A stretch of 40,999 bases of DNA from Mycoplasmatota bacterium (GCA_024650045.1 JANKMU010000015.1:1-40999); one strand, 5' to 3'. Numbered from the stretch's first letter, positions 1 to 40,999 are shown. Notes: a model not told the origin generated them from the sequence alone. Program-made: numbers and translations.

Positions 1-109
1 GTAAACCATATCCAATGGGTTCTGATTGAATGATTTCTACTTTTTGATTACAGGAGCTTAATTGAAGTATAAATACCAAAAAAATGATAAGAATCAATAT
101 TTTTCTCAT
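1..109 (-). CDS. Lipoprotein N-terminus (partial, cut by window edge)
   Basis: An ORF opens with ATG at 109 behind a strong GGAGG site (about 116-120) and runs off the left edge, so only 36 residues are visible. They start MRKILILIIFLVFILQLSSC: a charged n-region, a hydrophobic stretch and an LSSC lipobox. The protein is therefore predicted to be exported, lipidated on Cys20 and anchored on the outer face of the membrane. Nothing in the visible part identifies the mature domain. Confidence 0.7.
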   Translation of the reverse strand, partial: MRKILILIIFLVFILQLSSCNQKVEIIQSEPIGYGL

Positions 110-187
110 TTGAAACCTCCGAAGTCTATATAGATGTATTATATTATATTTTTTTAAATGTGTATAATTTATTTAGACTTTTCATAA

Positions 188-221
188 AAAACAACGTATT
201 TCACAAGGTATACGTTGTTTT
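188..221 (-). terminator. Rho-independent terminator of the GDPD gene
   Basis: A 12-bp stem (AAAACAACGTAT 188-199 pairs with 210-221) has a 10-nt loop. Read on the minus strand it is followed by a run of T, and it lies 4 nt past the stop of the phosphodiesterase gene. Confidence 0.8.
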
Positions 222-225
222 ATGT

Positions 226-1275
226 TTATGGATTTACTTCATCAATAATTTGTTTAAGAATAGTCGGTCGATTTGTCATAATACCATCAGCACCATTTTG
301 AATTAATCTTCTCATCTCATCTTCATCATCGATTGTCCAATAATGAACAGCAATATTATGTTGATGTGACATCTTAATTAATGCCTTTGTAGATAGACTT
401 AAGCCGTATTGTTTAGTTGGTAGTTGAAATACGTTGACTGGGTCTCTATAAAAGAAACTTAGCCCTAACAACTGCAATACATAGAATTTAATTACACTGT
501 TTTGTTCTGGTGAAATCATTAAGAATGGATGTGTTGAATTTTTATAGTCCAGCATACTTTGGAATACTTCAGTGTGAAATGATGCCAATACGATGCGTTC
601 AAATGTTTGATAATCATCATCTAGTTCATCCATTAACTCGATCACTTTATCCAAAGCTTCTAACCCTATATCTCCATATTGTTTAATTTCAACATTAATT
701 GGATTGTTAGGAAATGCTTTAATTAAATCTTCAAGGGTGGTTGCAAGAAATTTTGTTTCATGTCTTGGCAAAATACCTTCAGGATAAATAACATCTAAAG
801 GTGTTACTGAATCTCCTAAGTAGTTCGTATAAGGTATAAATATACCTGAAACATTAAAACCATTTGATCTTGGAACAACTTCGTTATGGTACCCAAAATC
901 AATTTCTTGTTCGATTAAATCACTATAATTCGTTTCTATAATTAATGTATTGGTTAAAGTTGTTTTACGATCAAGTGTCGTATCATGAGATAAGATTATA
1001 ACTCCATCTTTCGTTAAACTCACATCGGTTTCCATCATCACATTTGAATCAACATGATAAGCATTATAGAATGCTTCTAGTGTATTATCTGGAAACTCAT
1101 GATTTCCTCCACCGTGAGCGATTAATAAAACATCTTGATCACTTGTTTTTATAAATGGATTCGTTCCTTCAACATTTTGAGGTCTAGGAAGAAATAAGAA
1201 TATAATATAAATAAGAATAAGTCCTAATATAATTTTTTTAGCAATAGCTTTTTTACTTCTCTTCTTGTCTTCCAT
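226..1275 (-). CDS. Membrane-anchored glycerophosphodiester phosphodiesterase family protein
   Basis: A 349-residue GDPD-family TIM-barrel protein that would hydrolyse glycerophosphodiesters to sn-glycerol-3-phosphate and an alcohol. One N-terminal transmembrane segment (about residues 14-30) after a Lys/Arg-rich start puts the catalytic domain outside the membrane. Family motifs: the loop HGGGNHEFPDNT from His54, ETD (82-84) followed by SLTKDG, then SHD with His97, and a C-terminal NGADGIMTNRP. The usual HRG at the active site reads HGG here, and PENT reads PDNT. The start is ATG at 1275 with an AGGGAGG site. It is monocistronic with its own terminator; the natural substrate, perhaps deacylated lipid or teichoic-acid-type polymer, cannot be told from sequence. 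Confidence 0.85.
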   Translation of the reverse strand: MEDKKRSKKAIAKKIILGLILIYIIFLFLPRPQNVEGTNPFIKTSDQDVLLIAHGGGNHEFPDNTLEAFYNAYHVDSNVMMETDVSLTKDGVIILSHDTTLDRKTTLTNTLIIETNYSDLIEQEIDFGYHNEVVPRSNGFNVSGIFIPYTNYLGDSVTPLDVIYPEGILPRHETKFLATTLEDLIKAFPNNPINVEIKQYGDIGLEALDKVIELMDELDDDYQTFERIVLASFHTEVFQSMLDYKNSTHPFLMISPEQNSVIKFYVLQLLGLSFFYRDPVNVFQLPTKQYGLSLSTKALIKMSHQHNIAVHYWTIDDEDEMRRLIQNGADGIMTNRPTILKQIIDEVNP

Positions 1276-1320
1276 AAAAAAACCTCCCTATTTTTTTATT
1301 ATACACAAAATATAGTTCAG

Positions 1321-1348
1321 ATATTAGTTTTTTGTTTCAAAATGTCAA
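1321..1348 (-). promoter_or_regulatory. Candidate sigma-A promoter of the GDPD gene
   Basis: On the minus strand a perfect TTGACA (1348-1343) is followed after 16 nt by TAATAT (1326-1321), about 45 nt upstream of the ATG. A TATAAT at 1303-1298 without a good -35 is an alternative. Confidence 0.4.
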
Positions 1349-1398
1349 TAACATGAAATATATTTTATCTTTAGTTATAATATAGATGAGGTGATTAG

Positions 1399-2271
1399 AT
1401 GAACAAATTTATTAAAGGAGCATTGGTTGCTAATGCTGCAGCCATGGGTTATAACTGGATTTATAACATGCCATACTTAGAAAAACTATCAAAAGAACAA
1501 AGTCTTGTGTTTCAAAAGGCAGACCCTGCACAATATGAACGTGCAAAAAAATCTTACTATGTTTATCCAAAAGCAGAAATAGGTGATGTGTCTGTTCAAG
1601 GTGAAGTCTTAAAATGGCTTTATATAGCAATGAAGGCCAACCCTGAACTAACACCTGAAGATTATGAAAAATTAGTGTTTGAACAATTTCAGCCTGGTGG
1701 AGATTACCAAGGTTATATTGAATCATATGGTAAGAGACTGGTCATTAATAAGTTAAGTGAAATCTTAAAATTAGAGATTGAAAAAATTGAGCAAACAGAT
1801 GATCAATTGGTTGGTATTGTTCCTTATCTGGTATGCAAGGAACTTGGTTTACCAAATGAAAAAGCAATCGAACTCAAAAATACTTTTACCAATAAAACAG
1901 AGTACAATGATATTTTTGAAATGTTTGATCATATTATTGAAGACTCTAAAAAAACATCCTTGAAAGAAGCTTTAGAAAAGAATATTAAGTATGCCCCAAA
2001 GGATTATCATGATAAATTAAAAAAGGCACTTGAAATGGAAGATACCAAAAAATTTATCATAGAACATTCTGGAACGGATTGTCACATCCCGAGATCTATT
2101 CCACTTATTTATCATTTACTTTATCATTCAAAAGATTTTGAAGATGCAGTTAATAAAAATGTATTAATTGGTGGTGCGAGTTGTGATCGTGGATTAGTTA
2201 TTGGAGCTATCATGTCTCAAGTATCTGATATTCCTGATGCATGGATAAAAAAAACTAAACTAAATTTCTAA
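1399..2271 (+). CDS. ADP-ribosylglycohydrolase-fold protein with altered metal site
   Basis: A 290-residue protein of the all-helical ADP-ribosylglycohydrolase superfamily. The N-terminal helix GALVANAAAMGYNWIY (from residue 7) and the C-terminal GGASCDRGLVIGA (about 258-270) match the two hallmark segments, normally rich in Asp that bind the Mg ions used to remove ADP-ribose. Here the first segment has Asn where many members have Asp, and the second reads GGAS instead of GGD. Catalysis may therefore differ or be lost. It resembles a branch whose members keep an xRGxVIGA C-terminus. The start is ATG after GAGGTGATT. It is a single gene closed by a terminator shared with the convergent MFS gene. 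Confidence 0.65.
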   Translation: MNKFIKGALVANAAAMGYNWIYNMPYLEKLSKEQSLVFQKADPAQYERAKKSYYVYPKAEIGDVSVQGEVLKWLYIAMKANPELTPEDYEKLVFEQFQPGGDYQGYIESYGKRLVINKLSEILKLEIEKIEQTDDQLVGIVPYLVCKELGLPNEKAIELKNTFTNKTEYNDIFEMFDHIIEDSKKTSLKEALEKNIKYAPKDYHDKLKKALEMEDTKKFIIEHSGTDCHIPRSIPLIYHLLYHSKDFEDAVNKNVLIGGASCDRGLVIGAIMSQVSDIPDAWIKKTKLNF

Positions 2272-2274
2272 AAA

Positions 2275-2304
2275 AATAGAGGCGAATTGCCTCTATTATT
2301 TTTT
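2275..2304. terminator. Bidirectional terminator
   Basis: The stem AATAGAGGC (2275-2283) pairs with GCCTCTATT (2289-2297), with a T-run on the plus strand and an A-run on the other side. It serves the ARH-like gene (+) and the MFS gene (-), which converge here. Confidence 0.8.
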
Positions 2305-2314
2305 GTGTGTTTTC

Positions 2315-3520
2315 TTATTCTATTACAGTCTTTCTTCTTTTTTCTAAGAGATAGACAATTCCTAATAACAAGACGCCTAATAAGAAGAATATACTACTAA
2401 AGTCAAATAGTAATAACGGTGATTTTTCATAAATAAATCCACCAATTAAAGGACCTAGTACCATGCCAATCGATACAAACGATTGTCTAATGCCCATAAC
2501 TGTACCATATTTCTCTTCTTTTGCTTGCAGGGATATATAACTTTGTTCTAATGGTTGATAGATTGCTTTAAAAATAACGTATATCATGAATATGGTATAC
2601 ATAACAAGTAAAAACTGGTTTGCTCTAAAGACATAGAAAATAATTAAAGCACTTAATATATGAATAATAGATATGGTTACAAGTTGTTTTTTAAACTTAG
2701 AAAAAATTGGAACAATTAAGATGCTTGCGAATAGTGATACTAATCCTGTTGCCATTACAAATGTACCTAATTGTTGAGGATTATATCCTAACTCATTAAA
2801 ATAGACGTCAATGTACCTGCTGACATTCATACTTCCAATTGTCATAAAGGTTAATGAAATTAAGAAAATAAGTAAACTTGGTTCAATATTGGTTACTTGT
2901 TTTAAAGCTTTAAAGAATGTTACTTTCTTAATACTTAACTCAACCTTCTTAACTTCTTTAAAAACAAAAATAATAAGTACAACATATAAAGTATTAAGTA
3001 ATGATTGGATTAAAAAGATAATTCTAAAATCAGATGTTCCTAAAATTGATGTTGCTAATGTATTGGTTGAAAGGAACCCACCAACCCAATACCCTAACGA
3101 AGCACCTAAAGTGAATGCTGCCGCTGTGTATGCTAAATGTTTTGCTCGATCATTAGGCTTTGATATCGAAATGACATGACTTGTAAAAATCGTGATTGAA
3201 CTTGCAACACCGAATCCACTTAAGAATCTAAAAAATACCATTAAATATTGATTATTGCTATAAGCAAAGAAAAATTGACCAATACTATATAATAATAAAC
3301 CAATGATTATATAGATTTTCTTCTTTCCTTGATCACTCAATACGCCCCAAATCGGTCCACCTAACATTAAACCAAAGCTCATGGATGCAAAAAAGACACC
3401 AAACATATAGTCTTGTATACCGAGTTCTCTAACAAATGCTGGAGTAACCGGGTGACCAAGATTATGTATGGTAGCTTGAATGATGTAAAATATTATGATT
3501 AGATAAACTGTTTTTTTCAC
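2315..3520 (-). CDS. Major facilitator superfamily transporter
   Basis: A roughly 401-residue, 12-helix MFS permease of the drug/sugar efflux type. The loop between TM2 and TM3 carries the MFS motif A as GPIWGVLSDQGKKK, and TM helices are spaced evenly along the protein. The open frame extends upstream to 3595, but that stretch contains the promoter and two operator palindromes. GTG at 3520, reading VKKTVYLIII and preceded by GGTGAAACA, is the likely start. The substrate cannot be predicted. It lies downstream of, and in the same direction as, csoR, but a terminator separates them and the gene has its own promoter. Confidence 0.8.
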   Translation of the reverse strand: MKKTVYLIIIFYIIQATIHNLGHPVTPAFVRELGIQDYMFGVFFASMSFGLMLGGPIWGVLSDQGKKKIYIIIGLLLYSIGQFFFAYSNNQYLMVFFRFLSGFGVASSITIFTSHVISISKPNDRAKHLAYTAAAFTLGASLGYWVGGFLSTNTLATSILGTSDFRIIFLIQSLLNTLYVVLIIFVFKEVKKVELSIKKVTFFKALKQVTNIEPSLLIFLISLTFMTIGSMNVSRYIDVYFNELGYNPQQLGTFVMATGLVSLFASILIVPIFSKFKKQLVTISIIHILSALIIFYVFRANQFLLVMYTIFMIYVIFKAIYQPLEQSYISLQAKEEKYGTVMGIRQSFVSIGMVLGPLIGGFIYEKSPLLLFDFSSIFFLLGVLLLGIVYLLEKRRKTVIE

Positions 3521-3544
3521 TGTTTCACCATTTATTATCTCAAT

Positions 3545-3568
3545 TTGTACAACATCATTATTGTACAA
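3545..3568 (-). promoter_or_regulatory. Double TTGTACAA operator in front of the MFS gene
   Basis: The 8-bp palindrome TTGTACAA occurs at 3545-3552 and again at 3561-3568, with centres 16 bp apart. The distal copy contains most of the -10 element TACAAT (3565-3560), so a dimeric repressor bound here would block the promoter. The regulator is not identified. Confidence 0.55.
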
Positions 3569-3588
3569 GATAATTGAATAAAAAACAA
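3560..3588 (-). promoter_or_regulatory. Promoter of the MFS gene
   Basis: TTGTTT (3588-3583), a 17-nt spacer and TACAAT (3565-3560) on the minus strand. The -35 box overlaps the T-run of the preceding csoR terminator. Confidence 0.5.
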
Positions 3589-3611
3589 TCATCAAGCTAG
3601 ATGATTGTTTT
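3582..3611 (-). terminator. Terminator of the copZ-copA-csoR operon
   Basis: The stem AAAACAATCATC (3582-3593) pairs with GATGATTGTTTT (3600-3611) and is followed by T-rich sequence on the minus strand, a few nucleotides past the csoR stop. Confidence 0.8.
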
Positions 3612-3616
3612 GTTTG

Positions 3617-3880
3617 TTATTTTAAATAGATTTTTAAAACATCAAGAACTTCATTCATTTTTTCTTCATTTGTACCATCTGTAAATGAATCTCTTACACA
3701 TGAGTCAATATGATTTTTTAAAATGCTTAAGTTTGCTTTTTTGAGTAAAGCTTGAACTGCCATCACTTGATTTGAAATATCAACACAATATCGTTGATCT
3801 TCTGTCATTTTAATAATTGCTTCAATTTGACCTTTAGCTGTTTTTAATAAATTGAGTGCTTCTGTATTATCATGCTTCAT
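3617..3880 (-). CDS. csoR: Copper-sensing repressor CsoR
   Basis: An 87-residue four-helix DUF156 repressor. Cys32, His57 and Cys61 reproduce the C-H-C Cu(I) site of CsoR with exactly the family spacing (25 and 4 residues). Cu(I) binding releases the protein from DNA and derepresses copper efflux. Its ATG at 3880 overlaps the end of copA by 11 nt, so it is the last gene of the operon it most likely controls through the CsoR box at 6568-6588. The C-H-C pattern argues against the nickel and formaldehyde (RcnR/FrmR) branches of the family. Confidence 0.9.
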   Translation of the reverse strand: MKHDNTEALNLLKTAKGQIEAIIKMTEDQRYCVDISNQVMAVQALLKKANLSILKNHIDSCVRDSFTDGTNEEKMNEVLDVLKIYLK

Positions 3881-6332
3881 AAGCTACCTCCGTTTGTGTT
3901 TCTAAATCAACTTTTTTAAGTCTTAATGAATTATAGACAACATTAAGTGAACTCATAGACATTGCAGCTGCACCAATCATTGGATGTAATAAACCAAACA
4001 TTGCAAATGGTATAGCTACTGCATTATAAAACCATGCCCAAAAGTAATTCTCTTTGATTTTTCTAAATATAGCTTTAGATAATTTAATTGCTGATAATAT
4101 GGTTTCTAGATCTCCTCTAACTAAAGTGACATCAGCAGCTTCAATCGCAATATCAGTTCCTGTTCCTATGGCGATCCCTACGTTTGCTTGTTTTAAAGCT
4201 GGTGCATCATTGATACCATCACCAACCATCGCAACTAAGCCATATTGTTTTTGTAAGTTTTTTATTTCATCAACTTTTCCATCAGGTAAGACATCTGAGA
4301 TAACATGTGAAATACCAGCTTTGCTAGCTATCGCTTGTGCTGTACGTTTGTTATCTCCTGTAATCATTGCTGTTTTGATTCCTAATTTTTCAATCGCAAG
4401 AATTGCTTGTTTCGCATTTGGTTTTAAATCATCTGCGACAGCAATAAGTCCTAATGCTTCTTTATTTTTGGCAACAATCATAACAGTTTTTGCTTCATTT
4501 TCTAATTCAACCATTTGATCTTCAAGTTTTTTGATATTGATTTTTTGATCGTCCATCAGTTTTCTGTTACCAACAAAGATTAAATCATCGTTTAATTGTC
4601 CCTTGATACCTTTACCTGTAATGGCTTCAAATTTAGAGACTTTAACAATTTTTATTTTTTCTTCTTTTGCTTTTTCGATAATTGCATGCGCTAATGGGTG
4701 CTCTGATCCTGCTTCAATAGATGCTGCAATCATTAGCATTTCTTGTTGATCTTTTGATAGTGAAACTATATTGGTAACTACTGGTTTTCCATAGGTTAGT
4801 GTACCTGTTTTGTCAAATGCAATCACTTTAATATCTTTTAAGGTTTGAACTGCTTCACCATTACGAATTAATATACCTCTTTCAGCACCGATACCACTAC
4901 CCACCATTAATGCAGTTGGTGTACCAAGACCTAATGCACAAGGACATGCAATGACTAAAACAGCTGTTGCAGTCACAAACGCTAAGGTAAGTGGTGTTTG
5001 ATCTGTATTCACCCAAGGTAAGATGCTTTCTACTGCGCTCAATATATTAATATGGAAACCCGTAAATACATTAAATGAAATAAATGTTAACACGGTTAAT
5101 ACCATGATTGCTGGAACAAAGTACCCCGTAATACGGTCTGCAAACTCTTGTATAGGAACTTTAGAACCTTGGCATGCTTCAACAAGTTCAATGACTTGTG
5201 CTAAGAATGTATCATTTCCTACTTTAGAAACTTTAACCTTAAGTAACCCTTGTTTATTAATGGTTGCTCCAATGACAGGATCATTTACTTTTCTTTTAAC
5301 AGGCATTGATTCACCTGTTGCAAGTGCTTCATCAATTAAACTCTCACCTTCGATAATAATACCATCAGTTGGTATTTTTTCTCCTGGTCTAATGACCATA
5401 ACATCTCCGACTGATAATTCACTCGTTAAAACTTCAATTTCTTCTCCATCAACGATGATTTTAGCAGTTTTCGCCCCAAGTTCTATAAGTTTCTTAATCG
5501 CTTGTGAAGCTCTACCTTTTGCTCTTGTTTCTAAATATTTACCAATTAAATGGAATGTCATAATCGTAGCTGCCATTTCAATAAATGTCGTAATTGGGAA
5601 AAAGAGTCCAAGTAAACCTATTAAATACGGTGGTAGGGACCCTAAAGAAACTAAGACATCCATGTTAGGTCTACCACTTTTAAGTGACTTAAAACTAGCT
5701 TTATGGACGTGTGCGCCTAAATAAAATACAATGGGTGCTGCAAGGAGTGCAGTAATGACTGTATAAAATGGAATGGTGATGATAAACATGTGAATCACCA
5801 TTAAAGACATGATTAAAGAAGCTATTGCTGCTGACAATAACATTTTCTTTTTAGCTTTTTGCATTTTAAGAACATCTGGATCAATGGATTGATCTATTTC
5901 TTCTTCTAATAGTAAGTCATAACCGATATCTTGGACAGCTTTTTTAATTTGACTGATTTTTAAAATATCAGTATCGTAAGTTAAAGTCATTTTATCATTT
6001 GCTATATTGACTGCAACTTCTTTGACACCATCTAATGCTTTGACGGCATGATCAACATTCCCTGCACATGTAGCACATGTCATACCTTCAACACGCATAG
6101 TTATCGATTTAATATTTTGTTTAATGAGTGTTGCATCATATCCAACACTTTCAATAGCTTCGATGATACCTTCATTTTGAATGATTGATTCATCAAAAGT
6201 TATAATCGCTGTATCAGTAGCAAGATTAATATTTGCTTCAATAATACCTTCTTGTTTATTTAAAACACGATCGATACTTTGAGCACATGAAGCGCATGTC
6301 ATCCCAATGATGTTATACTTTAATGTTTTCAT
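3870..6332 (-). CDS. copA: Copper-exporting P1B-type ATPase CopA
   Basis: An 820-residue heavy-metal pump. Two N-terminal HMA domains carry MTCASC (11-16) and MTCATC (84-89). Transmembrane helices follow, then the actuator motif TGES, the Cu-binding membrane motif CPC within ACPCALGLGTP (about 462), the phosphorylation motif DKTGTLT (about 505), an SEHPLA HP motif and the hinge GDGINDAP (about 702). This set identifies a Cu(I) exporter that transfers copper out of the cytoplasm at the cost of ATP. It is the second gene of the operon: copZ precedes it with a 4-nt overlap, and csoR follows with an overlap. Confidence 0.96.
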   Translation of the reverse strand: MKTLKYNIIGMTCASCAQSIDRVLNKQEGIIEANINLATDTAIITFDESIIQNEGIIEAIESVGYDATLIKQNIKSITMRVEGMTCATCAGNVDHAVKALDGVKEVAVNIANDKMTLTYDTDILKISQIKKAVQDIGYDLLLEEEIDQSIDPDVLKMQKAKKKMLLSAAIASLIMSLMVIHMFIITIPFYTVITALLAAPIVFYLGAHVHKASFKSLKSGRPNMDVLVSLGSLPPYLIGLLGLFFPITTFIEMAATIMTFHLIGKYLETRAKGRASQAIKKLIELGAKTAKIIVDGEEIEVLTSELSVGDVMVIRPGEKIPTDGIIIEGESLIDEALATGESMPVKRKVNDPVIGATINKQGLLKVKVSKVGNDTFLAQVIELVEACQGSKVPIQEFADRITGYFVPAIMVLTVLTFISFNVFTGFHINILSAVESILPWVNTDQTPLTLAFVTATAVLVIACPCALGLGTPTALMVGSGIGAERGILIRNGEAVQTLKDIKVIAFDKTGTLTYGKPVVTNIVSLSKDQQEMLMIAASIEAGSEHPLAHAIIEKAKEEKIKIVKVSKFEAITGKGIKGQLNDDLIFVGNRKLMDDQKINIKKLEDQMVELENEAKTVMIVAKNKEALGLIAVADDLKPNAKQAILAIEKLGIKTAMITGDNKRTAQAIASKAGISHVISDVLPDGKVDEIKNLQKQYGLVAMVGDGINDAPALKQANVGIAIGTGTDIAIEAADVTLVRGDLETILSAIKLSKAIFRKIKENYFWAWFYNAVAIPFAMFGLLHPMIGAAAMSMSSLNVVYNSLRLKKVDLETQTEVAYEA

Positions 6333-6544
6333 GCTCTTAATTCTGCTTTATATCCGATTCTATTAATGGTATCGATAATGGTTTGATCATTAGTTTGTGC
6401 CTCATCATAAGTAACAACGACTTTATTTTCCATTTGTTCAACTTCAATATCTGTTATTGCTTTATTTCTTGAAAGCACACGTTTAACACTTTGTGCACAA
6501 CCTCCACATGTCATCCCTGTAACTTTATATTCTACTGTTTTCAT
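6329..6544 (-). CDS. copZ: Copper chaperone CopZ
   Basis: A 71-residue stand-alone HMA domain with the ferredoxin-like fold and metal loop MTCGGC (Cys13, Cys16). It delivers Cu(I) to the N-terminal HMA domains or platform of CopA. The frame is open upstream to 6622, but that stretch holds the promoter and operator; ATG at 6544 has a GAAAGAGGT site and gives the normal family length. The stop overlaps the copA start (ATGA type), implying coupled translation. It is first gene of copZ-copA-csoR. Confidence 0.92.
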   Translation of the reverse strand: MKTVEYKVTGMTCGGCAQSVKRVLSRNKAITDIEVEQMENKVVVTYDEAQTNDQTIIDTINRIGYKAELRA

Positions 6545-6567
6545 TTGATTTACCTCTTTCTTATTTT

Positions 6568-6588
6568 TACCCCTCATATGGGGGGGTA
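6568..6588 (-). promoter_or_regulatory. CsoR operator (copper box)
   Basis: The imperfect palindrome TACCCC-N8/9-GGGGTA (G/C island in AT-rich DNA) lies directly downstream of the -10 box of copZ. It has the form of known CsoR boxes of Firmicute copZA operons. The operon encodes its own CsoR, supporting autoregulation. Confidence 0.85.
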
Positions 6589-6593
6589 TTTTT

Positions 6594-6622
6594 ATTCTAT
6601 ATGAATTTAGTTCAAAAGTCAA
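6594..6622 (-). promoter_or_regulatory. Promoter of copZ-copA-csoR
   Basis: TTGACT (6622-6617), 17-nt spacer, TAGAAT (6599-6594) on the minus strand. The predicted transcription start falls in the CsoR box. Confidence 0.75.
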
Positions 6623-6644
6623 GTTCGAAGACTTTATTTTGACA

Positions 6645-6669
6645 TAAAAAAACCTCTATTGCTAGAGGT
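6645..6669 (-). terminator. Terminator of the nitronate monooxygenase-like gene
   Basis: The stem ACCTCTA (6652-6658) / TAGAGGT (6663-6669) with a 4-nt loop is followed on the minus strand by a seven-T run. Confidence 0.8.
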
Positions 6670-6690
6670 CTTGTTATACTATTTTTTTAC

Positions 6691-8142
6691 TTAAGATGTA
6701 GGATTTAATTTCCCACCTAAAAGAACACGTAAAACATCAATTGCATGATATACGCTTTCGCCTTTAGGCATAAATCTCAATACATATTTTAAATCATCAC
6801 CAGATGTCACGATTGGTAGTTCTTTAGAACCATCTCTTCGTTCTTGACCGAATCCTAATGTTGAGACTAAACCGTTGCATAAACAACGTCTTCCTTCAGT
6901 ATCTTCAAGTTTACCACCTTTGGCAACATAATCCTTAACTGGTTCTGCTGGACAGCGATATCCAATTTTCCCATTATCTTTTTTATATGGTTCTCTAAGA
7001 TAACCTAAATCACAGATACGTTGTCTTTTTTCAGCAACTTCTGGAATGCCCATCGTTCCTTCTACTTCAACAACTTTAAAAGGGAAACCTGTTGGTGATG
7101 CACGTGGATCGGTTCTTACTTTCGCAATACCTTTTCTAACTGCATCCAATATTTTATGTTTTAAACTCTTTTCCATACCTGATTCTTCACAAAATGCGAA
7201 AGCAGTACCAACTTGTACACCTTGTGCACCCATTTGTTTAGCCAATTGTACTTGTTCATAAGAACCAAAGCCTCCAGCCATCCAAAAAGGAAGACCTAGA
7301 ACTTTAATTGCAGGAACATCAATGATATCGCGTTCACCATAAATTGGTTCTCCGGTTTCTGATAGTTGTACCTTACCTCTTGGTGATGCATTATGTCCAC
7401 CAGCAACTGGTGCTTCTAATACAAACCCATCAGGACTACCGAAAGTTGATCTTGATAAGTGTGTTGCTAGGGTTGCTGAACTTACGATTGCTAAAAATTT
7501 AGGTCTTTTAAGTTTGGGAAGCTCGTTTTCTCCAGCAAACTCTTTGGGTGAGAAATGAGCTAGTGTTGGTTCTTTACTATCATCTTCAGCAACTTTGATT
7601 GGAAGACTTGTATCTAGATTTTGCGATAACTCATCTAATGCTTTTGGAATACGAATAGGAATACCAGCACCCATGAGGACATAGTCAACATCTGCTAATA
7701 ATGCGCCATAAAGTGAAGGTAATGTCGGAACTTGAACTTTTTCTAGTAAATTAAGCCCAATCACACCATGATGTCCTGCTTTAGCCAAATAGACTTCTAC
7801 AAAGTTAGCAAGCACAGTAAGTTCTAGTAAATCTCTACCATATTCTATCGTAGGCATTGGAACTTGTTTATATTTGTCTTTACCTTCTTGATTAGGATTT
7901 GGAGCATACTTTGTTCTTATCCGTTCAGCAATCTCTGGAAACGGAAAAGCTGAGATAGCCCAATTTACATGACCATCTGGATCTCCATCCATGAGTTTTC
8001 TTGCCAAAGTCAATGCGACTGCTGTTCCTGATACAACGCCTAGTTGTCCATGCATAGATACAATTCTTGCGAGTTGCCAACTAGAAACACCTACACCCAT
8101 ACCACCTTGAATGATTTCAGGATATTTTTGATTATCTAGCAT
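6691..8142 (-). CDS. Nitronate monooxygenase / 2-nitropropane dioxygenase-like flavoprotein
   Basis: A 483-residue FMN-binding TIM barrel of the NMO family (oxidative denitrification of alkyl nitronates; FabK-type enoyl reductases share the fold). Seen: QGGMGVGVS near the N-terminus, EAPVAGGHN in the middle, the FMN phosphate segment GGFGS followed by GAQGVQVGTAFAF, and a C-terminal tail with RCLCNGL and GFGQERRDG that belongs to a longer subfamily of about 480 residues. Because that subfamily is poorly characterised, the substrate is uncertain. A strong GGAGAGTGA site precedes the ATG at 8142. A short ORF with its own ribosome-binding site overlaps this start. Confidence 0.8.
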   Translation of the reverse strand: MLDNQKYPEIIQGGMGVGVSSWQLARIVSMHGQLGVVSGTAVALTLARKLMDGDPDGHVNWAISAFPFPEIAERIRTKYAPNPNQEGKDKYKQVPMPTIEYGRDLLELTVLANFVEVYLAKAGHHGVIGLNLLEKVQVPTLPSLYGALLADVDYVLMGAGIPIRIPKALDELSQNLDTSLPIKVAEDDSKEPTLAHFSPKEFAGENELPKLKRPKFLAIVSSATLATHLSRSTFGSPDGFVLEAPVAGGHNASPRGKVQLSETGEPIYGERDIIDVPAIKVLGLPFWMAGGFGSYEQVQLAKQMGAQGVQVGTAFAFCEESGMEKSLKHKILDAVRKGIAKVRTDPRASPTGFPFKVVEVEGTMGIPEVAEKRQRICDLGYLREPYKKDNGKIGYRCPAEPVKDYVAKGGKLEDTEGRRCLCNGLVSTLGFGQERRDGSKELPIVTSGDDLKYVLRFMPKGESVYHAIDVLRVLLGGKLNPTS

Positions 8143-8221
8143 CTTGAATCACTCTCCAAACTACACATAATGATGTGTCATTTATATTTGTGAATCTACT
8201 TACTTCATTTTGATTCTTCAT
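8132..8221 (-). CDS. Putative 29-residue leader peptide upstream of the NMO gene
   Basis: ATG at 8221 is preceded by a strong AAGGAGAT site and opens a 29-codon frame, MKNQNEVSRFTNINDTSLCV and onward, ending at TAA 8134-8132. It overlaps the first codons of the NMO gene in another frame, so ribosomes finishing it would be next to the NMO ribosome-binding site. This could be a translational-coupling or regulatory leader, or a small protein. No homologue is recognised and its composition is not biased towards one amino acid. Confidence 0.45.
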   Translation of the reverse strand: MKNQNEVSRFTNINDTSLCVVWRVIQDAR

Positions 8222-8312
8222 GTCTAATCTCCTTTTTGATTTTGGAAATACTTTTATATAGAACCAATAAACACGATTTGACTTGTGTTTTAAGATTTAT
8301 CATTATTAATGA

Positions 8313-8341
8313 ATTATATCAATTAAACCATATTTTTACAA
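8313..8341 (-). promoter_or_regulatory. Promoter of the leader ORF and NMO gene
   Basis: TTGTAA (8341-8336), 17-nt spacer, TATAAT (8318-8313) on the minus strand. It predicts an mRNA leader of about 85 nt before the small ORF; a weak hairpin AAACAC/GTGTTT lies in that leader (about 8270-8291). Confidence 0.5.
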
Positions 8342-8399
8342 TTATTTTGAACCTCAAATTAATTTCACATTTTATCACATGAAATGATTTATAAATATA

Positions 8400-8436
8400 A
8401 TAAAAAGCGAAACACTAATATCTAGTATTTCGCTTT
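8400..8436 (-). terminator. Terminator of the diguanylate cyclase gene
   Basis: The stem AAAGCGAAA (8404-8412) pairs with TTTCGCTTT (8428-8436), extended by ACTA/TAGT after one mismatch. On the minus strand a T-rich tract follows. Confidence 0.75.
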
Positions 8437-8455
8437 ATTTAGTTTTTTTGTTTAT

Positions 8456-9376
8456 TTAAGTTTCTATTTCATAAGCATAAGCGTTTTTCCCTGATTTTTT
8501 AACTTTATATAATAAATCATCTGCTTTTCTAATGACATCATCTTTAATAGTGGCTTGGGTAATTCCAATAGATACTGTAATTGTTTTTTTGGAACGAGGA
8601 ACTTGAATTTGCTTTGTTCTTTGAAGAATTTCTTCTGCCATTTGCTTAATTTCATTTTCAGGTCTAAAGAACATGCCTACAAATTCATCGCCACCAATAC
8701 GATAAAAACGATCGTATTCAGTCTCATATTCTCTTAACAACTCAGCGAATGCTTTGATAAATGCATTACCAGTTGCATGTCCATCGATATCATTGACTTT
8801 TTTGAGGTTATCAATATCCATATAAATGGCATGGAAGTTTTCTCTTTGATAGCGTAAACCATAATGATGATCTAAAGTGTATTTATTAAATAACATTGTT
8901 AATGAATCTTTATGTGCTTTTTCATAATTGAGTTCGATTAAGTTCATATCATAAGTCACATCGTTCATGTAGATTGCGACTATTGATGGATTTTTTTTAG
9001 TAGGAAATGAATTTAATCTAATCCAAACCCTGTTATTGTTGATTAAAATAGGAAAAGTAATATCATTGATTCTTCTAAAATCCGATAACTCATTTGAGAC
9101 ATAGTCAAAGTACTCTTGCTTTCCACCGATTTCTGCGTATTTGCATGAATAATCAATAGAATCCAGTAGTTGACTTAATAATATAGATGGTTGGTTTTCA
9201 TATCCAAATATTTCCAAAGTTCCAGATATAACATGAAATTCTAGGTTTGTCATATCAGAAATATCTGCATATAATAAGACACGATCTTCTCTACCTAATA
9301 ATATATCTTGATAAATGTCAAGATCATATATATTTTTTAGTTCTTTGGAAGATGATTCGAAATATTTATTTTTCAT
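8456..9376 (-). CDS. Diguanylate cyclase (PAS-like sensor plus GGDEF)
   Basis: About 306 residues. The C-terminal half is a GGDEF domain: MDIDNLKKVND with the metal-binding Asp residues, then the active-site signature RIGGDEF at about residues 225-231. It should make cyclic-di-GMP from two GTP. No RxxD inhibitory site is obvious just upstream. The N-terminal 140 residues (FHVISGTLEIFGY and onward) look like a PAS-type sensory domain; there is no membrane segment. A GTG at 9385 is possible, but ATG at 9376 has the better spacing to AGAGAG. It is monocistronic. Confidence 0.85.
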   Translation of the reverse strand: MKNKYFESSSKELKNIYDLDIYQDILLGREDRVLLYADISDMTNLEFHVISGTLEIFGYENQPSILLSQLLDSIDYSCKYAEIGGKQEYFDYVSNELSDFRRINDITFPILINNNRVWIRLNSFPTKKNPSIVAIYMNDVTYDMNLIELNYEKAHKDSLTMLFNKYTLDHHYGLRYQRENFHAIYMDIDNLKKVNDIDGHATGNAFIKAFAELLREYETEYDRFYRIGGDEFVGMFFRPENEIKQMAEEILQRTKQIQVPRSKKTITVSIGITQATIKDDVIRKADDLLYKVKKSGKNAYAYEIET

Positions 9377-9495
9377 ATCAATCACGCTCTCTTAATAAGT
9401 ATGATTTAAAATATCAAATCAATAAATGATAAGCTATTCGAACCCCCTTTTCATTATAGCATGTTATTGTTGATGTAATTCTTACATTTTTCTTA

Positions 9496-9519
9496 AATAA
9501 AAAAGCCCTCAGTGAGGGC
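9496..9519 (-). terminator. Terminator of fabV
   Basis: GCCCTC (9505-9510) pairs with GAGGGC (9514-9519) across a 3-nt loop; the minus strand continues with six T. Confidence 0.85.
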
Positions 9520-9541
9520 AATTATGTGGATTTATATGTAT

Positions 9542-10735
9542 TTAATAAGGTTTTTTTTCTGATAAAGAATTCAAATCAACTTCTTTTTCATAATCTATAT
9601 CATCAAATTCAAAGCCATTAATTTGATAAAACTCTTTTAAAAACATCTCAGTGCCTTTAAGATTCATGATTTCTTTGTTTGTTGCTGTCGTCATCAGGTT
9701 AATCGTTTCCTTTTGTATGGAATCATCCATTTCAAGATGATCTAACCTAATTCTATTTTCATCATCAGTAATTCTGTTATCTCCATAAATCATATCTTTA
9801 AACAAACGATATTTGTGTCCCAAAATAGTTTCATGAACATTTCTTCTAACCATCACATCAAATAAGCATGAAACGTATATTGTCATTTGTGGAATAAAAA
9901 CACTCGCTTTGGTTGTTACTGCTTTACTTGATGAAATCAGTGCTTCTCCATGATATTTTGTTTTTAATAATTGGTTCATTACTTTTGCATGATTTTCTAA
10001 ATCTTCTTTTGCTTTTCCAATCGTTCCACCACGATATATTTTTTCTGTAGTTGGTCCACCAATATAGGTATAAGCTATCGTTTTACACTGATCATTTAAA
10101 ATTTGGTTTTCATCTAGCACATCGATCCAATCATTCCAGTCGCTGCCACCCATAACAAAAATTGTATCTTTAATATCTTGTTCTGTAGCGGTTGTAACTT
10201 TTAAGTCTTTGATTTCTTTTTCGATAATATCAATAGTCTTGCCTTCAGCTTCTTCTCCGATTGCTTTAATATGCGATCTAATGAGTTCATTAGTTTCATA
10301 GTTAAGTCTTCCACCTGATGCTAGAGAATAAATCACTAAATCTAATTTCCCTAAATTTTCTTTAACATACTTAACAACTTCATTTTTTGTTTCTTGACTA
10401 AATGCATCACCCACAAAATCTTTGTGTATGTTTTTTGTTTCTTGAGCAAACTCTTGGAAGTAGATATTATTCCACCAGCCTGCAGAGCCTGTTTTAGATC
10501 CTTTTGGATCGTTTTCAAAAGAAACATTAATGGTATTTGAATCTGCACCATAAGCAAGTGCGATTCTTGAAGCTAATCCGTATCCGGATGAACCACCGAT
10601 GATTAATACATTTTTAGGTCCATTGAATTTTGGATATGATTTTGCTTCTTTGATTTGGTTTGATACATTTTGTTTACATCCAAGAGGATGTGCGTTTGTA
10701 AAAAAATTAGAACGAATTGATGGTTTAATTATCAT
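9542..10735 (-). CDS. fabV: Trans-2-enoyl-CoA / enoyl-ACP reductase FabV
   Basis: A 397-residue member of the FabV/TER family, an NADH-dependent reductase of the last step of fatty-acid elongation (or of crotonyl-CoA). It begins with the family start MIIKPSIRSNFFTNAHPLGC. The extended Rossmann motif is GGSSGYGLASR (47-57), and WWNN follows near residue 85. The catalytic pair is in IYRGGTIGKAK, which gives the FabV-specific Tyr-x8-Lys (about 233 and 242) instead of the Tyr-x6-Lys of FabI. FabV enzymes are typically insensitive to triclosan. ATG at 10735 follows a GGAG site. No other fatty-acid genes are adjacent. Confidence 0.93.
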   Translation of the reverse strand: MIIKPSIRSNFFTNAHPLGCKQNVSNQIKEAKSYPKFNGPKNVLIIGGSSGYGLASRIALAYGADSNTINVSFENDPKGSKTGSAGWWNNIYFQEFAQETKNIHKDFVGDAFSQETKNEVVKYVKENLGKLDLVIYSLASGGRLNYETNELIRSHIKAIGEEAEGKTIDIIEKEIKDLKVTTATEQDIKDTIFVMGGSDWNDWIDVLDENQILNDQCKTIAYTYIGGPTTEKIYRGGTIGKAKEDLENHAKVMNQLLKTKYHGEALISSSKAVTTKASVFIPQMTIYVSCLFDVMVRRNVHETILGHKYRLFKDMIYGDNRITDDENRIRLDHLEMDDSIQKETINLMTTATNKEIMNLKGTEMFLKEFYQINGFEFDDIDYEKEVDLNSLSEKKPY

Positions 10736-10879
10736 AGTTTATAATCTCCTAGTTAATGAATATCATATATGTTATATATTCTATTGAATGACTATATGTA
10801 TTTTAGCATACTTTTTAATTCCATACCATCGATTAAGAAAATGGTAATCATTTTTTTTAGAATTTAATATTTTTTTATT

Positions 10880-11350
10880 TTATGATAAATAAATCATATC
10901 ATCAATAAAATCAGAAACATGAACTGTCTTATCGTTAAAATTAAAGTGATATTTTTTGTTATCCAAGCACATTAAAGCTGTTGAAACGTCTATTTTTAAT
11001 ATACATGTATTTGAGTCGTTTTCATCAACATGTCTATCATAAAATAGATAGAAAGCCTTTTTAAGTTTTTCTCTAATCACTGCATTACTAAGCAAAAGTG
11101 GATGACCTAAGTTCATACATTTTCCTGTAAATCTATTTAACTTGTAAGTTAATGACACATTAGGATTTGTTTGTATTTGCTTAACCTTGTTTGCTAGTTG
11201 ATATGTAGTAACATAAATGCAACCATCCAAAAAATATCCGTCAATGATTCTGACTACGGGTTTGTCTTGATCCATAGTAGCAAGCGCATATTGGATATCT
11301 TTTCCAAAACTTTGATTCATCAACTGTAATGCTAATTCAAATTCATTCAT
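10880..11350 (-). CDS. Pyridoxamine 5'-phosphate oxidase-like FMN-binding protein
   Basis: A 156-residue split-barrel flavin-binding protein. The pattern YALATMDQDKPVVRII, then LDGCIYVTTYQLANKVKQIQ and NPNVSLTYK, is typical of the PNPOx-like/general-stress FMN family (compare COG3467/COG5015 types). Such proteins bind FMN, F420 or haem; the function of this one is unknown. ATG at 11350 has an AAAGGT site. It diverges from the GNAT gene at 11458. Confidence 0.7.
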   Translation of the reverse strand: MNEFELALQLMNQSFGKDIQYALATMDQDKPVVRIIDGYFLDGCIYVTTYQLANKVKQIQTNPNVSLTYKLNRFTGKCMNLGHPLLLSNAVIREKLKKAFYLFYDRHVDENDSNTCILKIDVSTALMCLDNKKYHFNFNDKTVHVSDFIDDMIYLS

Positions 11351-11387
11351 ATACTTACCTTTCGTATTAAAGTATCGTTATATATTA

Positions 11388-11416
11388 TTTATATTTTATC
11401 ATGTTTATGCTACAAT
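11388..11416 (+). promoter_or_regulatory. Candidate promoter of the GNAT gene at 11458
   Basis: TTTATA (11388-11393), 17-nt spacer, TACAAT (11411-11416), placing the start of transcription about 35 nt before the ATG. Confidence 0.4.
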
Positions 11417-11457
11417 TTGATTGATAAGTATTTAGAATACATTTATGGAGGATAACA

Positions 11458-12000
11458 ATGGAAATAAAGTTTTTATCATTTGAAGACCTCGAAGCATACC
11501 ATAAAATACCCATGTTTAAAATCGGTTCACAAATCTATGCGTTTGATGACAATGAAAATCTAACTAAAAAGAATGTCAAACCTTTTTCTATCGATTTAGC
11601 AGGTGAAGAAAAAGTATCCGATTGGGTGAAGATACTCAATGAAAAAACAACTTCTATTGTTGTTTTAGAAGAAAATGGTATTTGGGTTGGTGGTTGTATA
11701 ACTGTTACACACTCACCAAGAGTCAATATGTTGAGAAACAATATGCAAAATGCAGTATTATGGGATATACGTGTTCATCCTCAATATCAAAATTTAGGTG
11801 TTGGAAGTATATTACTCGAAGCTTCTATTAAGTTTTCTAAACAAATGAATTGTAAACATTTGATTATTGAGACGCAAGATAATAACCCAAAAGCAATTGA
11901 TTTTTATTTAAAACATAATGCAAAATTGATTGAGATCAACAAACAAGCTTATCAAGATACACCTAATGAAACTCAACTTATTTTTCAATTAGATTTGTAG
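11458..12000 (+). CDS. GNAT N-acetyltransferase, streptothricin-acetyltransferase-like
   Basis: A 180-residue GNAT protein. The acetyl-CoA pyrophosphate loop is YQNLGVGSILL after the beta-4 strand VLWDIRVHP. The following HLIIETQDNNPKAIDFYLKHN and the ENxQAY-like end (INKQAY) resemble streptothricin acetyltransferases (Sat family), which modify the beta-lysine of that antibiotic. The resemblance is motif-level, so resistance is only a possibility. ATG at 11458 follows TGGAGG. The next GNAT gene is 84 nt downstream. Confidence 0.75.
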   Translation: MEIKFLSFEDLEAYHKIPMFKIGSQIYAFDDNENLTKKNVKPFSIDLAGEEKVSDWVKILNEKTTSIVVLEENGIWVGGCITVTHSPRVNMLRNNMQNAVLWDIRVHPQYQNLGVGSILLEASIKFSKQMNCKHLIIETQDNNPKAIDFYLKHNAKLIEINKQAYQDTPNETQLIFQLDL

Positions 12001-12084
12001 TGATAAAGTTAAACTAGATAAAAATGTTTCATTGTCAAATGTAGCTAAATGATATATGTCAACAAAATACTAAGGAGGTATCGA

Positions 12085-12570
12085 ATGAGTCAATTTAAAA
12101 TAAGATTTGCAACTAAAGATGATGCAGGTTTAATACTTGAGTTTATTAAATCACTCGCTGTATATGAAAAAATGGAAAATGATGTGGTTGCTACTATAGA
12201 AAGTATTAAAACATCTATTTTTGAGCTTCACCAAGCCGAAGTTATTATTGGTGAAGAGGATAGTAAACCTATTGGTTTTGCACTTTTCTATTATAATTAT
12301 TCAACCTTTTTAGGTAAAGCTAATCTTTTTTTAGAAGATTTATTTATTAATGAACCTTATCGAAATAAAGGTTATGGAAAACAAATGCTTTCATACTTAG
12401 CTAAAATAGCGGTGGATAAAAATTGTGATCGTTTGGATTGGTGGTGTCTAGATTGGAATACACCTTCAATAGAGTTTTATAAAAAAATAGGTGCACAACA
12501 ATTGAGTGAATGGAACGTTTTTAGGTTACAACAAGATGCCTTAAAAAAACTATCTAAAGGTTATAAATAA
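12085..12570 (+). CDS. GNAT acetyltransferase, SSAT2 / thialysine acetyltransferase-like
   Basis: 161 residues from ATG 12085, which has an AAGGAGG site; the frame is open 12 codons further up but has no site there. The family signature is clear: IRFATKDDAGLILEFIKSLA at the start, FLEDLFINEPYRNKGYG as acetyl-CoA loop, and RLDWWCLDWNTPSIEFYKKI with the WNxPSIxFY pattern of diamine/thialysine N-acetyltransferases. The substrate would be a small primary amine or lysine analogue. It is probably co-transcribed with the upstream GNAT gene. Confidence 0.8.
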   Translation: MSQFKIRFATKDDAGLILEFIKSLAVYEKMENDVVATIESIKTSIFELHQAEVIIGEEDSKPIGFALFYYNYSTFLGKANLFLEDLFINEPYRNKGYGKQMLSYLAKIAVDKNCDRLDWWCLDWNTPSIEFYKKIGAQQLSEWNVFRLQQDALKKLSKGYK

Positions 12571-12588
12571 ATTCATTTGATAATAAAT

Positions 12589-12616
12589 AAAAGTCTATCG
12601 ATGATAGACTTTTTTG
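12589..12616. terminator. Bidirectional terminator between convergent GNAT genes
   Basis: The stem AAAAGTCTATC (12589-12599) pairs with GATAGACTTTT (12603-12613) over a 3-nt loop, with T-runs in both directions. Confidence 0.85.
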
Positions 12617-12624
12617 TTGTTATT

Positions 12625-13134
12625 TTATAATGACTCAAAAAAATAGATATCTCCGCATATACCATCTTCATACTCAGTATTTGGGTAATTTCTAATACAT
12701 TCAAAATTTCCATTTGTATAGGCATGAATCGTCTTCGTCCAAAAGATTGTTGATCCTAGATTCTTAGGATGTGCTTTGAGTTGCCATTTGCCTTTATGAA
12801 TATCTAAGACTTGAAATACTGCTTTTTTACCTACATGTTTATTTCTGTATTTATGGACAATAAAAAATTCTGCCATTTGAAAATCAGTTGGTCTATCATC
12901 TACTTCTGGCAAATCAATGACCATGGCAAATCCAGCAATTTGATCATTAACGATAATAAAATATGCCCATCTCTTGTTTTCTGTCCAATAATAATCTAAA
13001 TATGAATACCCATATAAACCTAATTGATTCAATTCAATATTCGTATATTGTGAAAATTCATATTGATATTTTTCTAATAGATTTCTAAGAATTTCTTTGT
13101 CAGTTTCTAAAACTTTTTTAAGTGCTACTGTCAT
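12625..13134 (-). CDS. GNAT-fold acetyltransferase
   Basis: About 169 residues. Domain pattern: WAYFIIVNDQIAGFAMV (beta strands 2-3), MAEFFIVHKYRNKHVGKKAV (acetyl-CoA loop R-N-K-x-V-G) and WQLKAHPKNLGSTIFWTK. It resembles the predicted acetyltransferases of COG5628. The frame opens at 13146, but ATG at 13134 sits 6-7 nt behind GGAG and is preferred; either way the start overlaps the end of the upstream GNAT gene, so the two are translationally coupled. It is the last gene of a three-gene GNAT operon (14562 to 12625). Substrate unknown. Confidence 0.75.
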   Translation of the reverse strand: MTVALKKVLETDKEILRNLLEKYQYEFSQYTNIELNQLGLYGYSYLDYYWTENKRWAYFIIVNDQIAGFAMVIDLPEVDDRPTDFQMAEFFIVHKYRNKHVGKKAVFQVLDIHKGKWQLKAHPKNLGSTIFWTKTIHAYTNGNFECIRNYPNTEYEDGICGDIYFFESL

Positions 13135-13963
13135 CTTGTTCTCCATTCATTTTTTTCATCATGGTAAAGCTTTGATATCCTTTTGGATTGTTTTCTCTCA
13201 TATGAACAACTTTAAATCCAAACTTTTCATAAAATGGTTTTGCTTGAAATGAAGTTGTTCCTAGCTCAATAACTTGGCACTTATTAAGTTTAGCAAATTC
13301 GATAGCTCTATTCATGAGTTCTGTTCCGACATGATTTTTTCTATATGTTTTATCGACCACAAGTCGATCAACATATAAAAGATTTTCATATAACTCACAT
13401 TGGATGCCACCAATACATTGTTGATCCTCAAGTGCTGCAATATCAAATCTTTTAATGATTTCATCATTGATTTGATAAGTTTGATTGAATTGTTTAACTT
13501 TTTGATCTATGATTTTTTGATATTTTTCAATAGCCTCATTTGTTAAAGTGACTGTGTTTTCATTGTTATCTACTTTTATTGAAGTTAAATCTGCATAGTA
13601 ATAAGTATCACCATTTGGATAATAAATGGCATTAACCTGTTTGAAACCTGCAGTTAAAAAATCATTAAATTGTTCTTTAACCTTAGTAAAGGATTTTATA
13701 CCAAATGCTTTGTTTTGATAGTAGTTCCAAGCTTTTTGAATCATTTGTTGCAAAATTTGAGTATTTTCATAAAAGACATGTCCAATAGTTGCCCAATCCC
13801 AACTGTAATGCACTGTTAAAGCCCCCACTAATCGATTTTGCTCAATCTTATATAGATATATACAATCTCGATCATCATAAGTCGCAAAGTTACTATTATA
13901 GGATCTTAATAAAGTTTTAATTGCTTCTTCGTATTTTTTTTCTTCGTCTATTAGATAAATCAT
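13118..13963 (-). CDS. Two-domain GNAT acetyltransferase
   Basis: About 281 residues from ATG 13963, which follows AAGGAG; the open frame runs 14 codons further up but has no site there. The C-terminal half is a standard GNAT domain: LLYVDRLVVDKTYRKNHVGT with the acetyl-CoA loop, then VIELGTTSFQAKPFYEKFGF. The N-terminal half (LYKIEQNRLVGALTVHYSWD and onward) has a GNAT-like strand order but no acetyl-CoA loop, suggesting a degenerate tandem domain. It is the middle gene of a GNAT operon and overlaps the next gene. Substrate unknown. Confidence 0.7.
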   Translation of the reverse strand: MIYLIDEEKKYEEAIKTLLRSYNSNFATYDDRDCIYLYKIEQNRLVGALTVHYSWDWATIGHVFYENTQILQQMIQKAWNYYQNKAFGIKSFTKVKEQFNDFLTAGFKQVNAIYYPNGDTYYYADLTSIKVDNNENTVTLTNEAIEKYQKIIDQKVKQFNQTYQINDEIIKRFDIAALEDQQCIGGIQCELYENLLYVDRLVVDKTYRKNHVGTELMNRAIEFAKLNKCQVIELGTTSFQAKPFYEKFGFKVVHMRENNPKGYQSFTMMKKMNGEQDDSST

Positions 13964-13980
13964 GATGCTTGTTCTCCTTG

Positions 13981-14562
13981 TTATATTTTGATTCTCATAA
14001 TGCAATGATTTTTTCCTTTAGTATCAATATATTTAAAACCTGTATTTTCAAAAATTTGTCTTGTTGAATTATATAAAAATGAACTCGTTACAGATATGCC
14101 TTTGGTATCTTGAGGATAGCTTTCAACAATACCTCCACCAGCTTCTTTAATAAGCTTTAAAGCACCTTTTAATGCAAATTCAGAAATTCCTTTTTTTCGA
14201 TAATCTCGATCAACAAAAATACATGTAATTCGATAATCAGGTAATTCAGTTTTTGATTCTACTTCTTTTTTATGATAAATGTTTGTCAACTCATTTGGAC
14301 TTCCATATTGGCACCAACCTATACACATGTTGTTATGAAATACAAGTGCTGCATGAGCTCGATTGGTTTCAACAAAATACTTTTTTAGTAAGCGATTATT
14401 TTCAAAACTTCTAATGCGATCCTTAGGTTTATCATGAAAATTTAGACACCAACATCCTCCCCAAACACCATGATGCTTAACGATAAGTTTTTCATAAGCA
14501 TCCCATGTATCTATATTTAAAGGTTTGATAGTATATTGATTCGAATCTATTGTTTTTATCAT
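13981..14562 (-). CDS. GNAT acetyltransferase
   Basis: 193 residues. The N-terminal GVWGGCWCLNFH and CIGWCQYG are typical of a widespread GNAT subfamily that handles small molecules, and ITCIFVDRDYRKKGISEFAL is the acetyl-CoA-binding loop. The C-terminus GGGIVESYPQDTKG followed by STRQIFENTGF matches the same subfamily. ATG at 14562 has a weak AGAGG site 13 nt upstream. It is first gene of the 14562-12625 operon, with 17 nt to the next start. Substrate unknown. Confidence 0.75.
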   Translation of the reverse strand: MIKTIDSNQYTIKPLNIDTWDAYEKLIVKHHGVWGGCWCLNFHDKPKDRIRSFENNRLLKKYFVETNRAHAALVFHNNMCIGWCQYGSPNELTNIYHKKEVESKTELPDYRITCIFVDRDYRKKGISEFALKGALKLIKEAGGGIVESYPQDTKGISVTSSFLYNSTRQIFENTGFKYIDTKGKNHCIMRIKI

Positions 14563-14635
14563 ATATGATTACTAGCCTCTCACATTGATATAAATCTTTA
14601 TTTCAATTATATCATGATAATTTCTGATAAATGAT

Positions 14636-14675
14636 GAAAAAAGATATATTGAGAAATGATTAAACTCAATATATC
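14636..14675 (-). terminator. Terminator of the DUF1858-DUF438-YbaN operon
   Basis: The stem GATATATTGAG (14643-14653) pairs with CTCAATATATC (14665-14675), followed by six T on the minus strand. Confidence 0.7.
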
Positions 14676-14692
14676 CTATATGTTTGTTTAAA

Positions 14693-15049
14693 TTAAATTG
14701 TTTTAACTTGTGTGAAAAAATAAAGATACTTTATCGCAGCAATGATGATCAAAATGATTGTAACAATTGGTTGGTTTGTTATGATAATCGTTGTTAGTAA
14801 GATACAGTCAACAAAAATCATTAAACTCCATTTTTGTTTTCTTGTCATTGATCTTTCTTCAGCAAATCTTTTGAGATATTTATGATATAATTTCGTGTTG
14901 ATAAACCATTGATGAAATTTATCAGATCCTTTAGAAAAGAAATATAACGTTAATAATAAAAATGGTGTTGTTGGTAAAACAGGCAATATAATACCTATGA
15001 CTCCTAGTCCTAATGTTAAGAAGCCAAGGCTGACATAAATCATTTTCAT
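14693..15049 (-). CDS. YbaN/DUF454 small membrane protein
   Basis: 118 residues with three or four membrane segments. The N-terminal FLTLGLGVIGIILPVLPTTPFLLL is the DUF454 signature, followed by the conserved amphipathic segment with FHQWFINTKLYHKYLKRF and RKQKW. The role of the family is not established; members often sit next to redox or oxygen-response genes. Its ATG overlaps the TAA of the DUF438 gene (TAATG), so translation is coupled. Confidence 0.85.
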   Translation of the reverse strand: MKMIYVSLGFLTLGLGVIGIILPVLPTTPFLLLTLYFFSKGSDKFHQWFINTKLYHKYLKRFAEERSMTRKQKWSLMIFVDCILLTTIIITNQPIVTIILIIIAAIKYLYFFTQVKTI

Positions 15050-16266
15050 TAATCTTTAGAAACAAGGCGTTTTTCGCCTTCTAACGCTACAATATGTTGA
15101 ATGTTTTGTGTGATTTCTAGTGTACCTAAATATTCATTATCTTTTGAACGAACTGCGAAATATCTGATATATACAAACATGTCTTTAAGTTTTATCCAAA
15201 AATCTTCATTGTCTTTTTTTCCTGATTTAAAACTATCGATTATTTCATCAACAACGTGTACACTCTGAGGTGGATGACACATGGATACATGTCTTCCTAT
15301 AATCGTTTTGGGACGATCAAAGATACGTTCTTTGCCTTGAGTAAAATATTTAACATAACCTTCATGATCAACAAAAGTCATGTCAAATGGTAATGTGTTT
15401 AACATTTGATTGACTTGTTCAAATGATAAACTACCAGCATCAAATAAAACTTCTTGTTCATTTGATTGCTTAACTTCTTGTTCATCAACATGTTCTTCTT
15501 TTTCATCTGGTTTCCATGACTCTGTAGGCTTATTTAAAAAGTAACCAATTTCTTCAGATGATGAATCTACTAAAACCCAATCAAAAAAAGTCATGTTCTC
15601 TAAAAGCATGGGCATTAAAATATTATCTTCTTTAAAGACCATATCTTTAATCTTTTCGACATTAAGTTTGATCTTTTCTCTTGTTTTCTTTTCATCTTGT
15701 TCGATAGAACCAAGATCATTTAAAATTTCTTTTATTTCTGATCTGATTTCATCATCGACACCCCACATTACTTTAGGTGGTGCGGTAATCCCTACTTTTT
15801 CGAGCTTAGGGAAAAATAGATACTCTTTTCTTGCATAGTGAAAGTGAATTTCTTTTAATCGATCATATGCGACTCGTAACATCAAATCTACCGACTTTCC
15901 TGTTTGATTTAAGTAAGGTTCTATTTCTTCTGCAATAAGATTTAATATACTCTCATTTTCTTGTTTAAAAATTCTAACAGGATGTCCTTTAATTGATTCA
16001 TGGTCTGAGAGACTATGAATATCTGAAATAGATCCTTCAAAAACTGCAGCATGAACATCGCAAAGTTTTTGTACTTCTCCTACAGCCATCCCATCTTTGA
16101 TTAAACTTTGTTCCATTTGAGTTATCTCAAGTGTTGTTACATCTTCAAAATGTTCTCTAAACACCTTTTTAGCCTCTTCTAAAGAGGTTCCACTATGTAA
16201 ACTTAATATGATTTCTTTAAGTTTTTCTTGTCTCTTTTGTGATACATTATTAATGAATTCACTCAT
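15049..16266 (-). CDS. DUF438 / hemerythrin-like / PAS protein
   Basis: 405 residues with three recognisable parts. Residues 5-75 are DUF438 (LKEIILSLHSGTSLEEAKKV and VGEVQKLCDVHAAVF). About 90-235 is a hemerythrin HHE-like four-helix region, with GHPVRIFKQEN, IHFHYARKEYLFFPKLEKVG, APPKVMWGVDDEI and NILMPML supplying the expected His and acidic ligands. After an acidic linker, 285-400 is a PAS domain (FDMTFVDHEGYVKYFTQGKE). This architecture is widespread in anaerobes and is thought to sense oxygen, NO or redox state. It lies between DUF1858 (2 nt upstream) and YbaN (TAATG overlap). Confidence 0.88.
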   Translation of the reverse strand: MSEFINNVSQKRQEKLKEIILSLHSGTSLEEAKKVFREHFEDVTTLEITQMEQSLIKDGMAVGEVQKLCDVHAAVFEGSISDIHSLSDHESIKGHPVRIFKQENESILNLIAEEIEPYLNQTGKSVDLMLRVAYDRLKEIHFHYARKEYLFFPKLEKVGITAPPKVMWGVDDEIRSEIKEILNDLGSIEQDEKKTREKIKLNVEKIKDMVFKEDNILMPMLLENMTFFDWVLVDSSSEEIGYFLNKPTESWKPDEKEEHVDEQEVKQSNEQEVLFDAGSLSFEQVNQMLNTLPFDMTFVDHEGYVKYFTQGKERIFDRPKTIIGRHVSMCHPPQSVHVVDEIIDSFKSGKKDNEDFWIKLKDMFVYIRYFAVRSKDNEYLGTLEITQNIQHIVALEGEKRLVSKD

Positions 16267-16268
16267 CT

Positions 16269-16493
16269 TTATTCTCCTTCTACTTGATAGCCTTTTTCTT
16301 CAAGACTCTTTTTGATGATAACTAGATCAATTTTTCTTAAATTTGATCCAGCTTTTAATGTCATAAATCTTCCTACTGTTTGTAACATGCCTGGTTTAGT
16401 TATTTCTTTAAACCCTAAATCATGTAATATATGTTTAAGCTTTTCATCTTTTTGAACAAGCTCTAATATCGTTTCATTGATATTAATAATCAT
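16269..16493 (-). CDS. DUF1858 domain protein
   Basis: 74 residues covering a single DUF1858 domain. The pattern ETILELVQKDEKLKHILHDL, then GFKEI and a TVGRFMTLKAGS segment, matches the family. The domain often accompanies hybrid-cluster or DUF438 proteins. Its function is unknown; the tight link to the DUF438/hemerythrin gene suggests a shared role in redox or nitrosative sensing. ATG at 16493 follows GGAAGTGATTCG. First gene of the operon. Confidence 0.8.
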   Translation of the reverse strand: MIININETILELVQKDEKLKHILHDLGFKEITKPGMLQTVGRFMTLKAGSNLRKIDLVIIKKSLEEKGYQVEGE

Positions 16494-16580
16494 CGAATCA
16501 CTTCCTTACCCGATTATTTTATCAAAAGATATTTTTTAATCAAAGCAATATCCCTTATGAAAATGGTTTTATGTTTGAAT

Positions 16581-16612
16581 AAAAAATAAGACAATGATTT
16601 ATCATTGCCTTA
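16581..16612 (-). terminator. Terminator of the nnr gene
   Basis: TAAGaCAATGA (16587-16597) pairs with TCATTGcCTTA (16602-16612) with one mismatch; the minus strand continues into a T-run. Confidence 0.75.
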
Positions 16613-16647
16613 GTTTATAAATGTTACATATAATTAGTTGAAATATT

Positions 16648-18123
16648 TTATGATGTTGATTGAATTTCATTGTAAATAATTGGGATGCTTTCGATAATAT
16701 CTGTCGCAAGAACACTTTCAATGTGTTTTGACTTGCTTGCTTTATTTCCAGCAAGCATGTGAAGTAATATCGCTTGTTCTATAGGAAGATCTCTCGCAGC
16801 GAATGTAAGTATTATACCTGATAAAACATCCCCAGAACCTGCTTTAGCAAGTGCTGGTGTTCCTTGGTTTAAAAAGGTGATTTTATCTTTATTTGCATAT
16901 ATCGTCGAAGGTCCTTTTAAAACAATTTCACAATTGTATAGATTGATACATTTATTCATATAAGTTAAAATGTCATTTTGCAGAGTAGTAACATCTATGT
17001 CCATAAGTTTTGCAAACTCACCATAATGAGGTGTTATGATGACTCGCTTATTAAAACGTTTTTTATGTTGTTTCAAATACATGATACCAAGAGCATCTAA
17101 AATCAATGGAATTTCTGAGTCTATTAAAGTGTCAAATACGAGTTGCTCAAATGATGTAGGTTTTTTAATACCAAGACCAAATAAAACAGCATCTTTTTTT
17201 TCAAGTAACCTTAACATATCTTTTTGATCTATTATCACATCATACATGATTTCAGGAACTGAATAGATGTAGTGATTTTGATGATTTTGATGTGTTGCTA
17301 TAGTGCTTAATCCTGCTCCACTGACCAATGCACTGTGTCCAGCTAAAGTGATGGCTCCCATTACACCAACTTGTCCACCAATCGTTAAAACACTTTTATA
17401 ATGATATTTATGGGTGTGATGAAGTCTTTTAGGCATTGGTTTCATTTCTTGATATAAATACATCTGGTTTTCAATAGGTTCCATACCAATATCAACGACT
17501 TTAACTGTTTTAGAGCAATCTAGTCCATCATTGATTAATAAACCAACTTTAAATGCATGAACAGTTAATGTAACATCAGCTTTGACTGCTGTTCCCATGA
17601 TTTTTCCTGTGTCTGCATGAAGACCACTTGGTAGATCTAACGATATAATCTCATATTGTTGTTGGTTGATCCAATCAATAACTTCTTCATATAATCCTTT
17701 GACTTCCTTAGATAAACCAATCCCAAAGATACCATCAATTAAGACATCTATATTTGGATTATGATTTACTTTTTTAATCAAATCCGAAATTTGATTGATT
17801 GAATATAAAGGCATATTGTTGTGTTCATATGCATCTACCAGTTTCATTATTGATTCTGAATCTTTATCTATTTCGCTTAATATAATTGCAGTAACTTGAT
17901 GGTTATTTAAATGTGCTTCTAGACCAAAAGCTAATGCATCTAATCCATTGTTTCCTTTTCCACAAATAATGAATAAAGATTTTGGTTTATGATGGTCTTC
18001 ACAAAAAGATTGATACATTGCTTTACCTGCTTTTTCAATCAAATCAAATGATGAAATTTGTTGTTTTTGCATTGTTAGTTCTTCGATTTTTCGCATTTGC
18101 TCAATCGTAACTACTTGATTCAA
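16648..18123 (-). CDS. nnr: Bifunctional NAD(P)H-hydrate epimerase / ADP-dependent dehydratase
   Basis: About 491 residues that repair damaged NAD(P)HX. The N-terminal YjeF domain (about 1-205) epimerises R/S-NAD(P)HX: EQMRKIEELTMQ, ICGKGNNGLDALAFG, LIDGIFGIGL and SLDLPSGLHADTG. The C-terminal ribokinase-like domain (about 220-490) dehydrates it using ADP: IGGQVGVMGAITLAG, ITPHYGEFAKL, LKGPSTIY and the catalytic AGSGDVLSGI (Asp near 430). The frame opens with GTG at 18132, but that codon is inside GAGGTGAT; TTG at 18123 fits that site and matches the usual family start. Single gene. Confidence 0.92.
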   Translation of the reverse strand: MNQVVTIEQMRKIEELTMQKQQISSFDLIEKAGKAMYQSFCEDHHKPKSLFIICGKGNNGLDALAFGLEAHLNNHQVTAIILSEIDKDSESIMKLVDAYEHNNMPLYSINQISDLIKKVNHNPNIDVLIDGIFGIGLSKEVKGLYEEVIDWINQQQYEIISLDLPSGLHADTGKIMGTAVKADVTLTVHAFKVGLLINDGLDCSKTVKVVDIGMEPIENQMYLYQEMKPMPKRLHHTHKYHYKSVLTIGGQVGVMGAITLAGHSALVSGAGLSTIATHQNHQNHYIYSVPEIMYDVIIDQKDMLRLLEKKDAVLFGLGIKKPTSFEQLVFDTLIDSEIPLILDALGIMYLKQHKKRFNKRVIITPHYGEFAKLMDIDVTTLQNDILTYMNKCINLYNCEIVLKGPSTIYANKDKITFLNQGTPALAKAGSGDVLSGIILTFAARDLPIEQAILLHMLAGNKASKSKHIESVLATDIIESIPIIYNEIQSTS

Positions 18124-18218
18124 ATGAATCACCTCGATTTATATACAATCTATATATTAATTATATCATAAGATTAAGTGTTGTTTTTTTACTGCGTCCT
18201 ATATAGTAATGCATTTAT

Positions 18219-18234
18219 GACCTTTATAAAGGTC
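18219..18234. promoter_or_regulatory. 16-bp palindrome between divergent genes
   Basis: GACCTTTATAAAGGTC is a perfect palindrome followed by TTTT on the plus strand. No plus-strand gene ends here, so a divergent operator or a stray terminator are both possible. Confidence 0.3.
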
Positions 18235-18277
18235 TTTTAACTTTTATTCATAATGTGATTATGGTAGTTCATTACTT

Positions 18278-18306
18278 TTGATTTCGAAAATATATGGTGG
18301 TAAAAT
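18278..18306 (+). promoter_or_regulatory. Promoter of the small membrane protein gene
   Basis: TTGATT (18278-18283), 17-nt spacer, TAAAAT (18301-18306), 28 nt before the ATG at 18335. Confidence 0.55.
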
Positions 18307-18334
18307 ATAAGAAAACAGATAAGAAGGTGATTTT

Positions 18335-18622
18335 ATGGGTTGGCTATCTCAATTGCTATCATTAGTAGTCGCATTATTATTTTCAACACTCGTCAGTTAT
18401 GCTATCACATACTTTTTGATTAGAATTCATAAGAAACTATATTTTTTATTACCTGTCTTCTTTGTCATATTTTCTGCAATATTATGGGGGTTAGGATTTT
18501 TATCTGATGATTGGGGAGCATTGGGATATATGCTATATGGTGCATTTGCGTTAATTGCAGCAGTCGGTTCTTTTATTTCATCGATGATCTTATGGAAGAA
18601 TGCTAAGAAGAAATCGACATAG
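18335..18622 (+). CDS. Small three-helix membrane protein
   Basis: 95 residues with three predicted transmembrane helices (about 5-28, 34-55 and 62-86) and a basic C-terminus ending KNAKKKST. The short loop FLSDDWGALGY should face outside. I do not recognise the family with confidence; the arrangement resembles YesK-like small Bacillus membrane proteins. ATG at 18335 follows AAGAAGGTGA. It is monocistronic, with promoter and terminator visible. Confidence 0.7.
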   Translation: MGWLSQLLSLVVALLFSTLVSYAITYFLIRIHKKLYFLLPVFFVIFSAILWGLGFLSDDWGALGYMLYGAFALIAAVGSFISSMILWKNAKKKST

Positions 18623-18654
18623 ACATGCTTTAAAAATGATCACGATACCATTGT

Positions 18655-18688
18655 AAAAACGTAATGTTTTCCATTAACGTTTTTTTTT
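18655..18688 (+). terminator. Terminator of the small membrane protein gene
   Basis: AAAACGT-AATG pairs with CATTaACGTTTT (one bulged base) and is followed by a T-run. Confidence 0.7.
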
Positions 18689-18731
18689 GTTGCCATTATA
18701 TATTTATAATTCTTAAGACACTACTTCTATT

Positions 18732-18753
18732 GTTTGATATAATTAAATCAAAC
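18732..18753 (+). promoter_or_regulatory. Inverted repeat over the -10 box of the GNAT/PIG-L operon
   Basis: GTTTGAT (18732-18738) and ATCAAAC (18747-18753) flank an 8-bp centre. A TATAAT at 18738-18743 lies within it, so it could be an operator. The -35 is poor. Confidence 0.4.
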
Positions 18754-18776
18754 GAACCCATGGAGGGAATATACTG

Positions 18777-19742
18777 ATGATTCCACTTAAATATAAGCAT
18801 ATTGATCAATGTATACAATTGTGGCAGGTGTTAATTGATAAAGAACAATTTATTTATTCACCTATTAATAAAGAACAATTTATTTCTAAATTTTTAGAAA
18901 GCACGAATAACTATCAAATTATTTCTTTTGTTTATCTTGATGGTCAACAAGTTATTGGTTGGGCTAGTGGTACAATTGATTTATTGAATCATAAATCCTA
19001 TATAACCATGATTATGGTTGATCCAGAATATCAACGAAGAAAAATAGGTACTAAGTTAGTATCAATGCTTGAATCAAAGATCAAAGAATTTTCTAATGAC
19101 TTTAAGACAATTAATATCTTATTTTTTAATCCAGTTCAACTAAATTGGATTATTCCCAATACGAAAAGTGATGATCATCCTAATGCTCCTGGAGTCGATA
19201 TTGAATCTTCTGCTTTTTCTTTTTTCCAAACATTAGGTTATCAAGAATTTGCAAGACAAAATGTTTATTATAAAAATATACGATCTTACACGTATACAGT
19301 AGAAACCAAAAACCTAATAGAACAACTTAAAAATCAAAATATAATGATAACTCAATATCAAAAAAATCAACACACTGGTTTAAATGAACTTTTTCAAAAC
19401 TTAAATAACCCTTATTGGGAAAAAGAGATAAATCAAGCAAGTCAAAACAATGAACCGATATTGGTTGCAGTAAAAGATAAAATTGTTATAGGCTTTACTG
19501 GGCCCTTAAGGGTTCAAGCAAGTGGCAGAGGTTATTTTGCAGGCATTGGTGTCCATGATGGTTACCGTGGACATGGTATAGGCAAAGTATTGTTTGCATC
19601 ACTATGTAAGTCACTAAGTGCAATTGGTGCAGAATTTATGAGTTTATTTACTGGTGAAAACAATCCTGCAAGAAAGATATATGAAAAAGAGGATTTTCAA
19701 ATTGTTAAACGGTTTGCAAATATGAAAAAGGAGATCAAATAA
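18777..19742 (+). CDS. Tandem GNAT acetyltransferase
   Basis: 321 residues with two GNAT domains. The N-terminal one has ITMIMVDPEYQRRKIGTKLV as acetyl-CoA loop (about residues 79-98). The C-terminal one has FAGIGVHDGYRGHGIGKVLF (about 257-276) followed by TGENNPARKIYEKEDF. Both keep the R/Q-x-x-G-x-G/A type loop, so both may bind acetyl-CoA. ATG at 18777 has a TGGAGGG site. The stop overlaps the ATG of the PIG-L deacetylase gene (TAATG), so the two are co-translated and may act on the same small molecule. Confidence 0.82.
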   Translation: MIPLKYKHIDQCIQLWQVLIDKEQFIYSPINKEQFISKFLESTNNYQIISFVYLDGQQVIGWASGTIDLLNHKSYITMIMVDPEYQRRKIGTKLVSMLESKIKEFSNDFKTINILFFNPVQLNWIIPNTKSDDHPNAPGVDIESSAFSFFQTLGYQEFARQNVYYKNIRSYTYTVETKNLIEQLKNQNIMITQYQKNQHTGLNELFQNLNNPYWEKEINQASQNNEPILVAVKDKIVIGFTGPLRVQASGRGYFAGIGVHDGYRGHGIGKVLFASLCKSLSAIGAEFMSLFTGENNPARKIYEKEDFQIVKRFANMKKEIK

Positions 19743-20437
19743 TGAACAAAACAGTTATGGCAATCGGAGCACATATTGGAGATATGGAACTTACTGCAGG
19801 TGGAGTACTGGCCACAATGTCATTAAATGGTGATCAAGTCATTACAGTTGCATTAACAAGTGGAGAAAAAGGAAATCCTAAAGATATGGATGTTGAGACT
19901 TACCGCAAGCAAAAACAAAATGAAGCAAATGCTTTTGCTGATTTATTAGGTGGAAAAAGCATTGTATTACCATATGATGATGGTACTTTAGTTCACGATC
20001 AAAAAATCTCATTTGAAGTCGCTGATCTAATTAGAAAATATAAGCCAGATTATTTAATCACACATTGGAAACATTCAATGCATAAAGACCATGAAACAAC
20101 CCATCATATCGTTAATGATGCTCAGTTTTATGCTGCTCTTTCTGGTTTCAAAAGACAAGATCCTCCACATTTTGCTGCAGGACCTTATTATGCTGAAAAC
20201 TGGGAGGATTCAACAAATTTCAAGCCTTATCATTACATTGAAGTAAGTCAAGAAGGATATCAGTTATGGCAAAAAGCAATTGATACTCATTGGTTTGCTA
20301 TTCATAGTTCTTCTTTTGACTATAAAGCCTACTATGAAGCTTTAATGATTGTAAGAGGTAGAGAAGCAAGAAGAAAGTATGCTCAAGCTTTTGAAGTATT
20401 AGAACACTTGAAAAAAGTTGTAAAAAGTTCGTTATAA
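19742..20437 (+). CDS. PIG-L / LmbE family zinc-dependent deacetylase
   Basis: 231 residues. The family removes N-acetyl groups from GlcNAc-linked substrates (BshB in bacillithiol synthesis, MshB, antibiotic enzymes). The metal site at the N-terminus reads AHIGDMEL with His11, Asp14 and Glu16, a variant of AHPDDxE. The second signature is HWKHSMHKDHETTHH (about residues 107-121), supplying the zinc-binding His. Coupling by TAATG to an acetyltransferase gene suggests an acetyl-handling pair. bshA and bshC are not in the window, so a bacillithiol role is unproven. Confidence 0.85.
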   Translation: MNKTVMAIGAHIGDMELTAGGVLATMSLNGDQVITVALTSGEKGNPKDMDVETYRKQKQNEANAFADLLGGKSIVLPYDDGTLVHDQKISFEVADLIRKYKPDYLITHWKHSMHKDHETTHHIVNDAQFYAALSGFKRQDPPHFAAGPYYAENWEDSTNFKPYHYIEVSQEGYQLWQKAIDTHWFAIHSSSFDYKAYYEALMIVRGREARRKYAQAFEVLEHLKKVVKSSL

Positions 20438-20474
20438 ATAGACTATTTTTCCAATTCTTCGTAGGTCGTGACAT

Positions 20475-20503
20475 TTTACAAAATGAACATATTTCTTTAT
20501 AAT
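20475..20503 (+). promoter_or_regulatory. Promoter of the DJ-1/PfpI gene
   Basis: TTTACA (20475-20480), 17-nt spacer, TATAAT (20498-20503). Both boxes are close to consensus. Confidence 0.65.
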
Positions 20504-20550
20504 AAATATGTAAATATATGATTCTTCATAAAAATAAGGAGTTGATCTTA

Positions 20551-21060
20551 ATGAAGAAAATAGCAATATTAATCGCTGATTTATTTGATGACAAAGAGTT
20601 ACTCGTTCCATATTACCGATGCCTTGAAGAAGGCTTTGAAGTTGATTTGGTTGGTGCTGAAAAAGATACAGCTTATAAAAGCAAATTTGGTCTTCCAATG
20701 AAAAGCCATGTTGCATCTAAAGATGTCAAAGCAAATCAATATGATGGATTGATTATTCCTGGTGGTTTTTCACCAGACTACATGAGACGTACAAAAGAAA
20801 CGGTACAGTTTGTTAAAGATATGGATGCATTAAAAAAACCAATAGCAGCAATCTGCCATGGACCATGGATGATGGCTTCTTGTTGTGATTTAAAAGGTAA
20901 AAGAGTAACAGGTTTTTTCTCTATTAAAGATGATTTAGTTAATGCTGGTGCAACCTATGTTGATGATGCAGTCGTGGTTGATGGCAACTTAATCACATCT
21001 AGAACACCAAATGATTTACCTGTGTTTATGAAAGCATTTATTAGTGGATTGAGTAAATGA
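20551..21060 (+). CDS. DJ-1/PfpI family protein
   Basis: 169 residues of the class I glutamine amidotransferase-like DJ-1/PfpI superfamily. Glu16 (DDKELLVP), the GLIIPGG turn (about 66-72) and the nucleophile elbow AICHGPW with Cys102-His103 are all present. Members are glyoxalase/deglycase-like enzymes, chaperones or peptidases active on carbonyl-damaged molecules. ATG at 20551 follows AAGGAG; an upstream frame extension lacks a site. Stop is TGA. It has its own promoter and terminator. Confidence 0.87.
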   Translation: MKKIAILIADLFDDKELLVPYYRCLEEGFEVDLVGAEKDTAYKSKFGLPMKSHVASKDVKANQYDGLIIPGGFSPDYMRRTKETVQFVKDMDALKKPIAAICHGPWMMASCCDLKGKRVTGFFSIKDDLVNAGATYVDDAVVVDGNLITSRTPNDLPVFMKAFISGLSK

Positions 21061-21096
21061 TAATCTAAAAAATATATATTGTATCATTTGATAAAG

Positions 21097-21128
21097 AAAA
21101 AGACCTTGCAATATTCTCAGGGTCTTTT
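21097..21128. terminator. Bidirectional terminator
   Basis: AAAAGACC (21097-21104) pairs with GGTCTTTT (21121-21128), with inner complementarity. It serves the PfpI gene (+) and the ice-binding-type gene (-). Confidence 0.75.
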
Positions 21129-21157
21129 CATCTTTATTACTTATTCTGTTTTGCTTT

Positions 21158-21991
21158 TTATGGCTTTACTACTGTTGTTGCATCTAATGTAACTTCTGTT
21201 TGTGCATATAGGTTACCATCGATTGAAGAATTTGTTCCCATTGATATATTTGTCATCGCAAGAATTGTTCCTTCAAAATGTGAACCTGAACCAATTGCTA
21301 CTGTATCAGCAACTTGCCATACGATATTCTTAGCCAATGCACCACCTGTTAAAATAATGTTCATATCAGATGCCATTGTTAAATTACCTGAAATTTGGAA
21401 AATCCATACATCAGTTGAATTACCATTAAGCGTTAAGTCAGTATTAATTAAAACTGAATTCCCAAACTTGTAAACGCCTGATGTTAATGTTTGACCACTT
21501 AAGTCACCACTATATAATTCAGTATAATTAGCTGCTCTACCTGCTGCATCTGTATACGCTGTTCTCATATTTGCGATTGCTGTTGTTAATTCTGTAGGTG
21601 TTGGAGATGTATAATCAGATGATAAGATTTGGCCTGTTACTAAACTTGATGTTGAAAATGTTCCTGTTGAATCCATAATCAAACCAAAACCAGTAATGTA
21701 TGTTGCTGCTGAAGGAGATATTCCTAAATCACCAGTAACACTTGATCCTGCTGTTGTTGATATTCCACTTTCAGCAAGTATGACAAAATCGTCTGCAGTA
21801 CCTAGATCTACAACAACTGATAAGACATCACCAACTGGATCTACGTCTTCTGTTGGGACAACAGTTGGATCAACTATTGGATCAACAGTTGGATCTACTG
21901 TACCTGCACATGCACTCACTAGGAATGTCATCGCAACCAATATCATGATAACTAAAACCTTTATATTCATTATTTTTTTGAATGTATTCAT
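21158..21991 (-). CDS. Surface lipoprotein with DUF3494 ice-binding-type domain
   Basis: 277 residues from ATG 21991, which has a CGGAG site. A signal peptide ends in LVSAC with the lipidated Cys at 28. An Asp/Pro/Val-rich linker of repeated VDPT/VDPI units (about 32-52) leads to a DUF3494 domain (about 60-277). Its family start is LGTADDFVILAESGIS, followed by VTGDLGISP, and it ends with VAIGSGSHFEGTILAMTNIS and IDGNLYAQTEVTLD. That domain is a discontinuous beta-solenoid known from ice-binding proteins and some adhesins. Attachment or ice/surface interaction outside the cell is likely. Not every DUF3494 protein binds ice, so the ligand is inferred. Confidence 0.88.
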   Translation of the reverse strand: MNTFKKIMNIKVLVIMILVAMTFLVSACAGTVDPTVDPIVDPTVVPTEDVDPVGDVLSVVVDLGTADDFVILAESGISTTAGSSVTGDLGISPSAATYITGFGLIMDSTGTFSTSSLVTGQILSSDYTSPTPTELTTAIANMRTAYTDAAGRAANYTELYSGDLSGQTLTSGVYKFGNSVLINTDLTLNGNSTDVWIFQISGNLTMASDMNIILTGGALAKNIVWQVADTVAIGSGSHFEGTILAMTNISMGTNSSIDGNLYAQTEVTLDATTVVKP

Positions 21992-22049
21992 ATTTAAAAC
22001 TCCGTCTCTACTCAAACAAGAATAATTCCTCTTTAGTTCAAGTACTTCC

Positions 22050-22078
22050 ATTATATACCTTTATTTTCATTTTGTATA
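22050..22078 (-). promoter_or_regulatory. Promoter of the ice-binding-type lipoprotein gene
   Basis: TATACA (22078-22073), 17-nt spacer, TATAAT (22055-22050) on the minus strand. The predicted leader is about 52 nt. One ATGAAAATAA repeat fills the spacer. Confidence 0.6.
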
Positions 22079-22150
22079 CTTTATTTTCATATTATGTCTT
22101 TTATAACATCTTATTTTCATATTTTGTATTATATTTTTTCTTATTTTCAT
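22061..22150 (-). repeat. Four phased ATGAAAATAA direct repeats
   Basis: The same 10-mer, TTATTTTCAT on the plus strand, occurs at 22061-22070, 22081-22090, 22111-22120 and 22141-22150. Start-to-start distances are 20, 30 and 30 bp, so all face the same side of the helix. The first lies between the -35 and -10 boxes of the lipoprotein gene and the others upstream. The layout suggests cooperative binding of a regulator, though low-complexity AT DNA is an alternative. Confidence 0.55.
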
Positions 22151-22331
22151 ATATAAATCAGTATTTCTGTTAAAAATGCATAATATTACTCACATAAAAA
22201 GAAAAACAAGTATTTTGTCTTTATCGAGCTATAATATTAGACTCATACTAAATAATCTCGCTCGTTTGATATTTTTCATATGCTATAATATTTTCGGTAG
22301 CTACTAAAATAAATTTAAGGAGATTTTAAAA

Positions 22332-23342
22332 ATGATAAAAACAACTTACAAAATGAGTGCTTTAACGATAGATAATATACCACAAATGATTCAGCTTATC
22401 ATTGATAGACAAAAGGTTGAAAATAATTATTTTTCATTTTTAAATGATACAGAATTAGAAACTAAAAAATTAGAAAAGTATTATATGGATTTATTTGAAA
22501 AAGAGCAAGTTAATGGTGTAGGAGCATATGAAGACAATGTTTTAAAAGGTTTTATCATGGGCATTTTAACGAAATCAAAATATACAAACTATATCTTGGT
22601 ACCTTATATATGTATTGCAGTTGAAAAGGGTAATCCTAATCATTTGCTTTATCAAATGTATACTTTTATATCCAAAGCATGGGTTCAAGAGAAGTTTTAT
22701 CAACACGAAATCTATATACCTCTTGGCGATCCTTCATATCAAGAAGCTTTATTAAATCTTTGTTTTTTTATGGAGCAAACTTATGCAATCATGCCTATAT
22801 CTGAATTTAGATCTTTAAATGATTCTGTAAATGTTAACATACGTTTAGCAACTTCAAATGATGGACATGTGATGAGGAGTATGTCAGATTTAATTTTTAG
22901 ACATCAAAATGCTTCTCCTGTTTTTATTCCTGCGCTTGCTGAAATGGTTAATCTCATTCGTGATGGCTATGAAAACTCTGTTACTGATGAAGATAGTATT
23001 ATACTTATTGCTGAAAAAAATAATGAGGCTATTGGTTTTCATCTATATGAAAAATCAGATTCATCTATAAGTATTCCAAAAAATTGTGTTGAACTAGTAA
23101 TTGGTGCAACAAAAGAAACTCAAAGAAATAGTGGTGTTGCTACTTCACTTATGAATCATGGGTATAATATGATGAAGGAGAAAGGATATAATTATATCAA
23201 TACTGATTGGAGAATCTCTAATCTTGCAGCTCAATCATTTTGGATGAAATGCCAATTTAAGCCTTATATAACGAGATTTGTTCGTATAATTAATCCTTTG
23301 TATGAGCATGCGAATTTTGATGTTTTAGATGGTACTGTTTGA
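22332..23342 (+). CDS. Two-domain GNAT acetyltransferase
   Basis: 336 residues. The N-terminal half (MSALTIDNIPQMIQLIIDRQ, later GFIMGILTKSKY) resembles a GNAT domain without a clear acetyl-CoA loop. The C-terminal half has NVNIRLATSNDG, then VELVIGATKETQRNSGVATS as acetyl-CoA loop, followed by YINTDWRISNLAAQSFWMKC, typical of active GNAT domains. ATG at 22332 follows AAGGAG. Upstream, GCTATAATATT occurs at 22228 and 22282 as possible -10 regions. Substrate unknown. Confidence 0.75.
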   Translation: MIKTTYKMSALTIDNIPQMIQLIIDRQKVENNYFSFLNDTELETKKLEKYYMDLFEKEQVNGVGAYEDNVLKGFIMGILTKSKYTNYILVPYICIAVEKGNPNHLLYQMYTFISKAWVQEKFYQHEIYIPLGDPSYQEALLNLCFFMEQTYAIMPISEFRSLNDSVNVNIRLATSNDGHVMRSMSDLIFRHQNASPVFIPALAEMVNLIRDGYENSVTDEDSIILIAEKNNEAIGFHLYEKSDSSISIPKNCVELVIGATKETQRNSGVATSLMNHGYNMMKEKGYNYINTDWRISNLAAQSFWMKCQFKPYITRFVRIINPLYEHANFDVLDGTV

Positions 23343-23432
23343 TCTAGATTATAATATATACTTGTGATAATAATATGATCATCTATATGGAAGGTTACAG
23401 ATAGGAAAAATCTCTGTTTTCGAATAAAAAAA

Positions 23433-23500
23433 AGGCTTGATACAGCTGTATCAAGCCTATTCTAGTCAAATGTATTGGGTAATCTATTTTAATACAATTG
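23433..23500 (+). repeat. Dispersed repeat, copy C (hairpin plus conserved tail)
   Basis: A 26-bp perfect palindrome, AGGCTTGATACA and its complement (23433-23458), is followed by TATTGGGTAATCTATTTTAATACAATTG-type sequence (23473-23500). The same hairpin and tail recur near 24371-24437 and the tail again at 27976-28006. The hairpin also lies past the GNAT stop and next to the toxin stop, so it may act as a terminator for both. Confidence 0.7.
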
Positions 23501-23552
23501 TAAGCCAACTAAATCTTATATTACACTTTATCTTATATATAAAACATCCTCG

Positions 23553-23819
23553 TCACAATCTTTTTAATATGTCATGATGTCCGATATCTAGCATGATTAT
23601 TAAATTCTCATCTTGATAGGCCCATATGATGCGAATCGACATATTGATACTAGACTCAAACAATATTTTACTTCCTTTAATTTTTTTTGATCTAAGACTC
23701 GGATGCTTATGATTTTCTATAAATAAAGATAACTTTTCATAAAACATTTTCTTCTCAACATCTTGCAACCTAGAAAAAGATTTTTTGAATCTACTAGAAA
23801 ATAGTATTTCATACCTCAT
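23553..23819 (-). CDS. RelE/ParE-superfamily toxin
   Basis: 88 residues: MRYEILFSSRFKKSFSRLQD, RSKKIKGSKILFESSINMSI, then RIIWAYQDENLIIMLDIGHH. The order of basic residues and the C-terminal strand with DIGHHD are typical of YafQ/RelE-like mRNA interferases that cleave mRNA at the ribosome. The ATG overlaps the antitoxin stop (ATGA), so synthesis depends on antitoxin translation. Target not predictable. Confidence 0.8.
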   Translation of the reverse strand: MRYEILFSSRFKKSFSRLQDVEKKMFYEKLSLFIENHKHPSLRSKKIKGSKILFESSINMSIRIIWAYQDENLIIMLDIGHHDILKRL

Positions 23820-24115
23820 TTCTTTTTCTCATTCTCTTTATTGTCATTTTCTTCATCTATCTCTTCCAAATAGCTTATGGCATCTTCTACAGATTTAAAT
23901 GGACCAACATTGTACTCTGTTGGTTCTTCATTTAATCTCATTACAGTATCTTCAAGTTTTTTGATATAGAATTTTGAATATACTGCTACAGGTTCAATGA
24001 TCATTGCCCCATCCCTTACAGAAACTTCAAGATGATCTCCTTCTTGAATATTTAATTCATCAACAATTACTTTTGGAATCGTTATTTGTGATTTTTTTCT
24101 CAGATTAATAATCAT
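23816..24115 (-). CDS. AbrB/MazE-type antitoxin
   Basis: 99 residues. The N-terminal 50 residues form a SpoVT/AbrB swapped-hairpin DNA-binding domain (KKSQITIPKVIVDELNIQEG, then DHLEVSVRDGAMIIEP). The acidic, charged C-terminus (SYLEEIDEENDNKENEKKK) probably wraps the toxin. It should neutralise the RelE-type toxin and repress the operon. AbrB-type antitoxins are more often paired with MazF or VapC; the RelE partner here is read from sequence. ATG at 24115 follows AGAGGT. Confidence 0.8.
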   Translation of the reverse strand: MIINLRKKSQITIPKVIVDELNIQEGDHLEVSVRDGAMIIEPVAVYSKFYIKKLEDTVMRLNEEPTEYNVGPFKSVEDAISYLEEIDEENDNKENEKKK

Positions 24116-24155
24116 TCTATCTACCTCTTTTCCTACTTTCTTACTTTCTAACTAT

Positions 24156-24184
24156 ATTATAGCATTTTTTTAGAGTCATAGCAA
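24156..24184 (-). promoter_or_regulatory. Promoter of the toxin-antitoxin operon
   Basis: TTGCTA (24184-24179), 17-nt spacer, TATAAT (24161-24156) on the minus strand, about 35 nt upstream of the antitoxin start. Confidence 0.6.
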
Positions 24185-24370
24185 TAGTCTCATTTAAGAT
24201 TAGCATTTAGATTTCATTGTGACATTGTTATAAAACCCTAAATCATGAAAAAAACAAATCAAATTGTGTAAACAACTTTTACTTGATAGAAATTTGTCCC
24301 AAATATAAGTGACTTTTCACAATACAGCATACTCACAAAAAATAATAAAAACCTTAATTAAGGTAAAAAA

Positions 24371-24592
24371 GGCTTGATACGAGTTGTATCAAACCTATGC
24401 TTCTTATATGGGTTGTGTAACCTATTTTAATACAATTGCGCACCCCTATCAAAAATCTACGCACCTCTAGTGAGAATTTACGCACCCTTGAGTTTTTTTA
24501 CGCACCCCTGAATTACGGCTTAACTAAAATGTTTTTTTAGAGGCAATGAAAAATGTCGAAAATGACTGTTGTATTTACCCTATACAGTCCAA
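24371..24592 (+). repeat. Dispersed repeat, copy A
   Basis: The hairpin GGCTTGATAC / GTATCAAACC (24371-24395) is followed by GGGTTGTGTAACCTATTTTA with ATACAATTG after it (24410-24438), four ACGCACC units, and a 3' block ending in TTTACCCTATACAGTCCAA (24592). Copy B at 27976-28120 matches from the GGGTTGTG tail to the same end; copy C shares the hairpin and first tail. Confidence 0.75.
24438..24509 (+). repeat. Four tandem (A/G)CGCACCCCT units, about 21-bp period
   Basis: Units start at 24438 (GCGCACCCCT), 24459 (ACGCACCTCT), 24480 (ACGCACCCTT) and 24500 (ACGCACCCCT). The spacing of 21, 21 and 20 bp is two helical turns. They are G/C-rich islands in AT-rich DNA, as expected for protein-binding sites. 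Confidence 0.7.
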
Positions 24593-24679
24593 TTTTTTTT
24601 CGTTCATCTTTTGATCCAATTTGATATTCACGGTAATGCTGGTTTCCTTTGTGACTTTCTGATAGAACGAATCTTAATT

Positions 24680-24702
24680 AAACTGCTTCGGCAGTTTTTT
24701 TA
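24680..24702 (+). terminator. Plus-strand UUCG terminator hairpin
   Basis: AAACTGC (24680-24686), loop TTCG, GCAGTTT (24691-24697) and a T-run. The T-run is on the plus strand, away from the ABC gene that ends at 24712 on the minus strand. It may still stop that gene weakly. Confidence 0.6.
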
Positions 24703-24711
24703 TTAATGGAC

Positions 24712-27219
24712 CTACATGATTTCCTTCATCATTTCAATTGGCTGTTTTGACCTAAAATAGATGAACATAAATAGCATTCCAATAGATACCACAAGTATGG
24801 AAATCCCAAAAATCAATAAAAAATCTACAACATTCATGGAAAAGAAAAATATTTCATAAGGTAGATTTTTAGCTAAATCACGATTGAGAAGTTCAATTCT
24901 TCTTAAAATAGGAAATATTGAAATCAAAAACGCTAATGTGGTCAATATAATCAGTTGGGCAGTAATCATAATCGTAACATGCCCATAATTACCACCTTGC
25001 ATGGAAATAACTGCTATTTTATAAGAATGTTTTTTGTGGTAACTAAAAACATAGACGGTAAGCAACACAGCTAATAATCCAAAAGACAAATATGCATAGT
25101 TAAGTCCATAATTTTTTATAGAACTCACATATCCATTAGCTTTATCAATAAGAACTGTATATGGAGTATTTTCAGCAAATCCATAAACTTCATAATCTGG
25201 ATTTTCCAGAAAAAATGATCTAGGTAGATATGGCCATTCCAATTCTTCTAATAGCTTAGAATTAACATACCAGTTTGTGCCAAGCATCAAATAATTCATT
25301 CGAAACATTGCATTAAGTGTGATATGATCCATATTTTCACCATACAAGCAATCAATAACAAACGGATCTAATCCATCACTTTCATAAACACCAATAACAG
25401 ATACTTGTACTGACGATCTTGATGCTTTCCTAATGGATTCATCAATCAGCAAATATCGAAACATCCCATCAATCACATATGAATTCACCAAATCTGCATC
25501 GACCTCCAATGGATCTACACCTATTAGTGATGCAAATTGATGTTTTGATAGTAGAATTCCTGAGTTATGGTCCAATGAGGCTCCGATAAAATTATACATG
25601 CTTAAACTGTCAACCATTCTAAATTTTCGAAAATTATTCTCTTCGCTCATGGTCTCACTAAGATTACTTGAAAATATTATTTCGTTGAATGAAAAATACA
25701 TATTTTCAGCCTCTAGTTGTAAAAGAAATTCAGGAGATGCATAGATAGATTGATATCTAGCTAAATGAAAAGTCTCAAATGGATAATCATTGTAATTTCC
25801 ACTTTCGGTATATGAATAACTCTCATAATTTGTTCCAATGATTCCCGAAATTCTCATTTCCATCTGGGTATCTCTATCAATTAATGTATAATCTACTAAG
25901 TTTTCCATTTCGACAAAATCTAAAGCTTCTGTTTGCAATAGATTAAATGCCATATAATCGTAGATTAAAACTTCGTTAACTTCACTAGGCATTGTTCCAT
26001 ATAAAAGATTTAGATGAAGCTGACTAAAATCATCAACGATGATAACATCAGTAAAGATTGTTGATATATATGGAGAAAAAGAGTAAGGTGGACCAATACT
26101 TACATGATAATCAATAAAATCTTGGAAATTTTTTTTTAAATAATAAGAGCTTAGTATTGTAGCTCTATCATTAACAGCATGAGATAATCGATCTCGTATT
26201 TCTGAAGGAAGTCCTTCTTGAAATGGGAACACTCCAAAGTAAAGCATTTCATCTCCAAGAAATCTTGCTGTATGAACATATTCAGTAACAGGTATCACAT
26301 AATCGTCATTCATTTGCAAAGTTGCTACCAAAGCATCTGATGAATCATACTTTGATAGTGCATAGAAATTCCCAAAAAAAGTTAAAACTAGACTAAATAA
26401 TCCTACAATAATCATCATCATAATTAATTGTTTTTTCATAAACAGTTTGAAATACTTAAGAATTCTAAAAATAGAAAATCTTGTTTTTAACTCTATATTA
26501 TCCTTCTCTAGAATCGGTGTGTTTTTATTTAATCGGACATCATCACGGATGATTTTTCCTTGGTCAAGCTCTATAATGCGATCTCCATAATTTTCAGCAA
26601 GTTCCTTTTCATGGGTGACAACAATAATGAGTTTATCTTTTGAGAGTTCTTTTAAAGTTGAGAATATTTTAATTGTAGATTCTTCGTCTAGATTTTCAGA
26701 AGGTTCATCGCATAAAAGAATTGAAGAGTCTTTAATCAAAGCTCTTGCTACAGCAATACGTTGAAGTTGTCCGCTACTTAATTCATTGATGTTTCTATCA
26801 CTAAATTCTGATAAATCAAACTGATTGATAATCTCTTGAACTCTCTTTTGACGCTCAAGTTTGTTTGAAACTCCTTCGACAACTAAAGGCAATTCAAGAT
26901 TTCCTCTAACATTGAGCTCATATAATAGAGCATGATTACTTAAAACATAAGCAACCATGTCCCGTCTATATTGCTCTCTATTCTGACGATTTTGTCTAGA
27001 TATATCTATATCGTTAATCATTACATTCCCTGAGGTTGGTTTATCTAAGGCACCTATAAGATTGAGTAATGTAGATTTTCCACTTCCATTTTTCCCAATA
27101 AGAAAAACCATACCTGTAGAACTAAATTCGACAGATATAGTCTTAAGTGCTAGAACATTAGCACCAGTATTGGATATGTAAACTTTACATAAATCCTTTA
27201 TCTTAACCCGTGTATCCAT
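24712..27219 (-). CDS. ABC transporter, ATPase fused to FtsX/MacB-type permease
   Basis: About 835 residues. The N-terminal ATPase has Walker A GKNGSGKST (42-50), signature LSSGQ (147-151), Walker B ILLCDEPSENLD with Glu172, and the switch His in VVTHEKE. The Q-loop position, usually VFQ, reads VLS. A transmembrane helix near 265-290, a roughly 400-residue extracellular domain and three C-terminal helices follow, the MacB/FtsX layout. Such proteins move peptides, toxins or lipoproteins or transmit signals to outside hydrolases. ATG 27219, 27225 or 27249 are all possible starts; all overlap the end of the metalloprotease gene, so the two are coupled. Confidence 0.85.
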   Translation of the reverse strand: MDTRVKIKDLCKVYISNTGANVLALKTISVEFSSTGMVFLIGKNGSGKSTLLNLIGALDKPTSGNVMINDIDISRQNRQNREQYRRDMVAYVLSNHALLYELNVRGNLELPLVVEGVSNKLERQKRVQEIINQFDLSEFSDRNINELSSGQLQRIAVARALIKDSSILLCDEPSENLDEESTIKIFSTLKELSKDKLIIVVTHEKELAENYGDRIIELDQGKIIRDDVRLNKNTPILEKDNIELKTRFSIFRILKYFKLFMKKQLIMMMIIVGLFSLVLTFFGNFYALSKYDSSDALVATLQMNDDYVIPVTEYVHTARFLGDEMLYFGVFPFQEGLPSEIRDRLSHAVNDRATILSSYYLKKNFQDFIDYHVSIGPPYSFSPYISTIFTDVIIVDDFSQLHLNLLYGTMPSEVNEVLIYDYMAFNLLQTEALDFVEMENLVDYTLIDRDTQMEMRISGIIGTNYESYSYTESGNYNDYPFETFHLARYQSIYASPEFLLQLEAENMYFSFNEIIFSSNLSETMSEENNFRKFRMVDSLSMYNFIGASLDHNSGILLSKHQFASLIGVDPLEVDADLVNSYVIDGMFRYLLIDESIRKASRSSVQVSVIGVYESDGLDPFVIDCLYGENMDHITLNAMFRMNYLMLGTNWYVNSKLLEELEWPYLPRSFFLENPDYEVYGFAENTPYTVLIDKANGYVSSIKNYGLNYAYLSFGLLAVLLTVYVFSYHKKHSYKIAVISMQGGNYGHVTIMITAQLIILTTLAFLISIFPILRRIELLNRDLAKNLPYEIFFFSMNVVDFLLIFGISILVVSIGMLFMFIYFRSKQPIEMMKEIM

Positions 27220-27919
27220 GTTCATAGTACCAACGTAAATTTGCTTCATCTAGTGTGTATAGTTTAGCTGTTGGATTAACTCCTGTTCCGTAAACTCCAT
27301 ACATTGTTGTCTTGTTCTTATAGATTTCATCAAAAACATCTGCTAGTCCAAAAGTATGTCCTAATTCATGTAAAGCAGTGTTATCTTTCTCTTTTTGTGT
27401 AAAATAATACATGATTGAAGCATCAAAAGAAATTAGAGATCCAACAATTTTTGAATCATCTACAGAATCGTACTCTGGATTATTATAAGCAAGAGTCATT
27501 AGTCCATTTGTACTTTTCAAATTAATAATTTGAGTATCGCAACCTATTGGGTTATCACAACCTCCACCAGGTGGAAGTGGTGGTGCTATATGCGTTTGTG
27601 CTTTGTAACTAGAGTTAGCGAGACTCATATTAGTTATGATCTCAATATATGGTTCCAATTTTTGAGAGTACTCAAATGCTGCATTTTCCATTGCTTTTCT
27701 ATATGAATATGGTAAGTCACCCGTGTAATAAATTATAGAAGTCGGATTACCATTAGTTATCATTCTTCCATCATCTGTATGTAAATAAGCTTTATCTCTT
27801 CCATATTCCAGAAAAAAGTCATACTCATCTTGTGTTATTCCTTCAGGTAAACTAGAACATCCGCTTAGCAAAATCAAAAATAGAAACAAAAAAATAAATA
27901 AAAAATGTGTCTTCCTCAA
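27203..27919 (-). CDS. Zinc metalloprotease lipoprotein (metzincin-like)
   Basis: 238 residues from a TTG start with a GGGGG site 8 nt upstream. The signal peptide ends in LLSGC (Cys21), so the enzyme is tethered outside the membrane. The zinc motif HELGHTFGLAD supplies His184, Glu185, His188 and Asp194, the HExxHxxGxxD form of metzincins; a Met-turn TMYG follows (Met206). A Pro/Gly segment with two Cys (121, 127) could form a disulfide. The rest matches no family I know. It precedes and overlaps the ABC gene, suggesting joint function. Confidence 0.82.
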   Translation of the reverse strand: MRKTHFLFIFLFLFLILLSGCSSLPEGITQDEYDFFLEYGRDKAYLHTDDGRMITNGNPTSIIYYTGDLPYSYRKAMENAAFEYSQKLEPYIEIITNMSLANSSYKAQTHIAPPLPPGGGCDNPIGCDTQIINLKSTNGLMTLAYNNPEYDSVDDSKIVGSLISFDASIMYYFTQKEKDNTALHELGHTFGLADVFDEIYKNKTTMYGVYGTGVNPTAKLYTLDEANLRWYYEHGYTG

Positions 27920-27944
27920 ATATAATACCCCCTTTGTTTTTTTT

Positions 27945-27973
27945 ATTATATCACGCGCTCATTTACCTGTCAA
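27945..27973 (-). promoter_or_regulatory. Perfect-consensus promoter of the metalloprotease-ABC operon
   Basis: TTGACA (27973-27968), exactly 17 nt, TATAAT (27950-27945) on the minus strand. It directly abuts repeat copy B. Confidence 0.85.
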
Positions 27974-27975
27974 TT

Positions 27976-28120
27976 ATTGGGTTGTGTAACCTATTTTAAT
28001 ACAATTGCGCACCCCTAGCAAGATTTTACGAACCCCTGAATTATGGCTTAAATAAGCTGTTTTTTTTAGAAGTCTTATAACTGTCGAAAATGACTTTTGC
28101 ATTTACCCTATACAGTCCAA
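27976..28120 (+). repeat. Dispersed repeat, copy B
   Basis: Direct-orientation counterpart of copy A: GGGTTGTGTAACCTATTTTA and ATACAATTG (from about 27979), two CGCACCCCT/CGAACCCCT units starting 21 bp apart (28007, 28028), GAATTATGGCTTAA, and the shared end TTTACCCTATACAGTCCAA (28120). It lacks the hairpin and two of the four units. Confidence 0.75.
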
Positions 28121-28142
28121 ACTATTCTTCAATCTCAGGTGA

Positions 28143-28586
28143 TTACTCGATACCAATTTGTTCTAGGAAATAACAACTTAGATTGTTATATTTTTGATGA
28201 AACTCATATATATCATAATATTTTTCATTATAATACACTATGTATTGATACCTAGTTTTAGCACTAATGCTACATGAACAATTGTCTTCTATTAGGTATG
28301 CAATACTTATGAAAAACATTTCATCTGGCACTTCTCTGTACAAAATTGTGTATTGATCAGACTCATACTTCACTTGCCAATCAATGGCAAAAACATCAAT
28401 AGGTTCAGTTTCTAAACCAATTACGTTTGGATCTTGCAAACTAGACTCAATGGGTTGTTCAACAGTTAATAAAGGAACCAAAACATAGCTGTCATCACCT
28501 ACTAATTCTTTCTGTGTATTTGAGCTATTACAGCCAGATAAAGATACAATCATTAGTACTGACAACATTATATTTTTCATTTTCAT
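28143..28586 (-). CDS. Small lipoprotein of unknown function
   Basis: 147 residues. The signal peptide ends in SLSGC (Cys19), predicting an outer-face lipoprotein. The mature part is acidic, with Cys residues at NCSCSI (near 111-113) and one near the end (LSCYF). I recognise no domain. ATG at 28586 has an AAAGGAGG site. The gene starts 28 nt after the stop of the secreted serine protease and is probably co-transcribed, so it may be an inhibitor, chaperone or immunity-type partner; this is inference from position. Confidence 0.7.
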   Translation of the reverse strand: MKMKNIMLSVLMIVSLSGCNSSNTQKELVGDDSYVLVPLLTVEQPIESSLQDPNVIGLETEPIDVFAIDWQVKYESDQYTILYREVPDEMFFISIAYLIEDNCSCSISAKTRYQYIVYYNEKYYDIYEFHQKYNNLSCYFLEQIGIE

Positions 28587-28614
28587 ACTATTAATCCTCC
28601 TTTAACCAATTAAT

Positions 28615-29757
28615 TCAATATGCAGTTAAGTCAAGTTGATCAAAAATATTGTATACAGTTGAATAATATGAATGTGTAGAATTTCCACCGGATAAAACAC
28701 CTTGTACATATTTCAAGTATAAGCCTCCACCAGCATATATTGTTCTAACAAAAGGCCCACCCGAGTCTCCAGCTATAGTGACAATATCAGTTTCAACCAT
28801 TTGATATAAAATTGTACCTGACATAATTACACTAACTGAACCAGTTGTGATTTCACCATATAATATACTAGTGTGATTATAATCACCATAATATGCTATG
28901 ACAGTCCCAACTACTGGATATGATGACGAGGTGTTTAGGTATTGATAAGCATTATTGAATACCAGATTTTTACTCGGAATCCACCTCGTTGTATACCACC
29001 AATCACCCCGTAAATCTACAAAAGCAGCATCTGCAGTACTGTAGTCTTCAAAGATGAAACTGTCTACATCTCCGACAATACTTCCGTAAATCTTTATATC
29101 TTCACCAACATCAGAGCCGGATTCAGTTATACAATGGCCCGCTGTCACAAAACCGGCATCTCCATCAGAATTTCTTGCAGCAAATCCAACTGTACATCCA
29201 AAATTCTTAATAGTAAAAAAATCTCCATTCGTAACAGAATATGTGTAATGAGTATTAATCTCATCAGTATCAAACTCAATAACAATATTCTCAATTTTCA
29301 GTAAATTGACTAGAGTTTCTTTAAGATTCTCATTTGAAACTTTAGTTGTTACAACTAATGAGTTGGTAATATCGTCTATTGATATTTTTGATATTGAATA
29401 TTCACTAAAATATCTGGATATTATTTCTATTGCTTCTTCAAATTCCTTTATAGAATATTTTGCATAACCAACCTCAAACTGATCACTAAAATTGTAAGTT
29501 CTATAAATTGCATCCATATATTCTAATGCAAAGTTTATATGTAAAACATCATTCTCATCAAAATACGCACCAGCAAATGAGTTTGAAAATAAATAAGAAT
29601 CTTTCTCATTTATCCATAAATTATCAAATTCATATAGAACTTGAGCTTGTTTCTGTTCACTCCTTTCAAAATTAGTGATACTACTTTCTGCATTAACACT
29701 GATACTACTAGTGAATGTAAAAATTACTAAAAGTAATAAAATCAAAACTTTCTTCAT
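28615..29757 (-). CDS. Secreted S1-family (streptogrisin-like) serine protease
   Basis: 380 residues. A signal peptide ends near SVNA-ES (23/24). Residues 24 to about 180 look like a propeptide that would assist folding. The catalytic domain begins near FGCTVGFAARN and shows the chymotrypsin-type triad: His208 in FVTAGHC, Asp243 in STADAAFVDL, Ser332 in AGDSGGP. Cys188 and Cys209 are placed for the disulfide seen in streptogrisin/alpha-lytic proteases, which also have a prodomain. It should be an extracellular endopeptidase. A strong promoter and a hairpin-bearing leader precede it. Confidence 0.9.
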   Translation of the reverse strand: MKKVLILLLLVIFTFTSSISVNAESSITNFERSEQKQAQVLYEFDNLWINEKDSYLFSNSFAGAYFDENDVLHINFALEYMDAIYRTYNFSDQFEVGYAKYSIKEFEEAIEIISRYFSEYSISKISIDDITNSLVVTTKVSNENLKETLVNLLKIENIVIEFDTDEINTHYTYSVTNGDFFTIKNFGCTVGFAARNSDGDAGFVTAGHCITESGSDVGEDIKIYGSIVGDVDSFIFEDYSTADAAFVDLRGDWWYTTRWIPSKNLVFNNAYQYLNTSSSYPVVGTVIAYYGDYNHTSILYGEITTGSVSVIMSGTILYQMVETDIVTIAGDSGGPFVRTIYAGGGLYLKYVQGVLSGGNSTHSYYSTVYNIFDQLDLTAY

Positions 29758-29774
29758 TTTCTTTCCCCCTTTTT

Positions 29775-29810
29775 AATAAAAACAACACACAAGTCGTAGC
29801 ATGTGTGTGT
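29775..29810 (-). promoter_or_regulatory. Hairpin with T-run in the protease mRNA leader
   Basis: A repeat of ACACAC type (29784-29791) pairs with GTGTGTGT (29802-29810), followed on the minus strand by TTGTTTTTATT just before the AAGGGGGAAAG ribosome site. Because the promoter is upstream (29841-29869), the structure is inside the leader and may act as attenuator or mRNA stabiliser. Confidence 0.5.
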
Positions 29811-29840
29811 ATAAATAATTCCGTAAAACAACTTATAGTA

Positions 29841-29869
29841 AGTATACTATCGATTTGTAGAATTGTCAA
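29841..29869 (-). promoter_or_regulatory. Promoter of the serine protease operon
   Basis: TTGACA (29869-29864), 17-nt spacer, TATACT (29846-29841) on the minus strand. Confidence 0.75.
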
Positions 29870-29993
29870 ATTCCTTATATCTCAACATTCAGTATAAACT
29901 TGAATATTGAAATAGGTTAAGTCCTTGTATTATTCATAGATTTGCAGTATGAGAATATACTTGTCAATAGTAATCAATTGTTTCAATGTAATT

Positions 29994-30149
29994 CTACAAA
30001 CCACACTTCATCAAATCATCAATAGTCATATTATAAATCTGAGATAATCGATACATCACATCAAGCTTAACCAACCTAGTTCCCATCTCATAACTTTTGA
30101 GGGTAGCTTCACTAATATGTAGGAGTTCAGCCACAAACTTCAATGACAT
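29994..30149 (-). pseudogene. XRE/Cro helix-turn-helix fragment, probably frameshifted
   Basis: 51 residues from ATG 30149: MSLKFVAELLHISEATLKSY and onward, covering helices 2-5 of an XRE-type HTH (recognition helix SEATLKSYEMG). Helix 1 is missing in this frame because TAA lies shortly upstream. The overlapping frame of the preceding gene ends with KKEIGKSIKDKGYI, which looks like that missing helix 1. A single-base slip near 30145-30160 would join the two. It is either a broken C-terminal HTH of that gene or a short stand-alone regulator. Confidence 0.55.
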
Positions 30150-30532
30150 TCCATGATATAGCCTTTATCCTTTATTGACTTACCAATTTCTTTTTTATCA
30201 ATTGATTTGAGTTTTGGTTTATGTTTTGGAAAACAAATTCGACTCCAGTTTTTCATTATTACATCGATATTGTTAAAAGTTCTTATATCATAACTAAAGC
30301 ACCCATTTTTTATCAATAATTTTTCTAATAATTGCTTTTGTTCTTCAGTTAGTGAATATTTTAAGATTTCATATTGTTCAAGGACTTCTTTGGCTTCATG
30401 ATGTTGCCTAATGTTTTTAATCCGAAAATCAGCACTACCAATTTTATCATATGTTCTAACGATAGACTTAGCTCTTCTTAAATAATGTCTACACCAATTC
30501 CAAAAATCTGTTTCATTGTTTCTAAAGTGCAT
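30140..30532 (-). CDS. Unknown protein, partner of the AbiEi-like gene
   Basis: 130 residues, rich in Lys, Trp and Tyr: FWNWCRHYLRRAKSIVRTYD near the start and an EYxxLKYSLTEEQKQLLEKL-like helix. No family recognised; it is not the nucleotidyltransferase AbiEii normally paired with AbiEi. Its ATG overlaps the end of the AbiEi-like gene by 11 nt, so the two are co-translated. The C-terminus appears to contain helix 1 of an HTH whose remainder is in another frame, so the protein may be truncated. Confidence 0.5.
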   Translation of the reverse strand: MHFRNNETDFWNWCRHYLRRAKSIVRTYDKIGSADFRIKNIRQHHEAKEVLEQYEILKYSLTEEQKQLLEKLLIKNGCFSYDIRTFNNIDVIMKNWSRICFPKHKPKLKSIDKKEIGKSIKDKGYIMECH

Positions 30533-31169
30533 TGATGTAGTTCTCTTTATAGATCCTTATAGCGTTATTTTCAATTGAAAATCTATGCAACATTTCATCA
30601 AGTGTAGCTATTGTAGAATACTTATACTTATGGTGGGTAACTATCTCTTTGAAAATTTCATCAGTATAGGATTTTACTCCAGATTCTTTTTCTTCATTAT
30701 ACCTAATATAATTGATATCTTTAATTGAACTTACCTTTTCTATTAATTCTAAAGCAGTAACTAAGCGCACTACTTCATCATAAAAATAGGTATCGAATCT
30801 AATTAGATGATATTTTCCGATTGATTTATTGTTTGAAATTATCTTGTTAGTATAGATTTCTATAATATCCTCATCTTGATCTCCAATATCAAAATAGTTG
30901 TACAACGCTTTACCAATCATCATTCCACTAAAATAATCAACGTAATAATCTTTGATAGCTTTGTCAAGATCCAACTCTTCATCAGAATTGACTATATACA
31001 CACCTTTTGAAATGCTATAGACAATTTGTTCATCCTCTAATCTGTTTAATATTTTCAGTAAAGTTTTATATGGAATTAGAGAGAACCGATGATTTTGTTC
31101 ATATTGTACATCAAAAATGTGTCCTTGATTTTGCTTGCAGAACTCTCTTAATGTTTTCGTATAATTCAT
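30522..31169 (-). CDS. AbiEi-like winged-helix antitoxin/regulator (DUF6088-like)
   Basis: 215 residues. The N-terminal segment TLREFCKQNQGHIFDVQYEQ followed by LLKILNRLEDEQIVYSISKG and VYIVN has the winged-helix form of AbiEi/DUF6088 proteins. The middle (FSGMMIGKALYNYFDIGDQ) matches the family's next block. AbiEi proteins are antitoxins and autorepressors of type IV toxin-antitoxin or abortive-infection loci. TGTCGACA palindromes overlap its promoter, as expected for autoregulation. ATG at 31169 has a GAAGGTG site. The toxin partner is not evident. Confidence 0.6.
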   Translation of the reverse strand: MNYTKTLREFCKQNQGHIFDVQYEQNHRFSLIPYKTLLKILNRLEDEQIVYSISKGVYIVNSDEELDLDKAIKDYYVDYFSGMMIGKALYNYFDIGDQDEDIIEIYTNKIISNNKSIGKYHLIRFDTYFYDEVVRLVTALELIEKVSSIKDINYIRYNEEKESGVKSYTDEIFKEIVTHHKYKYSTIATLDEMLHRFSIENNAIRIYKENYINAL

Positions 31170-31191
31170 TATTTCACCTTCTTTAATATAA

Positions 31192-31243
31192 ATTATATCA
31201 TTTTATGTCGACATTTCACATATTTTACTCGACATTGTCGACT
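31192..31243 (-). promoter_or_regulatory. AbiEi-like gene promoter with TGTCGACA operators
   Basis: TATAAT (31197-31192, minus) has no good -35. The palindrome TGTCGACA (31206-31213) fills the spacer region and a second palindrome, TCGACA-T-TGTCGA (31229-31241), lies just upstream. TGTCGAC occurs once more at 31325. The sites would suit an autorepressor. Confidence 0.55.
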
Positions 31244-31341
31244 TTTTTCTAATTTATTGAATATTCGTAAAACATCCTTATAGAGCGATACTTATAAAAA
31301 AGACATCTTGTATTGGATACAAAATGTCGACTTTTAATTTA

Positions 31342-31430
31342 TGGCGGAGGAAAGGGGATTTGAACCCCTGCGTCCTTTAAGACCTACAAGCTTTCCAAGC
31401 GTGCCTCTTCAACCACTTGAGTATTCCTCC
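31342..31430 (-). tRNA. tRNA-Ser (GGA)
   Basis: An 89-nt class II tRNA including the encoded CCA. Acceptor stem GGAGGAA pairs with TTCCTCC; the anticodon loop CTTGGAAAG gives GGA (reads UCC/UCU). A long variable arm is present and the T-loop reads GGTTCAAATCC. Confidence 0.93.
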
Positions 31431-31435
31431 ATATA

Positions 31436-31513
31436 TGGTGCATCCGACATGGTTCGAACATGCGACCTTAACCTTCGGAGGGTTATGCTCTAATCCAACT
31501 GAGCTACGGATGC
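31436..31513 (-). tRNA. tRNA-Arg (CCG)
   Basis: 78 nt with encoded CCA. Acceptor GCATCCG pairs with CGGATGC; anticodon stem TAACC/GGTTA encloses loop CTCCGAA, giving CCG (reads CGG). The T-arm has GTTCGAAC. It lies 5 nt upstream of tRNA-Ser and is likely co-transcribed with it. Confidence 0.92.
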
Positions 31514-31616
31514 AATTCATATCGCGATTGTTATTTTACCATTTATAAATCTTTTTGTCTATTTGTAAAACAAATAAATGACTTATTATCATTCAACTAA
31601 TCAATTCAAAATATAT

Positions 31617-31645
31617 TTGGTTAATTCAAGTATATGTCATATAAT
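31617..31645 (+). promoter_or_regulatory. Promoter of the VTC-DUF4956 operon
   Basis: TTGGTT (31617-31622), 17-nt spacer, TATAAT (31640-31645). A second TATAAT follows at 31652-31657. Confidence 0.6.
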
Positions 31646-31713
31646 ACATGGTATAATATTAAAGGCGAATATAAAAAATAAAAATGACGGTTCAACAGAT
31701 TTAGGAGAGAATT

Positions 31714-32457
31714 ATGAATAGACCGATATTTAATCGATATGAAAGAAAATATATTATAACTGCAAAACAGAAAGATGATCTGATTGAGTTCCTAAAGGAA
31801 TATCTGATTGAAGATCCCTACTCAATAGATAATAAACCTTATTCTGTTTATAATATCTATTTCGATACTCATGATTTTGGTATTATTCGTAACTCTATTG
31901 CTAAGCCTAGATATAAAGATAAACTACGCTTAAGAAGTTATAAGTTTCCCCTAAATCCTGAAGATTCAGTATTCCTAGAGATTAAAAAGAAATTTGAAGG
32001 AAGAATTAATAAACGAAGAATTACCATGAGATATGATCAAGCAATAGAATATCTTGAAAAGAAAACAATACCTGAATTCAATAATTTTAAAGATAATCAA
32101 ATCATGAAAGAAATAGATTATTTTATAAACATACACAATGCTTATCCTGGAGCGTTTATCAAGTATGAAAGGATTGCCTTGATGTCACCAACTGATGAAC
32201 TACGTGTGACATTCGATTATAATATCAAGTTTAGAAATCAAAAAGTTGACTTTACTAACGATTATGGCAATCTTATTCTATCAAATACAGATAGTTGGTT
32301 AATGGAAGTTAAAACTGAAGATAATTTTCCTTTCTGGTTAGCAAGAAAATTATCAGAGTATCAATTATATAGTCAAAGCTTTTCAAAATACGGAAGAGCT
32401 TATCAACAATATCTATTAGGAGGAACTAACGATGACTACATTCTTTATCACTATTAA
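31714..32457 (+). CDS. VTC-domain polyphosphate polymerase
   Basis: 247 residues filled by a VTC (CYTH-fold tunnel) domain that would make inorganic polyphosphate from ATP. Basic and acidic tunnel motifs appear in order: RYERKYII (8-15), KLRLRSY (about 70), LEIKKKFEGRINKRR (about 89-103), FIKYERIAL and MEVKTE (about 196). ATG at 31714 follows AGGAGAG. It overlaps the DUF4956 membrane gene by 26 nt; this pair is a known bacterial arrangement in which the membrane protein probably channels or anchors polyphosphate synthesis. Confidence 0.88.
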   Translation: MNRPIFNRYERKYIITAKQKDDLIEFLKEYLIEDPYSIDNKPYSVYNIYFDTHDFGIIRNSIAKPRYKDKLRLRSYKFPLNPEDSVFLEIKKKFEGRINKRRITMRYDQAIEYLEKKTIPEFNNFKDNQIMKEIDYFINIHNAYPGAFIKYERIALMSPTDELRVTFDYNIKFRNQKVDFTNDYGNLILSNTDSWLMEVKTEDNFPFWLARKLSEYQLYSQSFSKYGRAYQQYLLGGTNDDYILYHY

Positions 32458-33115
32458 TATGGATACATTAACACTGGAATCAGTGTTATATGTATTACTA
32501 GTTTCAACAATACTTGGTGCTATTATAAGCTCAATATTTGTATACACACATAAAAAGACGGTTTATGACCATTCATTTAGCATGACACTTCTATTATTAC
32601 CACTTGTCATATCTATTATCATTATGCTTGTTTCAAACAATCTTGCACGAGCATTTAGTTTAGCTGGTGTATTCGCACTTGTACGCTTTAGAACTGCAAT
32701 TGCTGATTCAAGAGATATCACTTATATTTTAAGTGCTGTAGGTATTGGTTTAGCATCAGCCTTAGGATATTTCGGTTATGCAGTCATTATTACAGGATTT
32801 ATAAGTTTCTTATTATTAATGTTGCATTTCTTTAATTTTGATAAAGATCATACCAATCATGCAAAACTAAAAATCGTTATTCCAGAGAATCTTAATTACT
32901 CTGATGTCTTTAATGATGTCTTTAAAAAACATTTAAATGGACATCAACTTCAACGTGTGAAAACAACAGATTTTGGAACGATGTTTGAATTAACATATTT
33001 AATTAAACTAAAAAACGATACAGACCAAAAAGAGTTTTTGGACGAGTTAAGAGTTAGAAATGGTAATTTAAGTATTACGCTATCCTCTGATTATGTATCA
33101 CTTACATCTGAATAA
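32432..33115 (+). CDS. DUF4956 membrane protein, partner of VTC
   Basis: 227 residues. Three or four transmembrane helices (about 15-38, 46-66, 95-130) hold the signature ARAFSLAGVFALVRFRTAIA (about 68-87) followed by DSRDITYI. A soluble C-terminal domain of about 90 residues follows. The function is unproven; linkage with VTC polymerase suggests a role in polyphosphate synthesis or transport at the membrane. The start codon ATG 32432 with an AGGAGG site lies inside the VTC gene. Confidence 0.88.
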   Translation: MTTFFITINMDTLTLESVLYVLLVSTILGAIISSIFVYTHKKTVYDHSFSMTLLLLPLVISIIIMLVSNNLARAFSLAGVFALVRFRTAIADSRDITYILSAVGIGLASALGYFGYAVIITGFISFLLLMLHFFNFDKDHTNHAKLKIVIPENLNYSDVFNDVFKKHLNGHQLQRVKTTDFGTMFELTYLIKLKNDTDQKEFLDELRVRNGNLSITLSSDYVSLTSE

Positions 33116-33120
33116 TAGAT

Positions 33121-33143
33121 AAAAAGGCTGATTCAGCCTTTTT
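33121..33143. terminator. Bidirectional terminator
   Basis: AAAAAGGCT pairs with AGCCTTTTT across GATTC, with T-runs both ways. It separates DUF4956 (+) from the convergent hypothetical gene (-). Confidence 0.85.
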
Positions 33144-33157
33144 ATTTTGAGTTCCTA

Positions 33158-33706
33158 TTAGAACCAATGATTGAAAAATGAGTCTGTGAAGTCTTTCATA
33201 AAGTCTTGAATATCCTTGAAGAATTTTTCTTGAAGGCTAAATAACGAGTCTCTTGAAACGAGTTCATTTTTTTCTTTATTTTCTTCTGGTTTACCCTCAA
33301 TCATTTTATCGGTCTCATACTTCTTGGCTCTTGCATGTTTTGATGATGATTTTGATTCACTTGTAATTTCACCATTTAATAAGATATAATGTGCTTTTTC
33401 TTGTTCAACAAGTGTAAGACTCTTATCATCTTTTTCATTTGCACTCACATATTGATATGCAAGTTTTGTCTCAGAAAATCTTTTGGACAATTCAGTTATT
33501 ACATCAAGTACAGGCTTTTCAGTCTTGAAGTCAATACGATCATATCCAACAAAGACATCTTCAACTTTTTCCTTAAAGTTAGAGGTAACCTTAGTCAAAT
33601 CAAATGAACTCTTCTTTTCACCTTTTGAATTCTCCAGAAATGCCATCATTTCTTTGACTTCTTCAATGGTTCCAAGGATTCTTAGTCTATTTGAGACTTT
33701 CAACAT
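33158..33706 (-). CDS. Hypothetical protein with possible YubB-like N-terminus
   Basis: About 182 residues. The first 90 (KVSNRLRILGTIEEVKEMMA, FDLTKV, then AYQYVSAN) resemble the ferredoxin-like YubB/DUF1281 domain. The rest is charged and low-complexity (Lys/Glu/Ser-rich, about 115-150) with a final amphipathic helix FFKDIQDFMKDFTDSFFNHW. No function assigned. ATG at 33706 fits an AAGGGGTGAT site; GTG 33715 and ATG 33712 lie inside that site. Confidence 0.55.
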   Translation of the reverse strand: MLKVSNRLRILGTIEEVKEMMAFLENSKGEKKSSFDLTKVTSNFKEKVEDVFVGYDRIDFKTEKPVLDVITELSKRFSETKLAYQYVSANEKDDKSLTLVEQEKAHYILLNGEITSESKSSSKHARAKKYETDKMIEGKPEENKEKNELVSRDSLFSLQEKFFKDIQDFMKDFTDSFFNHWF

Positions 33707-33803
33707 AAACATCACCCCTTCTAACTATATTATATTACTGGCACTCTAACATGTCAAGTGCTGATTATGTTTTTTATAACTTTTTTATATCTTTGATATA
33801 AAT

Positions 33804-33827
33804 AAAAAAACAATCCAAAGATTGTTT
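33804..33827 (-). terminator. Terminator of tRNA-Pro
   Basis: AAACAATC (33808-33815) pairs with GATTGTTT (33820-33827), followed by a T-run on the minus strand. Confidence 0.8.
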
Positions 33828-33837
33828 GTGTTTTACA

Positions 33838-33914
33838 TGGTCGGGACGACAAGATTTGAACTTGCGACCTCTTGGCCCCCAGCCAAGCGCGCTACCAAGC
33901 TACGCCACGTCCCG
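33838..33914 (-). tRNA. tRNA-Pro (GGG)
   Basis: 77 nt with encoded CCA. Acceptor CGGGACG pairs with CGTCCCG; anticodon stem CTTGG/CCAAG encloses loop CTGGGGG, giving GGG (reads CCC/CCU). The T-loop reads GTTCAAATC. Confidence 0.92.
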
Positions 33915-33988
33915 TTAGGAATAAACCATTGATATTATATCAAAACATAGTTAAAAAAGATATCTCTAAGATTATGTTTTCGTATACT

Positions 33989-34516
33989 TTAAAATTGTTT
34001 TTTTAATACATCGTCCTCAATAACTGTAGCGAAATTTCCCCAGATTTCTTTGTTGTACATATTGATTAAATCTTCACCTTTGACATAAGTGCTATCAAAT
34101 GTTGAATTATATCCTTTTGGAATATAAACATGGTAGTTTAAATCGAATGCTGATTTGATGGTTGAGTCGATGCAATATTCAGTCTGCATACCTACTATAA
34201 TAATATTTTCAATTGATTTAGATTTTAAATAAACATCAAGATCTGTTTGATAAAAAGCACTGTTAAACTTTTTGTCAATAATTTTTTCATGATCTTTTGG
34301 TTTAATTTCATGATATATTTGCCATCCTGTTGAGTCAGCTACTAAAGGACTACCATCTTCGTTATCTTGATGTCTAACATATATAACTTCAACTTGGTTG
34401 CTTCTACAAAAATTAATGATATCTTTAACGTTTTCAATTAACTGTTGTTGAAAAACGGGTTTTTCAGCAATCAAAACTTCTTGCATATCAACAACCAGTA
34501 AGACTGTATTTTTCAT
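33989..34516 (-). CDS. Isochorismatase-family cysteine hydrolase
   Basis: 175 residues of the cysteine hydrolase fold. The triad is visible: Asp10 in LLVVDMQ, Lys82/83 in IDKKFNSAF, and Cys115 in VGMQTEYCIDSTI with the preceding cis-peptide region. Members hydrolyse nicotinamide, isochorismate, N-carbamoyl compounds or ureides; the substrate cannot be assigned here. ATG at 34516 follows AAAGGAT. Single gene. Confidence 0.88.
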   Translation of the reverse strand: MKNTVLLVVDMQEVLIAEKPVFQQQLIENVKDIINFCRSNQVEVIYVRHQDNEDGSPLVADSTGWQIYHEIKPKDHEKIIDKKFNSAFYQTDLDVYLKSKSIENIIIVGMQTEYCIDSTIKSAFDLNYHVYIPKGYNSTFDSTYVKGEDLINMYNKEIWGNFATVIEDDVLKKQF

Positions 34517-34585
34517 CTTTTATATCCTTTCTTCTTTCTAAATTCATTATATCAACCTAAAGATAAGAAATAAAAAGATTCGCAA

Positions 34586-34622
34586 AATAAAAACAGAAGA
34601 TCATCTTTCGATTAATCTTCTG
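34586..34622 (-). terminator. Terminator of pepC
   Basis: CAGAAGAT (34594-34601) pairs with ATCTTCTG (34615-34622); T-rich tract on the minus strand. Confidence 0.75.
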
Positions 34623-34630
34623 CTTTTTGT

Positions 34631-35959
34631 TTAGTTATTCGCTAGTGAGCCCATTGGATCCCACGGTTTCAATACTTTAGGTTCTTCTTCCCAAGCTTTT
34701 CTTTGTTCATCTGTTAAATATTTTTCATGAATAACAGCTTGATAGACATAACGATCAAACCAACTATCCGTTGCTAAATAATACCCTTTACTACCGTTAG
34801 TATCTCCCCAACTGTTTTCAATTTTCCAACGATTTGGTTTATCGTTATCGATATTAACTGCAGTAATCAGCATAGCATGATTCATCGCGCCTTGGCTGCA
34901 GTCAAGTTCATCTTCTTTTGTCATAAATAAACTCGTTTCAAGCATTTGATCATAATCAAACGATTGATCATCCCATACGCCTTCCTTACGGTCACCATAT
35001 CTAGCAACGTCAGAACCAAACCATACAACTTCATTATCTTTAAGTTGTTTTAACACCAAATCTTTTAAATCTTTCATTTCTAAGTTTAAGTATTTAATTT
35101 CTCTACCACCAATAACATTGCCTAAGTAAGCAACAGTATATGTTTTTAGGAATGGTTTATCTTTAGTAGGTGCATGAATAATTGATACGTAATCTTTTAA
35201 TATATCACCAATCTTAGTTTGATAAAATGCTTGTGGAGTTAAACTCTTTTCAATATGATATTGATCATTTGAGACATATTCAAAATCAAACGTTTTCGGT
35301 GGAACACCAAAGTTTGTTGTTAAAAATGTATAAAGTTCATCTAATGCCTTTTCTTTAAGTGCTTTAATTTCATTTTGTTTATTTGCAGCAGCAAGTCTTC
35401 TTGCATTTGCTGCATATTGTCTTAATTTAACATTAATGATTTGATTCATAAAACGTGTGCCACTACTTGATGCAGTTTCTGTCATGGCTTCTTTTGGTAC
35501 AACACCATATTTTTCGATTAAGCTGACGAACATATCCCATTGACCACCATCTTGAATTCCGGTTTTTAAAATATGTTGTAGTGTTCTATCATCTTGATCA
35601 ACATCCAAAAAGTCATCCATAATTTCAATAAAATAATTAATTTTTTCTAATTTGTCATAAAAAGCTGTGTAGTTTTGAGATAACTCAAACTCTTTTAAAT
35701 CATGCTTTTTAGCAACGATTTCTCTTAAAACATTCAGTCCTGCAAAGATCCAGCATCTGCCACTTGCTTTTTGATTGGTTACTGGTAATGTTTTAATCTC
35801 GTGTGAAAAGCGGAATTGAGTTGAAGCTTTTTGTTCTTGCTTGTCAAAAAGATTGGCTAATTCATTTTTCACTAATACTCTTCTTAATGCATTTTGAACC
35901 GGTTTTTTATCAAAACTTGTTTGTAGCTGGTTCAAATCTTTCTCAGTTATTTTTTTCAT
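34631..35959 (-). CDS. pepC: Aminopeptidase C (bleomycin hydrolase family, C1B)
   Basis: 442 residues, normal family length. A cytoplasmic papain-fold aminopeptidase that forms a hexameric barrel and trims peptides. The triad is Cys69 in KASGRCWIF, His361 in GAMNHAMLITAV and Asn382 in KIENSWGD. The C-terminal arm that reaches the active site is present (ends MGSLANN). ATG at 35959 with a GGGAGAAG site. It lies 52 nt after the jetC-like gene with only a hairpin between, so partial read-through is possible. Confidence 0.95.
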   Translation of the reverse strand: MKKITEKDLNQLQTSFDKKPVQNALRRVLVKNELANLFDKQEQKASTQFRFSHEIKTLPVTNQKASGRCWIFAGLNVLREIVAKKHDLKEFELSQNYTAFYDKLEKINYFIEIMDDFLDVDQDDRTLQHILKTGIQDGGQWDMFVSLIEKYGVVPKEAMTETASSSGTRFMNQIINVKLRQYAANARRLAAANKQNEIKALKEKALDELYTFLTTNFGVPPKTFDFEYVSNDQYHIEKSLTPQAFYQTKIGDILKDYVSIIHAPTKDKPFLKTYTVAYLGNVIGGREIKYLNLEMKDLKDLVLKQLKDNEVVWFGSDVARYGDRKEGVWDDQSFDYDQMLETSLFMTKEDELDCSQGAMNHAMLITAVNIDNDKPNRWKIENSWGDTNGSKGYYLATDSWFDRYVYQAVIHEKYLTDEQRKAWEEEPKVLKPWDPMGSLANN

Positions 35960-35983
35960 ATTCTTCTCCCTTTTGTCATATAG

Positions 35984-36007
35984 AAGATGGCCTTATCTGG
36001 CCATCTT
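35984..36007 (-). other. Strong hairpin between the jetC-like gene and pepC
   Basis: AAGATGGCC (35984-35992) pairs with GGCCATCTT (35999-36007) over six bases. The minus strand continues CTATATGA without a T-run, so it is not a standard terminator; it may be a processing site or a leaky stop. Confidence 0.5.
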
Positions 36008-36011
36008 ACTT

Positions 36012-39000
36012 TTATAATCTTATAACTCTTTCATCTTTAAATGTTTCAACAATAGCTTGATCATTTTCTTTAACGATGACTAAGCTTGTATTCACGTAAT
36101 TAATAATATTAGAAACACGTTGTGGTGGAACAGCAATTAATAATTGAATACTTAAGCTATTATAAAATTTCATCATCGCATCAATACGACTTTCATCCAT
36201 ATTGTTAAATGCTTCATCGAATAAGACGATACATCCTGAATCGATACGACGATTTTTTGTTAACAATTGTTGGAATGATGCAGCAATAACGATATAGAAT
36301 GGCACTTGAGTTTCCCCACCACTCTTTTCTCTTGATACTTTAGAGAAGTATGATTTATTCCCGTTTTGATTTGTTACTTCAATATCGTAAGACATATAGT
36401 TTCTATAATCTAAGAACTTATAGGTCAATAAATCATATTCTGGATCATTGCTTGCAATCTTTTCAAATAGTTCCATTAAGATGGTTTCATTCTTCTTCGT
36501 TAATCCTTCAGTAAACAATGTGTGTTTACTAATCGCTTCATTGCCCATAATAATGCTATAGTATTGCTTATAATCAGGATTATCACTTGCTTTATAGATT
36601 AACTGATAACTATCAGATCCAAAAGTCTTATCGGTTAATGCAAAGTTAAGTTCAGCAATTTGTTGTTGAGCATTTTCAATGCTTGCTCTAAGTTTGCCAA
36701 CAAACTCTTCTTTAAATCCAATTTCTGAACTTTTTCTAAGTTCGGTTGCTTCTTGTTCATATCGAACTAAATTATTATTTCTAATTTTTTGTGCTTCTTG
36801 TTCATAATAATAAAGTTCATCTAAAGATGGTGCAGCACCGAAATGATATAAATCGATATATGCTTTCATCAAGTTGACAATATCTGCTTCTGCCTTAATA
36901 ATTTGTGAGTTTAGGGCAACTGATGATGCTGCTAAATATTTTGAAATCGATTCATGGTCTTGTTTATGTTTAATTTTAAGCGCATAAAACTGTGTATTTG
37001 CTAAGCTTAGTTTTTCTGGATGTTTTTGACTTAACTGCTTTTGCTCAACAGTGAACTCATCAAGTTTAGTTTTAATTTCATCAATTAAATCTAATATTCT
37101 TTGACGCTCATCACGATTGGTTGCAATCTCTCCAACTAAACCATCAGCTTCTTGTCTCAGTAGTTTTCTTTGTTCTCTTGCTTTATCGATTTGTGAATCG
37201 AGTTTAGCAAGATTCTTATCATTTCCTAATGCATTGATTTGTTCTTCAATTTGTGTGTATTCTTTTCTCGTTTGTTTAATTAAATCAAGATAACGCATTT
37301 GGCCTTGATGAATGAGTTGATTACTCTTGCTTGATGTTAACAATTTAACAACTTTATCATTTTTATCTGATAATTCATACAATTTGTTCATTTTCGCTTC
37401 TAGAGCGTTTAATTGATGAGATTCCATCTCCATTTGCAGTGTTGTTGCTTGAGCTCCTATAAATGGAATTTCGTAGGCTCTAGGGTTGATTTGTCGTGCA
37501 GTATGGTTACTATATGTCATACATGTTGGTGTAATTGAGCGATGGTAGTTTTTAAGCTCATGTACATTATCAACACAATATGTATTATTAAGGAGCATGT
37601 TAATATAAAACCTTGCATAAGTATGCTCAGAGGATACTTTATCAGCTAAAGTCCCTGGAGTGAGTTGTTCATAAGCAGACAGTTTGGATGTGTTTACTAA
37701 ACCTACACCATAAATCTTTTGTTCTATTTTAATACGATCATAAATATCTAATGCGTCATTAAAATAAACAGGATCAACAATAATATCAAAGCGTTGAGTA
37801 TTCAAATACCCTTCAAGTGCGTTTCTCCATTTTTCATCTGTTACTTCTATAAGTTCACAAAGTGGACGAACACGCACTTCTTTTTGATAATGATTGGATA
37901 ACTCTTCATTTAATGAGCGAATCAAGTTTTCAACATAAAATGGATATGTCTTAACATGTCTTTTAAGTTGAGATATTTTTTGTTGAGAAATTCTAATTGC
38001 TTGTGATAGTTCCGTTTTCTCTTTTTCTAGATTTTCTTTTTCAGTATGGAAAGCTTGTAGATATGCTTGGACTTCTGTGTTTAAATCAGCAAGATGTCTA
38101 GATAACTCAGTTGCTGATAACTGATCTTCATTAGTTTGAAAATACGAAACAAATGTCTTCATTGTCGTATTATTAACATGATTGGTTAATTCCTTAATAG
38201 TTTCAAACTCTTTTTTCAATAATTCTCTAAGTTGTACAACTGTTTCTTTTTGTGTTTCATATTCTTTAGCCTTTTTTTGAAGTGCTTCTTGATATTGTGA
38301 TAATGTTCTAGATAAATCAGAATCATTTTTAGCGCGTTCAAGATTGATGATTGATTGTTCGCTATCTTCAAATTGTTCATCAACTTGAGCTTTAGCTTCT
38401 CTCAAATAATCTAAACGTTTTTCAATTTGAGTCAGTTTATCTTCATTTTCTTTAATAAAAGATTCTCTTTTTTCAACCCAATTGAGTTGATCGATTAACT
38501 CATTGATATCTTTTTGTTCTTTATTTTGAGTAATATCTTCGCCTGTTTGAGCGATTTGATCAAGTCTGTCAAGTTTTTCTTTATCTTTTTTTATTTGTTG
38601 TTCGACTTTCTTAAGTTGAGCAACATTATTTTTTAAGGATTGAATATCGATAGGATCATCATCCAGTAAGAATTCAAAGACGAATGCTTGCAAATCGATG
38701 GGTCTAAATGCTAATGCTTTAGGTAAGATTTTTGCGTATTTAGTGGCATCCATACCGAAAAAGCGTGCTAAAGCATCACGGTATTTCTTTTGTGTATCAA
38801 AGGGTGAAAAATCAATATCTATACTTTTTAAGTATTTCTTCATGCTCTTAAAATCTCTTGGGTATTTTTTCTCAAGAAATAATCCGTCATGAATCGATAC
38901 ATTTTCTAACAAATAAAAACGTTCTTTAAGTTGTGAGGCTTTTGGAAGGTCTAAAACACATCCAACGACACTAAACTTTTTGCTTTGTTCGTCAAAAAAC

Positions 39001-39287
39001 TCTAAGGCAACGTGAGTTATTACATCACCATTACGTAAATATTCTTTATTTTCAGCACCAATGCGTCCACGTACATATCCTTCTAGGGTACGTTTTGCAT
39101 CATCGGTTGCTGCAATATTAAACTTAGATCCACTACGACCACCGACAAATAAATACTGCATAGCATCTAGTAATGTCGATTTACCTGATCCGTTTTCACC
39201 TGAAATAAGTGCATTATCTTTGATATCAATCGTTTGGTTAGAGAATAAGTGCCAATTTACTAGTTTAATCTTCGTCAGTTTCTTCAT
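36012..39287 (-). CDS. jetC: JetC-like SMC/MukB-type ATPase (Wadjet-like)
   Basis: About 1091 residues. Walker A GENGSGKST (30-38) after an SMC-like start (KLVNWHLFSNQTIDIKDNAL). Long heptad coiled coils cover about 220-480 and 630-850, with a hinge-like globular part between them. The ABC signature is SGGE (about 989) and Walker B is CIVLFDEAFNNMD (about 1019-1031). In Wadjet, JetC with JetA and JetB forms a condensin-like motor that extrudes and destroys closed circular plasmid DNA. ATG 39287, with GGGAGG upstream, is preferred to 39320. It overlaps jetB by 23 nt. Confidence 0.88.
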   Translation of the reverse strand: MKKLTKIKLVNWHLFSNQTIDIKDNALISGENGSGKSTLLDAMQYLFVGGRSGSKFNIAATDDAKRTLEGYVRGRIGAENKEYLRNGDVITHVALEFFDEQSKKFSVVGCVLDLPKASQLKERFYLLENVSIHDGLFLEKKYPRDFKSMKKYLKSIDIDFSPFDTQKKYRDALARFFGMDATKYAKILPKALAFRPIDLQAFVFEFLLDDDPIDIQSLKNNVAQLKKVEQQIKKDKEKLDRLDQIAQTGEDITQNKEQKDINELIDQLNWVEKRESFIKENEDKLTQIEKRLDYLREAKAQVDEQFEDSEQSIINLERAKNDSDLSRTLSQYQEALQKKAKEYETQKETVVQLRELLKKEFETIKELTNHVNNTTMKTFVSYFQTNEDQLSATELSRHLADLNTEVQAYLQAFHTEKENLEKEKTELSQAIRISQQKISQLKRHVKTYPFYVENLIRSLNEELSNHYQKEVRVRPLCELIEVTDEKWRNALEGYLNTQRFDIIVDPVYFNDALDIYDRIKIEQKIYGVGLVNTSKLSAYEQLTPGTLADKVSSEHTYARFYINMLLNNTYCVDNVHELKNYHRSITPTCMTYSNHTARQINPRAYEIPFIGAQATTLQMEMESHQLNALEAKMNKLYELSDKNDKVVKLLTSSKSNQLIHQGQMRYLDLIKQTRKEYTQIEEQINALGNDKNLAKLDSQIDKAREQRKLLRQEADGLVGEIATNRDERQRILDLIDEIKTKLDEFTVEQKQLSQKHPEKLSLANTQFYALKIKHKQDHESISKYLAASSVALNSQIIKAEADIVNLMKAYIDLYHFGAAPSLDELYYYEQEAQKIRNNNLVRYEQEATELRKSSEIGFKEEFVGKLRASIENAQQQIAELNFALTDKTFGSDSYQLIYKASDNPDYKQYYSIIMGNEAISKHTLFTEGLTKKNETILMELFEKIASNDPEYDLLTYKFLDYRNYMSYDIEVTNQNGNKSYFSKVSREKSGGETQVPFYIVIAASFQQLLTKNRRIDSGCIVLFDEAFNNMDESRIDAMMKFYNSLSIQLLIAVPPQRVSNIINYVNTSLVIVKENDQAIVETFKDERVIRL

Positions 39288-39903
39288 CGTCGTCACTTCC
39301 TCCCTCAACATATCCTTCAAGCTTTTGAATAATTTCTTTAATGCTATCCATATTGGTCACATAAAGAATGGTTGGATATATTTTTATTCTTGCATCATCA
39401 TGCAAACCACGATCGATATAATCGATAATGTTATAGTTTCTTAAAAATGTTAATGCTGGTTTTAATTTATCTTTTGTTATGCGTTTATGATCTAGATAAC
39501 CTATTCTTGTTAACTCAGAATGGATTTCATGTAAGTATATTTCAACATCTTCATCTAGAGTTATTAAATCCATTTTACGTTGATATAAAATGCGAATAAC
39601 AAGAATTAAAATGCTTTCTGTTTTTCTTAAACGCATATGGTTAAAGTAGTTATCGTTTTCAATATAAACAACTTCATCTTCACGGATGATGTTTAATGTG
39701 AAATCACTTAACGCAAAAAATGATTCAAACGCAGATTTGTATGCGACAATAAAACGATAATCGTTTGTGTCTCCAGGCTTTCTTTTTGTTATAAAATTGA
39801 CTTGAAATAATTTATTGACAATTCTTGAAAAATTAGTTTTTTCGCCTTCTTTAAGCAATCCATATTCATCATTAAATTGTCTTAATGCTGCTGATTTGTT
39901 CAT
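39265..39903 (-). CDS. jetB: JetB-like DUF4194 protein (Wadjet-like)
   Basis: 212 residues. A DUF4194/MukE-like winged-helix subunit: VNKLFQVNFITKRKPGDTND, FLxxxDFxLNI-like middle and RLRKTESILILVIRILYQRK, with an acidic tail (GSDDDEETDED). JetB bridges the kleisin JetA and the ATPase JetC. Its ATG overlaps the jetA stop (ATGA) and its 3' end overlaps jetC, so the three genes form one coupled operon. Confidence 0.85.
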   Translation of the reverse strand: MNKSAALRQFNDEYGLLKEGEKTNFSRIVNKLFQVNFITKRKPGDTNDYRFIVAYKSAFESFFALSDFTLNIIREDEVVYIENDNYFNHMRLRKTESILILVIRILYQRKMDLITLDEDVEIYLHEIHSELTRIGYLDHKRITKDKLKPALTFLRNYNIIDYIDRGLHDDARIKIYPTILYVTNMDSIKEIIQKLEGYVEGGSDDDEETDED

Positions 39904-40999
39904 TTTTGTACCTCTTTAATTCTAAAGTTTTCGAAGGTAACAAAGTTACTTTTACATTCTTTGCCCATCAGTTCTACATCGTAATGCATCCCTACTGATT
40001 TTGAATACAAGAAAATTAAAATGAGTTTAACAAAATCTTCTTGTGTTTCTAAATCAATCGATGCTGCTTCTATTGATGGTTTTCCATCAAGCAAACCTTT
40101 GACATATTCATTAATTTCTTTTTTACCATAAATATTATTTTTCAGTAATGCTTTAATCTTTTCTTGTCGATACTCATCACTAATTGAGCTTTCATCAAAC
40201 AATATTTCTTCTGAAACTGGATCAATGCGCATTCTTCTTTGGTTATAAAGCGATTGCGTATCTAAATTTCTCATTTGAGTAATATTGAATAATGCATTAT
40301 AATCCAAATCTTTTTTATGCAAAATGATTCTAAAGAGTCTGTTAAATATACCTTCCACATCATCTGATTGATTGGTATAAAACAATATTTTTGATGCTGC
40401 TGCACTGATGTATTGTTCGTTTTTTCTATCAATCGCTAAGATTAAATGTTCTAAAGCAACGAAACTATCTGTGATAAATCTTAATCGGTCTTCCACATAA
40501 TGAAATGCTTCATTATACTCTTCTATCCGTTTTGTCTTTTGGACCATTGATGCTAGAGTATCCATGGTTTCTTCATTATTTTGAATATTTGAAATCACTT
40601 CTAGAATTGATCTTTTATATCTAGGTAAGCTATCTGTTGTTTTTAAATTATAATATGCGGAATCAAAGAAGTTTTGTTTATATTCGATTAATAATTTTTC
40701 AAGTAAGATTTGCAGGTCTTGTCTAGATTGTTTTTTCGTAATGTCATAATAATAACGATATATATTCGCTTTTAGTGATTTGAGCTTTCTTAAAATATCA
40801 TTTGTTTTTTGAAAAGCTTGCTCCAAAATCCCAATACCTTCAGATAGATTAAAAGAATTCAAAAGAGAATACACGGTGTATATTTCACCAGTATATTCGC
40901 TTTGACGATTGTCTTTGATTGATTCTAAAATATCTATAATTTGGATTGAGTAGTCAAATAAGTTGAGTGACGTTTTATAATCACCTAATTCTTCTTCAC
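39900..40999 (-). CDS. jetA: JetA-like kleisin subunit (partial, cut by window edge)
   Basis: 365 C-terminal residues are visible. The frame stays open to the window end, so the GTG at 40874 is not the start. Helix-rich sequence with EYTGEIYTVYSLLNSFNLSE near the left, a middle of coiled helices, and SILEVISNIQ and MRNLDTQSLYNQRRMRIDPV blocks as in JetA/DUF5716-type MukF-like kleisins. It would close the JetC ring. TGA stop overlaps jetB. Confidence 0.75.
   Translation of the reverse strand, partial: EEELGDYKTSLNLFDYSIQIIDILESIKDNRQSEYTGEIYTVYSLLNSFNLSEGIGILEQAFQKTNDILRKLKSLKANIYRYYYDITKKQSRQDLQILLEKLLIEYKQNFFDSAYYNLKTTDSLPRYKRSILEVISNIQNNEETMDTLASMVQKTKRIEEYNEAFHYVEDRLRFITDSFVALEHLILAIDRKNEQYISAAASKILFYTNQSDDVEGIFNRLFRIILHKKDLDYNALFNITQMRNLDTQSLYNQRRMRIDPVSEEILFDESSISDEYRQEKIKALLKNNIYGKKEINEYVKGLLDGKPSIEAASIDLETQEDFVKLILIFLYSKSVGMHYDVELMGKECKSNFVTFENFRIKEVQK

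What the first reader, a model, noticed from the sequence alone, without database searches (positions are those of the whole stretch)
36012..40999. Wadjet-like jetABC operon with no jetD in view
jetA-jetB-jetC are present and overlapping, but the gene after jetC is pepC, not the nuclease subunit jetD. JetD is the DNA-cutting part in known Wadjet systems. Either jetD lies upstream of jetA outside the window, or this is a jetD-less condensin with another role.
Basis: partly seen in the sequence, partly recalled or inferred. Interest (0 to 1): 0.6.

Follow-up and report, generated by a model that had tools for sequence, protein, structure and literature searches.

The report
Nuclease-free Wadjet core as sole condensin
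In these wall-less bacteria, relatives of Acholeplasma, the DNA-looping core of a plasmid-destroying defence machine has no cutting subunit and is probably the only machine left to fold and segregate the chromosome, because the usual one (Smc-ScpAB) is gone from the whole lineage.

Summary
The window is a whole contig that ends inside jetA. jetA-jetB-jetC overlap on the minus strand, and pepC follows. No JetD family is found in the window's genome, in any of 20 genomes of the genus, or in 87 of 88 genomes of the family. The one exception has JetD beside a second, divergent JetABC. JetC itself is in 20/20 genus and 71/88 family genomes, in a stable chromosomal neighbourhood, under strong purifying selection (dN/dS 0.02-0.03).

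ScpA is absent from all 88 family genomes. Across 160 genomes of the order, the SMC-hinge hits above cut-off that I checked all lie inside JetC. So JetABC without JetD appears to be the only SMC-type condensin. I read it as a Wadjet core working as housekeeping condensin (inferred, about 0.8). In a sister family the jetABC operon runs directly into sepF, a cell-division gene.

In the wider class, about 100 genomes pair JetD-less JetC with absence of ScpA, and a single origin of these JetCs is rejected. That suggests repeated replacement of Smc-ScpAB. The idea that JetD loss yields condensins is published; I found no report of this case. Function is untested.

The parts
39900..40999 (-). jetA (kleisin-type subunit), 365 codons visible, 5' end cut by the contig end; homologues are about 458-475 aa
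   Evidence: PF18982 240 bits, PADLOC JetA1 1.6e-70; full-length relatives aligned, A2
39265..39903 (-). jetB (KITE-type subunit), 212 aa; overlaps jetA by 4 bp
   Evidence: PF13835 DUF4194 88 bits; PADLOC JetB1 1.1e-65
36012..39287 (-). jetC (SMC-type ATPase), 1091 aa from the ATG at 39287; overlaps jetB by 23 bp; ribosome-binding site inside the end of jetB
   Evidence: PADLOC JetC1 1097 bits; profile matches the solved JetC chains 8as8/9qxt at 108 bits; start read
39174..39200 (-). JetC Walker A (GENGSGKST, residues 30-38)
   Evidence: G30, G35, K36, T38 invariant in 13 diverse JetC
37557..37868 (-). JetC hinge region (approximate, by position of the SMC_hinge hits in relatives' JetC)
   Evidence: PF06470 hits of 21-24 bits inside JetC of G041, G042, G044, G087; position transferred by inference
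36306..36323 (-). JetC ABC signature (SGGETQ, residues 989-994)
   Evidence: invariant in 13 JetC
36207..36233 (-). JetC Walker B (CIVLFDEAF, residues 1019-1027)
   Evidence: D1024, E1025 invariant; PF13558 91 bits
34631..35959 (-). pepC, aminopeptidase C: the conserved downstream neighbour in this genus, where jetD would stand in a Wadjet operon
   Evidence: PF03051 529 bits; same neighbour in genus g1, g10, g12 and g15 genomes

Best explanation
This is a core chromosomal jetABC operon, the SMC motor (JetC), kleisin (JetA) and KITE (JetB) of a type I Wadjet complex, without its nuclease JetD. Shown: the three genes with intact ATPase motifs; no JetD in the genome, genus or (save one second copy) family; no ScpA in the family and no canonical SMC hinge protein found in the order; conserved, strongly constrained inheritance. 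Inferred: JetABC dimers load on the chromosome and extrude DNA loops using ATP, compacting and individualising sister chromosomes. Without JetD, completing a loop or stalling has no cutting consequence. The complex therefore does the housekeeping work that Smc-ScpAB does in Bacillus and MukBEF does in E. coli. It probably arose from a Wadjet defence system of the local clade by loss of jetD, with Smc-ScpAB lost afterwards; the order of these events is not shown.
For: No JetD: own genome, PF09983 and PF11795 at E<=10; 20/20 genus genomes, none over cut-off; 87/88 family genomes. The one JetD, in G042, lies directly behind a second JetC only 38% identical, so the search works and a real Wadjet is recognisable beside the core copy. 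No JetD remnants in six frames at the family's loci, while controls ring at 1e-120 or better. Core status: JetC in 20/20 genus genomes and 71/88 family genomes, 13 of 15 genera. Stable synteny DsbA - DEAD helicase - jetA - jetB - jetC - pepC. dN/dS 0.020-0.030 in two close pairs of the genus; JetABC 95-96% identical between G006 and G013, where neighbours are 69-94%. Missing rival: ScpA in 0/88 family genomes, ringing in 9 of 14 controls. SMC_hinge in 160 order genomes: every over-cut-off hit checked lies in JetC. In 1.12 Mb of the 1.50 Mb Acholeplasma genome G024, the only SMC/RecN-type ATPases by motif are JetC and a 547-aa RecN-like protein, and no ScpA or ScpB is found. Division link: jetABC is followed by sepF in 5 of 5 loci tested of a second family of the order. 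Class-wide: of 115 genomes with JetC, 101 lack ScpA; in those with ScpA, JetC usually has JetD beside it.
Against: No experiment. Some family members lack JetC too (10 phytoplasmas, 5/5 of genus g14, 1 of g9, one more phytoplasma-group gap possible through incomplete assemblies), so a condensin may be dispensable in reduced genomes. Family f4 of the same order shows no JetC (but one JetD-linked copy in six genomes), no ScpA and no SMC hinge. In the class sample 113 of 395 genomes show neither ScpA nor JetC, although that JetC search scored only two candidates per genome. ScpB was checked only in part of one genome. Haloplasmataceae keep ScpA together with JetD-less JetABC, so the latter can exist beside Smc.
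Confidence: 0.8

Rival explanations
1. It is an ordinary plasmid-defence Wadjet whose JetD is encoded elsewhere or is too divergent to recognise.
For: The own assembly has 41 contigs and breaks inside jetA.
Against: JetD families absent genome-wide in 20/20 genus and 87/88 family genomes, several of them closed; no remnant in six frames at the loci. Where JetD exists in this class it lies directly behind jetC, within about -133 to +15 bp. Defence systems are patchy; this one is core.
Confidence: 0.05
2. A different nuclease has taken the place of JetD, so that it still works as a defence system of a new type.
For: A trans-encoded nuclease cannot be excluded by the searches made (look for JetD families only).
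Against: The gene after jetC changes between genera and is a housekeeping gene wherever annotated: pepC, PTS enzyme I (ptsI), DEAD helicase, sepF, an RsmE-type RNA methyltransferase, a nucleotidyltransferase. None annotated is a nuclease.
Confidence: 0.06
3. JetABC without JetD acts on extrachromosomal DNA by silencing or compacting it without cutting, as Smc5/6 does for viral episomes, rather than on the chromosome.
For: Wadjet is known to measure circular DNA, and Smc5/6 restricts by entrapment (PMC10586767).
Against: Does not explain core status, very strong purifying selection, loss of Smc-ScpAB in the lineage or the sepF operon.
Confidence: 0.06
4. Same function, other history: JetABC without JetD is the older state (a third kind of bacterial condensin) and JetD was added several times to make Wadjet. 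This competes only with the origin part of the best explanation.
For: The JetC tree is unrooted, so losses and gains of JetD cannot be told apart; at least 7 changes are forced.
Against: The family's JetC sits in a fully supported group together with JetD-bearing copies from related orders and from G042 and G151; JetD of these systems is one alignable family.
Confidence: 0.2

Closest known systems
Wadjet type I (JetABCD / MksBEFG / EptABCD)
   Same: JetA, JetB and JetC of the type I families, same gene order and overlaps; the JetC profile matches the solved JetC chains 8as8 and 9qxt over their length
   Different: No JetD nuclease; core instead of patchy; in housekeeping surroundings; in a lineage without Smc-ScpAB
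MksBEF of Pseudomonas aeruginosa
   Different: P. aeruginosa also keeps Smc (PMC7485682, abstract); here no Smc-ScpAB remains. Sequences were not compared directly
MukBEF of enterobacteria
   Same: A non-Smc condensin that replaced Smc-ScpAB in a whole lineage (PMC10586767)
   Different: MukB is longer (1486 positions in the NCBIfam model against 1091 aa) and the MukB family score is below its cut-off
Smc-ScpAB of Bacillus
   Same: Predicted same job
   Different: ScpA absent in 88/88 family genomes, no canonical hinge protein found
Borrelia burgdorferi MksB
   Same: Nuclease-free MksB-type protein with measured effect on long-range chromosome contacts (PMC10406323)
   Different: Borrelia has MksB without MksE and MksF and also has Smc; here the trio is complete except at phytoplasma loci

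Membership tests
Wadjet type I (JetABCD) | JetA of the Wadjet family (PF18982) | tested here: met
   240 bits against a cut-off of 26
Wadjet type I (JetABCD) | JetB, DUF4194 | tested here: met
   88 bits against 32.7
Wadjet type I (JetABCD) | JetC, SMC-like ATPase with Walker A, signature and Walker B | tested here: met
   JetC1 1097 bits; motifs invariant
Wadjet type I (JetABCD) | JetD nuclease in the operon or genome | tested here: not met
   PF09983 and PF11795 absent in own genome; PF09983 absent in genus and in 87/88 of family; six-frame check of loci
Wadjet type I (JetABCD) | Restricts circular plasmids by cutting | not testable with these tools
   no experiment; predicted absent without JetD
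MksBEF-type condensin (nuclease-free) | SMC-like + kleisin + KITE trio without nuclease | tested here: met
MksBEF-type condensin (nuclease-free) | Organises or segregates the chromosome | not testable with these tools
   inferred from core status, absence of Smc-ScpAB and the sepF operon in a sister family
Smc-ScpAB | ScpA kleisin (PF02616) | tested here: not met
   0 of 88 family genomes, own included
Smc-ScpAB | Canonical Smc protein (SMC_hinge PF06470 outside JetC) | tested here: not met
   none in own genome; hits elsewhere in the order that were checked lie in JetC
MukBEF | MukB N-terminal domain (PF04310) over cut-off | tested here: not met
   15.3 bits against 23

The most novel reading that the evidence does not exclude
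JetABC without JetD has become the sole chromosomal condensin independently in several lineages of this class (Acholeplasmataceae with phytoplasmas; f2/f23/f24; f11/f21/f26/f27; f7), each time in genomes without ScpA. A defence SMC has thus repeatedly been turned into, or shares its origin with, the housekeeping condensin. Haloplasmataceae, which carry ScpA, a JetD-less JetABC and in some genomes a full Wadjet, would be the intermediate state.
Probability: 0.55. Interest if true: 0.85.

Novelty: new variant of a known kind. Interest (0 to 1): 0.72.

Why it matters
Whether MukBEF and MksBEF came from a plasmid-cutting defence machine by loss of its nuclease is an open question (PMC10586767). 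Here one bacterial family, probably most of its order, appears to have gone that way completely, and other lineages separately. Acholeplasma laidlawii, a culturable member, makes the question testable. It also means that profile-based defence finders will label a probable housekeeping condensin as Wadjet parts, and that phytoplasmas and acholeplasmas, whose annotated 'smc' has been called unclear, fold their chromosomes with something other than Smc-ScpAB or with nothing.

Tried and rejected
Reading right of the window is impossible because the contig ends there. JetD hits of 11-13 bits in G003 and G007 are below cut-off and were set aside as chance. SMC_hinge hits above cut-off in families f1 and f2 first looked like Smc but lie in JetC. 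The plasmid collection held only distant JetC (<60% identity), so the operon is not plasmid-borne in known plasmids. parS sites of the Bacillus type were sought in 1.12 Mb of G024: only two-mismatch matches, no conclusion. The AU test on 71 rows did not finish; on 28 rows it rejected one origin of the ScpA-less JetCs, lnL 148 lower. The JetA profile found no clear solved homologue by sequence. The last quarter of G024 could not be fetched. Literature searches found no report of this replacement in Acholeplasmatales; a 2011 phytoplasma review calls the annotated 'smc' of OY-M unclear (PMC3322544). No structure was predicted: the families are identified by sequence and a fold would not decide between the explanations.

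Full report
WHAT IS THERE. The window is the whole of contig C6 of its genome (40,999 bp of 1.89 Mb in 41 contigs, 99.94% complete). On the minus strand lie jetA (39900->40999, cut by the contig end), jetB (39265-39903) and jetC (36012-39287), with overlaps of 4 and 23 bp and the jetC ribosome-binding site inside jetB. pepC follows 53 bp later. Profiles identify the three as Wadjet type I JetA, JetB and JetC. The JetC profile matches solved JetC chains over their length at 108 bits. Walker A, signature and Walker B are invariant in 13 diverse JetC sequences.

WHO IT IS. JetC is 97% identical to that of Peloplasma aerotolerans, whose 6,682-bp contig matches that of genus-mate G001. The lineage is Acholeplasmatales, Acholeplasmataceae. 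By contig names and sizes, family genera include Acholeplasma (g2) and Candidatus Phytoplasma (g11); f12 is Haloplasmataceae.

NO JETD. JetD_C (PF09983) and DUF3322 (PF11795) give nothing in the own genome even at E<=10. Nothing over cut-off appears in 20 genus genomes. In the family, 1 of 88 has JetD. That one, G042 (Tenericutes bacterium MO-XQ by contig), carries two JetABC sets: the core copy without JetD and a second, 38% identical to the window's JetC, with JetD directly behind jetC. It is the built-in positive control. A JetD profile made from 16 class members finds no remnant in six frames at any JetD-less locus tested. Where jetD exists in this class it stands directly behind jetC.

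CORE, NOT MOBILE. JetC occurs in 20/20 genus genomes and 71/88 family genomes, in 13 of 15 genera. The order S41-peptidase-like gene, amidohydrolase, DsbA, DEAD helicase, jetABC, pepC is kept across genera (the peptidase by inspection only). dN/dS is 0.02-0.03 for jetA, jetB and jetC in two close pairs. JetABC are more conserved than the genes around them.

NO SMC-SCPAB. ScpA is found in 0 of 88 family genomes, while 9 of 14 control genomes ring. SMC_hinge in 160 genomes of the order gives 18 genomes over cut-off. All those whose coordinates or frames I could compare are JetC itself, in f1 and in f2. One sub-cut-off hit in a 642-aa frame of G090 stays unexplained. In 75% of a closed Acholeplasma genome (G024, 1,496,992 bp) a motif screen leaves JetC and a RecN-like protein as the only SMC-type ATPases, and ScpA and ScpB queries find nothing.

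WIDER VIEW. In 395 genomes of the class, ScpA is in 181 and JetC in 115, with both in only 14 (the overlap was counted by hand from the two lists). Those 14 are eight f12 (Haloplasmataceae), five f17 and one f22; in ten of them a JetC has JetD adjacent. The other 101 JetC genomes lack ScpA and lie in f1, f2, f4 (one genome), f7, f11, f21, f23, f24, f26 and f27; where I read loci, JetD is missing save in G151 and in second copies. A JetC tree needs at least 7 changes of JetD state. The family's core JetC form one clade (SH-aLRT 99) within a larger group that also holds JetD-bearing copies. Holding all ScpA-less JetD-less JetC together costs 148 log-likelihood units (AU p about 5e-101, 28 rows). 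The tree is unrooted, so loss and gain of JetD are not told apart. 113 of 395 genomes show neither gene; the JetC search scored only two candidates per genome, so this number is an upper bound.

LINK TO CELL DIVISION. In family f2 of the same order, jetC runs into sepF (PF04472, 36-45 bits) with gaps of -22 to +68 bp in 5 of 5 loci tested, and ychF or an S4 pseudouridine synthase lies upstream in several. Other downstream neighbours are pepC, ptsI, helicase, RNA methyltransferase and nucleotidyltransferase genes. No replacement nuclease is conserved.

MECHANISM. Shown: genes, motifs, absences, inheritance. Inferred from Wadjet and MukBEF biology: JetABC extrudes loops, and the cut made by JetD at the end of extrusion is missing. 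What remains is a loop-extruding condensin, here the only one found. Published background: MksBEF of Pseudomonas probably arose by JetD loss, and MukBEF replaced Smc-ScpAB in enterobacteria (PMC10586767). I found no report for Acholeplasmatales; most subscription papers and preprints could not be searched.

LIMITS.

Noticed in passing
L070-L077, L166-L182 (Candidatus Phytoplasma loci): Phytoplasmas keep jetB-jetC, but jetA is missing at the locus even in six-frame search; a HAD hydrolase gene (PF08282) sits upstream instead. Constraint is weaker (dN/dS 0.16 for JetC in one pair), some JetC frames hold stops, and about a third of the genomes have no JetC: perhaps decay of the last condensin in progress.
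   Followed up: partly
G147, G148, G150, G154, G155 (family f4, same order): Near-complete genomes with neither JetC, ScpA nor an SMC hinge protein: possibly without any known condensin, or with one these searches miss.
   Followed up: no
L223, L225, L226, L230, L232: jetABC-sepF operon in family f2, a condensin and an FtsZ-anchoring gene probably transcribed together.
   Followed up: partly
L225:958-1656, L232:315-1010, L234:9065-9769: S4 pseudouridine synthase gene directly upstream of jetA in two f2 genomes and one f7 genome. From memory, rluB often neighbours scpB in Firmicutes, so JetABC may stand where scpAB stood; not tested.
   Followed up: no
L258/L259, L260/L261, L262/L263 (Haloplasmataceae): Genomes with ScpA, a JetD-less JetABC and a complete JetABCD together, a possible intermediate state.
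   Followed up: partly
window 33158-33715 (-): 185-aa gene with clear homologues in only two of the compared genus-mate loci (cluster 22: G003, G002); may be lineage-specific.
   Followed up: no
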